The notes: a model not told the origin generated them from the letters alone. A stretch of DNA of 43,752 bases from a virus (IMGVR_UViG_3300027810_000018:1-43752), one strand, 5' to 3'. Numbered from the stretch's first letter, positions 1 to 43,752 are shown. Numbers and translations: made by a program.

Positions 1-22
1 TAACATCATCTAATAAACTCAT
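1..22 (-). CDS. 5' end of an unknown gene, cut by the window edge
   Basis: An ATG at 22..20 on the minus strand overlaps the stop codon of the 54-residue gene in the ATGA arrangement. Only seven codons, Met-Ser-Leu-Leu-Asp-Asp-Val, are visible. The overlap is typical of the coupled genes in this late block. Function cannot be judged. Confidence 0.45.
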
Positions 23-183
23 TCTATATTACTTAAAATTGTTAATTGTGCCTCTAAACAAGCCTTAGCCTCAAATACACCACCATCAGCAACAACTCTA
101 GCCTTAAAGTCATTTACTTGCTTTTGTACAGGTGTTTTTAATCCTTTTGCAGTAGTTAATGATATTCCTAATCCTAATTTCAT
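19..183 (-). CDS. Small conserved-type phage protein, 54 aa
   Basis: A complete short frame from ATG at 183 to TGA at 19-21. It begins MKLGLGISLTTAKG and has a central RVVADGGVFEAKACL stretch. From memory, small proteins with an ADGG..EA..CL signature occur near structural genes in other Bacteroidota phages, but their role is unknown. It follows the 91-aa gene and is preceded by a repeat-rich leader (184-266) that recurs at the far right of the window. It overlaps the next gene by 4 nt, suggesting coupling. Its place at the end of the virion block suggests a minor structural protein; that is inference. Confidence 0.6.
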   Translation of the reverse strand: MKLGLGISLTTAKGLKTPVQKQVNDFKARVVADGGVFEAKACLEAQLTILSNIE

Positions 184-266
184 GTTATAGTGTTATATTA
201 TCTTATGTTATCTTATCTTATCTTATAGCATTCCCATAGCAATGCTACAGCATTACCATAGCATTA
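184..266 (-). repeat. Leader repeat, left copy: TAGCAATGC-like units plus AAGAT pentamers
   Basis: Read on the minus strand, several GCATTGCTA/AATGCTGTAG-like units are followed by CTATAAGATAAGATAAGATA and ATAATATAACA, then the ATG at 183. The same order occurs on the plus strand at 43037-43106 upstream of another gene, and a partial copy lies at 35853-35898. It begins at the stop codon of the 91-aa gene. It may be a 5' UTR element, a protein-binding site or a recombination tract. Confidence 0.75.
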
Positions 267-539
267 AACCCTACTCATCAGAATGCAATATCCAGATGTA
301 ACTTTTGCTGCTTGTATTGATACAGGGAATTGACTTCCTGCTGTAATAGTCTTATCAGTTAGAGTGCCAGTTACAGTCTCACCAGTTCCAGCTGGTTCAG
401 TGCTTGATGTTATAGCAGTTAAGATTGTATCCTCAACGGCAATATACCAATAACATTGTCTATTCACTATCACATCTCCTGTTTTTAGGTGTAGTTGTTT
501 AGCCATTCCTAATGCTAATTCATCGTGTTTATCTGCCAT
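264..539 (-). CDS. Small beta-rich virion-associated protein, 91 aa (hypothetical)
   Basis: A short protein with a hydrophilic N-terminus (MADKHDELALG) followed by Thr/Gly-rich, probably beta-strand sequence (TGETVTGTLTDKTITAG). No enzyme motif is visible. The composition resembles small capsid-decoration or fibre proteins. It is preceded by its own TATATTTGT promoter box at 563-570 and lies downstream of the 3015-aa gene, so it can be transcribed separately from the giant gene. A decoration or accessory structural role is inference. Confidence 0.6.
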   Translation of the reverse strand: MADKHDELALGMAKQLHLKTGDVIVNRQCYWYIAVEDTILTAITSSTEPAGTGETVTGTLTDKTITAGSQFPVSIQAAKVTSGYCILMSRV

Positions 540-562
540 GATTTTTTATTATTTATGTGTTA

Positions 563-570
563 CAAATATA
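563..570 (-). promoter_or_regulatory. Bacteroidota -7 box (TATATTTG) before the 91-aa gene
   Basis: The minus strand reads CACTATATTTGTAAC, matching the TAnnTTTG -7 consensus, 24 nt before the ATG at 539. The nearest upstream TTG is only 14 nt away, too close for a normal -33 element. It belongs to a set of eight such boxes on the late strand. Confidence 0.6.
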
Positions 571-593
571 GTGTTTTTTTATTACAAGTTCTA

Positions 594-3500
594 TTATAAA
601 TCGTTGTAATCTCCAATTGCTCTTAACAATAGTATTTCTTGTTCTTTTCTTATGTACTGGTCTACATATTTCTGTCCAAATATCTGAGTTCCAAACTTCA
701 TCATGAAGTATAGTTTTTGCAAGTCATTAACCGACTCAACAAGTTTCCATAACTCCACACGTTTCTTGTCGCTATCAAGCTCTGCATCATAAAACTCTCC
801 GAAATCATTTATATTTCCTACATTGTCAGCTATAACTTCTAGTGCGAAAGCTATATTAGGAACTAAATCTTTTAATATTTGAGTTTTATCTCCGTATTTT
901 TCAGCTAACATAGGGTCTCCCATAAGGATTTTATTAGTCATTTTATTTGCAAACTCTTTTACCTCATCGCTGTCAGACATTGATGTAAATATTCCAGCTA
1001 ATGATAAAGCAGTTACCCTGGCTGTTTGCGTATATTTAGTTGTATTTAAGAATACAGCATTCGATAAAATTTGTGTACCAAGACCTTCCCAAGTCATTAC
1101 CTTAGCTAGTTCATCTGATTTTGCTTTAGCCTCTTCAGAATCATCTCCATAAACTTGTTGAGCGTAGGTGAGGGCTCCACTAAGGTATTCAATTTGTGTC
1201 ATTAGTCCGTAACCAACACCAGCTGAAAATATACTAACACCAGCCCTTATAGCATCCCCTTTATTAGCATTAATACCATTATAAGCATCAGATATGGATT
1301 TACTAAACATAGCAGACTCTAAAGCTCCAAATGTAGACATGTAGGTTAAGTAAGGTGCTGCCCAACTATTAGCGTCAACATAATAGTTAAGTCCCGATTT
1401 TGGATTCTTTTGTAACAACTCAAGAGGATTAAATGTTCTAAGCTTTGTTCTTTGTTGCCCCTTCATAGACGTATTTTTATACATCTGAGCTGTCCTATCC
1501 CCGACTGAAGCTGCTTCTAATATAGCTTTATGGTTATTTTTTTTGTATGAAGCATCTTCAGAGTATTTTTCATAAGAGAATTTCTCTCCAGTTATTTCTT
1601 TGAATTCAGCCATAAATCTAGGCATCCAAGCCATATGTATAGTCATTCTATCTGGCATTCCTAAAGCGTATTGAGCCATACCTGCTATAACACCTTTATT
1701 AGCCATTACATTATTCATATCATAACCACCTTCAATTTGCCATCTATTAAACTTGTGAAGATAAGGACTATTTGTTTGTTGGAGTAATTCATCGAATACA
1801 GTATATTCTTTTTCATATTTAATCCCAGAAGACAAGTCCTCTAACTTCGTCTCAGAACGAAGGAAACTATATAGTTTGTTTTTAGAGTTTATTAAATTTT
1901 TATTCATTCTATCTAAACCAGACCTAATAATAATTCCAGGAGAATATTTATTACCTACAGCTAGATTAACTCTATATACTTCTGTTCCCATTTCAATTGG
2001 AACCCTTACTAATCTTCCTAGTTTATATGCATAAGTAGCTCCCATGAATTTCTGAGCAATAGTTCCTGGAGTAGATTCAAACTGAAATTTAGCTGCATCT
2101 ATCATTCTATTCTGAACAGCATCAGCAAATTTATTTAATCCATCTACCTTTTCTTTCCCCCAGTTGTTTTTTACATTATTAATAGTTTCCCCCATCTTAC
2201 CAAATGCATCTGTTAGGTGGTAATCTCTATTAACCTGCTGTACAGCGTCAGTCAATATTCTCTCGATATTAGGTTCGTAAATTCTAATGTTATTAGAAGT
2301 TCTAGACTTACCTCTATCTGAAGCCATTTTAACATTGGAGTTAGCCATATTAGCAGCCCATGGCTTATCTTTCATCTCAGATAGGGTGTATCCATCTCCA
2401 TCTGCTTTGGATGTTTCTGATTTACCTAATAAAGGAACATAATTTTCAATAGCATTAAAAGGAATACCTCTATATTCATTTATATGCTTCTGTTTTGACT
2501 CCAATTCATTTAATATTTTTCTAGAAGCATCAAAGACTCTTTTTTCTCTTGCTGACAATCCTTTATAAGCCTTCTCTACATCAACAACAAATACTCCTTC
2601 ATCATTTCTTTTCTTCGGAAGAGCGTCATAAATTTCCTGAATTATAACAGGAGTTTCTTTGTTTTTATATACATCTTTTCTATTCTTAGTTCCTAGTATA
2701 TAACCCCATACATCTCTTTTACCGTATGCACTATTTTCCTGTAACTGAATCATTAACATACCAACCTTGGTGTTTATTTTATTTTTCTTAGCTTCTTTAG
2801 AGAAAGAAGGTCTTTCATTAACCTTTCTTCCTAGAGCCGTATTAAAAGTAGACATAGCAGAACCAACATCTGTAAGTAAACTACTAATACCTCTCTCTAT
2901 AGGGTTAACGATAGCTTTGTATATAGGACTCTTTTTACCAGTACCTACAGCATCATCTATAAATGCTAAGTTTTGTCTTCCTAATATGTTCTCAATTTCC
3001 TTAGAACTTAAATCAGACAATCCTAATTTTTCAACTCCATTAGCTATACCATCTGAAATCTCTTTAGAGTGTTTAGCTGCAAAAGCCTTTCTATTTAATT
3101 TAGCTATAACTTGAGTTGGAATGTAAGGTTCATTATTTTTACCTACCTCAAAAGATAAATCTAATGCAGTGATATATAAATTATCTGCATAAGACATATC
3201 ATCTATAAATATCTCTTCATTAATCACATTATCCACTAACTCGTCAATAACTCTTTTGTTATCTCCTTTTAATTTGCTTGTATCTAATCCTTTTAAAACA
3301 TCTTTAGCTGTCTCGAATCTTTCTTTATTAAACTCAGTACTCTTCCCTTTAAATTTAGTAACAAAATCATTCAATTCTTTGGTGTATTGCTCGTACTGCC
3401 CTTCTGCAAGCTTCCCTTCTATATTTAACTCCTCTAAATTTCTCTCAAATCTTAATATATCACTACGCAATTTCTTAACAGTATCAATTTCCTCGGTAGA

Positions 3501-6500
3501 CTCTGATTTAAGCTCTTTTTTAAGTCTATCTTTTATATCAGTACTTAAATCCCCTAGAGAACCTTGGGTTGGTATAGACTTTTCAGACTTAGCAACTAAT
3601 TCAGATATAGATTTATTTAATTCTTCTATCTTTTTAGGCTCAACCAATGCTACATTACTCCTATTTAACTCCTCTAATTTAACAACTAATTCTCCAAGAA
3701 CAGCATTGTCTTTAATTTTGTGAGATGGAGTGTCTAATAAATCCTTAATTATATCTGATTGATTAGTGTAATCTCCTTTCTTAAGTTTCTTTCTTACTTT
3801 TTCCTTTAGAACTCTAACATTACCAATCAAATCTCTTCTTGTTTGTCTCTCTACGGCTACCTCTAAAGCATCAACAACATTATCAAACTGCTTTTCATTA
3901 GTAACAGAAGCTACTTTCTTAAGCAATGACTTACCTATAGAAGAATCGTTTAAGTCTGATTCTTTAATGTAATCAATAAGTTTATTGTTTATTTCTTTGA
4001 TATATCCTTCGGCTCCTTTAGCTCCTTTAGCCTCAGATTTAAGCACTTCTTTCAATAGAACCTTTTCACTCAGTGTAACTTTTTTCTCTTTAGGTAGTTT
4101 ATCAAATCTCTTTATAGCAACATTAGCACTAGGAGACTTCTTTTCTGTTATAGCTAACTTACTTCTAACATCTATAACAGCAGCCTCTCTTTCTTTATCA
4201 GTAGCTTCTTCGTACCACTTACTTTTTTGAAGATAAGATACAGCATTCTTTTCTAAAGTTTCAGGATTTACATCTTCAGTTAATCTCTTCTTAGTCTTAG
4301 ATATTATATTATCTATTTCAGTAAATACTCTTCCTCTTTCTTCGGATACTCTTGGTTGATTCTTAACCTGTGCGGATGGAGTCTCTACATACGAATTTCT
4401 ATAATCCATCGCCTTATCATAATTAGTGAAAGACTTTTCTTCTATTGTTAATTTTTTAGCAGGGTCGTAAACCATAGCTACAACATCTGGAGTACCATGC
4501 TTTTCTTTATTCCATCCTTCTGGAGCGTGCTCTTCATTAAATTTCATTCTAGAGACAACTCTAAATCCACTTTCCCTGTAAATTTTACTTAAGTAGTTAT
4601 CAAAATTATCCAATTTAGTTCCTCCAGCTTCAACAGCTTTACTTAATAACTTACCAGCAACTCCTTTTTCTGTAGTTCCTGGAGTCTTAAATAATCCAAC
4701 AATATCTCCATCAGCCTTAACGATAGCCTGACCTCCTTCAGTTTCTATAAGAGTTCCTTTCTTAACATCTTCAATACTAACCTCCTCTACACTCCAATAT
4801 ACATCAGGATTTTCATTTTTTGTTTTAGAAATAAGTTCGGAAAATTCAGCTTTCTTTTTAGCTACACCTAAATCTGCATCAGTAATATTTTCTCCTTTAT
4901 CAATCTTCTTAGTTATTCCGTCTAAAAATGTTAATACTTCATTATTAGTTTCAAATTTGTAATCTATTCCTAGAGTCTCCATGATTTTATTAAGCTTGAC
5001 TTTAGCTCCGTTAATAAATTCATTCTGAGTCTCTACAGTATACTCTCCTTTTTGAAGTTTAGCTATAAATTCAGCGAAAGCTTCATTCTTTTTCTCGCTA
5101 ACATCTTTATATATATCATTACCTTTTGCATCTTTAGATTTAACATAATCTAAAACCTCAGCAAATTCTGGGTTTTCATTGATTAATTTATAAACTCCCT
5201 CCTCAATAACTTTATATTTTTCTGGATTAGCTTTTTTAAGTATCTCTCCAAAGTGATGGCCAACTTCATGAGGGGTAGTTAATTTATCTAAGTGAGACAT
5301 ATTCATATGAATATCTCCTGTCTTTGTATTTCTATGTCCTTGTATATTAACTCCTTCTATCGCTTCTCCAGAGCTCTTCATGTACTCTGCATTATTAGTA
5401 TGGATGTATACATCAAGACCTAAACTTTTAAATGCTTTTATAGATTTATCAATATCAACTAAAGCTTCTTTCTGATTTTCTGTTAGATTTTCCTTATTAA
5501 TAGCTGCTATACTTTCTTCAGTAGCATAGATAGGTTTATCCCCGTCTTTACTGAGAGCTATCTCTATATTCCTAAGTAACTGATTATCCGCTTTTTGCTT
5601 TCCATCTATTTCTTGTTCATCCTCTTTCTTTACTCTAGCTTTAAGAATAACCTCATCCTGTTTAGATTTCAATTCTCTTAACTTAAGAATCTCATTCTCT
5701 ACAGCGGACTCAGTAACTTCTTCTCCCTTAGATTTAAGGCTTTCAGTAGCTTCTTCTTTAATCTTCAATTGATTAAGGCCTGAGACCTCTTGAACCTTAC
5801 TTTTAAAAGCCTCTATTAATATATTTTGATTATGAGTTCTCTCTGTAGGGGTAGTAGTGTTTAATATTTCAGTAACCTCTCCAAGAGAAGAGTTTAATTC
5901 ATTTTTTAAATAATTTACAATATCAACTTTATTGTCAAGAGATATTTCGTTATTAACATTAAATCTAGCTATGTTATCAGATATATTTTTGACTGTAGTT
6001 TGAGCGAATGTATTAGCATCTGTAGAGTTTTTAAATCTAGCTACATCCAATACATCTCCATTTTCATTAAGCTTTATTACATCAAAATTAGAACCGTTAA
6101 ATATTGTCTTAACCTCTGTAGTGACAAGTCCTTTAGCTCTTTTGTTTCTTTTAAATTTATCTTCCTCAGTATCTCCATTTACACCTAATTTTAACCCAAA
6201 CTCTCTCATTAAAATTTTAGACCTTAATGTTAAAGGAACAGTTTTATCGTGTAAAAGTTCGTTGAAAATTTCTTTATTACTAGCTATTTCCTTAGAAGTG
6301 TTATTATCCCATTCTACCTTTTCACTTACAGTAGCATTCTCATTGGGTTTTGTTAAGTTAAACTTAGCATTAATGATATCTCTCTCTATTTCAGAGAAAT
6401 TTGCAGGCATACCTTCTCCTTTCTTGAATTTACCAGTCTTTACATAAGTGAATAGTCCATTCTGAACTCCATGAGCAAACTTCATTGACAATAAGAATAG

Positions 6501-9500
6501 TGCAGTCTCTTTCCCTTCCTCTAATGTAGGTGCTTCTCCGTGAAGAACAGCTCCACCTCCAACAAAGACAGCTGTTTGTACTGCTAAATCCGTTGGATGA
6601 GCAACACCATATTTAAGCAGTCCTCTACTTAGTGGTGAGCGTCCCTTTAAAGCCATAGCCTCATCCATTAATTTGTATCTACCCATAACCTTTGTAGATA
6701 GTCCATAAATAGATGCTCCTAATACAGCATCAATACCTCCTTCTTGTACGCTATCCCAGTAATCTATATCATTAGTTCCCCATCCAGATTTATTAACTCT
6801 TTGATTTAAAACTTCATGGTTAAACTTCCAAGTACCTAATGTAGCTCCTGATGCTATTGGAGCCGCTATCTTAGCTGCCTGTCTCTTAGCTAATAGATTT
6901 ATTGTTGTCTTTGCTGCTTCATCACCATACTTAAGGGCTAATCTAGTCTGCCATTTAGCCATATGTCTTGTTAGAAGTTTAGTTCCTACCTTTGTTGCAG
7001 CCCATCCAGCAGCTAGTCCTGGTATTGGCATAGATATATCTAACATAAATCCACCCATTCCCTGAAGAAATGCCTCTGTCTCTGTTGGAGTTCTCCCTAT
7101 TATTGAAAATGGTTTACGACCTGTTAAAGCCCATTGAAGATAACCTGGAATAGTTTCATTCCAAGAGCCTTTTAAAACCATTTCTAATGATGAATCTATA
7201 TTTGTTTGTCCTGGAATTAATTCGTTTGCATGAGCAGTAGCAGCCCCGTCAATTTCATTATATAGTTTTTCGTCTTTAAAATCTAAATTTAATTTTCCGT
7301 TATCATCTAATTTCAAATCAACAGGATATAACTCATTAGCTTTAGTTATAATGTCTTTCATAGCCACTCCATTCTCTGAAGATGTATTTATGAAATTTTG
7401 AACCTCTGTAGTGATGCTTTCTTTAGAAGATGCTCCCCAAAAAGTTAACATCTCTTCTTTCTTCTGATTAAATTCTGGCTCTCTTAATTTATCGTTATAT
7501 AAAGATTGAATACGTTCAGCCATAATTAACTTCATAGCTGGAGGAATGTTATTAAACCTATCCTTCTTTAAAAATTCTTCAGCTGTAAATTGTATAATAT
7601 CTGGAGTGCCTATTTCAGTTGCAGCCTCTCTAGATGTAGTGGCTCCTGGCATCATCATATTAACCCCAGAAGATTTAATTCTTTTATTTGATTGCTCTAA
7701 TTTTTCTTGATTTGCTTTTCTTTCTTCTTCAATGTCAGACTCATATACAGAAAGTATATCTCCAAACAATCCATCAGCAGCAGCAGTGTATAGGTTAAGC
7801 TTTTTATTATTAACCGTCATTTCAGCAACCTCCTCAATATCAGATACATCACTAAATGATGATTCAATAATAGCTCTCTCGTCATCAAGAACATTAGGGT
7901 CATTTAATTTTTCTTCAAGATTGGATTCAATTAATCCAATAGCAGATAAATTCATATTGTTCCATACGTCATCTAAGTCACCAGTAAAGTCAACTCCATC
8001 TGGCATGTTACCGTCTAAAAGTGGAGATATATCACTAGAAGTTATTAAGCTTTGCTCATACACCTCTCTGGAGTCTACAATAGCACCTTCATTGGCTTCT
8101 TCTCCGTTTATAGGTACTTGACTATTGATTCCATCTGAAATTGCAATAATGGGGTTATTAAAGAATGATGTTTCCTTTTTAGACTTCCAAGAACCTTCAC
8201 CAAATTTAATAGCAGCTTCTTTATCATTACCAAACTCCATAAGTTCACCTCTTTTCTTAGCTTCTTTATAGGCTGGCATCCAATCCTTATTTTTAGACAT
8301 ATCAATCCAAGAGCCATCTTTATTTTGGAATAAACTAGGGAACCCATACCATTTTCCATCAACTACTTCAGCCTTCATTAAATGTGTTGACTCAGTACCA
8401 TCCTCATTATCTCTAACACCATCTCTCACTGGAACTTCAAGATTTTCAGAAACATCATTATTTCCTATAGAATCAAATCCTTTATTAAATCTTTTAAGAT
8501 ATTCTCCTATAGATAAGTTTGAAACCTCTTGTCCTTTTGGAACAAAATCAAATACCTCTTCCTTAGTTATTTCTTTTTCACGAACTCTAGCAAATAATTC
8601 TCTAAGTTCACCATGTCCTGCGAAGTGTTCTAATCCAAGTAGTTGATTATACCCTATCGACTCTGGTATAAACTCTTTATAATCCTTCTGTAATGATTTA
8701 GCCATAAAAGGATACCTACCTGGTTTATCTTCAAGCATATAATCTAATAATCCGTCCTGAGCTTCTTTACTATTTTTAAACCCTTCTCTAGATGTTATAC
8801 TATGATTCTTATTAAGATATTCTTTTACTTCTTTTCTCTCGTATAAAAATTGATACGCTCCAGTAGCAGATGATTCAGAATTGATTGCTGTGTAGTCAAA
8901 CTTCCCACTATTCTCGGCATAAACAATTCCTGTAGCAAATGCTTCTCTTGTTACCCCATTAGTAGGGATGTTTTTCTTATCTTTAATAGAAGGTAATACG
9001 GGTTCATTACTTTCAGGAGCAACTACTTCTTTATTCCCTCTAATGTATTCTCCGCTTTTAGAATCGTATTGTGAGTTTCTTTTACCTAAATTAAATGTAC
9101 GCTCCGTTATTGGTTGCCATTCCCCATCTTTAGACATAGAGTATGCACCATTGTCTTCTTTATATTTAACAGCTCCTTTTCCTCCTTCTGTAGGTGAAAT
9201 TGGTCTGCCAAAAAAGTCTTCTAAGTAAGCATCATTAGCAACATTTGTTGTATGCTCTAAGGTTAGATTAGTCTCTTTCTCTACATTCTTTAAAGCTATT
9301 TTAAAATTACCCTTATCTCCATTGAAATCATCTTTAAATAAGTCAAAAAGATAATCCTCTGTTTCTACTCCTGCTTCTTCAGCTCTAGTGATTAAGGTAG
9401 GATTTAACATAGTAGAATGTAGATTTGCATGAGACTGCTTTAACTCGTCTCCTTTAATTCCATTCCACTTATATATTTTAGCGTCTACAGGAGCTTTAAT

Positions 9501-9641
9501 ATCATCTACCTTTGTTGTATCTTCAGAAGTATCCTCTACCTCTTCGATAACAGGTACTTCAGGAGCATCCTCTTCAGTTGAATAATTTTGTCCTAACTCA
9601 TCTTTATTAAGTTCGAGATTATCTAATTCTTCTATTGGCAT
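594..9641 (-). CDS. Giant multidomain internal virion (polyvalent) protein, 3015 aa, with transglycosylase and metallopeptidase domains
   Basis: The largest gene here. Residues 1-130 are acidic. Residues about 227-395 look like a lysozyme/lytic-transglycosylase domain: YAENSGKF with candidate catalytic Glu243, then SSATGAYQF at 257-265. Residues about 405-490 match a phage domain with a VRDN..GTESTHLM start and FPSLFQNKDGSW core. Hydrophobic Gly/Ala-rich segments lie near 856-892, 920-940, 1020-1035 and 2790-2820. A zinc metallopeptidase motif HEVGH is at 1458-1462, with Glu1520 or Glu1524 as possible third ligand. Residues about 1615-1730 (GVAGKLLSKAVEAGG, YRESGFRVVSRMKF) resemble the GNAT-like domain of polyvalent proteins. 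The rest is largely helical and Lys/Glu-rich. Position after the muzzle and cargo genes suggests an ejected internal protein that cuts peptidoglycan and delivers effectors. No RNA-polymerase DxDxD motif was found. Confidence 0.8.
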   Translation of the reverse strand: MPIEELDNLELNKDELGQNYSTEEDAPEVPVIEEVEDTSEDTTKVDDIKAPVDAKIYKWNGIKGDELKQSHANLHSTMLNPTLITRAEEAGVETEDYLFDLFKDDFNGDKGNFKIALKNVEKETNLTLEHTTNVANDAYLEDFFGRPISPTEGGKGAVKYKEDNGAYSMSKDGEWQPITERTFNLGKRNSQYDSKSGEYIRGNKEVVAPESNEPVLPSIKDKKNIPTNGVTREAFATGIVYAENSGKFDYTAINSESSATGAYQFLYERKEVKEYLNKNHSITSREGFKNSKEAQDGLLDYMLEDKPGRYPFMAKSLQKDYKEFIPESIGYNQLLGLEHFAGHGELRELFARVREKEITKEEVFDFVPKGQEVSNLSIGEYLKRFNKGFDSIGNNDVSENLEVPVRDGVRDNEDGTESTHLMKAEVVDGKWYGFPSLFQNKDGSWIDMSKNKDWMPAYKEAKKRGELMEFGNDKEAAIKFGEGSWKSKKETSFFNNPIIAISDGINSQVPINGEEANEGAIVDSREVYEQSLITSSDISPLLDGNMPDGVDFTGDLDDVWNNMNLSAIGLIESNLEEKLNDPNVLDDERAIIESSFSDVSDIEEVAEMTVNNKKLNLYTAAADGLFGDILSVYESDIEEERKANQEKLEQSNKRIKSSGVNMMMPGATTSREAATEIGTPDIIQFTAEEFLKKDRFNNIPPAMKLIMAERIQSLYNDKLREPEFNQKKEEMLTFWGASSKESITTEVQNFINTSSENGVAMKDIITKANELYPVDLKLDDNGKLNLDFKDEKLYNEIDGAATAHANELIPGQTNIDSSLEMVLKGSWNETIPGYLQWALTGRKPFSIIGRTPTETEAFLQGMGGFMLDISMPIPGLAAGWAATKVGTKLLTRHMAKWQTRLALKYGDEAAKTTINLLAKRQAAKIAAPIASGATLGTWKFNHEVLNQRVNKSGWGTNDIDYWDSVQEGGIDAVLGASIYGLSTKVMGRYKLMDEAMALKGRSPLSRGLLKYGVAHPTDLAVQTAVFVGGGAVLHGEAPTLEEGKETALFLLSMKFAHGVQNGLFTYVKTGKFKKGEGMPANFSEIERDIINAKFNLTKPNENATVSEKVEWDNNTSKEIASNKEIFNELLHDKTVPLTLRSKILMREFGLKLGVNGDTEEDKFKRNKRAKGLVTTEVKTIFNGSNFDVIKLNENGDVLDVARFKNSTDANTFAQTTVKNISDNIARFNVNNEISLDNKVDIVNYLKNELNSSLGEVTEILNTTTPTERTHNQNILIEAFKSKVQEVSGLNQLKIKEEATESLKSKGEEVTESAVENEILKLRELKSKQDEVILKARVKKEDEQEIDGKQKADNQLLRNIEIALSKDGDKPIYATEESIAAINKENLTENQKEALVDIDKSIKAFKSLGLDVYIHTNNAEYMKSSGEAIEGVNIQGHRNTKTGDIHMNMSHLDKLTTPHEVGHHFGEILKKANPEKYKVIEEGVYKLINENPEFAEVLDYVKSKDAKGNDIYKDVSEKKNEAFAEFIAKLQKGEYTVETQNEFINGAKVKLNKIMETLGIDYKFETNNEVLTFLDGITKKIDKGENITDADLGVAKKKAEFSELISKTKNENPDVYWSVEEVSIEDVKKGTLIETEGGQAIVKADGDIVGLFKTPGTTEKGVAGKLLSKAVEAGGTKLDNFDNYLSKIYRESGFRVVSRMKFNEEHAPEGWNKEKHGTPDVVAMVYDPAKKLTIEEKSFTNYDKAMDYRNSYVETPSAQVKNQPRVSEERGRVFTEIDNIISKTKKRLTEDVNPETLEKNAVSYLQKSKWYEEATDKEREAAVIDVRSKLAITEKKSPSANVAIKRFDKLPKEKKVTLSEKVLLKEVLKSEAKGAKGAEGYIKEINNKLIDYIKESDLNDSSIGKSLLKKVASVTNEKQFDNVVDALEVAVERQTRRDLIGNVRVLKEKVRKKLKKGDYTNQSDIIKDLLDTPSHKIKDNAVLGELVVKLEELNRSNVALVEPKKIEELNKSISELVAKSEKSIPTQGSLGDLSTDIKDRLKKELKSESTEEIDTVKKLRSDILRFERNLEELNIEGKLAEGQYEQYTKELNDFVTKFKGKSTEFNKERFETAKDVLKGLDTSKLKGDNKRVIDELVDNVINEEIFIDDMSYADNLYITALDLSFEVGKNNEPYIPTQVIAKLNRKAFAAKHSKEISDGIANGVEKLGLSDLSSKEIENILGRQNLAFIDDAVGTGKKSPIYKAIVNPIERGISSLLTDVGSAMSTFNTALGRKVNERPSFSKEAKKNKINTKVGMLMIQLQENSAYGKRDVWGYILGTKNRKDVYKNKETPVIIQEIYDALPKKRNDEGVFVVDVEKAYKGLSAREKRVFDASRKILNELESKQKHINEYRGIPFNAIENYVPLLGKSETSKADGDGYTLSEMKDKPWAANMANSNVKMASDRGKSRTSNNIRIYEPNIERILTDAVQQVNRDYHLTDAFGKMGETINNVKNNWGKEKVDGLNKFADAVQNRMIDAAKFQFESTPGTIAQKFMGATYAYKLGRLVRVPIEMGTEVYRVNLAVGNKYSPGIIIRSGLDRMNKNLINSKNKLYSFLRSETKLEDLSSGIKYEKEYTVFDELLQQTNSPYLHKFNRWQIEGGYDMNNVMANKGVIAGMAQYALGMPDRMTIHMAWMPRFMAEFKEITGEKFSYEKYSEDASYKKNNHKAILEAASVGDRTAQMYKNTSMKGQQRTKLRTFNPLELLQKNPKSGLNYYVDANSWAAPYLTYMSTFGALESAMFSKSISDAYNGINANKGDAIRAGVSIFSAGVGYGLMTQIEYLSGALTYAQQVYGDDSEEAKAKSDELAKVMTWEGLGTQILSNAVFLNTTKYTQTARVTALSLAGIFTSMSDSDEVKEFANKMTNKILMGDPMLAEKYGDKTQILKDLVPNIAFALEVIADNVGNINDFGEFYDAELDSDKKRVELWKLVESVNDLQKLYFMMKFGTQIFGQKYVDQYIRKEQEILLLRAIGDYNDL

Positions 9642-9648
9642 TGTATTA

Positions 9649-11373
9649 TTATTTTGATTCTCCTTCTATTCCAAAAATTTCTTTCTTCATTGCATTGATG
9701 TATAAATAAGGATTTTCTTGATTATCAATCATCCATGCAGACCATTCTTTAAATAGTGCTGGAGTAAATTCCGCAGCTATTGTAGGTTTGGATGTTTTAT
9801 GCTCATCTATAGCCATAAGCCAAGGGCTTGACTTATAAGGAGTTCCTTTTAAAGCATCAATAACATCTTGATTTGAAGATTGGAATACCCATTCAGGAAT
9901 CCAGTCTCCTTTCTTTACACTTAGATTAAATGTTTTATCCCCTAGCAAGTTGCCTTGAACCATGCTAACATTAATGTCTTCAGTAGCTGTTCGCATCATT
10001 CTTACGTCAGTAGGAGATACGTCAAAGATTTCTGATTTAGATAATAGCCCTGGAGGAATATTTTTATCGCCTACTTTCCTAGAACTTACATTCCTTGTGT
10101 TTGGTGGAGATTGAAATTGGAAAGTTCTTTTAGCATTCTTAGTTGGTTTTGAAAAAGCCATTACAGAATTTCCTTGAGGGACATACTGAACCGCAGGGTT
10201 TTTGCCGCTATAATCTATATATGGATTATCATCTTCTAGCCCAACAATAAGATTCCAAGCGGAACGCTCATCCTCGCCTTTATCTACACCTGAACCAAAA
10301 GGATTAGTCCCTGATAGATTCCCACTCGTAGGAATCAATAAACTACCTTCTCCTCCAGTAATCTTAGTCTCTGTACTCATAGGTTCAGGAGAAATGATTA
10401 TATCTGCTTCTGTTGCCGCAGGGATTTCATTTTTCCCATTTGATGTAGAGTCTTTAATATGAGTTGATGATAAACCTCTTTTGCTATTTGCTCTAGCTAC
10501 ATCCATTACATATTCTTTTATATCTACTTCGTCATCATCATTTAGATACTTGTCTCCGTGTTTTCTTGCTGCTTTTTCAAGAGCCTTATTAGTAGCATCA
10601 GGATATTTTTGGTTAGTTATAGCTGTAAATGCAGATGCATATAGAATTTCATCTGCAACACTTTCTTTAGTTACCCTGTCCTTTCCTCCGTCAACATTAG
10701 CGTATTCTGTATTAATCGTATCCTGGCTTATATCTTTAACAGAATTTTTTATGATACTGTTTACATCAATAGTTGGAGCTATATTATTATATAAATTTTC
10801 TACTCCCCCAACAAACTGTGACTCCCCATTCTCTCCTGGTTCTGTGTATTTAGAAGCCCAAGCATCATCAAAGATAGAAGTATTACTTATTTTATTTGCA
10901 ATATTCATATTATCTTCGCTAGAAAACGCACTATCGCTTTGTAATAAGGTGTTTAAATCATCCTGTTGCTTTTGCAACCCTTCTGAAACTATAATCTCTT
11001 TTAAAAATTTTCCCTCTAATTCTCTATCTTCGGTTATAGCCCTAGGGTCTCCATTCATTATAGCTTCAATATTATTTTGTCTATTTGACAGGAACTTGTC
11101 TCTACTATTAAAGATTCCGTCAGTATCAACTCGCCTAACTTTACCTACTTTAATTTCATTAGCCTTAGCTAGAAATTCTTGTTCAGTTTTTAATTTAGCT
11201 GAATTCTTAGCGGCTCTAGTTGCAGCCTCTTTTGCATTCGCTAATTCCTCCGCAGCAAGTCTTTTTTTATTGTCATCAAATATACCATCAGCAGTCTTTC
11301 GTATATAACTATTGTCATATACTTGTGCTTTACCATATCCTATTAAATTTTTTCCTGCGTATTTAATTGCCAT
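9649..11373 (-). CDS. Internal virion / cargo-like protein, 574 aa
   Basis: Not recognised by sequence. The N-terminal 110 residues are Ala/Lys/Glu-rich and probably coiled coil (AAEELANAKEAATRAAKNSA), with a repeated motif TADGIFDDN / TDTDGIFNSR-like around residues 27 and 85. The remainder is soluble, with no signal peptide or membrane segment. It sits 7 nt upstream of the 3015-aa gene and 2 nt downstream of the 308-aa gene, the position where short-tailed phages keep internal core or cargo proteins. That role is inferred from position. Confidence 0.6.
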   Translation of the reverse strand: MAIKYAGKNLIGYGKAQVYDNSYIRKTADGIFDDNKKRLAAEELANAKEAATRAAKNSAKLKTEQEFLAKANEIKVGKVRRVDTDGIFNSRDKFLSNRQNNIEAIMNGDPRAITEDRELEGKFLKEIIVSEGLQKQQDDLNTLLQSDSAFSSEDNMNIANKISNTSIFDDAWASKYTEPGENGESQFVGGVENLYNNIAPTIDVNSIIKNSVKDISQDTINTEYANVDGGKDRVTKESVADEILYASAFTAITNQKYPDATNKALEKAARKHGDKYLNDDDEVDIKEYVMDVARANSKRGLSSTHIKDSTSNGKNEIPAATEADIIISPEPMSTETKITGGEGSLLIPTSGNLSGTNPFGSGVDKGEDERSAWNLIVGLEDDNPYIDYSGKNPAVQYVPQGNSVMAFSKPTKNAKRTFQFQSPPNTRNVSSRKVGDKNIPPGLLSKSEIFDVSPTDVRMMRTATEDINVSMVQGNLLGDKTFNLSVKKGDWIPEWVFQSSNQDVIDALKGTPYKSSPWLMAIDEHKTSKPTIAAEFTPALFKEWSAWMIDNQENPYLYINAMKKEIFGIEGESK

Positions 11374-11375
11374 AG

Positions 11376-12302
11376 TTAAAATTGTGTATTATAAATTGGA
11401 TTTCCGAACATATCTGTTCCTATCTGGACTTTATTATTAGAACCGTCTCCAGAGATATTCACTTTATTGTATAAATTTCCTGTAGAGTTATCATTAAGAG
11501 GATTATTTTGAATATATGTATTTAATGGATTACTATTAGCTCCTCCTAATCCAAATCCTCCAGGCTGAATACCTCCAAATCCATTAGCCCCGAAGGAACT
11601 TGTCTTTAACTGAGGAAAACTATTCATTAAGTTTTGATTGACATTTAATTGATTACTATTTGATTGATTACTATTTGATTGATTACTATTTGATTGATTA
11701 CCGCCTAATGCTGCGATAGCTAAATTATTTTGTCTATTGAGTTCGGATTGTTTGTTTGCATTCAATTGAGCTGCACCTTGACCAATTCCTCCTATTGCAG
11801 TGTCCATACCTGCACTTATGTTTTGAGAACCAGCTCCTTGTTGAGCTCTAGCGTAATCTAAGTCAGAAGAATATTCATTGTATTGATGTTCAAATCTTTT
11901 CATCTTATAGTCAGCCATTACAGACCTAGCATCCATAGCTCTCTGCATGTTTTGCTGCCTAGCGTTTGTATCATCTACCAATAATTGTCTGTTAGATAGG
12001 TTTTCATTACCTTGTATCTGGGATATAATCCCCAACCCTCCTCTCCTATCAGAAGAATTTCTTAAAGCAGTCTGAGATGTTCTTTGTTGATTTTCTAGGA
12101 AAGCTCTCTTTTGTTCAGCTGGTAATCCTTGATATGATTGCTTTTCAGCAATAGACATATTCTTAGCTATCTCTGGTGGTATTTGGAATTCAGGAGCTGT
12201 TAAGTCACCCTCCATAGCAATACCATCTTGCTTTTGCTTATAGCCTTGGTACATTTTAATACCTCCTCCAACTACCGCTACACCTGCTGCTATCCAACTC
12301 AT
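11376..12302 (-). CDS. Putative internal virion protein with hydrophobic N-terminus, 308 aa
   Basis: Residues 3-17 (WIAAGVAVVGGGIKM) form a Gly/Ala-rich hydrophobic segment, followed by a Gln/Arg-rich helical middle (residues about 60-160) and a low-complexity Asn/Gln/Gly C-terminus. The layout resembles small T7 gp14-like internal proteins that enter the host envelope at ejection; this comparison is by architecture only. Around residues 200-218 the unit NQSNS repeats, encoded by a 15-bp tandem repeat. The start codon overlaps the cupin gene's stop by 4 nt. Confidence 0.55.
   Translation of the reverse strand: MSWIAAGVAVVGGGIKMYQGYKQKQDGIAMEGDLTAPEFQIPPEIAKNMSIAEKQSYQGLPAEQKRAFLENQQRTSQTALRNSSDRRGGLGIISQIQGNENLSNRQLLVDDTNARQQNMQRAMDARSVMADYKMKRFEHQYNEYSSDLDYARAQQGAGSQNISAGMDTAIGGIGQGAAQLNANKQSELNRQNNLAIAALGGNQSNSNQSNSNQSNSNQLNVNQNLMNSFPQLKTSSFGANGFGGIQPGGFGLGGANSNPLNTYIQNNPLNDNSTGNLYNKVNISGDGSNNKVQIGTDMFGNPIYNTQF
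11646..11700. repeat. 15-bp tandem repeat, about 3.5 copies, inside the 308-aa gene
   Basis: The plus strand shows the unit TGATTGATTACTATT repeated head to tail, encoding NQSNS repeats on the minus strand. Copies look identical, which suggests recent slippage. Being a multiple of three it keeps the frame, so copy number may vary between relatives. Confidence 0.85.
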
Positions 12303-12820
12303 AAGCTTAATATTTTAATTATTTTATTCTTTATTTTCTTTACCATTCCTTTTTCTGAGGATATGAATTTATTGTACTCATTATAATCCTTAGCTATAAC
12401 TATTTTTTCTAACTCCTTCAAATCCCTAGTATTAGTAGGGTTGTGATGGATTGTAGTCCATACTAAGTCAGTTATAGCATATAAAGCCCTCTTAGTACCT
12501 CCTTTTGACATCATTGATAAAGGAGCCTTTAGAACTTCACTACCTCCATCTTCTGTTAAAACTAACACTTCTCCTGACATTAAATAGTTAGGATGTTGGT
12601 GCTTATGTATCTTTCCTGTTATTACCATTCCTGCTGGTATCGCTATCTCTCTACAATATATCCCCTCTGAAAACGAATGAGTTAAAGGACATTTTTCTGT
12701 ATCATTAAAGAAAGGTTCTAGCCCTTCTTGTTCTGATTTAGATATAGTTTCCTCTATATTGTATATCACTCTTCTTATTTCCTCCTTTAATTCTTTGTTA
12801 ACTATAGATACTTCACTCAT
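12299..12820 (-). CDS. Cupin-fold protein in the tail module, 173 aa
   Basis: The core reads GKIHKHQHPNYLMSGEVLVL and continues to TTIHHNPTN. The spaced H-x-H-x-H motif followed by a Gly-turn and a later His-His pair is what a cupin beta-barrel shows, and these residues could bind a metal. Residues about 1-60 carry a helix and CPLTHSFSEGIYCREI. Cupin-like proteins of this size occur in podovirus morphogenesis clusters, usually without known activity. It has its own promoter (12839-12869) and is coupled to the 308-aa gene. It may be a minor tail protein or an assembly enzyme; the fold assignment is fairly sure, the function is not. Confidence 0.65.
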   Translation of the reverse strand: MSEVSIVNKELKEEIRRVIYNIEETISKSEQEGLEPFFNDTEKCPLTHSFSEGIYCREIAIPAGMVITGKIHKHQHPNYLMSGEVLVLTEDGGSEVLKAPLSMMSKGGTKRALYAITDLVWTTIHHNPTNTRDLKELEKIVIAKDYNEYNKFISSEKGMVKKIKNKIIKILSL

Positions 12821-12838
12821 AACTTAAATTTAATATTA

Positions 12839-12869
12839 CAAATATACCTATTTAATATTAAATAAGCAA
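12839..12869 (-). promoter_or_regulatory. Bacteroidota promoter before the cupin gene
   Basis: On the minus strand TTG (12869-12867) is followed after 20 nt by TATATTTG (12846-12839), 18 nt before the ATG at 12820. This is the only late-strand box I found with a well-spaced -33 TTG, so it may be read by the unaided host sigma factor. It begins right after the stop of the muzzle-like gene. Confidence 0.7.
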
Positions 12870-12870
12870 G

Positions 12871-15800
12871 TTATTTATTGCTTCGTTGACTAGGGGCGAA
12901 GTTGAAATTCACTCCAAATACCTTAGTTAGCTTATTAGAAAATATCTTTAATTTAGCTAGTAAAGTGACATCCCTCATTCTATCTCCTTCAATTAATCCT
13001 CCGTCACTATTTATATCATTCATTATATCGCTATAGTGTATATTCTCTCTAGTATCAAAATCCTCTGCTAATAGAGCTGTTTCCTGTCCATTAGGACTAG
13101 TGAATGTTACTCCCCATTTATCATCACTTTCCTGACTGAACGATTGGTACACCTTATTATTTGATGGAGCCTCATTACTAACAACCCATAACTCAGAATC
13201 ATAATCAACTCCGTAGAAGTTATTGTAAGTGTTGTATGATTTTAATTCTCCTTGAGCATCTATATATGTTCCAGATATATTATGTCTGTATATGTTACCT
13301 TCATTAAACGAAACAAATCCAGTTCCTTTGATACACATCATTTCAGGGATATAAGAATAGAATGAATTCCATCTATTAGATGATTCACAGAAACCTATTG
13401 TATATGGAGCTATTATTTGCTTATCTTTAACTACAATATCATTCCCATCTTTATCTTGAATAATCATGTAAGTCCATACTCCTTCTGATGATATTACATA
13501 TTCATTAAACTTAGTATCATACACTCCAAGAACTCTATGTCGGCCAGCTCCTTTATGTTGAACTATTTCTTCAAAATTATCAGTAAAGAAGTTCTTCATT
13601 TTATATTCTGAGATTGGAGTAAATCCATCATTAGATAGCCTTACAACTGCACCTCTCTTCATATCTACAAAGTACATTGCACTACCATAAGCAGCAAATG
13701 ATTCTGGGTTCTTATTAATACCATAGTTACCTAGATAAGGTACTGCTTGAGATAATACAGAGTCAGATGTAGCTACATTCCCACTACCATCTATATTGTA
13801 AAGAACATTTCTATTTACTAATGATTGAGATACTTTATCCTCTTGGAAGATAATTAATTTATTATCTCTTGAATGAAGCTTCTGTATTGAATTATAATCT
13901 CTCTCGAACTCCTGAAATGATACATCAGGGAAGAAAGAAGATAGTCCATTTATATTTGTATTAGGTATGTAAGACTCTGAGTATAAACAAGTTGAATGCT
14001 TTCTACTTCTTTTAAAGTCTTCTAATACAGCGTTAGGTCTTCCTTTATCCCAGTAATCTGATTTGAATTTATCAGAGAAATGGAATGACTCTATTAATGT
14101 TAATAGTTTATTGGAATGAGAATTTCTATATCTTAAGTAAACATCTCCACTTAAAAAAGTACCTGTTGCTGGTTGAGTCCCCGTTACTTGACTTACCCCT
14201 AATGAATCTATATTATTATGAAATCTAGAAGGAGTCCCAGGCATTCCAATAAGACCAACCTCTCCAAATTCATGGTATATCGTTTTATCAGAATCTGTTT
14301 TCTTTTTAGGCGAATAAATTTCTATTGTATAATTTTCAAATCCTGGTATTGGAGTAGTATTATCCAAATAATTAGAATTTGCTGCTAGAATATTTTGCAG
14401 TACAATCTCTTTAGATATTACTAAAAAATCTTTATTATCATATTGAGAGTGAGGAGTCCCAGAAGTTACTTCTTCGGTAGAATGAATTATCCTAGGAAAT
14501 TCTCTTTCTCCAACAACTCCTAATATTTTAAATTCATAAGGAGTATTAATAGCTGGTAAATGGGAATTATCAGCAACAATCCTAAGTATATCTCCATCTT
14601 GCCATGTGTAATTCATAACCTCATGACCTCCATCTCCTCTTTGAAATTTCTTTATATTAGTAATGTCTACAAGATAATTTTCACTATATACTCCATCTGA
14701 AATTATAGAAGGAAATCCAGTGGCAGTATCGGTAGTTTCCTTGCCAAACCTAAGTGCAGTTGTTCCATCGTATATACCATCAGTAACACACTGTATAAAG
14801 TTATCTGTAAGAGTATTCCCACTATAAACCCATTGGTAATGTGTAGCCCAATCTGGAGGTTGATTATGAATTTCCCAATTAATATTCCATTCTCCAGAAT
14901 AACCAAGAGGAGTAATACTAGTAACTTCTGTTACTCTAGGTATGTATACCCCAGAATTAGCTATATTCTCATTAGTTATTCTGCTTATATTTACAGAAGA
15001 ACTCCTGTTACCTCTATCAAAATATACTAATCCAAATCTATGGTGAGCTCCAGATTTGAATACCCCAGCAACAACTGATGCTGATGTTGATGTCGGGCAT
15101 ATAGACTGCATTATATAAGCATCAGAAATTGGTATAGAAATTCCTGAAAAATATGCCTGAAAAATATCATCAATGTCAGAGCCTGGAGTAGGAGTATATT
15201 CTATAAAGGCATGCTCGTGACCTGACCCTTGACACAACGAAAGTGAAGAATTAGTTCCAGTTGAGCAAAATGATTTCTTTGTTTCATACCAATATGAGTC
15301 ATCATTAAGTTTATACGAGCTCATGCACCACTTAAAAGCTCCAGTAGTAGGATTGTAGTCGTAAAAGCTATCTGTCGTTCCTCCTGGAGTATTATCATGA
15401 TTGTATCCAGTAGGTATATTAGACATTAGACCAGAAAAACTTTGAAACGCTGCTCTATCGGGATTCCTTCCTGACCATTGATTAAATCTAGATACCTCTC
15501 CATTTCCTGCTCCCTCACCCATAGATGCCCATTTTGTCTTATAATCCATCCAGCCATTTCCATTCCATTCTAATCCCCCGTCTTTCAAATCATTCCAATA
15601 TATGTGATTCCTAGATACTCCAGAAGGAGACCATTTAACAGATGTACCATAATTATTTAAAATACATTTCCATTCCAGAATATGCTGAACAACTCCATTT
15701 GAATTCATCCATGTAGCTGGAACCCATGAATAAGATGATGTGTGACCGCCAACTCCAAAGGACGCTGTAGTATAAGCTGATGTACCTAACTGTGCGTTTA

Positions 15801-17307
15801 AATCATTTGCCATATCTAATACTACTTGTTGTGCGGTTTGACCTGCCGCATAAATACTTGATGTATAATCTACACTCATAACCCTAGCGTGAGCTAGATT
15901 TACTGAAGATTTAAGGCAGTAGTCTGGATTCCAATTATTACACCAAGTCCCAAACATAAAATCTTTTATTTCAATATGGTATGATGTTGAGCAACCAGGC
16001 GGAGGTGGGGGAATAGTAATCTGAACCCATGCTCTACTCTTCATTTTTCTCATCTTAGCTCCAGGAGCATCTTCCCAAATATGCTCTACCCTGTGCCTTG
16101 GTGTTAGACTAACTTTAGTTGATATGTCATTTATTACAGGATTGAGTGCTATTACTGCGTTTAAATTAACGTCTATAGGGGTGCTATCTTGCCCTGACTC
16201 AATATTACCATATACCATCCTGTTGCCATCAACAACTTCTTGAGCTTTAGCTAAGTGAGGTATATCGTTATATAGCTTGTTAGATTCAACAGTATCTATA
16301 GTGCTATATGAGCTATCATTATAAAATAAAAAATATAATAGAGAGTTATCATTAGCAGAATTTAATAATTCAATTTCATTACTAGCTCCCGTATAATCTA
16401 ATTGAGATTTAAAATCATCACAACTATTATATTCCGAAGGCGGTGCTGATACAGTAACATATTCATTAATATTTTTTTTGTCAATATCAGCTATAAGAAA
16501 GAAATCATCAGTTCCATTTGTATTTCTTGCAGATATCTGTATTCTTTCTACGGTAGAATGTCCACTTAAAAATTTAATAGGAATACAATTACTTTCATAT
16601 GAAGCAGTACCTTCTACATTATAATACGCATTAAATGAAGAGTTTACAATATTCTTACTCACTGGAGACCATGATGATTTTTCCATATCATCATATATCC
16701 ATCTGTATTTAAACTGCCATGACTTTTCTATTAATTGATTTGAAATTTGACATGAATCCGTTACAAATACATTTGAAATAGGAGGATGTGATGGAGGATA
16801 TTTAATTGCGTCTAAAATTTGTTCCGTCATAGTTAGATAAGCTCCTGTTATCCCTTTATGTATATTAATCTTTCTAGGAGGATTGAAGTCATCCGTCCAA
16901 TATAATAATCCTTCAGGGAATATATCTTCATCAGAACCTACTACATTGATTCCTGTAATAAGATGATTAACATCAAAGTTAAGGATAGGGTCTTGTATAA
17001 TAATTTCTATATTGGCTTTAGCTGGTCTTCTGTATATACCATGGTTTCCATCTGCTGCATGAACAAAATAGATTACAGATTGTGTACTCTTATCTTCATA
17101 AGCTCCTATAACAGTGTCTCCTGCTTGTATATTAGCATTTGAATGCAAGAAGTTAGAGCGAGTATTTTCTACGATACCATCATTACCTTCATCAGATTTA
17201 GTTACACGACAATTAACAGCTTTTTTATAATCTGTTTTAGCCATGAATCTTTCGTTGGTATCCATATCCATCCCTCCACCTGCAAATATCTTTTTCTCTA
17301 TAGCCAT
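12871..17307 (-). CDS. Tail muzzle/nozzle-like protein, 1478 aa
   Basis: The N-terminus (KKIFAGGGMDMDTNERF, then AVNCRV and NDGIVENTRSN) and the motif LLYWTDDFNPPRKINIHKG at about residues 130-150 match what I know of large nozzle or 'muzzle' proteins closing the tail of crAss-like and other Bacteroidota podoviruses. A central Trp/Gly/Ser-rich region (residues about 430-720) looks like an inserted beta-domain. The C-terminal third (SRDNKLIIFQEDKVSQSL, then YFVDMKRGAVVRLSNDGF) resembles beta-propeller blades. It follows three ring/connector-like genes by 2 nt, the expected order. No enzymatic motif is evident. The family call is good; host contact by the insert is inference. Confidence 0.65.
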   Translation of the reverse strand: MAIEKKIFAGGGMDMDTNERFMAKTDYKKAVNCRVTKSDEGNDGIVENTRSNFLHSNANIQAGDTVIGAYEDKSTQSVIYFVHAADGNHGIYRRPAKANIEIIIQDPILNFDVNHLITGINVVGSDEDIFPEGLLYWTDDFNPPRKINIHKGITGAYLTMTEQILDAIKYPPSHPPISNVFVTDSCQISNQLIEKSWQFKYRWIYDDMEKSSWSPVSKNIVNSSFNAYYNVEGTASYESNCIPIKFLSGHSTVERIQISARNTNGTDDFFLIADIDKKNINEYVTVSAPPSEYNSCDDFKSQLDYTGASNEIELLNSANDNSLLYFLFYNDSSYSTIDTVESNKLYNDIPHLAKAQEVVDGNRMVYGNIESGQDSTPIDVNLNAVIALNPVINDISTKVSLTPRHRVEHIWEDAPGAKMRKMKSRAWVQITIPPPPPGCSTSYHIEIKDFMFGTWCNNWNPDYCLKSSVNLAHARVMSVDYTSSIYAAGQTAQQVVLDMANDLNAQLGTSAYTTASFGVGGHTSSYSWVPATWMNSNGVVQHILEWKCILNNYGTSVKWSPSGVSRNHIYWNDLKDGGLEWNGNGWMDYKTKWASMGEGAGNGEVSRFNQWSGRNPDRAAFQSFSGLMSNIPTGYNHDNTPGGTTDSFYDYNPTTGAFKWCMSSYKLNDDSYWYETKKSFCSTGTNSSLSLCQGSGHEHAFIEYTPTPGSDIDDIFQAYFSGISIPISDAYIMQSICPTSTSASVVAGVFKSGAHHRFGLVYFDRGNRSSSVNISRITNENIANSGVYIPRVTEVTSITPLGYSGEWNINWEIHNQPPDWATHYQWVYSGNTLTDNFIQCVTDGIYDGTTALRFGKETTDTATGFPSIISDGVYSENYLVDITNIKKFQRGDGGHEVMNYTWQDGDILRIVADNSHLPAINTPYEFKILGVVGEREFPRIIHSTEEVTSGTPHSQYDNKDFLVISKEIVLQNILAANSNYLDNTTPIPGFENYTIEIYSPKKKTDSDKTIYHEFGEVGLIGMPGTPSRFHNNIDSLGVSQVTGTQPATGTFLSGDVYLRYRNSHSNKLLTLIESFHFSDKFKSDYWDKGRPNAVLEDFKRSRKHSTCLYSESYIPNTNINGLSSFFPDVSFQEFERDYNSIQKLHSRDNKLIIFQEDKVSQSLVNRNVLYNIDGSGNVATSDSVLSQAVPYLGNYGINKNPESFAAYGSAMYFVDMKRGAVVRLSNDGFTPISEYKMKNFFTDNFEEIVQHKGAGRHRVLGVYDTKFNEYVISSEGVWTYMIIQDKDGNDIVVKDKQIIAPYTIGFCESSNRWNSFYSYIPEMMCIKGTGFVSFNEGNIYRHNISGTYIDAQGELKSYNTYNNFYGVDYDSELWVVSNEAPSNNKVYQSFSQESDDKWGVTFTSPNGQETALLAEDFDTRENIHYSDIMNDINSDGGLIEGDRMRDVTLLAKLKIFSNKLTKVFGVNFNFAPSQRSNK

Positions 17308-17309
17308 GT

Positions 17310-18047
17310 TTAGAATTTAGGAGATTGCTTAAAACCTTTTCTTGTAATTTGTCTTGCTTGGTCAGGAGTAAAGTTTACTATTCTAGCTCTTGCTAATCTT
17401 TTCTCATTGTAAAAATCTCTTCTAGCAGATTCTTTTTCTTGAAGAGGAACATTGTTTCTCCTTTGTACAAGCTTCCAGTACACATAAGCCCTTAGAGCTT
17501 CCTCGGCCATAGCATTAACCTTCATGTCTCCATTAACCGAAGAGCCATCCGATATGTATTCTAGTATTAATTTGTTACCATCTAAATCTGAAGATAAAGC
17601 AATTTGATTCCTCTCTCTATCTATTCTGTAATATCCATTACTATTCTGTCCTCCTCCAAGTCCATACAGCCCTCCAGTAGCTTCTCCATTTCTATAGTTG
17701 CCAGAGTAGTTTTCATTACCTCTTTGTCCTCCTGAAGTTGGATTTCCACAAGTATCTATATTATTAGCTATACATATTTGCTCGTCAAATCCTAGTGTCT
17801 GTATTCTACCATCAGAACCACATATACCAATTTTAGCGTAGTTAATATAGTCTTTAGGTAAATCTACAGTAAGATTGCTATTAACATCTAGACTTGCTAC
17901 TTTAACTTGCATTAAGATGTCAAAGGTAAGCTCTTTTAAGCCTCTTATAGCGATATCTAAGTATTGCATGTATTTATGTTCGGAAGTCTCTCCCTGCTGT
18001 ATTAGGAGTGATTTAATAACTTCATCTAATGTAGTGTCTAATGCCAT
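17310..18047 (-). CDS. Putative head-tail connector / tail ring protein, 245 aa
   Basis: The N-terminal half is helical (TLDEVIKSLLIQQGETSE, then YLDIAIRGLKELTFDIL) followed by beta sequence with TVDLPKDYINYAKIGI. A Gly/Asn-rich loop lies in the middle (about residues 100-140), then LILEYISDGS and an Arg-rich helical tail (AMAEEALRAYVYWKLVQRR). The pattern 'PxDyinyvkIg ... leYisd ... ealrayvyWk' recurs in connector proteins of Bacteroidota podoviruses. It lies directly before the muzzle-like gene, fitting a ring between portal and muzzle. Exact ring identity is unknown. Confidence 0.55.
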   Translation of the reverse strand: MALDTTLDEVIKSLLIQQGETSEHKYMQYLDIAIRGLKELTFDILMQVKVASLDVNSNLTVDLPKDYINYAKIGICGSDGRIQTLGFDEQICIANNIDTCGNPTSGGQRGNENYSGNYRNGEATGGLYGLGGGQNSNGYYRIDRERNQIALSSDLDGNKLILEYISDGSSVNGDMKVNAMAEEALRAYVYWKLVQRRNNVPLQEKESARRDFYNEKRLARARIVNFTPDQARQITRKGFKQSPKF

Positions 18048-18048
18048 A

Positions 18049-18675
18049 TTATTCTATATTATCGTTTTGTTCATCATTAGGGATTTGCTTCATTGAAGCG
18101 TATAATCCAATAACATTTCTTATAACTTCTGACTCCAAATCAGAAGGGATTGGGAATGGTGCATCAGGCTCTAAATCTCCTGAGTTCATTACCATCTTAA
18201 CAATCACCGTGTTACCGCAGCAATCATCTACTCCATCATTGTAATACAATCTATCTCCTTCTAACCAGTAACCTCCTCTTCCTCCTATCATAGAGGATAA
18301 CAATCCATTGTAAAGACTTAAGGAGCCATTAGGCATTCTAACAAATGCATTGTATTGGTCTTTTGTATAACTAACGTGAGCTATTCCTTTATCTTCAGGT
18401 AAAGACATTACACGGCCTGGTAAATCTGAGTATAACAAACCTTTTACTGTATCTTTCTTTATCTTTATACTATCGAATGCAGATACAACATCTCCAGGTA
18501 TTGTAGGATTACCCATCTTCATGGATTCAAACAACCTAAGCCTAACCAATCTATCTCTCTCTTGCTCTATAGCTAAAAGAAGTTCTCTAGGGTCTATAGA
18601 ATTATCCGTACTTATATCTCCTGAATTAAGTATCCTAAGTATCTGTTCTGCTAATTGTTTTTTTGTAGTAGCCAT
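18049..18675 (-). CDS. Putative connector / ring protein, 208 aa
   Basis: It starts with a helix (TKKQLAEQILRILNSGDIS) and REL LLAIEQERDRLVR-type sequence, then a beta-rich middle with LPGRVMSLPEDKGIAHVSY and YWLEGDRLYYND, and ends in a helix with IPSDLESEVIRNVIGLY. It resembles small structural proteins found beside connector genes in related phages. Its stop is 1 nt from the next start and its start touches the 256-aa gene's stop, so the three are probably co-translated components of one assembly. Confidence 0.5.
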   Translation of the reverse strand: MATTKKQLAEQILRILNSGDISTDNSIDPRELLLAIEQERDRLVRLRLFESMKMGNPTIPGDVVSAFDSIKIKKDTVKGLLYSDLPGRVMSLPEDKGIAHVSYTKDQYNAFVRMPNGSLSLYNGLLSSMIGGRGGYWLEGDRLYYNDGVDDCCGNTVIVKMVMNSGDLEPDAPFPIPSDLESEVIRNVIGLYASMKQIPNDEQNDNIE

Positions 18676-19446
18676 TTATATTCCTGTTTGTCGTTTACCT
18701 TCACTGTATTGAGTTAAATCAGCTTCTCTAAGGTTAATGCCTACAAAAGATAATATTCTAACTGCAATCTCATTAAACACTTGTTCAGGCCACTCTAAAT
18801 CAATGGAGTTAGCTGCATCATACTGAGGCTTTGAAGCTGGAGTTGTAAAAGCCCATAATGCTTTAGCTGGTCTTCTTAAGTAAACAAAATCAACAGAACC
18901 TATGTCTTTAGGATGATACTGAACTCCTTCACTATAGAAAGTTAATATTGGATACTCTCTTGTAGGAGCTACAATAGAAGAACCAAGAATATTAGCTAAT
19001 TCAAAATCATCTATAGGTCTAACGCTTACAACTTTATTTACAACAGAAGCTTTAATGTTTTTTCTCTTCTCTTCTTTACTACAGCCAGGACAATCTGAAT
19101 TCATATCCTTACTTGATATCGAACTATCTAAGTATGTGGATGAAGCTGAAGAAAAGTGTAGGTAATCTAAAGGATACTCCATTATACCAGTTGCAGGTAC
19201 ATAAAGAGTTCCTCTAACTATAAATTCTCTTAAATCATCAGAGATTTTCTGAGTTTGATTGTATGCAACTCTAGGGATTGGTCTTCCTGGCTGATACTCA
19301 GCAGGGTTTCCGTATCTCTCCATAAATAATTGCATCTGAGCTCTATCAACTGACAAGTTGAACTCTGAGGGTTTGATAAATCCAGATTGCTCTTTGTTAG
19401 CAACAAACTGAACAAACTTATATAATTCGTCAATATTTATAGCCAT
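18676..19446 (-). CDS. Putative connector / ring protein, 256 aa
   Basis: The N-terminus is helical (MAINIDELYKFVQFVANKEQ) and followed by LSVDRAQMQLFMERYGNP, a pattern seen in structural proteins of other Bacteroidota phages. A CPGCSKEEKRK segment at about residues 118-128 contains two close cysteines. The C-terminus has YLRRPAKALWAF and LEWPEQVFNEIAVRILSF. Position between fibre genes and the connector pair suggests a head-tail interface protein. No catalytic motif. Confidence 0.5.
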   Translation of the reverse strand: MAINIDELYKFVQFVANKEQSGFIKPSEFNLSVDRAQMQLFMERYGNPAEYQPGRPIPRVAYNQTQKISDDLREFIVRGTLYVPATGIMEYPLDYLHFSSASSTYLDSSISSKDMNSDCPGCSKEEKRKNIKASVVNKVVSVRPIDDFELANILGSSIVAPTREYPILTFYSEGVQYHPKDIGSVDFVYLRRPAKALWAFTTPASKPQYDAANSIDLEWPEQVFNEIAVRILSFVGINLREADLTQYSEGKRQTGI

Positions 19447-19456
19447 TTATTTTGTT

Positions 19457-20992
19457 TTATGATTCGTAATAAGCTACGATGATATTAAATTCTCCACTAG
19501 TCACATCTCCCACTCCTAGTGTAACCGTTACAGTTCCAGTTCCAGCAAGCTTACCTGCTACTCCAACTCCCATTTCAACTCCATTTTTAGTTGAATAAGG
19601 AGATACAGTAAGAGTTTTTGCCACTACAAAGTAATCATCATCAATAGCTAAAGAGCCTCCAGTAACTACTGAAGGGGCTATACCTATTTTAATTGTCGTT
19701 CCTTCTGCTCCTGCTGGTATTGATATATTCTCAACAACACTCATAGCTGGTAATACAATAGCTCCAGCTGGGATAGCTTGTCCATTCGTTGAAAGAGGGA
19801 TTGATACAGTCCCAACATCTCCTCCATGTACATCAAAATTATAATTAAATATTAATGTCTTGATTCCTGTGTTAATCGTAGACCAACTTCTAACTCCAGA
19901 TGTAGTTGATGTTAAAAACTGTCCTGTAGATGATGGATTAGGTATTACTGGCTCTAAGCCTTCAGTTATAGCTTTAGTGTCTTTAATAACAGCTCCTTTT
20001 GTCCAAGCTCCAGATATGTATCTTGTTTTTATCTCTACTGTTTCTGTAGCTCCTGTTCCATAATTAGAAGAGTCTAAAACTACATCAAATACAGTGACAA
20101 CTCCAGTTGTAGTTAAATTAGCACTCCAAACTACAGTAAACTCATCTCCCTCTAATGGGGTTCCTCCTGTAGGTGGGTTAATTGTATATGCTCCAGCACC
20201 TATATCATGAGTTCCTGATACATGTATAGTCCCAGCCGTAGTATCTACAGTAGGAGTAAATGAGCCTCCTGACACTATAGATGTAATTAATTCAGCACCA
20301 TTCTTAGGGATATTAATACTTGCAGCTCTAAGTTTAGCGTCAGTAATTACTGCTCCAGGAGCTCTGTTGATTTCGTACCATATATCGTTGTCAGCATTAT
20401 ACTGTAGCATTAAAGTAAATAAATCATCAGAAGTAGAGAATGCCGTAGCACTGTCTAAGGCTAAGATACCAACACCTGTAGGAGCTGAGCTAGAATTATC
20501 TGTAGCAGCCTCTGCTGAATCTTTATCTAATACAGTAACTACTCTTGCAGAACTTTCTCCTACAATAATTAGAATATCTCCATCTGTTGCGTATGCATTA
20601 GTTTCGGTTATACGGAAAACATTATCTGTAGATGTAGCTCCTTGTGTATCAATCCTAAGCCTTTGAATACTCCCCTTCCTAGTGTAGGGAATCACTCCAG
20701 TAGCTATTGTAGCGTCATCCACTAAGAATCTATTATTCAATCCTATAGATGTAACATAATTAGTGATATCTGTAGCTCCAGCTATAGAACCTTCAGTTCC
20801 AGCTGTATTAATAAAGTATTTTCTATCTCCAGTGATACTTGTTGAGTTATCAGCTAAAGTTGCATTGATTAATGCATCCTTTAATACTGATTTCCTTCCG
20901 TTAGTATTATTTACTATGTTAGATAATATCTCGTCACTTGCATTAGTGATGTAAAGATACCCACTCCCGTTTCCTAAGTTATTTATTGCCAT
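19457..20992 (-). CDS. Fibre or head-appendage protein, 511 aa
   Basis: Dominated by Thr/Ser/Gly/Val-rich beta sequence with phrases common in trimeric fibre and head-fibre proteins (TVDTTAGTIHVSGTHDIGAG; FLTSTTSGVRSWSTI). The N-terminal part (LGNGSGYLYITNASDEILS) is probably the virion attachment end. Residues about 430-510 form a final beta-domain ending in FNIIVAYYES. No enzyme motif. It lies 1 nt from the paralogous fibre gene at 20994, so all appendage genes form one run. Confidence 0.6.
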   Translation of the reverse strand: MAINNLGNGSGYLYITNASDEILSNIVNNTNGRKSVLKDALINATLADNSTSITGDRKYFINTAGTEGSIAGATDITNYVTSIGLNNRFLVDDATIATGVIPYTRKGSIQRLRIDTQGATSTDNVFRITETNAYATDGDILIIVGESSARVVTVLDKDSAEAATDNSSSAPTGVGILALDSATAFSTSDDLFTLMLQYNADNDIWYEINRAPGAVITDAKLRAASINIPKNGAELITSIVSGGSFTPTVDTTAGTIHVSGTHDIGAGAYTINPPTGGTPLEGDEFTVVWSANLTTTGVVTVFDVVLDSSNYGTGATETVEIKTRYISGAWTKGAVIKDTKAITEGLEPVIPNPSSTGQFLTSTTSGVRSWSTINTGIKTLIFNYNFDVHGGDVGTVSIPLSTNGQAIPAGAIVLPAMSVVENISIPAGAEGTTIKIGIAPSVVTGGSLAIDDDYFVVAKTLTVSPYSTKNGVEMGVGVAGKLAGTGTVTVTLGVGDVTSGEFNIIVAYYES

Positions 20993-20993
20993 T

Positions 20994-22586
20994 TTATTTT
21001 GTTATTATTCTAAATGTTATATTTATATTACTTGCGTAATTAGATAAGTTTCTATTCGTTACAGGTTGATTGGTTTCTGAATCTAATAATCTAAAAACAA
21101 AACTACCAGTTCCAGTTGATGATTTACTTACTATATCAACTTTAAGTCCGTTATCCTCATATGTATTAGGAGTTAATGAAAAGGAATCTTGATTTGATAC
21201 TATATACATATCTGAAACAGTAAACGAGCAATTTAAGTCATCAAAATTACCATCTCCAATATTATCAAATACAGCTACCGTATCGCTATCGAATAATTGA
21301 GATGTAGTGAATAAAGGAGTTACAGCTATTGTACTAGCAGAACTATTTATTGATAAATCATATACTTGCTGAATCACACCTAAATTCAAATTAGATATAT
21401 CAGTGGATACTGTAGCTATGTTAGCTTGAATAGTAGCTAATTCATTTTTTGCAGCATTTAAGTTCTCTGCTACATAATTTATATTACCTGCTACTACAGT
21501 ACCTAAATCTATTTCATAAACTACGGGGTCAGCAGATGTTCCTGTTCCTGTAGAAGTTATTCTTAAATTAGAAGAAGCTGCTGCTAACTCATAAGATACA
21601 GATGAAGTTCCAGATACAATAGGAACTAAAGCTGGAGCACCATCTACTCCATAGCAATCACATTCAGTGTTGCATTCAGATATATTTTTAATCTCCGTTA
21701 AATAACCATCGGCATCATCATTTAACCCACAAGCAACGGATTGATTATATAGAGTTACTAATCTAGTTACATCCTCTATTTTATTTTTATAATTTTCAGC
21801 TAATGATTTGTTCATGCACTTAGCCTCCTCATATCTTGTGTTTAAAGCCTTTAAACAGCAATAAACATTGCACAACCCTACACTGCTACTAACAGTTGAA
21901 TATGCATCATATTGTATTGAGGTTTTAATTTGATAAGTTTTATCTGAACCTAACCCTGGATTTCGCTCTACAATAAAAGTATTGGTTACTAGTGACGACC
22001 ATATACCCGTAGTTATCCCAGTGTATGTTATTACTGAAGAGCTACCTGTGTTTGCTGGAGATGGTATAGCCGCTCCTGCTGAATCTAAAGACCCTAAAGG
22101 AGCATATACTGAATGTGCTTTTGTCTCACTAAGTAAAGTCTGTGTTCCTCCATTTGAGTAGTCTGTAGAATCTGTTGATGTAACTTGAGATGCAATATTA
22201 GAGACTGCTATAGATAGTGCTGGGTTAAATTCATAAGTGAAGGTAAAGGATTTAGTTACAGCTACTTCTACCGTTCCTGCTCCTGCATTGTCGTATATAG
22301 AGTAGGTTACAGTCCAATCCCCATTAAAAGGAGTTGTACCTGAAGCTGGTAAAGCCGTTGTTACCATTAAATCTCTTGAAACCTGACCACTTGGACTAAA
22401 ATCTCCAGTTGGTATTGTTATATCGGGTACAAGATTGGTTCCTGGAGTGTTTAAAGCTCCAAATGTAGTACTTACAATACTTACAACCCCATGTACAGGT
22501 GTTGTGTATCCTGTGTAATCAGTTGTATCGCTAAAAGTGACTTCGTTAGAAGACATGTTAAAGAGTAAATCAAATGTTATCGGCAT
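20994..22586 (-). CDS. Modular fibre/appendage protein with Cys-rich helical segment, 530 aa
   Basis: Three parts are visible. Residues 1-230 are an Ig-like, Thr/Ser-rich beta region. Residues 236-310 are helical and Cys-rich (LCNVYCCLKALNTRYEEAKC ... CNTECDC). Residues 330-530 are a beta-domain (ITSTGTGTSADPVVYEIDL; SLTPNTYEDNGLKVDIVSKS). The first two parts match residues 1-318 of the 651-aa protein in order and position, and the third matches the 217-aa protein, so the three genes are built from shared modules. A promoter box lies 22 nt upstream. Function as a head or tail appendage is inferred. Confidence 0.65.
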   Translation of the reverse strand: MPITFDLLFNMSSNEVTFSDTTDYTGYTTPVHGVVSIVSTTFGALNTPGTNLVPDITIPTGDFSPSGQVSRDLMVTTALPASGTTPFNGDWTVTYSIYDNAGAGTVEVAVTKSFTFTYEFNPALSIAVSNIASQVTSTDSTDYSNGGTQTLLSETKAHSVYAPLGSLDSAGAAIPSPANTGSSSVITYTGITTGIWSSLVTNTFIVERNPGLGSDKTYQIKTSIQYDAYSTVSSSVGLCNVYCCLKALNTRYEEAKCMNKSLAENYKNKIEDVTRLVTLYNQSVACGLNDDADGYLTEIKNISECNTECDCYGVDGAPALVPIVSGTSSVSYELAAASSNLRITSTGTGTSADPVVYEIDLGTVVAGNINYVAENLNAAKNELATIQANIATVSTDISNLNLGVIQQVYDLSINSSASTIAVTPLFTTSQLFDSDTVAVFDNIGDGNFDDLNCSFTVSDMYIVSNQDSFSLTPNTYEDNGLKVDIVSKSSTGTGSFVFRLLDSETNQPVTNRNLSNYASNINITFRIITK

Positions 22587-22607
22587 GGTGTATGTATATA
22601 ATTGTTA

Positions 22608-22615
22608 CAAATATA
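22608..22615 (-). promoter_or_regulatory. Late-strand -7 box TATATTTG before the 530-aa fibre gene
   Basis: The minus strand reads ATTCATTATATTTGTAAC. The box lies in the 49-nt gap between two fibre genes. No TTG is seen at normal -33 spacing. It would allow the fibre, connector and muzzle genes to be transcribed separately. Confidence 0.55.
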
Positions 22616-22635
22616 ATGAATTTCTCCCAGTAAAC

Positions 22636-23289
22636 CTACCATTCTATAACAAAGCTGACCGTTAAATCAGACTCATCTAAAAGGTGTTTATTAGTTACAT
22701 CAATCGCATTGTATGTTATTTTAAACTGTATGTTATTAGTGCTTTTATCTATCACTTCTATCTCATATCCCTCTAAATCAACTAATCCTTTTATGGATGT
22801 AGGAGTTAAGCTAGTGCTATTAATATCTATGTAAAATAGATTGTTATTACTTATTGAGCTATTATCAGCGTGAGAGCTCAATACACTATAACTTATACTT
22901 GTGTTATTAGCTACTTCTGTATTAGTTATAATACTAGAATTCTCATTAGTCTTAATTAAAGATGAAAAGGATATTGTACTTACATCTCTTACATGTGAAT
23001 CTGTATCGAATCCATGCATAGTAGACAATGCCTTCTGCACAGCTACATCTGACTTTAGAGTTTCTGATGCTGTTCTTTCTGAAGCTAAGTCGGTTGTTAA
23101 ATCTGAAGATAAATCAACAGTATATATATAAGGGTCTCCAGTGGTTCCTGCACCCGTCTTTACAGAGGTTATAAAAGGACTGCCAATCTTCACTATAGCA
23201 TAATCACCTTTATGTCCTACTTTTTTATTAATAAGCTTATCGCTGTTTTTTCGTTTGAAGTCGGATGATTCTGTATTTTGATTTCTCAT
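22636..23289 (-). CDS. Stand-alone copy of the fibre distal module, 217 aa
   Basis: After a basic N-terminus (KRKNSDKLINKKVGHKGDY) the protein has ITSVKTGAGTTGDPYIYTVDL and a C-terminal domain with SLTPTSIKGL and VSFVIEW. Both match, in the same order, the C-terminal 200 residues of the 530-aa protein. It therefore looks like a duplicated distal domain that lacks the beta and Cys-rich base. It could assemble onto a neighbouring appendage. It ends 49 nt before the next gene's start, with a promoter between. Confidence 0.6.
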   Translation of the reverse strand: MRNQNTESSDFKRKNSDKLINKKVGHKGDYAIVKIGSPFITSVKTGAGTTGDPYIYTVDLSSDLTTDLASERTASETLKSDVAVQKALSTMHGFDTDSHVRDVSTISFSSLIKTNENSSIITNTEVANNTSISYSVLSSHADNSSISNNNLFYIDINSTSLTPTSIKGLVDLEGYEIEVIDKSTNNIQFKITYNAIDVTNKHLLDESDLTVSFVIEW

Positions 23290-23291
23290 AG

Positions 23292-25247
23292 TTATATTGC
23301 GAATGTAGTTCCTGTTGATATATCAAGATTAGCCACTGTAAATAAAGATTGAGCAAGAGTTACTCTTGCTGATGTTCCTACATGTATAACTAATGAGGCA
23401 TCGTTATCTATAGCGTTAAGAACTAAGTTGTTTAAATCAATTCCAGTGCCTAATGTTAATGATGTGAGTTGATTATTACTGCACCATAAAGAAATTAAAT
23501 TAGTATTGCTACTTAAATCTATGCTTGTAAGTTGATTCCAACCACAATACAAAGTTTCTAAATTGATATTAGCACTTACATCAAGACTGGTAAGTTGATT
23601 AGTTGCCAAAGATAAAAATAATAAAGCATTATTAGAGCTTAAGTCTATACTTGTAAGTTGATTAATACCACAAATAAAAAAAGTCAAAGAAGTAAAAGCT
23701 TCAATACCTGACAAGGAAGAAATACTACTGGAGTCTACAACTAAACTAGTTAAAGAGCATATGTTAGCATTATTGACAGAGCCATCTATACTTCCTGAAT
23801 CTATTCCTAAAGCTATTAATGCAGTCTCAAAATTTCTATCAGGTATCCATGTTGCTCCTATACAACTATTATTAACAGTGTATGTGCATGCATTATTAAC
23901 ATCATCTACGTCTGCATCTGCATTGTAGTTATCTGCTAAAGGGTCTGTACATCCGAATACAATAGGATAGCTTGTGCAGGATATATAATTCCAGTAAGCA
24001 TTGTTATCTTTTCCTGGCTCTTCATTAAGAACTGAAGAAGCGTTAAAACCTTCTGTTGGAATTAGATACAACTCGTAACATAATTCATAAGTGCTTCCTG
24101 AAGCCGAAGTTAATTCATATTTAAGGTAGTCTCCTACATTGTAGCTTCCTGCCATTTGAGTAGCTGCCGACCAGTAGTTAGAATCAGAACAAGGACAAGA
24201 TGTTGGTTCATCAGGCTTTCCCTCTCCAGAACCTCCACTGCCTCCTCCAGAATTACCTCCCGTAACCATAGAATCGTTAACTGTAGGGTCTCCACAGCAG
24301 CTTAGTGAGGTTATGTCATCTAAGTTGGCTATCTCTAGTATATCCCATAGCTCCTGGAAGTCACCTCCACATTGAGAGTCATCTCCAGTACTATATAATA
24401 CCATTAGCTCTATTGCTCTTTGGTATTTAGCTTTGTTTTTCTTTATGTTGATTATATCTCTATCGCATACAGAATCATCATACCTTTTCTTGATGTTCTT
24501 CATGAATTGATTTATAACACATGCATCTATATTGCAATTAACTGAATCTGTATCCGAACCTGTAATTGTTTTCTTAAAACATGCTCCAATGAAACTATCT
24601 GGATATCCAGCTACAGCAGGAGTAGTCCATACTATGTCTGTAGTAATAACACTATTCCATCCACCAGCATATAACTCGTGAGATGTATACGAACCTCCTG
24701 TAGTTACTAATGGAGCTCCTAAAGATAACTGAGAGAATAATTCATGGGTTCTTGTAAATGTATATGGAGTAGCTGATACAATATAATCAGTCATATCATT
24801 ACTCTCCATCCTTCCATCACATTTGTACGTTAATGAAGCGTTTATTTCTAAATCATTGTATAAATCTAAATCTGAAGCATTGATATAAACAACCTTAGAG
24901 GATTGAGAAGTTATCGTTCCTCCAAAGTGCCAATTAAAAGTTATTTTATAAACATCGTCAATATAATCAGTTGATGAGTATCTAGGGATAGGTATCGAAA
25001 GATTCTCCCCCAGTTTATTCAAGGAGTCGTATGTCCTTAGATTAGAGAAAATATTATCTATTGTAATATCCTCTAAACCTGTGTAAGCTAGAGTACCATT
25101 AGAGTGCTCTATATCTATATCTATTGTATGAGGAACTGGACTAGTTCCACCAAGATAATCATTATTATCTCTAAATTCAAACATCCCTGAATTAAGATTT
25201 AGACAGATGTCTAAGGAATCTACTGTTGGATAGATAATTGCAGCCAT
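23292..25247 (-). CDS. Phage appendage protein with GCTDP motif and leucine-rich repeats, 651 aa
   Basis: Residues 1-230 are a beta-rich base and 235-318 a Cys-rich helical segment (CNIDACVINQFMKNIKKRYD ... SLSCC); both are paralogous to the 530-aa protein. A Gly/Ser linker (GGNSGGGSGGSGEG) follows at about 330. Residues 432-460 read GCTDPLADNYNADADVDDVN, a motif common in secreted flavobacterial surface proteins. Residues about 468-630 are leucine-rich repeats of exactly 21 residues (NQLTSLDVSANINLETLYCG). The protein thus joins a virion-anchored base to host-type surface domains, consistent with a receptor-binding or adhesive appendage. LRR and GCTDP identity is clear; binding function is inferred. 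Confidence 0.75.
   Translation of the reverse strand: MAAIIYPTVDSLDICLNLNSGMFEFRDNNDYLGGTSPVPHTIDIDIEHSNGTLAYTGLEDITIDNIFSNLRTYDSLNKLGENLSIPIPRYSSTDYIDDVYKITFNWHFGGTITSQSSKVVYINASDLDLYNDLEINASLTYKCDGRMESNDMTDYIVSATPYTFTRTHELFSQLSLGAPLVTTGGSYTSHELYAGGWNSVITTDIVWTTPAVAGYPDSFIGACFKKTITGSDTDSVNCNIDACVINQFMKNIKKRYDDSVCDRDIINIKKNKAKYQRAIELMVLYSTGDDSQCGGDFQELWDILEIANLDDITSLSCCGDPTVNDSMVTGGNSGGGSGGSGEGKPDEPTSCPCSDSNYWSAATQMAGSYNVGDYLKYELTSASGSTYELCYELYLIPTEGFNASSVLNEEPGKDNNAYWNYISCTSYPIVFGCTDPLADNYNADADVDDVNNACTYTVNNSCIGATWIPDRNFETALIALGIDSGSIDGSVNNANICSLTSLVVDSSSISSLSGIEAFTSLTFFICGINQLTSIDLSSNNALLFLSLATNQLTSLDVSANINLETLYCGWNQLTSIDLSSNTNLISLWCSNNQLTSLTLGTGIDLNNLVLNAIDNDASLVIHVGTSARVTLAQSLFTVANLDISTGTTFAI
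23464..23720. repeat. 63-bp periodic repeats encoding 21-residue LRRs
   Basis: The phrase GT(G/A)AGTTGATT recurs at 23464, 23527, 23590 and 23653, exactly 63 bp apart, and corresponds to the NQLTS motif of successive leucine-rich repeats. A fifth, diverged repeat lies next to them. The strict spacing suggests expansion by unequal recombination. Confidence 0.8.
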
Positions 25248-25270
25248 AATTTACACAATTTTTATTGACA

Positions 25271-25278
25271 CAAATATA
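25271..25278 (-). promoter_or_regulatory. Late-strand -7 box TATATTTG before the LRR appendage gene
   Basis: The minus strand reads AATTCACTATATTTGTGTC, 23 nt before the ATG at 25247 and just downstream of a hairpin terminator. It would start the appendage-tail transcription unit. No clear -33 TTG. Confidence 0.6.
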
Positions 25279-25294
25279 GTGAATTTTATCTATA

Positions 25295-25325
25295 TAAAAA
25301 AGGGGATATGAATAAACATACCCCC
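25295..25325 (-). terminator. Rho-independent terminator after the capsid-adjacent gene
   Basis: In minus-strand RNA, GGGGTATG pairs with CATATCCCC (one bulge) around a six-nt loop, followed by a run of about six Ts. It lies 30 nt past the stop of the 274-aa gene and before the promoter at 25271-25278, so it separates capsid and appendage units. Confidence 0.75.
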
Positions 25326-25338
25326 TTAAAACAAATTA

Positions 25339-25346
25339 CAAATATA
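25339..25346 (-). promoter_or_regulatory. TATATTTG box immediately upstream of a terminator
   Basis: The minus strand reads TATCTTATATTTGTAATTT. A start about 7 nt downstream would run into the terminator hairpin at 25325 within some 10 nt, giving an RNA of only about 35 nt. It may be a remnant promoter, a source of a tiny RNA, or a chance match. Confidence 0.4.
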
Positions 25347-25354
25347 AGATACTA

Positions 25355-26179
25355 CTACGCTTTAACTGTAGCTTTTTCTTTTGCCTTAATTGGAGCAACT
25401 TCTCCAGCTAAGACTTTCTTTATTTTCTTAAATACTTCTTGACCTTCATCTCCAAATGTATAATCTACAAAATGAGCTTTAGGGTCTATTCCGACAGGTA
25501 CTGTTGTGATAACTTCTTTAGCACCGAATCCCCAGAATATTTGTCTCTTTGCAGCATTAACAACAATTATTCTTTCGTCTTCAGCATCTAAAACTACCTG
25601 CATTCTTTCTGTTTTTGGATTAGAGATTTCATCTAAGAATAGTTGAGGCTGATTTTTAGCCATAACCATCATATCATGTTTAACCTCATACATACTTCTA
25701 TCAACATTAACTCCAAGAGCTCTAGCATACCCAATCATCTTTTGAGCGTCCATCTCCATTAGTAACTCCATTGCATGGAATTCCACTTCAAGATTTTCAA
25801 GATTCTTTTGAGCATCTACCTCTCCATCTAAAGTTTCATAGATAATACGTTTAGTAGCCATTCTATCTGGATTTGATTTATTCCAATTAGAAGCTTGAAG
25901 AAATTCTCTTAATGTTACTTGTTGGTATTGTACTATTAATATACCATTTGCAAAAATGATATCTCCTAATACAGGATTATCAGATGTTTGTTCATCTAAG
26001 TATATAGATTGTTCACCAATCGCATACCTAATCATTCTGTTTCTTCCTGTTTCTTCGTCATACACCTCATCTTCAGATGGGATTCTATGGCTTACAGGAT
26101 AATTTTTTCCTGCAATAGAAGGCTTTTCATTCCTTCTCGTCAGTTGAAAAACAACTGGCTTTCTTTTCTTGTTTGTCAT
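25355..26179 (-). CDS. Capsid-adjacent protein of unknown function, 274 aa
   Basis: Not recognised by name. It has a basic N-terminus (TNKKRKPVVFQLTRRNEK), a middle helical region (NLENLEVEFHAMELLMEMDA), a segment RQIFWGFGAKEVITTVPVG and a Lys/Ala-rich tail. No membrane segment or enzyme signature. It lies between the major capsid gene and the appendages, flanked on both sides by terminators, so it depends on read-through from the capsid unit. It may be a head-completion or auxiliary capsid protein. Confidence 0.55.
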   Translation of the reverse strand: MTNKKRKPVVFQLTRRNEKPSIAGKNYPVSHRIPSEDEVYDEETGRNRMIRYAIGEQSIYLDEQTSDNPVLGDIIFANGILIVQYQQVTLREFLQASNWNKSNPDRMATKRIIYETLDGEVDAQKNLENLEVEFHAMELLMEMDAQKMIGYARALGVNVDRSMYEVKHDMMVMAKNQPQLFLDEISNPKTERMQVVLDAEDERIIVVNAAKRQIFWGFGAKEVITTVPVGIDPKAHFVDYTFGDEGQEVFKKIKKVLAGEVAPIKAKEKATVKA

Positions 26180-26195
26180 TTTTTTAAAATTTAAT

Positions 26196-26229
26196 TAATA
26201 AAAAAGAAAGGGAGGAGACAAATCCTCCC
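26196..26229 (-). terminator. Rho-independent terminator after the major capsid gene
   Basis: On the minus strand GGGAGGA and TCCTCCC form a perfect 7-bp stem with a six-nt loop, followed by TTTCTTTTTT. It lies 20 nt after the capsid stop and about 15 nt before the next start codon. A strong terminator here would give capsid mRNA in excess over downstream genes. Confidence 0.8.
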
Positions 26230-26249
26230 TCTCTATTATTGTTTAGAAA

Positions 26250-27617
26250 CTACGCTAATTCAATTAGTGCGAATCTATTGTTTGCAAATCCTTCAAAACC
26301 TCTTTCAGTTCTGTAATGAGCTTTCATGTTATCCTCATCGTTAGTAGGGTTAGCTAATCCAGCAGAACCTGTTAACCAGTGCTCCATCTTTCTTGAGTAA
26401 CCTCCAGCTTCTTTGTAACGAACTCTTAAAGAAGGAATAGACTCTCTAGTTTTAGCATCTCTTCCAGCGTCTCCAGGAATAACCAATCCCATTCCAGCGT
26501 AATCAAAACCAGTAGCTCCCATCATTGGAGAGTAACTTAAAGCATCATAGATTTTCTTATGGAAAGTATATCCACCTCTAGTAAAAGAACTAAATCCAAA
26601 AGCAAGAGCGATTTCTTTGTTTCCATTAAAAGCTCCATACTGAATTCCTCCAGCAGTCATACCAGACATAGCAGCCATTGAATCATCAATATCAAGTGAT
26701 AAATCAAGACCAGCCCATATAGTATTCTCTTTAGCTCCTTTCTGAGCATCTAAAGCTTTAATCATTGTATCAAACGCAGTAGAACCGAATGTACCAGCAG
26801 TATAAGTCTGTGAATTTCCACTTCTCATGAAGTCAATAAGACCTTCAGTTCCTGAAATACCTCCAGCACCAATTGTTCCTGGTAAGTTTGTATTTGTAGC
26901 AACTTGACCTAAAAGCATTTGAGTCTCACAGTAGTTATTGAAACGCTTGTAAGTATCTCCTTCACCTTTTAAGTACCATAAGTAACCAGATTTTCCAGTA
27001 GCAGCATCATTCACTTTGAACCAGATTTTATTAGTAGCCTCTGAACCAGTAACCTCGAAAGAGTCTTTTAAAATCATTGTGTTATTCTCGTAGTGGTTAG
27101 CAGTTGGAGTAATTCCAGCTGGTTGACCAGTACCTTCTTCGTGCTCATTACCGATAATGATGTATATATCAGAAGCAGCCATTGCAGTCCATGCAGCATT
27201 CTTATAAGGAACTAATGTTGCAGTTCCGTTAGTAGCATGACGAACAGTACATAACGCAATTTCTCCGTTCTTATTCTGAACGATATCTCCAACTCTTAAG
27301 AAATATGAACCAGTAGCAGCAGCAGTAGATGAAGAAGCAGCAGCCATTGTAATTGAAGTACCAGCAGCAGCAATAGTTACAGCAGCAGCAGTAAAGTTTT
27401 GGTGTAACCAGTCATCCTCATAATGTTCGAATTTTCTTTGAGCAACAGGAGCCATTGCTCCTACAGAATCTAAGAAACCCATTAAAGATTGGTCTCCATA
27501 TCTACTTACAAAATCCTCAGCAACCTCTGGTTTATGAAGACTTAATGTAGATATATAATTTTCGCTTGTAGCGACCTGAAAAGCACTTGGAATTCCAGGA
27601 GTTGTAGTATAAGCCAT
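26250..27617 (-). CDS. Major capsid protein, 455 aa
   Basis: Assigned from order (terminase, portal, scaffold-like, this gene), from length, and from composition: Ala/Gly-rich, few cysteines, beta-rich. The N-terminus (TTTPGIPSAFQVATSENY) and GAMAPVAQRKFEHYEDDW are the kind of sequence I associate with HK97-fold capsid proteins of crAss-like and related Bacteroidota phages. The C-terminus (GLVIPGDAGRDAKTRESIPS, RYKEAGGYSRKMEHWLTG) fits the same class. The terminator just downstream agrees with high expression. HK97 fold is inferred from family. Confidence 0.8.
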   Translation of the reverse strand: MAYTTTPGIPSAFQVATSENYISTLSLHKPEVAEDFVSRYGDQSLMGFLDSVGAMAPVAQRKFEHYEDDWLHQNFTAAAVTIAAAGTSITMAAASSSTAAATGSYFLRVGDIVQNKNGEIALCTVRHATNGTATLVPYKNAAWTAMAASDIYIIIGNEHEEGTGQPAGITPTANHYENNTMILKDSFEVTGSEATNKIWFKVNDAATGKSGYLWYLKGEGDTYKRFNNYCETQMLLGQVATNTNLPGTIGAGGISGTEGLIDFMRSGNSQTYTAGTFGSTAFDTMIKALDAQKGAKENTIWAGLDLSLDIDDSMAAMSGMTAGGIQYGAFNGNKEIALAFGFSSFTRGGYTFHKKIYDALSYSPMMGATGFDYAGMGLVIPGDAGRDAKTRESIPSLRVRYKEAGGYSRKMEHWLTGSAGLANPTNDEDNMKAHYRTERGFEGFANNRFALIELA

Positions 27618-27645
27618 TTTTTTATTTTTTTAGCATTAATATTTA

Positions 27646-28713
27646 TTACATATTTTTTCTAAGTTCAGCAGCAATTTGTGCATCCATAGAAAGTGGTTTG
27701 CTAGAATCACCTCTGCTATCAGGGCTGTAAGATGGATTTGTGATATCTTTAATGACATCTTCTTTCCCTCCTGAAGCTCCTTGTGCATAAGCATTTCTAA
27801 CGATAGAATCTAAATTATCTAGTGAAGCCATGTCTCTAGCGAGTTTAGTGATATTCTCACTTCCGTCCTTATTGACATACCTATTCCAGAATTCGCCTAA
27901 ATTCTTGGTGGAGTGTGAAACAGTTTCTAATGCCTTCTCATTTAACTCAAAGGAAAATTTATCTCCTTTACTGTTAATATCAAAGTCAACACTTTTAAAT
28001 TCCTTAATAGAATCATCAACCTTTGCAGACCATTGTCTGGCATCACTCTCTAGCTGAGCCTTATCGGCTTCTGCATTTTGAAAGTTTTGTGGAGTCGAGT
28101 TTTCTTGTTGAAATTTAATAAGTTCAGATTTAGCAAGTTTTGAAGCTTGCTTTAATTTTATCTTAGACAATCTAATCTCACTATCCGTATATTCGTCCTC
28201 ATCTAACTTGTACTTATCTTGAAATAACAAATCAATATCTTCATTATCTAGGTCTGGGTTATTAAACCTCATTGACGCTTTGACAACACTTGATTCATCC
28301 ATCTCACTATAATCAGCTGTTTGAGTCCTTAGATACTCAGAAACATCACCGCCTTTAGCAACATACTCATTTAGTTTTTCTATCTGTTCGTTAGCAAAAC
28401 TTACTGAACTGCCGTTAGCTGTATTAAGTGCTTCTTCAATCTGCTCATAAGTTTCATACTTCCCTTCCGACTTTTCGCCTAACAGGGATTCAAAACTAAC
28501 TTCTGGAGCAGGTGTTGTGTCATCACCCGTTTCTTTAGCAATATCTTCTTTCAAAGAACTATCTTCAGTTGCTCCTTCTACTGGAATTACTTCCGCAGCT
28601 GGTTCAACTACTGTTTGGGTTTCTATTGTAGGTGTTTCCACCTGAGCTACTTCTTCTGCTATATCCATCCCCATGCTTTTAGCAGCCATCTCTTCAAATC
28701 TGTTCTTTGACAT
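27646..28713 (-). CDS. Scaffold-like protein, 355 aa
   Basis: Acidic, Glu/Asp/Ser-rich and largely helical, with a disordered Pro/Thr/Val-rich N-terminus (QVETPTIETQTVVEPAAEV) and a coiled-coil middle (RLSKIKLKQASKLAKSELIK). It sits between portal and major capsid genes, where scaffolding proteins are encoded, and matches their usual size and charge. No protease motif is visible, so it is not obviously a fused protease-scaffold. A promoter box lies 28 nt upstream. Confidence 0.65.
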   Translation of the reverse strand: MSKNRFEEMAAKSMGMDIAEEVAQVETPTIETQTVVEPAAEVIPVEGATEDSSLKEDIAKETGDDTTPAPEVSFESLLGEKSEGKYETYEQIEEALNTANGSSVSFANEQIEKLNEYVAKGGDVSEYLRTQTADYSEMDESSVVKASMRFNNPDLDNEDIDLLFQDKYKLDEDEYTDSEIRLSKIKLKQASKLAKSELIKFQQENSTPQNFQNAEADKAQLESDARQWSAKVDDSIKEFKSVDFDINSKGDKFSFELNEKALETVSHSTKNLGEFWNRYVNKDGSENITKLARDMASLDNLDSIVRNAYAQGASGGKEDVIKDITNPSYSPDSRGDSSKPLSMDAQIAAELRKNM

Positions 28714-28740
28714 TGTTTTTAATTTTAAATTTAATTACTA

Positions 28741-28748
28741 CAAATATA
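28741..28748 (-). promoter_or_regulatory. Late-strand -7 box TATATTTG before scaffold and capsid genes
   Basis: The minus strand reads TTTTCACTATATTTGTAGT. It lies in the portal-scaffold gap and shares the CAC extension with the boxes before the terminase, LRR and 91-aa genes. No well-placed TTG. It would raise capsid expression independently of portal. Confidence 0.6.
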
Positions 28749-28777
28749 GTGAAAAATATTTAGAATACCTACTTATT

Positions 28778-31060
28778 TTATTTAACACTATTTCTTACTA
28801 GGTCTGAATCATCCTGAGATAATTCAATGTGGTCTGTTTTTATAGAACCACTATACTCTAGTTCTTTTAATGTTCTTTCGTGTTCGGCCTGAGCAAATTT
28901 TTCTTTCATTTCATATTCCGCTTGAAGTTTTTGCATACCAATTTGAGCATCCATTTGCTTTAATTGAGAATCAGATTGAGACTTAGCTTGTATTGATTGC
29001 TGTTGCTGTTGAGCATTAGCCTGAGCATTAGCTTGAGCTGTTTCATTCTGTTCTGTAGCATATTTCTTTCTCCTAAGTATTAGCATTTGATTTGCTAGTT
29101 TAGTGTTTTTTATACCTCTAACTATAATAGCATCTTCTAATCTAAGTGCTCCTTGCTGAATTGACATTTGAATATTACTTTCTAATAATGCTCTCTCCTC
29201 TTCATCTGGTAATGGTTCAATCATAATCCCATAGTCGGCCATGGTTACATCTTTACTTACTTCTATAACTTTCATATTAAACTCACCTATAGCTCTTACA
29301 TATCCCTTATAAGTTCCTTTGTATTTAACTAAATCACTCACTCTTAATGCAATACTAGTTGCTGTTGCTTGAGTAATAGATAGTACGGCCTGGTTAATCC
29401 ATCTAGTTGCATTGTTTGAAGCAAGTAAAGCCATCTTATTAACACCAACTAAAGATTCTTTATCTGGCTGTGATGCATCTCTAACTTCATTGATACCAGT
29501 AACATCTCTAATCATCTGCATGTTGTACTGATAGATAGCAATTATTTCTTGTAGAGCCCCTCCAATACCTCCTCCTAATTCCTGTATTGGATTTACTTGA
29601 GTTGGAGCACCATCATCTGATTGAGCTCTATAATAAAGATTACCTGTTTGTTGGTATATATCTTGAACCTCTATGGGAGTAAATGTACCTCCATCTCCTT
29701 TACCTACATTTTCAATAGCTCCTAATTCAATAGCAGAACCCTTTGGCTTAGCTTTAGACATTAAGTGTTGAATCTTAAGGTGGCATAACTGAATCTGGTC
29801 AGCAAAAGGCATCATTCTCTCTACCAATCCTTTGCTATTCATATTTCTCATATTAGGAGAGTATAAAGAATAAGGTAGTATAGCTCTAGAAAGATTAGAC
29901 TTAGGTCTTAATATATTTGTTGCTAATCCGTAACCAAAAATAGAGTCAGTACCTACAATCCAACTTCCTTTGTATATATTTTCTATATGAGTTTTTATTT
30001 GCTCCCTCTTGTATTTAGATTTCTTTGGAGCTTTATATCCAGTGCTCTTTTTATTAATAGAATGACCACCGAATTTATTATGTTTCTTTTCGTAATGTAA
30101 TGCGTCAGTAGATTTGAATGCACCGTCCAATACTGCTATCTTAAATGAATCATACAATCCTGAATCATTCTGATTGTTTCCTGTATTATTACCAACCGAT
30201 TTGGAATTACCAAACACCCCTAGATTATTTCTACCAATTTCATCATACTCATCTGTAGTAAAAGCATCTCCTGCAAGTTTCTTTAACTCATGTATAGTCA
30301 TGTATGTTATCTCACCTGCATGCTGTATGTTTTTAAAGTCTGGCCTTGTTGAGTGAGATGTAATTAGATTCGCAGGGTCTACTCGTCTTATTCTTAGCTG
30401 GCCGTCTTCTACGGATGTCTTAGTTCCTCCAAAATTAATATCAATTATATCTCTAATGACTCCTTTCTTAATCTCCTCCCAATCATTCAAATAGAATGTT
30501 AATTCAATTCCTTCTTCCATTGCAATCTCTATGGCTTGTTTATATTTTAGCTGCATATAAAGCTCAAGCTCATCTTTATCTTCTGGCAAGTCATCAAAAC
30601 CTGCATTTAAAGGAAGTCCAGATAGTTCTGTAACCTCCTCCATGAACTGCTTGGAGTGCATTTTAGTAAGTAACTCTAATTTATCTTTAGAGCGTTTATC
30701 TTGAGATACCTTGTCAATAGAGGTACACTTAATCTTATAATCTTGATTGGTAAGTCCTCCTACAATAACATCAACAAATTTTGGTATAACAGGAACTACC
30801 TCCCAATTAAGACTTAAGAATGATGAGTCACCAGTAGCTCCCATTAATTCTTTATATGGTTCAATAGATTGCATGCCTGAAGAATACTCTCTACACTTTC
30901 TATATCTCTCGCTTCTAGAGGAATGAGTAACATCACCTGATTCTTCATTGCTCCATTCACCATACATTCTTTTAAAGTATTCTATTCCATAGCTATCTTC
31001 TTGCTTCTCTTCTCGTGAAGCTTGAGGGTCTGGATACCCTCCAATTTGTATTTTACTCAT
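28778..31060 (-). CDS. Portal protein, 760 aa
   Basis: Large and mixed alpha/beta, directly following the terminase gene with a 1-nt TAATG overlap. The region around residues 400-560 (GLVERMMPFADQIQLCHLKI ... IIAIYQYNMQMIRDVTGINE) has the long-helix pattern of portal stem and wing. The C-terminal 120 residues are Gln/Ala-rich coiled coil (NAQQQQQSIQAKSQSDSQLK), as in portal crown regions. Length fits the large portals of crAss-like and similar podoviruses. The role, a 12-subunit DNA channel at the capsid vertex, follows from the family. Confidence 0.8.
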   Translation of the reverse strand: MSKIQIGGYPDPQASREEKQEDSYGIEYFKRMYGEWSNEESGDVTHSSRSERYRKCREYSSGMQSIEPYKELMGATGDSSFLSLNWEVVPVIPKFVDVIVGGLTNQDYKIKCTSIDKVSQDKRSKDKLELLTKMHSKQFMEEVTELSGLPLNAGFDDLPEDKDELELYMQLKYKQAIEIAMEEGIELTFYLNDWEEIKKGVIRDIIDINFGGTKTSVEDGQLRIRRVDPANLITSHSTRPDFKNIQHAGEITYMTIHELKKLAGDAFTTDEYDEIGRNNLGVFGNSKSVGNNTGNNQNDSGLYDSFKIAVLDGAFKSTDALHYEKKHNKFGGHSINKKSTGYKAPKKSKYKREQIKTHIENIYKGSWIVGTDSIFGYGLATNILRPKSNLSRAILPYSLYSPNMRNMNSKGLVERMMPFADQIQLCHLKIQHLMSKAKPKGSAIELGAIENVGKGDGGTFTPIEVQDIYQQTGNLYYRAQSDDGAPTQVNPIQELGGGIGGALQEIIAIYQYNMQMIRDVTGINEVRDASQPDKESLVGVNKMALLASNNATRWINQAVLSITQATATSIALRVSDLVKYKGTYKGYVRAIGEFNMKVIEVSKDVTMADYGIMIEPLPDEEERALLESNIQMSIQQGALRLEDAIIVRGIKNTKLANQMLILRRKKYATEQNETAQANAQANAQQQQQSIQAKSQSDSQLKQMDAQIGMQKLQAEYEMKEKFAQAEHERTLKELEYSGSIKTDHIELSQDDSDLVRNSVK

Positions 31061-33093
31061 TATCGTATTCTTTTTGATATGCTTCCATTATTACTATATC
31101 TATGCACAAAAGGTGCAGTTCTTTTTATTTCTATTTTTGGTTTAACATGCTTCTGAGATGCTAGAAGAGTAAACCCACTCGCCATACTCGCATCAAACTT
31201 AGTTCTATTATTTACATCAAACTCTAACCAATCTTTTAGTAGCTCATAAAAGAACACTCTACCTACCGAACCAGTTTCTTCATTTATACCTACATAATCA
31301 TATACATAGGCCTGTATTGAATCTACTATAGAATTTGCTACTGCTGAACCTGTAGCTGGTATTCCAACCTCTGTTTGCTTTCTACTAAACTTAGTATGCG
31401 TAGATTCAGGTCTAGCCATTAAGAATCCTTCGTACCCTCTTCGTTTAAAATATTGTATCAATCCTATCTTATTATTCTCTACTAACATTGGAGCTCCATA
31501 AAATACAGACATCATAAGCATATCCTCAAAAAACAACTCTGCTTTTGGAGGTCTATGTATATACTGTGCAACAAACATATGAGAGTTATCTTGGTCATGA
31601 ACATCAAGCTTTCTAAACATATATGCTGCTGCATCAGACCTTCTTCCATCTGTAGTAACATCATGGTCAAACGGGTCACAACCTGACACGAATTCCAATT
31701 CATTAGAAGGGCTCCATCCTAAGTATGTCTTTTTCTTTGCATTTCTTTTTTCTTTCTCAGGTAGAGCAACAACACTCCACTTTCCTTTTGCTGATGGTGT
31801 CCAAATTACTCTTGAGTCTCTGACTCCATTCTCCCATCTAAAATCTCCCTTCGTTACCATAGCTCCACCAGTTCCTTCGATGTAATCTATTTGCTGGTAT
31901 ATTCTTTCTGAATCAAATAAGCATGTATCTGTATTAACCCTAAACGCTTCCTCTGGAGTCCAAGGGAATTGTCTTTTATGTTCTGCTAACTTATTTGTAT
32001 CATTTTTAAATCCTTCTCTTATCTTTGTAAGATATTCTTTGGAGCCTATATCAATTAGGTCTCCATATTTATCTTTAGTTCCTTTCTTTGGATTATCTAT
32101 AACTGACATTCCAAATTCATCAATGAATCCTTCAAACCCATCATAAGCTGGAGTAAAGTATCTAAACAGTCCTGAACGAGTTCTCTTAGTCCCTAGTACT
32201 ATATCCTCTTGGTCTGAATCATCCCAGATATCTTTAAACGCTGCACCCCCTTCATTCATCTCATTAACAGTTGACGGTAAGAATGCTTTACCTATTATCT
32301 TTCTCCCTTGAGATAAGGCTGGCTTTACAATCTGCCAGTTCTTAGATACATCTGCTTCTAACCACTTACCTCCCTCATCCGATATAAAGGTCTTTAGTTT
32401 TTCTCCATCATAGGAATTGTTTTTAGTATTCCTCCAATCAATCTGAGACTCTAAAGCTTCCGATGTTTTTACTTTGGTATTATTTTTAGTTATTCTTTCC
32501 CCAGGCTTCTTAAATGATAATACAGTCTTCGGTGAGTCTGTACCTTCAATAATTGGCTGAAAGAAAGAGGGTAACTTTCTAAAAATATAAACAACCTTGT
32601 CAAAGAGCTTCTTTGCATCTGAACCTGTCTTAGATAACATTCCTCCACTAGCATTGAATGATGATGATACATCATGTAGTACTATTGCTGCTGCCTTCCA
32701 AGATGCACCTTGTCTTCTGTGCTTAGGCATTATCAATCCAAAAGCATCTGTATTCTCTCTTACTGCATTCCAAACTAAAAAGAATCTTCTATCTCTATCC
32801 CAGTAGTCTGGATAACCTATGTCAATCTGACACCAGTTCATATAATAATAATGAGCACCTGTTATATAGGTAGCTACACCGTTATTCATAAACCAGTAAC
32901 CATTCCCCCTTCTTTCAAATTCCAAGTCTATAAACTTATCTTGTTTCTTTGCTGATAAGGTTTCCCAATTATCTGGGATTGGATTTCTCTTCCACTTCTG
33001 GTTCTTCTTACTTCTATTAAACCCGTCTATATCTTTGAGCTTTGGTTTCTTAGGAATATCAATACTTATGTTTTGTATTTTCTTTTCGTTCAT
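31060..33093 (-). CDS. terL: Terminase large subunit, 677 aa
   Basis: The ATP-driven DNA-packaging motor and headful nuclease. The ATPase N-half has a candidate Walker A (PKHRRQGASW, 123-132), which departs from the usual GKT/S ending, and a Walker B with Asp239-Glu240 (TFISDEGGKW). The nuclease half begins near SGCDPFDHD with Asp473 as a candidate metal ligand, followed by ENNKIGLIQYFKRRGY and an Asp in SIVDSIQAYVYDYV. It is preceded by a promoter box and a terminator that isolates it from the small genes. No small terminase subunit was recognised; one of the short genes upstream could be it. Confidence 0.85.
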   Translation of the reverse strand: MNEKKIQNISIDIPKKPKLKDIDGFNRSKKNQKWKRNPIPDNWETLSAKKQDKFIDLEFERRGNGYWFMNNGVATYITGAHYYYMNWCQIDIGYPDYWDRDRRFFLVWNAVRENTDAFGLIMPKHRRQGASWKAAAIVLHDVSSSFNASGGMLSKTGSDAKKLFDKVVYIFRKLPSFFQPIIEGTDSPKTVLSFKKPGERITKNNTKVKTSEALESQIDWRNTKNNSYDGEKLKTFISDEGGKWLEADVSKNWQIVKPALSQGRKIIGKAFLPSTVNEMNEGGAAFKDIWDDSDQEDIVLGTKRTRSGLFRYFTPAYDGFEGFIDEFGMSVIDNPKKGTKDKYGDLIDIGSKEYLTKIREGFKNDTNKLAEHKRQFPWTPEEAFRVNTDTCLFDSERIYQQIDYIEGTGGAMVTKGDFRWENGVRDSRVIWTPSAKGKWSVVALPEKEKRNAKKKTYLGWSPSNELEFVSGCDPFDHDVTTDGRRSDAAAYMFRKLDVHDQDNSHMFVAQYIHRPPKAELFFEDMLMMSVFYGAPMLVENNKIGLIQYFKRRGYEGFLMARPESTHTKFSRKQTEVGIPATGSAVANSIVDSIQAYVYDYVGINEETGSVGRVFFYELLKDWLEFDVNNRTKFDASMASGFTLLASQKHVKPKIEIKRTAPFVHRYSNNGSISKRIR

Positions 33094-33109
33094 TATTTAA
33101 TTAATATTA

Positions 33110-33117
33110 CAAATATA
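33110..33117 (-). promoter_or_regulatory. Late-strand -7 box TATATTTG before terL
   Basis: The minus strand reads AATTCACTATATTTGTAAT, 16 nt before the terL ATG and downstream of a terminator, so it probably starts the terminase-portal transcript. No -33 TTG is seen. Confidence 0.65.
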
Positions 33118-33151
33118 GTGAATTAATAGAACATAAGCTATACCTGAAGTA

Positions 33152-33176
33152 CAAAAGGGGCGAAAGCCCTTTTTTT
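33152..33176 (-). terminator. Hairpin terminator between the small-gene cluster and terL
   Basis: GGGC-GAAA-GCCC (plus-strand reading) forms a compact stem flanked by A and T runs. On the minus strand it is A-rich before and CTTTT after, directly following the stop of the 82-aa gene. The plus-strand T-run means it could also stop transcription in the other direction. Confidence 0.7.
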
Positions 33177-33423
33177 ATTTATACGATTCCCTCACGTCAA
33201 CCAAGTCTTGGCATTTTTCATACTCCTCCTTATATATAAAATAATCAAGAAGAGTATCAATAGCCGTATCAAAATCAGAATCCATATCATCTGGATTATA
33301 TATTAATCCAAAGTCTTCATCTGAATCTAACAGTTCATCAAAGGTCATCTGTTTTGTTATAAGCAAATATGACCAATACATTGTATCTTCTAGTAACTCT
33401 TGTTTAACTTGGTATTCTTCCAT
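33175..33423 (-). CDS. Small acidic protein, 82 aa (hypothetical)
   Basis: Not recognised. Strongly acidic, with LLDSDEDFGLIYNPDDMDSD and a helical Tyr/Glu-rich end. Last gene of a six-gene minus-strand cluster, 2 nt after its neighbour and right before a terminator. The charge and small size would fit an inhibitor or DNA-mimic, but nothing specific supports this. Confidence 0.55.
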   Translation of the reverse strand: MEEYQVKQELLEDTMYWSYLLITKQMTFDELLDSDEDFGLIYNPDDMDSDFDTAIDTLLDYFIYKEEYEKCQDLVDVRESYK

Positions 33424-33425
33424 AT

Positions 33426-33638
33426 CTATTGCTTTAGTTCTTTAACTCTTTGTATTATATATTCTACTGACATAATATCATCACCCATATACCCATCACA
33501 AACCTTGTGTAATTCCTCAACCACTCTTTGGTTAGCGTATTTTTCAACATCTAACAATGTAACCTCTATAAACTTTTCAACATCAAGGTCTATTGTTAAA
33601 TTACTTGCAATGTTTTTTTCTAACTTTTCTCTGTTCAT
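33426..33638 (-). CDS. Small helical protein, 70 aa (hypothetical)
   Basis: Not recognised. Predicted mostly helical, with Val/Glu/Lys-rich sequence (DLDVEKFIEVTLLDVEKYAN). Packed 2 nt from both neighbours, so co-transcribed with the GroES-like gene cluster. Confidence 0.55.
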   Translation of the reverse strand: MNREKLEKNIASNLTIDLDVEKFIEVTLLDVEKYANQRVVEELHKVCDGYMGDDIMSVEYIIQRVKELKQ

Positions 33639-33640
33639 AT

Positions 33641-33949
33641 CTATTGTAGTTTTTTAGCGTGTCTTTCTGCGGAGCCTTTTTTAAAGTGGTTATCTGCTGA
33701 ATCATCTTCAGGTTCTGGCTCTCCCTTTAAATCTCTATCTAGAGAGGCTAGTGCTGACATCATTTCTCTTGCATCTAGAAAGGCTTTCTTTTTAGACTCT
33801 ATTGCTGACTTACGTTTTTCATCTGCTAGGTCATCACCGATATCTCTCTCTACTTCAGCTATAAGTGTTTTGATTCCTGCCTTAGCTGCTTTAAGAAGAT
33901 GCACTGAAGTTTCTTCTAAGTATATCTGTATTTCTGTTTTCTCTTCCAT
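33641..33949 (-). CDS. Helical charged protein, 102 aa (hypothetical)
   Basis: Not recognised. Helical throughout (VHLLKAAKAGIKTLIAEVER; AIESKKKAFLDAREMMSALA) with an acidic then basic tail. Its size and position upstream of terL would allow a small terminase subunit, but no helix-turn-helix is evident. Starts 2 nt after the GroES-like gene. Confidence 0.5.
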   Translation of the reverse strand: MEEKTEIQIYLEETSVHLLKAAKAGIKTLIAEVERDIGDDLADEKRKSAIESKKKAFLDAREMMSALASLDRDLKGEPEPEDDSADNHFKKGSAERHAKKLQ

Positions 33950-33951
33950 GG

Positions 33952-34536
33952 TTATCCTATTACGGCCAATGTATCGTAGTCTCTCATTCTGTAATACTTT
34001 TTATCTCCCACGTTCATCTTGTAATTGGAGTTCTTTGTAAACAGTACTCTATCGCCTACTTCTACTTCGATTACTTTACTTGTGAATTGATTGACATGTC
34101 TTACGATACCTTCGTTTACTATTTCCTCTTCATGTGCTATCGTAATCCCTGAATCTGTTTTAACACGGTCACTGTTGGTGACTGGCTCCACAAAGATATA
34201 ATCCTGGAGCATAACGATATTACCGTCTTCATCTTCTTTGGCATATATTTGATTTACATCTGCCTTGTAGAATTTCTCTCCATCCAATTCAATCTTACTG
34301 TCGATAACGAAATGATGGAAGTAAACTTTGTCTCCATCTTTTAATTGAATGTTGTCTTCTACTCGCTTAGTTGATGTGGTAGCTGCGTGTCTAACGATAC
34401 CACTCTGCCTTGCATGCCATAGTCTATCTATCTCTGTATCTAACCATAGCTTAGTTCCATTCTCTAATACCGTAGAGTCTTCTGTTTCTTTCTCTAGTTC
34501 TATTAAAACCATACTTCCAAATACTCCTTTAATCAT
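33952..34536 (-). CDS. Tandem GroES (Cpn10)-like co-chaperonin, 194 aa
   Basis: The C-terminal half reads like GroES: DYIFVEPV, then TDSGITIAHEEEIVNEGIVR as mobile-loop region, VEVGDRVLFTKNSNYKMNVG, and YYRMRDYDTLAVI at the end. The N-terminal half repeats the plan: GSMVLIELEKE, a longer loop around NGTKLWLDTEIDRLWHARQS, GIVRHA, LKDGDKVYFHHF and NQIYAKEDEDG. So two Cpn10-type domains are joined. Phage co-chaperonins such as T4 gp31 work with host GroEL to fold the capsid protein; a like role is inferred. The ATG at 34536 is chosen because the Cpn10 fold begins there and it overlaps the previous stop by 8 nt; an upstream ATG at 34566 is possible. Confidence 0.7.
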   Translation of the reverse strand: MIKGVFGSMVLIELEKETEDSTVLENGTKLWLDTEIDRLWHARQSGIVRHAATTSTKRVEDNIQLKDGDKVYFHHFVIDSKIELDGEKFYKADVNQIYAKEDEDGNIVMLQDYIFVEPVTNSDRVKTDSGITIAHEEEIVNEGIVRHVNQFTSKVIEVEVGDRVLFTKNSNYKMNVGDKKYYRMRDYDTLAVIG

Positions 34537-34804
34537 TGTCTTCAATTGTTTCGATTCCTGTTTCATATTCTGGTAAGCAGTAGTCTCCTGGTATTGATTT
34601 CCATAGTCTAGTGAACTCAGAGTCTATCTCTTGCACATAGATATTGTATCTAGGTTTATTGTATTGCATTGAATATGCTTGGTCAAAGGTGATGTCTACA
34701 ATCTTAATTGTTCCTCTGGCTATTGAGTTTCCTCTAACGTATGTTATATCACGGTCTCCTGCCATAACTATAACCTTTCTTATTAATCCTGTTGGTATAT
34801 CCAT
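34529..34804 (-). CDS. Small protein, 91 aa (hypothetical)
   Basis: Not recognised. Beta-type sequence (LIRKVIVMAGDRDITYVRGN, IKIVDITFDQAYSMQYNKPR) and an acidic tail. The ATG at 34804 forms a TAATG overlap with the preceding stop and is preferred over an ATG at 34822 inside the previous gene. Confidence 0.55.
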   Translation of the reverse strand: MDIPTGLIRKVIVMAGDRDITYVRGNSIARGTIKIVDITFDQAYSMQYNKPRYNIYVQEIDSEFTRLWKSIPGDYCLPEYETGIETIEDND

Positions 34805-35052
34805 TATACTGTAGCTTTCCATCTATTATCTGGACACTCTTCAGTTGACCACTCGGCCTTTAACTCTGTATCACATCCACATAGTCCACACGAACTTCCT
34901 ACTCGATGTTCACATTTATCACATTCACTTAATCTCTCTTTGTATGTTGCTAATGATACTGTCTTGAATCCGTATGCTGCATATTTGGTTACGGCCTTGG
35001 CTAGGTTCCAAACTTTAACCCCTAGATTGGGTAGTTTCTTTTTGTTTGACAT
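34804..35052 (-). CDS. Small zinc-binding protein, 82 aa
   Basis: The C-terminal half carries CDKCEHRVGSSCGLCGC and a later CPDNRW, a set of six cysteines with two CxxC pairs. This resembles a short family in phages and bacteria in which a helix precedes a Cys4 zinc knuckle with 'C..C..... C.LCGC.l..K......CP...W'. Function is unknown. It is the first gene of the minus-strand block and is divergently arranged with the microprotein gene. Confidence 0.6.
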   Translation of the reverse strand: MSNKKKLPNLGVKVWNLAKAVTKYAAYGFKTVSLATYKERLSECDKCEHRVGSSCGLCGCDTELKAEWSTEECPDNRWKATV

Positions 35053-35076
35053 TTTAGTTTATTTTAAATTATAATA

Positions 35077-35084
35077 CAAATGTA
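35077..35084 (-). promoter_or_regulatory. -7 box TACATTTG at the start of the minus-strand block
   Basis: The minus strand reads TTTACTACATTTGTATT, 24 nt before the ATG at 35052. It is the one late-strand box with C at the third position. It lies 25 nt from the plus-strand -33 box at 35109, making a compact divergent control region. Confidence 0.55.
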
Positions 35085-35108
35085 GTAAATTATTTTAAAA
35101 GAAATTCG

Positions 35109-35139
35109 TTTGTTAATAAAAACTATTTGCCTATATTTG
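35109..35139 (+). promoter_or_regulatory. Consensus Bacteroidota promoter, plus strand
   Basis: TTTG at 35109-35112, 19-nt spacer, TATATTTG at 35132-35139: an essentially perfect -33/-7 pair. The start would be near 35146, giving a leader of about 18 nt before the ATG at 35164. Confidence 0.85.
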
Positions 35140-35163
35140 TACCCTAACTAAAAATATTTAATT

Positions 35164-35229
35164 ATGGGATGCGGATGTTCAAGTAAGTGTAAGAAGTGTA
35201 AAAGTAAACCTTGTAAATGCAATAAATAA
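35164..35229 (+). CDS. Cys-rich basic microprotein, 21 aa
   Basis: ATG at 35164, stop TAA at 35227-35229. It begins MGCGCSSKCKKC and ends in a CKCNK-type tail, with cysteines at positions 3, 5, 9, 12, 17 and 19 and seven lysines. It sits 25 nt after a consensus promoter and its stop overlaps the next ATG (TAATG), strong context for translation. Six cysteines in 21 residues suggest metal binding, as in tiny metallothionein-like peptides; binding is not shown. Confidence 0.65.
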   Translation: MGCGCSSKCKKCKSKPCKCNK

Positions 35230-35510
35230 TGGCTAGAGATTATAAAGACGAATACAAGAAGTTTCAAAGCTCCACAAAAGCAAAGAAAGATAGAGCTGCC
35301 AGAAATACTGCTGCTAGGAAGAAGAAGTGTCCTGCTGGCAAGGAGGTTCATCACAAGGATGGTAATCCAAGAAACAACGCTCCATCTAATTGTGTCTGTA
35401 GAACTGTTAAATCAAACAGAGGGAAAGCAGGAGAAGGAGGAAGAAAGAAAGGAGTTAGTCATAGCTATCCTAAAGGGAGAAAATCATCTGGAACAGGAAA
35501 GAGGAAGTAA
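35229..35510 (+). CDS. HNH-endonuclease-like small basic protein, 93 aa
   Basis: Core GKEVHHKDGNPRNNAPSN at residues 37-54, with His41-His42 and Asn50/Asn54, fits the HNH nuclease signature of phage proteins that read '(v)HHkDGNp.nN..sN'. It starts with MARDYKDEYKKFQSS and has a very basic Lys/Arg tail for nucleic-acid binding. It lacks the CxxC zinc pairs of larger HNH enzymes and is short, so it may be a minimal nuclease or an inactive binding protein. Translationally coupled to the microprotein and followed by a terminator. Confidence 0.65.
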   Translation: MARDYKDEYKKFQSSTKAKKDRAARNTAARKKKCPAGKEVHHKDGNPRNNAPSNCVCRTVKSNRGKAGEGGRKKGVSHSYPKGRKSSGTGKRK

Positions 35511-35533
35511 TACCTAACCAACTACAATACACT

Positions 35534-35565
35534 AACCCTGGAGCTAATACCTCTGGGGTTTTTTA
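35534..35565 (+). terminator. Rho-independent terminator after the HNH-like gene
   Basis: AACCCTGGAG pairs with CTCTGGGGTT (10 bp including two G-T pairs) around a 7-nt loop, followed by TTTTTT. It ends the short two-gene plus-strand unit. Confidence 0.75.
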
Positions 35566-35749
35566 TTACCTAATCACCTTAAGTCCCCATAACGAGCTTT
35601 AAGCCACGTTCACAAGACAAGAGAGGTATACACACCCCAGCATATAGTAACACCCCTTAAACGTCAGTATAACAGCCTTCCTGTGCATATGGGTACCCTA
35701 TGTTATACCTTAATCACTTACCTCTACCCTTTTTAACTCACTGTATTCC

Positions 35750-35850
35750 CTATATATATTAATATATAAGATTAATATATAAAGTATATATTAGTATATA
35801 AGATTAGTATATATCTATTATTAGTATATATCTATTATATATCTATATTG
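35750..35850. repeat. AT-rich short repeats (TATATTAGTATATA type)
   Basis: Overlapping copies of ATTAGTATATA and AATATATAAGATTA run through about 100 bp of nearly pure A+T with a few G/C. Easy melting would suit an unwinding element, but it could equally be simple-sequence drift. Confidence 0.65.
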
Positions 35851-35852
35851 AT

Positions 35853-35898
35853 TCTTATAGCATTACAACAGCAATGCCATAGCAATGCCGTAGCATAC
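35853..35898 (-). repeat. Leader repeat, partial middle copy
   Basis: Read on the minus strand it has GCATTGCTATGGCATTGCTG and AATGCTATAAGA, matching the leader repeats at the two window edges, but without the AAGAT pentamer run and with no gene directly downstream. Confidence 0.65.
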
Positions 35899-35957
35899 CT
35901 TTGTTATATTTACAGGGTATACTAAGATAATAGTTGTATCACATAAGGGGGAGTATA

Positions 35958-36014
35958 AGATACTAGATATACTAAGGGGAGTATATAAAAAGATACCAGA
36001 TATACTAAGGGGAG
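35958..36014. repeat. Paired 24-bp direct repeats
   Basis: AGATACYAGATATACTAAGG followed by GGAG occurs at 35958-35981 and 35991-36014 with one mismatch and 33-bp spacing, about three helical turns, so both copies face the same side of the DNA. A shorter relative (AAGGGGGAGTATA) lies just upstream. Candidate protein-binding sites. Confidence 0.7.
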
Positions 36015-36091
36015 GGATAATACACCATACAGCACCCTACTAATCCTAATCCCAAAGTGAACTCACTAGACTGGGTACCTACATATATATT

Positions 36092-36107
36092 TTTAGGCAT
36101 GCCTAAA
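36092..36107. promoter_or_regulatory. Perfect 16-bp palindrome TTTAGGCATGCCTAAA
   Basis: A perfect inverted repeat with an eight-base half-site, in the non-coding region. The form fits an operator for a dimeric DNA-binding protein. No second copy was noticed. Confidence 0.5.
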
Positions 36108-36564
36108 CTTTATTTATGGAGCAACTAAATTATATATATGATTAATCAAAACTAATTATTAGACTGGAGTAAATTAATTGTTAAGGAGGACTTAATGATA
36201 GAGGTATAATCACCCCTTCATTATTGTTGAAAACTATTTAATAACTTGTTAGCACGATATTAGGATTTCTAGTATATATTAGTATATACTCTAGCCACTA
36301 CCTAAATAATCCATTTAAGGACTTCTAAGGACTTCTAATGTACTTGTAGTATATTGGTATCAAAACTACTAGATAATGCCTTAAACCTTACTTACTAGAG
36401 GTGTAAACCTTACTTATATCATGTTGTATCTAGTGTAATTATCATTATACATTCTTTTTACCTTGTAATTGCCTAAGTATCAACACTTTACACATTAATT
36501 GCTTATTTATAGTAATTCTAAATAAGAATGTAAATAACTTGCTTACAAATAGCTAAGGTATTGA

Positions 36565-36797
36565 TATTCAATTAGTTATATATCATTGATTATCAAGTAG
36601 TTAACTATTATTGAAATAATTATTACTTTTTTTAGCTCCATAACATATTCATTATCAAGTAGTTACAACATGACACCATTAATCCTCCAGAATCGATGTT
36701 TCTAATTATCATGATAGTTATTCCCTTAGTATTCAATCAGTTATAACCCCTTGATTATCAAGCAGTTAGCTCTAACCCTCTGAGTATCAATTACTTA
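36565..36797 (+). repeat. Six iteron-like direct repeats (TATCAAGTAGTTA)
   Basis: Copies at 36565, 36591, 36653, 36730, 36756 and 36785, all in the same orientation, share TAT(T/C)CAA(N)(T/C)A(G/C)TTA. Three match TATCAAG(T/C)AGTTA closely. Start spacings are 26, 62, 77, 26 and 29 bp. They end 20 bp before the promoter of the plus-strand operon. Iterons of a replication initiator or operator sites are both possible. Confidence 0.65.
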
Positions 36798-36816
36798 CGA
36801 CTTAATTTTAAAGCTG

Positions 36817-36824
36817 TATACTTG
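36817..36824 (+). promoter_or_regulatory. Probable -7 box TATACTTG of the right-arm operon
   Basis: Differs from TAnnTTTG at one base and lies 41 nt before the ATG at 36866. No TTG is found at -33; instead an iteron copy ends at about that distance, suggesting that an activator may bind there. Confidence 0.45.
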
Positions 36825-36865
36825 CATTATAATTAACAAAAACAAATTAATCTAAAATTTATATC

Positions 36866-37303
36866 ATGACAAAAGTAATTACAGTACCAACAAAAAACGT
36901 AGCTAAATTAGTATCAACTCTTACTCTAGCAAATAAGCACAATGCTAGTCTTGTAGGACAAGTCCTATCAGATTTAACGGACAAAGATGGAGCTACTCTT
37001 ATTGCAACGGCAAATCATATCTTTGACACTAGTAAAAAAGGTAGTGCTGACCAACGTATTAACACCTTGAATAAGACTATAAAAAGGATAACTACCAAAG
37101 AAGAGAATTTCAGCCCTTTAAAGTTATCATTCGATAGAAAAACTAGAGTTTATTCACTTGTGGAATACATTTCCAAAAGCTCGCAAAAGTCTACATTCGA
37201 GAAAATTATAGCCTTAATTGATTCAGAAAAAAGTGACTTGACTCAACTTCAGGTTCAAAAATTAGGCCAAGCCCTATTGAAGTCAATTGAAGTAGCTAAG
37301 TAG
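36866..37303 (+). CDS. First gene of the right-arm operon, 145 aa (unknown)
   Basis: Not recognised. Basic and helical, with VAKLVSTLTLANKHNASLVG, DQRINTLNKTIKRITTKEEN and a C-terminal helix LTQLQVQKLGQALLKSIEVA. No signal peptide. As first gene after the iteron-like repeats it could be a DNA-binding replication or control protein; this is inferred from place and charge only. A TAGGACAAGTCCTA palindrome lies in its coding sequence (36954-36967). Confidence 0.65.
   Translation: MTKVITVPTKNVAKLVSTLTLANKHNASLVGQVLSDLTDKDGATLIATANHIFDTSKKGSADQRINTLNKTIKRITTKEENFSPLKLSFDRKTRVYSLVEYISKSSQKSTFEKIIALIDSEKSDLTQLQVQKLGQALLKSIEVAK
36954..36967. repeat. Palindrome TAGGACAAGTCCTA, copy inside the 145-aa gene
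   Basis: Arms TAGGAC and GTCCTA with an AA centre, identical in form to the copy at 40015. Here it is coding and 88 nt downstream of the start codon. Confidence 0.75.
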
Positions 37304-37348
37304 TAAAATTGTAGGCAAATATTAGATAGGTTGAAAGTCCTATCAAAA

Positions 37349-37413
37349 TAGCTATCAATCTGGTTGAGGTACTGAAATAATAGGTACTAGAGGTTCGATT
37401 CCTTTTATAGCTA
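37349..37413 (+). tRNA. Degenerate tRNA-like cloverleaf
   Basis: TAGCTAT and ATAGCTA pair perfectly as an acceptor stem. The last arm is a canonical T-arm, AGAGG-TTCGATT-CCTTT (37389-37405). A short D-like hairpin (TCAA-TCTGG-TTGA) and a 5-bp stem GGTAC/GTACT with a loop of about 11 nt stand where D and anticodon arms should be. The element is about 65 nt, some 8 short of a normal tRNA, and the anticodon is unclear, so it is probably a decayed tRNA, a tRNA mimic, or chance. A separate hairpin GATAGG/CCTATC lies just upstream (37325-37344). Confidence 0.35.
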
Positions 37414-37422
37414 CAAATCCCA

Positions 37423-37435
37423 TAGGACAGTCCTA
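37423..37435. repeat. Palindrome TAGGACAGTCCTA, 23 nt before the 125-aa gene
   Basis: Arms of six bases around one A, followed by CGAGAAAC. One of five intergenic copies placed 21-25 nt before a start codon. Confidence 0.85.
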
Positions 37436-37458
37436 CGAGAAACAACAAAAAGTAAGCT

Positions 37459-37836
37459 ATGAATAAAATAGAATTTAGAAAATCGCTCCGTAAGTTACTG
37501 ATAATTGAAGGACTAATTAAGCCACCAAAGTTAGTGAAACCTAAAACACTATCACTATCATCACGATATGTGCCTAAAACTAAGGGCTGGATTTTAGAGG
37601 AATGGAATGGCAAAAAGCTAAAGAACAAAGGTAAAAGTAATCTGCATCATTATAGGATAAATGGAGTGTTGTACCTTGTTATAAAGACTGATAAAGGACT
37701 TGTACACGAAGTGAATAGCAGAGCTGAGTATTATACTGAAAAGTCCTCAAGTTGCCCTATGAGTAGCAGAATGAATAAAAATACCAACTTCAAACAACAA
37801 ATGGAATTGGATAAGGAGTTTTTGAGAAACTCGTAG
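37459..37836 (+). CDS. Basic protein, 125 aa (unknown)
   Basis: Not recognised. Very Lys/Arg-rich N-terminus (FRKSLRKLLIIEGLIKPPKL), then SSRYVPKTKGWILEEWNGKK and HHYRINGVLYLVIKTDKG, likely a small beta-domain. Charge suggests nucleic-acid binding. The stop TAG is part of the next palindrome (37834-37846). Part of the plus-strand run of small genes. Confidence 0.6.
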   Translation: MNKIEFRKSLRKLLIIEGLIKPPKLVKPKTLSLSSRYVPKTKGWILEEWNGKKLKNKGKSNLHHYRINGVLYLVIKTDKGLVHEVNSRAEYYTEKSSSCPMSSRMNKNTNFKQQMELDKEFLRNS

Positions 37837-37846
37837 GACAGTCCTA
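37834..37846. repeat. Palindrome TAGGACAGTCCTA, 25 nt before the 62-aa gene
   Basis: Followed by TGAGAAAC. Its first three bases form the stop codon of the 125-aa gene, so element and gene end are fused. Confidence 0.85.
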
Positions 37847-37871
37847 TGAGAAACAATTTAAAGAATTAAAG

Positions 37872-38060
37872 ATGAATATATTAGAAAGAAATCGATTAAA
37901 AGCTTGGGTAGAAAAATCAATTAAAGATGATGAGTATACTATCGCTATTACAGTAAAACTAGAACAAATGGACGAATACATAACCTACTCTAAAAAAAGG
38001 ATAGCTGAATTAGAGGCACAAGTAAAGGTATTAAAAGAAGTGTTAATTTTAAGAAAATAA
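37872..38060 (+). CDS. Small coiled-coil protein, 62 aa (unknown)
   Basis: Helical over its length, with a heptad-like C-terminus (KKRIAELEAQVKVLKEVLIL) that could dimerise. No other motif. Two nt separate it from the next gene. Confidence 0.55.
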   Translation: MNILERNRLKAWVEKSIKDDEYTIAITVKLEQMDEYITYSKKRIAELEAQVKVLKEVLILRK

Positions 38061-38062
38061 TC

Positions 38063-38425
38063 ATGAGTTTAGATGTATATTTAATAAGAAATAAATGGGT
38101 GAGTTATGATAAAGGTAAAACCCACGATAAAGGATGGGAGGACGTTTTTGACGCTAATATAACCCACAACTTAACTACTATGGCTGAAAAAGCTGGTTGT
38201 TATAAAGCCTTATGGAGACCTGAAGAAATAGGTGCTGCAAAATGTAGGAATATAATAAAAGAACTTGAGGCAGGATTATCTTACCTAAAAGATAGACCAG
38301 AGTACTTCAAGCAATTTGAGAATATTAATGGTTGGGGAACATACGAACAATTTGTACAATTTGTAGAGAATTACCTACAAGCTTGTGTTAAACACCCTAA
38401 TGCAGATATTTTTGTATCAAGGTAA
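38063..38425 (+). CDS. Conserved phage protein of unknown function (NITHNL / LWRPEE family), 120 aa
   Basis: Starts MSLDVYLIRNKWVSYD and carries DANITHNLTTMAEKAGCYKA, LWRPEE, INGWGTYEQFVQFVENY and a final VSR. I recognise this set as a widespread phage family of about 100-120 residues; no activity is known to me. The conserved His, Trp and Arg residues suggest a ligand or nucleotide pocket. Full length for the family. Confidence 0.7.
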   Translation: MSLDVYLIRNKWVSYDKGKTHDKGWEDVFDANITHNLTTMAEKAGCYKALWRPEEIGAAKCRNIIKELEAGLSYLKDRPEYFKQFENINGWGTYEQFVQFVENYLQACVKHPNADIFVSR

Positions 38426-38451
38426 GTGAACCAATAACTATCATAATCTCA

Positions 38452-38464
38452 TAGGACAGTCCTA
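38452..38464. repeat. Palindrome TAGGACAGTCCTA, 25 nt before the 116-aa gene
   Basis: Here the arms extend outward (CTCA before, TGGG after) to about ten pairs. This copy is followed by TGGGAGTTAAAT instead of the usual GAGAAAC. Confidence 0.85.
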
Positions 38465-38489
38465 TGGGAGTTAAATCAAATAATAAAAA

Positions 38490-38840
38490 ATGAAATACAC
38501 AATTAACATAGGATTAGGAAATAACAACTACAGTAAAGCGGTGGAACTTATAAATAATGCACGTCAAGGCGGATACTTTGAAGATTATCATATAAGAGAA
38601 ATGAATGGGGAATATAATGGAGTACCTGAGCCTACAATAGTATTAACATTAGAAACAAAAGCCGACATTGTTAGCATGAATGAATTAGTAAAAAGGTGGT
38701 GTACACAAATGAACCAAATTTGTATCGCAATCCAATTAAAAGACAATGATAACAATACTTTTGGAGCCTTGATATACGAGAAAAATTTTAAAGGTGAACA
38801 ATCAAATTTTAACAGTAAATATTTTTTAAATAATAACTAA
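38490..38840 (+). CDS. Conserved-type small protein, 116 aa (unknown)
   Basis: Begins with beta sequence MKYTINIGLGNNNYSKAVEL and has GEYNGVPEPTIVLTL, MNQICIAIQLKDNDN and a C-terminal FNSKYFLNN. A similar plan (INIGLNNN... EPT... QECIA... YF) occurs in small proteins of other Bacteroidota phages and plasmids as far as I recall; no function known. Its start lies 25 nt after a palindrome. Confidence 0.6.
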   Translation: MKYTINIGLGNNNYSKAVELINNARQGGYFEDYHIREMNGEYNGVPEPTIVLTLETKADIVSMNELVKRWCTQMNQICIAIQLKDNDNNTFGALIYEKNFKGEQSNFNSKYFLNNN

Positions 38841-38852
38841 AACAATAAAATC

Positions 38853-39134
38853 ATGGTATTAAGAAGTGAACAAGGAAAAAAAGCGTGGTGTGATACGAGA
38901 AGTATTGCTTTTGGACACGGAAAAGAGATTAGAGCGAGTATAGTAAGGAGTTTTATACAATATCCTTACCATTTAGCTGATAAGATAAGCAAATATGCTT
39001 ACCAAATTGAGGGTAAACAGCCATTTCATAGGGATATTAGCGTGAATGATGCCTTAAATAGCATAGAAAACACTGATGAACTAATGAGTTGGGTGGAATA
39101 TATGGAAGCATTTGGATTAAAGATACAGAGGTAA
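38853..39134 (+). CDS. Small basic protein, 93 aa (unknown)
   Basis: Not recognised. Contains WCDTRSIAFGHGKEIRASIV and a helical middle (YPYHLADKISKYAYQIEGKQ). Twelve nt after the previous stop, no palindrome in between. Probably co-translated. Confidence 0.55.
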   Translation: MVLRSEQGKKAWCDTRSIAFGHGKEIRASIVRSFIQYPYHLADKISKYAYQIEGKQPFHRDISVNDALNSIENTDELMSWVEYMEAFGLKIQR

Positions 39135-39150
39135 TACTATCATCATCCCG

Positions 39151-39163
39151 TAGGACAGTCCTA
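39151..39163. repeat. Palindrome TAGGACAGTCCTA, 23 nt before the 60-aa gene
   Basis: Followed by TGAGAAAC and preceded by AATACTATCATCATC (39133-39147), a second shared motif of this region. Confidence 0.85.
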
Positions 39164-39186
39164 TGAGAAACTAAGTAAATAAACAA

Positions 39187-39369
39187 ATGAAAAAAGATAA
39201 ACAACCAATAGCAATTAAACCACCAATAGGTTTAAGACCAAGATTCATGAATGATACCGAAAGATTTAATGAGGTTACCAGAGCTATAGAGAGATACCGT
39301 GCTGCTCAATTAAAAATACCTATTGAATGGGTTGAAGAGTATAATGAGTTGATAGAATTATTAAACTAA
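39187..39369 (+). CDS. Small conserved-type phage protein, 60 aa
   Basis: IKPPIGLRPRFMNDTERFNE followed by IERYRAAQLKIPIEWVEEYN. A short family reading 'KPIGLrPr... R..Ei..AI.RY..a...IP.eWieEYNel' recurs in Bacteroidota phages and hosts; role unknown. Probably two helices. Confidence 0.6.
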   Translation: MKKDKQPIAIKPPIGLRPRFMNDTERFNEVTRAIERYRAAQLKIPIEWVEEYNELIELLN

Positions 39370-39379
39370 ATAAAAGAAA

Positions 39380-39718
39380 ATGAATGAAATTAACGAGTTT
39401 ATATTAAAATTAGAAAACTTAAATTGGAGAGGTTTTGAAGATGATACCCTTATAAGTGAAGAGGGTTTTGAATTATCTTATCGAACAAAACTACACGGAC
39501 AAAAGGGTAGTGGTAGTTTATTCCCTCCAATACAAACAATATGGTACATCAGCTATGATAAAAAAACCATTTTTTCTTACGGCTGTATATCTAATGCAGA
39601 AACACAACGGATAGTAGATTTCTACCTAAACACTAAGTATAGTTTAACAGATAAAATATACAAGGACGGAATAGATGTAGAAAAAGAGGGGGAAATGATT
39701 TGGAATAATTTAATTTAA
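39380..39718 (+). CDS. Hypothetical protein, 112 aa
   Basis: Not recognised. N-terminal amphipathic helix (MNEINEFILKLENLNWRGF), then beta-type sequence with SLFPPIQTIWYISYDKKTIF. No signal or membrane segment. Ten nt after the previous gene. Confidence 0.55.
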   Translation: MNEINEFILKLENLNWRGFEDDTLISEEGFELSYRTKLHGQKGSGSLFPPIQTIWYISYDKKTIFSYGCISNAETQRIVDFYLNTKYSLTDKIYKDGIDVEKEGEMIWNNLI

Positions 39719-39728
39719 AATAATAGAT

Positions 39729-40010
39729 ATGGAATTTAAAGTAATTAGGGAAAAACTATCATCACGAGGTGGTGGTATTGAAATTGATTTAACTCCTTTT
39801 GGAAAGAAATGGGAGGGAGAAAAAATGACTGCATATCAAAACTACTTAGGTGGTGGAATGCTAGGTAGTATAGCTAATGACTGTACCTTTGATGATTGGA
39901 GGTCAGATAAAGTGCTAGAAATAATAGCAACTAACTTAAGAAAATACTTTGCTGAACTAATGGAGATTGATTATGAAGAGCATAAGTCAAGACCAGTATC
40001 AGCGTATTAA
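39729..40010 (+). CDS. Hypothetical protein, 93 aa
   Basis: Not recognised. IEIDLTPFGKKWEGEKMTAY and a Gly-rich YLGGGMLGSIAND lead to an acidic helix (LRKYFAELMEIDYEEHKSRP). The 'YQNYLGGGMLG.I' phrase looks conserved across similar small phage proteins, but I cannot name a family. Confidence 0.55.
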   Translation: MEFKVIREKLSSRGGGIEIDLTPFGKKWEGEKMTAYQNYLGGGMLGSIANDCTFDDWRSDKVLEIIATNLRKYFAELMEIDYEEHKSRPVSAY

Positions 40011-40014
40011 TCCG

Positions 40015-40028
40015 TAGGACAAGTCCTA
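40015..40028. repeat. Palindrome TAGGACAAGTCCTA, 21 nt before the zinc-ribbon-like gene
   Basis: AA-centred form as at 36954, followed by TGAGAAAC. Confidence 0.85.
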
Positions 40029-40049
40029 TGAGAAACTAAATAAATAATT

Positions 40050-40301
40050 ATGAGTGAACAAGTTAGTCCATGCTGCGGAGCGGACTTTAAAGAAGCAGAA
40101 GGTACTTATTGCTGTAACGCTAAGCTATCTGAAACAGGATTGTGTTATGAATGCCATGACCATTCTGCAATAGATGGTAATTGGTGTGATGAATGTGATG
40201 AAAACTTTGAAGACTCTGAAGATGAAAATGAAAGGGATGCTAGAATTCAAGAAAATGCAATGGAAGAAAAAGCAGACGCTAAAAGAAAATATGATGAATA
40301 A
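40050..40301 (+). CDS. Cys-rich zinc-ribbon-like acidic protein, 83 aa
   Basis: Eight cysteines: 8, 9, 21, 22, 32, 35, 46 and 49, including CYEC and CDEC knuckles (CYECHDHSAIDGNWCDECDE). The C-terminal 30 residues are highly charged and probably helical (Glu/Lys/Asp). Likely a zinc-binding scaffold that mediates protein contacts. Overlaps the start of the TIDRHA gene, so the two are coupled. Confidence 0.6.
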   Translation: MSEQVSPCCGADFKEAEGTYCCNAKLSETGLCYECHDHSAIDGNWCDECDENFEDSEDENERDARIQENAMEEKADAKRKYDE

Positions 40302-40899
40302 AAAACAAATATATAAAGGAGAAATTCTTACTAGAACTAAGGTAAAAAACAATATACTTGGCTTTTATCTTAATTCCTCTAAAGAGGATAGAAGAGATTG
40401 GTATGGAGATGCTAATAGCTTTGCTAAATCTCTAGCAGATAGGTATAATATCAGTGTAAATAAATCTACTGGTGTAATAGCTGCACTCTCTCCTGTAAAA
40501 ACATGGAGTCAGAATATGATATGTGCTGAAAAAATGATTGCCGTAGGAAAGTCCTACCACATGAGACAATTTGAGGATAAAGCAAGGCGAATACTATCAT
40601 CATCAGGCTCAGATGAGTCTATATTAGCTATTTTAAGAGGCTCTAAGATAAGTTCTTTCTATCTTAATATAATGTATCCAAATAACCCTAAAAACATCAC
40701 CATTGATAGACACGCTCTTTCAGTATCTTTAGGTAAATGGACAACGGATGCTGATTATCAGGGAATGACTAAAACACAATATCAATTCTTTGTCGATTGC
40801 TTTAAATATACGGCTAAACAAATAGAAATATCTCCATTACTATTACAATCTAGTACTTGGGAGGCATTCAGGAAAATTAAATCTAACTATAAACAATAA
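40291..40899 (+). CDS. Phage protein with GVIAALSP and TIDRHA motifs (glycosylase-like fold possible), 202 aa
   Basis: A longer frame upstream would overlap the zinc-ribbon gene, so the ATG pair at 40291/40294 is taken as start. The motifs RDWYGDANSFAKSLADRY, GVIAALSPVKTWSQNM, KISSFYLNIMYP, ITIDRHALSV and QSSTWEAFRK fit a phage-borne family of unknown function that I recall by these blocks. The helical layout and invariant Asp-Arg-His suggest an HhH-type DNA-glycosylase-like fold, but this is conjecture. A palindrome variant (40543-40557) and the shared ACTATCATCATC motif lie within the gene. Confidence 0.65.
   Translation: MMNKKQIYKGEILTRTKVKNNILGFYLNSSKEDRRDWYGDANSFAKSLADRYNISVNKSTGVIAALSPVKTWSQNMICAEKMIAVGKSYHMRQFEDKARRILSSSGSDESILAILRGSKISSFYLNIMYPNNPKNITIDRHALSVSLGKWTTDADYQGMTKTQYQFFVDCFKYTAKQIEISPLLLQSSTWEAFRKIKSNYKQ
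40543..40557. repeat. Palindrome variant GTAGGAAAGTCCTAC inside the TIDRHA gene
   Basis: Arms GTAGGA and TCCTAC with AAG centre, encoding Val-Gly-Lys-Ser. It differs from the intergenic copies by C to A in the left arm and followed by CACATGAGAC rather than TGAGAAAC. Confidence 0.65.
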
Positions 40900-40904
40900 T
40901 AAAA

Positions 40905-41255
40905 ATGGAAAAAACATTAAATTACAGTGAATATTTATTCAGCCAACTATTAAGTTGCTTTAATAAAGACTTCTCAGAGATGGAACATGACCTACAATTC
41001 AATATTATTAAACCTGCTTATGCTGGATTTGTTAAGTCTAAGTTTAATACTGAAGAATATGAGGAATATGAGTGTATGAATAACTACTTAAATGAAGTGT
41101 ACCCTAATGAATTTGACTCTCTAGTAGGATATACAGAGGAAATGAGAAACACTATCACGAGCCACCTAGTGTACTATTATGATTATGAAGTGAATACTAG
41201 TATAGGTCAAGCAGTTCTAGAATTAATAGCTAAAATAAATAACCCAAATAATTAA
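40905..41255 (+). CDS. Acidic helical protein, 116 aa (unknown)
   Basis: Not recognised. Rich in Glu, Tyr and Asn (EEYEEYECMNNYLNEVYPNE), with a C-terminal helix SIGQAVLELIAKINNP. No catalytic motif. Five nt after the previous gene. Confidence 0.55.
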   Translation: MEKTLNYSEYLFSQLLSCFNKDFSEMEHDLQFNIIKPAYAGFVKSKFNTEEYEEYECMNNYLNEVYPNEFDSLVGYTEEMRNTITSHLVYYYDYEVNTSIGQAVLELIAKINNPNN

Positions 41256-41261
41256 ATATAT

Positions 41262-41474
41262 ATGGAAACTAAATTACAAATATTAGAGCATAGGCTTAAG
41301 ATAATACAATCAAAGAAAATTACTATGATACCATACTATTGTGAAGATTCTAAAAGAAGAGAGTTAGAGAGTTGTCGCAAGGAAATAGAATTTGAGGAAA
41401 ATAATAAAGGCAATTATGGTTATGAAGAGGATAATGATGATGATTATTCTAGCGGTTATGTTGGTATAAATTAA
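41262..41474 (+). CDS. Small charged protein, 70 aa (unknown)
   Basis: An N-terminal helix (KLQILEHRLKIIQSKKI) and a second charged helix, ending in an acidic tail (YGYEEDNDDDYSSGY). Possibly a partner-binding adaptor; no family recognised. Confidence 0.5.
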   Translation: METKLQILEHRLKIIQSKKITMIPYYCEDSKRRELESCRKEIEFEENNKGNYGYEEDNDDDYSSGYVGIN

Positions 41475-41487
41475 AACAATAAATAAA

Positions 41488-41577
41488 ATGAGAAAATTAA
41501 CAAATACACAAGAATTGATATTAGTAATACTGGCTTTTTGCCTACTAATGCATTGTAGATATGGAGTAATTAATTAG
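41488..41577 (+). CDS. Single-pass membrane microprotein, 29 aa
   Basis: ATG at 41488, stop TAG at 41575-41577. After RKLTNTQE comes a hydrophobic stretch LILVILAFCLLMHC, enough for one membrane span. It is preceded by an A-rich leader (AATAAATAAAATG) like its neighbours and fills an otherwise empty gap. Small membrane peptides are common in phage operons; function unknown. Confidence 0.45.
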   Translation: MRKLTNTQELILVILAFCLLMHCRYGVIN

Positions 41578-41618
41578 AATACTATCATCACACTAACTAA
41601 AAATAAATAATAAAAAAA

Positions 41619-41852
41619 ATGAAAGAAAAGAACATTGAATTACCTAAATGGTTTGACGGACAAGTTTACCCTAAAGGAAGTATTATAAAAAACAGGATGG
41701 GATATGGAGAAATCTATTGTGATGCTAATGCATGCTCCATGTATGACCTAATTATAGGTGCTGAAGTGATGGGTATGTACCCTTTAATGCAAAAAGGTAT
41801 GTCTTGGTTCAGAAAGAATTACCCTGAAGAATATATGGTATTGCTCGATTAA
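41619..41852 (+). CDS. Conserved phage protein of unknown function (LPKWFDG family), 77 aa
   Basis: ELPKWFDGQVYPKG, IIKNRMGYGEIYC, ACSMYDLIIGAE, GMSWFRKNYPEEYMVLLD: I recognise this order as a small family found in many marine phages, including T4-like cyanophages. It is complete. No biochemical role is known to me. Confidence 0.65.
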   Translation: MKEKNIELPKWFDGQVYPKGSIIKNRMGYGEIYCDANACSMYDLIIGAEVMGMYPLMQKGMSWFRKNYPEEYMVLLD

Positions 41853-41875
41853 TTAATAATAATAAATAAATAGAC

Positions 41876-42223
41876 ATGAAAAAAGAAGAACAAAAAGTTA
41901 TAATGACTAATCTAGGATTACCTATGTTAGCAGAAAAAACTCAATTCACTGATGAATTATTTAACCTAGATAATAACTTTGATATGAATGGGAGTCCTAT
42001 GAATAGGGCAGCGTATAATTTAATGGTATCAAAAAGAGATATATCTTTATATGTTCTCCATAATATGAAACCTCATAGAAATTGGTATGTTACTGATATT
42101 AAAAAATACTTTGGAATAAAAGGTAATGGGCAGAAATTACTAGATAGGTTTCTTGCATTAGTTAGTGAGTATGAAGAGTTAATGAAAGTGTCAGCAGAAA
42201 TAGATAATGACCCCCATGAGTAA
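41876..42223 (+). CDS. Hypothetical protein, 115 aa
   Basis: Not recognised. Helical, with MNGSPMNRAAYNLMVSKRDI and MKPHRNWYVTDIKKYFGIKG, the latter possibly a small winged-helix or DNA-contact region. Overlaps the next gene's start by 17 nt. Confidence 0.55.
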   Translation: MKKEEQKVIMTNLGLPMLAEKTQFTDELFNLDNNFDMNGSPMNRAAYNLMVSKRDISLYVLHNMKPHRNWYVTDIKKYFGIKGNGQKLLDRFLALVSEYEELMKVSAEIDNDPHE

Positions 42224-42506
42224 ATATTATAAAGATGGCGAGAAAAGGTACATGCACTACTGTAAGGATGGTACTGGGCTGTTCCTAGAGGATATGACTG
42301 AAACTCACTTAGAGAACACTATCATGCGTATTCAAAGGTTATCCAAGAGTGGAATTACCCTTATGAATGGTGGAGGACATTTTGCAGAAGATATGTATTA
42401 TGATGAAGAACACCTACTAGGAGATGAAGTTAAAGAACATATGGGTTGGTCTAACTACATAGAAGAAAGACACAGAAGAAATTTAATTAAAGAACTAAAA
42501 CAATAG
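42207..42506 (+). CDS. Hypothetical protein, 99 aa
   Basis: Not recognised. MSKYYKDGEKRYMHYCKDGT and ITLMNGGGHFAEDMYYDEEH are the most distinctive parts. Start could be 42207 or 42216; the latter overlaps the preceding stop by 8 nt, a normal coupling distance here. Confidence 0.5.
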   Translation: MTPMSKYYKDGEKRYMHYCKDGTGLFLEDMTETHLENTIMRIQRLSKSGITLMNGGGHFAEDMYYDEEHLLGDEVKEHMGWSNYIEERHRRNLIKELKQ

Positions 42507-42508
42507 AT

Positions 42509-42691
42509 ATGAAAATAGAATTACTAGTAACACAAAAACATCCTAAAGGGGATGTCAAAAAAGGAAGTATATATATATTTGATAGAGATAGAAATACATA
42601 TATATTAAAGAATGAGAATGGTATTATAATTGCATCTGCAAATGAAGCAGCTGTAAAAGCTTTACCTCATCTATTTAAAAAAATAAAATAA
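42509..42691 (+). CDS. Small beta-rich protein, 60 aa (hypothetical)
   Basis: Compact beta pattern (IELLVTQKHPKGDVKKGSIY, TYILKNENGIIIASANEAAV), possibly an SH3-like barrel. Two nt after the previous stop. No family recognised. Confidence 0.5.
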   Translation: MKIELLVTQKHPKGDVKKGSIYIFDRDRNTYILKNENGIIIASANEAAVKALPHLFKKIK

Positions 42692-42709
42692 TAAATAAAA
42701 CACAAAAAA

Positions 42710-42946
42710 ATGGTATTAGAAAAAACAAAAGAAGAGTATGTTACATTAAGAGAATTTTTAACTGCATTTGGATTGAATGCTGAATTTAGAAAACTATTTG
42801 GTATGAGTATCTCTGAATGGGAGAATGCTCCAGATTTAAGTAGCTATGAGGTAATGGAATTGCTCCTAGACAAACATAGACCTGAGACAGATTACATATT
42901 AATCCAACAACATGAGTCAGATGAAGTTCATCTAATTACACTATAA
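42710..42946 (+). CDS. Hypothetical protein, 78 aa
   Basis: Not recognised. Helical and acidic: EYVTLREFLTAFGLNAEFRK followed by SSYEVMELLLDKHRPETDYI. A short gap follows, holding a possible microprotein. Confidence 0.5.
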   Translation: MVLEKTKEEYVTLREFLTAFGLNAEFRKLFGMSISEWENAPDLSSYEVMELLLDKHRPETDYILIQQHESDEVHLITL

Positions 42947-42958
42947 TTCATAGTGAGA

Positions 42959-43036
42959 ATGAGAGTCAAAGAAAACATAGTTGAATCTATAGTATGGATA
43001 ACATTATTACTGGCAGCCCTATTTTTACAGGGTTAA
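42959..43036 (+). CDS. Single-pass membrane microprotein, 25 aa
   Basis: ATG at 42959, stop TAA at 43034-43036. A charged start (MRVKENIVES) leads to IVWITLLLAALFLQG, one membrane span. Its place between two genes and the lack of any other use for the gap support it modestly. The leader repeat begins right after its stop, as the left copy begins right after the 91-aa gene's stop. Confidence 0.4.
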   Translation: MRVKENIVESIVWITLLLAALFLQG

Positions 43037-43106
43037 AGTATGCTGTAGCAATGCTACGGCAATGCAGATGCAATGCTATAAGATAAGATAAGATAAGATA
43101 ATATAA
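43037..43106 (+). repeat. Leader repeat, right copy: TAGCAATGC-like units plus AAGAT pentamers
   Basis: GTAGCAATGCTACGGCAATG, then AATGCTATAAGATAAGATAA with further pentamers and ATAATATAACA, 14 nt before the ATG at 43121. Same order and orientation relative to the downstream gene as the left copy. GTAGC-AAT-GCTAC can form a small hairpin. Confidence 0.75.
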
Positions 43107-43120
43107 CATATATACACCAA

Positions 43121-43486
43121 ATGGAAAAAAATATAGAACAAATAATCAAAAGAGTAACTAAGCTCCAAGAAGGACTATTTGAATTCGGTAAGGAGACTGC
43201 TCCTGGAGTAACTGAGTACCTAAACAAAATGATGGCTAAGATGAGTAGTGGAGATGAAATTGATATAGAGGGAGAAGAAGTTTTAATGCACCATATATCT
43301 GGACTTCAAACACTATCAAACATTCTACTGGAGTGTTCAAATGACATGGAGTTAACCGTTCATATCGCCAGAGTTTCAGTAGATGAATTCACAAAGCATA
43401 GGGATATGGATACTCCTGATGAAGATGATTTAGACCCTATGGCTAGAGCTATGATAAAAGGAATGGATACTGATACTATCAATTAA
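43121..43486 (+). CDS. Acidic helical protein, 121 aa (unknown)
   Basis: Not recognised. Helical (IEQIIKRVTKLQEGLFEFGK; GLQTLSNILLECSNDMELTV) with an acidic tail (DTPDEDDLDPMARAM). It is headed by the leader repeat, so it may share regulation with the 54-aa gene at the other edge. Confidence 0.55.
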   Translation: MEKNIEQIIKRVTKLQEGLFEFGKETAPGVTEYLNKMMAKMSSGDEIDIEGEEVLMHHISGLQTLSNILLECSNDMELTVHIARVSVDEFTKHRDMDTPDEDDLDPMARAMIKGMDTDTIN

Positions 43487-43501
43487 AAAAGTTATTAACA
43501 A

Positions 43502-43534
43502 TTGTAATATATATGAAGGGATGTTGTATATTTG
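43502..43534 (+). promoter_or_regulatory. Bacteroidota promoter near the right edge
   Basis: TTG at 43502-43504, 22-nt spacer, TATATTTG at 43527-43534, 22 nt before the ATG at 43557. Both elements fit the consensus, marking a new plus-strand transcription unit. Confidence 0.7.
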
Positions 43535-43556
43535 CATACAATTTAAAGAGAAATAA

Positions 43557-43752
43557 TGAGTGAATCACAACAAAAATTATTAGACGAAATAATGGATGGC
43601 TTTAACTTTAGTAGGGTAGCTGATGCAATGGATAGCTTACGATGGGTTTGGTTTTCAAGTGGTGGAGTACCATGTGAATCAGAGATTAGAGTGGCTGCTC
43701 GTGTATTACTATCACAAGTTATTTTAAATGGAGGAAACGTAGCTACAGGAGG
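43557..43752 (+). CDS. 5' part of an unknown gene, cut by the window edge
   Basis: An open frame of 65 codons runs from ATG at 43557 to the edge, starting MSESQQKLLDEIMDGFNFSR and continuing with a SLRWVWFSSGGVP stretch. It follows a good promoter. No family recognised from this fragment. Confidence 0.6.

Follow-up and report, generated by a model that had tools for sequence, protein, structure and literature searches.

The window, meaning the whole 43.7-kb stretch of viral DNA that was analysed, carries leftward structural genes and rightward early genes. Its terminase, portal, and one virion protein match phage families, and the annotated phages nearest by terminase (all below 40% identity) include phages of Flavobacterium, Cellulophaga, and Maribacter, relatives from which the host, a marine member of the Bacteroidetes, probably belongs to the Flavobacteriia. 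In the genome collection, a terminase scan turned up no more than a 35% relative, carried by a Flavobacterium metagenome-assembled genome (MAG), and thus neither a prophage nor a host of the present clade. A putative promoter box of the Bacteroidetes -7 type, located by pattern scan, precedes the first early gene, here called F4, and the same box is present in two related contigs (L176 at 3939 and L290 at 521). RNA-level elements, namely hammerheads and a tRNA-like cloverleaf, occur in the same operons.

Six exact copies of the palindrome TAGGACA(A)GTCCTA and one variant lie in the early operon between 36954 and 40556, all on the plus strand (Table 1), and relocating them bore out every palindrome coordinate given in an initial annotation of this DNA. 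No further exact match is present elsewhere in the whole window. The array starts near the first gene and thins downstream, with successive spacings of 469, 411, 618, 699, and 864 nt; in the related contig L019, spacings between copies run from 133 to 2777 nt. Each of the five gaps of at least 35 nt holds one copy and the others, of 12 nt or less, hold none, the latter as had been described, and the first, second, fourth, and fifth of the five intergenic copies read on into Y-GAGAAAC, likewise as described. The flanks are A-rich and no T-run follows any copy in the window or in the related contigs L007 and L178/L179, which upholds the earlier view that the palindromes are not terminators. In 100 dinucleotide shuffles of the window, scored for families with identical 6-bp arms and a spacer of 1-2 nt, the largest family had four members and was reached once, compared with six observed, in a family with three G/C per arm.

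Table 1. Features of the early operon, in window coordinates
Feature	Sequence	Position	Strand	Remarks
Putative -7 promoter box, Bacteroidetes type	TATACTTGCA	36817..36826	+	pattern scan; precedes first early gene
F4, candidate cognate regulator		36866..37303	+	first early-operon gene, 145 aa; co-occurs with the palindrome
Copy 1	TAGGACAAGTCCTA	36954..36967	+	in first early-operon gene; codes GQVL; spacer 4 (CAAG)
Copy 2	TAGGACAGTCCTA	37423..37435	+	ends 23 nt before ATG 37459; spacer 3 (CAG)
Copy 3		37834..37846	+	ends 25 nt before ATG 37872
Copy 4		38452..38464	+	ends 25 nt before ATG 38490
Copy 5		39151..39163	+	ends 23 nt before ATG 39187
Copy 6	TAGGACAAGTCCTA	40015..40028	+	ends 21 nt before ATG 40050
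Variant copy	TAGGAAAGTCCTA	40544..40556	+	inside DUF7178 (TIDRHA) gene

Palindrome arms and site turnover in related phages

A terminase scan recovered, among other relatives, L007 (91%, 63 kb), L008 (87%), L029 (76%), L019 (75%), and L032 (67%), and a DUF7178 scan added L177-L179. L007 carries the same word as the window in six exact copies, five of them reading GTAGGACA(A)GTCCTAC; these include orthologues of window copies 1 and 2, and at the position orthologous to window copy 6 the spacer is 3 nt. L019, L032, and their close kin (L056/L095, L105) carry TCGGACAAGTCCGA, that is TCGGA-CAAG-TCCGA, in five to eleven copies each. The word in L177-L179 is GTCGGA-N3/4-TCCGAC, of which L178 and L179 have eleven copies apiece. 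L008 has GGTTGGA-AAA-TCCAACC 5' of the first early gene and CGTTGGA-AAA-TCCAACG 3' of the same gene.

Across 58 copies from seven genomes, the GGA...TCC core is fixed in every one, and the pair adjoining the core is C-G in 41, A-T in 13, T-A in 2, and mismatched in 2; one mismatched copy, TAGGACAAGTCCGA in L019, supplies the stop codon TAG of the gene upstream. Compensatory arm changes in related phages, which the initial annotation had proposed looking for, were found, both arms being altered by clade (TAGGA/TCCTA, TCGGA/TCCGA, TTGGA/TCCAA). With few exceptions, the arms are invariant inside each genome and the spacer is free in length and sequence; both arms have shifted jointly in nearly all copies of each genome. 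The palindrome family is real and non-random, and is conserved as a class, not as a sequence.

Individual sites also differ between relatives. L007 has a one-mismatch palindrome at the DUF7178 codons that hold the window variant, and L019 and L032 have no palindrome at those codons; a different copy, near codon 29 of the DUF7178 gene, is present in L032 and L178/L179 and absent in the window and L019, with no insertion. Since in-gene copies thus occur at homologous codons without insertion, sites come and go by substitution. Codon identity within the in-gene copies is 5/5, compared with 53/93, for the window/L007 pair, a difference that is no more than suggestive, the other pairs being too similar to be informative. 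That the same element precedes different genes in the window and in L007 (for example, after gene F9) would fit words that mark the boundaries or recombination points of exchangeable gene cassettes, a very improbable reading given that the in-gene copies arose from substitution without insertion and that the arms shift together across all copies of a genome.

The window word with its GAGAAAC flank had no match beyond the window's own record, the flanks of the relatives being different, and neither the operon nor single elements had a real counterpart when annotated phages were searched at the DNA level. Two unrelated siphoviruses (G017/G018) carry CGGACAWGTCCG, most copies of which precede, by 13-24 nt, early genes that have Shine-Dalgarno sequences, and were set aside as an independent array or a coincidence, having no convincingly shared protein and an unoriented centre. 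Palindromes of other DUF7178-bearing phages (L186-L206), which have only DUF7178 in common with the window operon, were not counted, and broader primase relatives, many of whose loci stop short of the operon start, yielded no array.

Placement along the operon and relative to start codons

In contigs of 52-63 kb, the copies are restricted to the early operon, scattered imperfect matches aside. The palindrome-to-ATG distances in the window are as first claimed (21-25 nt, Table 1), and the corresponding range for most copies is 14-31 nt in L007 and, in L008, 16-24 nt. The opening three bases of copy 3 form the stop codon TAG of the gene at 37459-37836, in L007 as in the window. The start-codon spacing is lost in L019, L032, L178, and L179, and many copies in L019 and L032 lie inside genes, where they nearly always read Ser-Asp-Lys-Ser. 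The constant distance to start codons is thus a local property of one sub-clade.

These placements bear on the proposal, made in the initial annotation, of a 5'-UTR or translational element at a fixed distance from each cistron, comparable to the SAS/ESAS elements of mycobacteriophage cluster K. The distances in the window, L007, and L008 speak for such an element, but those in the window also follow if every gap is taken up by one palindrome and a short A-rich leader, and the relatives keep the palindromes and the operon without the spacing, with many copies inside genes. In L177-L179 and L032, moreover, a type I hammerhead with full core and three stems directly follows one copy, and its predicted cleavage after GUC would part the palindrome from the downstream message. 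Both a hammerhead between copy and gene and the presence of copies inside genes speak against a role as translational leader, which we regard as very improbable. The annotation had held that its proposals would fall if related phages kept the genes and not the palindromes or their spacing; the spacing was indeed lost, and the palindromes are still kept.

Recognition of the array and a candidate regulator

Among the three roles that the initial annotation had offered, that of an operator through which a dimeric protein would act on each cistron has the most support, on the grounds that the arms are near-invariant per genome, that their changes between clades are two-sided, and that the spacer varies. 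Taken with the compensation of arms by clade, the confinement to the early operon, the turnover of sites, and the co-occurrence with F4, these features lead us to read the palindromes as duplex DNA to which a dimeric, phage-encoded protein binds and so regulates the early (non-structural) operon, a reading to which we assign a probability of roughly one half. Each half-site would be (G)TNGGA-Y, N being clade-specific, with the half-sites 3-4 bp apart. Sites lie mostly 3' of the early promoter or promoters, initially at a density of roughly one per 0.4-0.7 kb and then more sparsely, in gaps or in genes wherever the code tolerates them. The regulator, for which the product of the operon's first gene is the candidate, would, in its most likely mode of action, occupy the array once made and block or slow RNA polymerase, and the early operon, F4's own gene included, would thereby be shut off in the manner of stoperators.

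The details of spacer and flanks point in both directions. In L178/L179 most spacers fit YNR and the base pair flanking the arms is in most cases R..Y, a symmetric signature that would be expected of half-site contacts; that outer pair is G..T in 6 copies and A..C in 4, with no preference for paired bases. Spacers of 3 and 4 nt coexist within a genome (5:2 in the window, 4:3 in L007), which counts against a DNA dimer, rigid dimeric repressors being usually intolerant of such mixing. The coding-strand base at the spacer centre is A in all copies but one (CATG) in the window, L007, L019, L032, and L008, an orientation seen in these five of seven genomes and in neither L178 nor L179, and this also counts against a DNA site, for a symmetric one would not need it. 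Nor do the sites, unlike classical operators, lie on promoters.

The same details suggest a possible, though clearly less likely, alternative, in which the palindromes act as RNA hairpins in the early transcript, read co-transcriptionally by a phage factor for antitermination (nut/boxB-like) or for processing before cleavage. As RNA, each copy would form a stem of 5-7 bp with a loop of 3-4 nt, predicted to be stable (-5 to -10 kcal/mol). Compensated stem changes, a loop variable in length and sequence, its single orientation in five genomes, the falling density of sites 3' of early promoters, and the hammerheads and tRNA-like cloverleaf of these operons all agree with hairpins, and a change between 3 and 4 nt within one genome is readily absorbed by a loop but hard to reconcile with a rigid dimer. 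Against them, the stem sequence itself is near-fixed per genome, although in RNA hairpins bound by proteins it is usually the loop that is fixed; G-U is not favoured over A-C outside the core (6 vs 4); the loop has no orientation in L178/L179; and no boxA-like neighbour was noticed by eye. No Rfam family reached its gathering score anywhere in the window, and the sub-threshold matches (E up to 5) fell on none of the elements. On balance, we favour recognition as DNA over recognition as RNA by about two to one.

Two further readings fare worse. The hairpin promoters used by the virion RNA polymerase of N4-like phages have a 5-bp stem and a 3-nt loop, and the stem and loop size and early-region location of the palindromes resemble them; such promoters are nevertheless hardly plausible here, where no polymerase was recognised in the virion proteins of 3015 aa and 2904 aa, the loop length varies, and ordinary Bacteroidetes -7 boxes stand upstream of the operons. 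An operator of the host SOS (LexA-like) regulator is exceedingly unlikely. The Flavobacteriaceae SOS operator, GGA-N5-TCC (PMC8565304), shares the GGA/TCC dyad and the likely host group, but its spacer is 5 and length-sensitive, a change of spacer abolishing binding by the flavobacterial regulator (PMC8565304), against 3-4 here; in addition, the outer arm pair varies by phage clade and N5 matches occur at chance level in the window. Identity with the flavobacterial SOS operator was ruled out on its fixed spacer of 5.

The most likely candidate binder of the palindromes, judging by gene content, would be F4. It is encoded in the window, L007, L008, L019, L032 and kin, and L177-L179, all of which bear the element, and thus in every element-bearing genome with a readable operon start (the records of L105 and its copies, which have the element, begin inside the operon and stand outside this count). 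Every genome that encodes F4 has one or more sites within the gene, ahead of it, or shortly after it. In G004 (L029/L290), nested with L019 in the terminase tree at a support of 99/100, F4 and the element are both absent from the part covered, and iterons, a hammerhead, F5, and DUF7178 are kept; a palindrome at 18501 in L029 forms stem III of a hammerhead and does not belong to the array. As the sole clear relative found to lack both, G004 is one natural case of joint absence, not proof. F4 gave no accepted family match and no recognised DNA-binding fold, and a search of annotated phages with it gave no real match. Two AlphaFold models (mean pLDDT 72.6 and 76.3) consist of helices, a beta-hairpin, and more helices. 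A MarR-like fold was considered and rejected: several MarR-type repressors were among the best PDB hits of the first model, none of them significant (best E 0.27), and the hits were not repeated with the second.

Known arrays and implications for the phage family

The closest described counterpart is the array of mycobacteriophage cluster O (Corndog), a 17-bp palindrome TGTTCGG-N3-CCGAACA in 34 copies, about 40% of them intergenic (PMC4351075), for which a dimeric regulator has been proposed, no binder is known, and no lysogens were recovered (PMC4351075). Both arrays have near-invariant inverted arms, a variable centre, and many copies, situated in short gaps and inside genes and concentrated in one operon. 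The cluster O array differs in its fixed 3-nt spacer, compared with 3 or 4 here, in its 7-bp arms TGTTCGG, and in the phylum of its hosts; the present array stands apart in being confined to the early operon, in arm changes that are compensated and clade-specific, and in having a candidate partner gene. The earlier statement that no element of this form had been described in such phages therefore stands for these phages in the literature searched, and needs qualifying for the similar array of cluster O.

The stoperators of mycobacteriophage cluster A (L5) are likewise dispersed, and binding of a phage protein to them has been proposed to halt transcription elongation. As outlined in PMC4351075 and in general knowledge, however, stoperators are asymmetric and bound by the known repressor of temperate phages, whereas the present sites are palindromic and accompanied by no demonstrated repressor, integrase, or lysogeny; as for stoperator-like orientation, the core has none and the spacer centre has it in the five genomes outside L178/L179. 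Cluster K phages carry SAS and ESAS, repeats of the non-structural half tied to gene starts, of which ESAS is inverted and has a subcluster-specific consensus (PMC3203893). SAS is asymmetric and close to start codons (PMC3203893), whereas relatives of the window phage no longer show such a link.

The array is a version of a known but unexplained kind, dispersed palindromic phage arrays having been reported previously, in cluster O, without a binder or a function. We tentatively suggest, as a possibility that we hold to be somewhat doubtful, that in these lytic-looking flavobacterial podoviruses an unrecognised DNA- or RNA-binding family, F4, reads the palindrome array and controls early elongation, clades having shifted protein and sites together. 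Were specificity shifted by clade in this way, the clades would be mutually insensitive. With no fewer than four natural arm versions, a candidate partner gene, and a nested relative that has neither gene nor array, the family makes the partner and the specificity rule directly testable. If F4 does bind the palindromes, it would represent a new family of regulators, and the array would be a rare example of sites evolving in concert within one phage operon.

Palindromes in other phages

Unrelated siphoviruses of 76–79 kb (loci L150–L154; contigs 3300032257_000006 and 3300032212_000003) carry TTCGGACAWGTCCGAA, copies of which lie mostly 13–24 nt 5′ of early genes, upstream of the Shine-Dalgarno sequence, and are absent from the structural genes. 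Further phages encoding DUF7178, the TIDRHA gene of the window's early operon, each possess their own multi-copy palindrome (L186, L187–L189, L192–L194, L196–L204, and L206), for example, TGACACCGGTGTCA (3–6 copies) and CAAGCATTTAATTGCTTG (3–4 copies), and some of these palindromes are located immediately 5′ of sigma70-like promoters.

Structured RNA candidates

Putative type I hammerhead ribozymes, with the full core and three stems recognized by eye, were identified in early operons of relatives, several of them directly 3′ of the palindrome element; Rfam searches of L147, L178, and L179 produced no hammerhead call at the gathering score. A separate Rfam match, to DUF805b RNA, was obtained above the gathering threshold (46.1 bits) in the relative L146 (3860–3894, minus strand).

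In the window, a tRNA-like cloverleaf has an acceptor stem and a T arm with GGTTCGATTCC; comparison with the window's nearest relative, L007, reveals paired changes in the acceptor stem. The cloverleaf was not called by ARAGORN at default settings, and lowering the threshold yielded only poor and inconsistent tRNA models.

Features of the early regions of the window and compared loci
Feature	Sequence	Position	Remark
Hammerhead-like	L177	7017	core and stems by eye
Hammerhead-like	L178	1969	core and stems by eye
Hammerhead-like	L179	3094	core and stems by eye
Hammerhead-like	L147	4981	reverse complement; core and stems by eye
Hammerhead-like	L290	about 970–1030	core and stems by eye
tRNA-like cloverleaf	window	37347–37414	between first early gene and palindrome copy 37423
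Stretch homologous to the cloverleaf region	L176	about 4500–4570	
ACTATCATMAT/ACTATCATCAC	window	38437, 39136, 39756, 40592, 41583	
Iteron-like repeat	window	36586–36603, 36751–36768	
Iteron-like repeat, degenerate	window	36476–36800	
Iteron-like repeat	L176	3873	
Iteron-like repeat	L290	233, 475	

Repeats around the early region

The word ACTATCATMAT/ACTATCATCAC recurs within and before gaps of the window's early operon and is also present in relatives (L146 and L290). The early region is flanked by a pair of 49-nt inverted repeats (35853–35901 and 43035–43083), 80% complementary and about 7.1 kb apart. Iteron-like repeats, TTGATTATCAAGYAGTTA, occur 5′ of the early operon, where they possibly mark a replication origin or control region.
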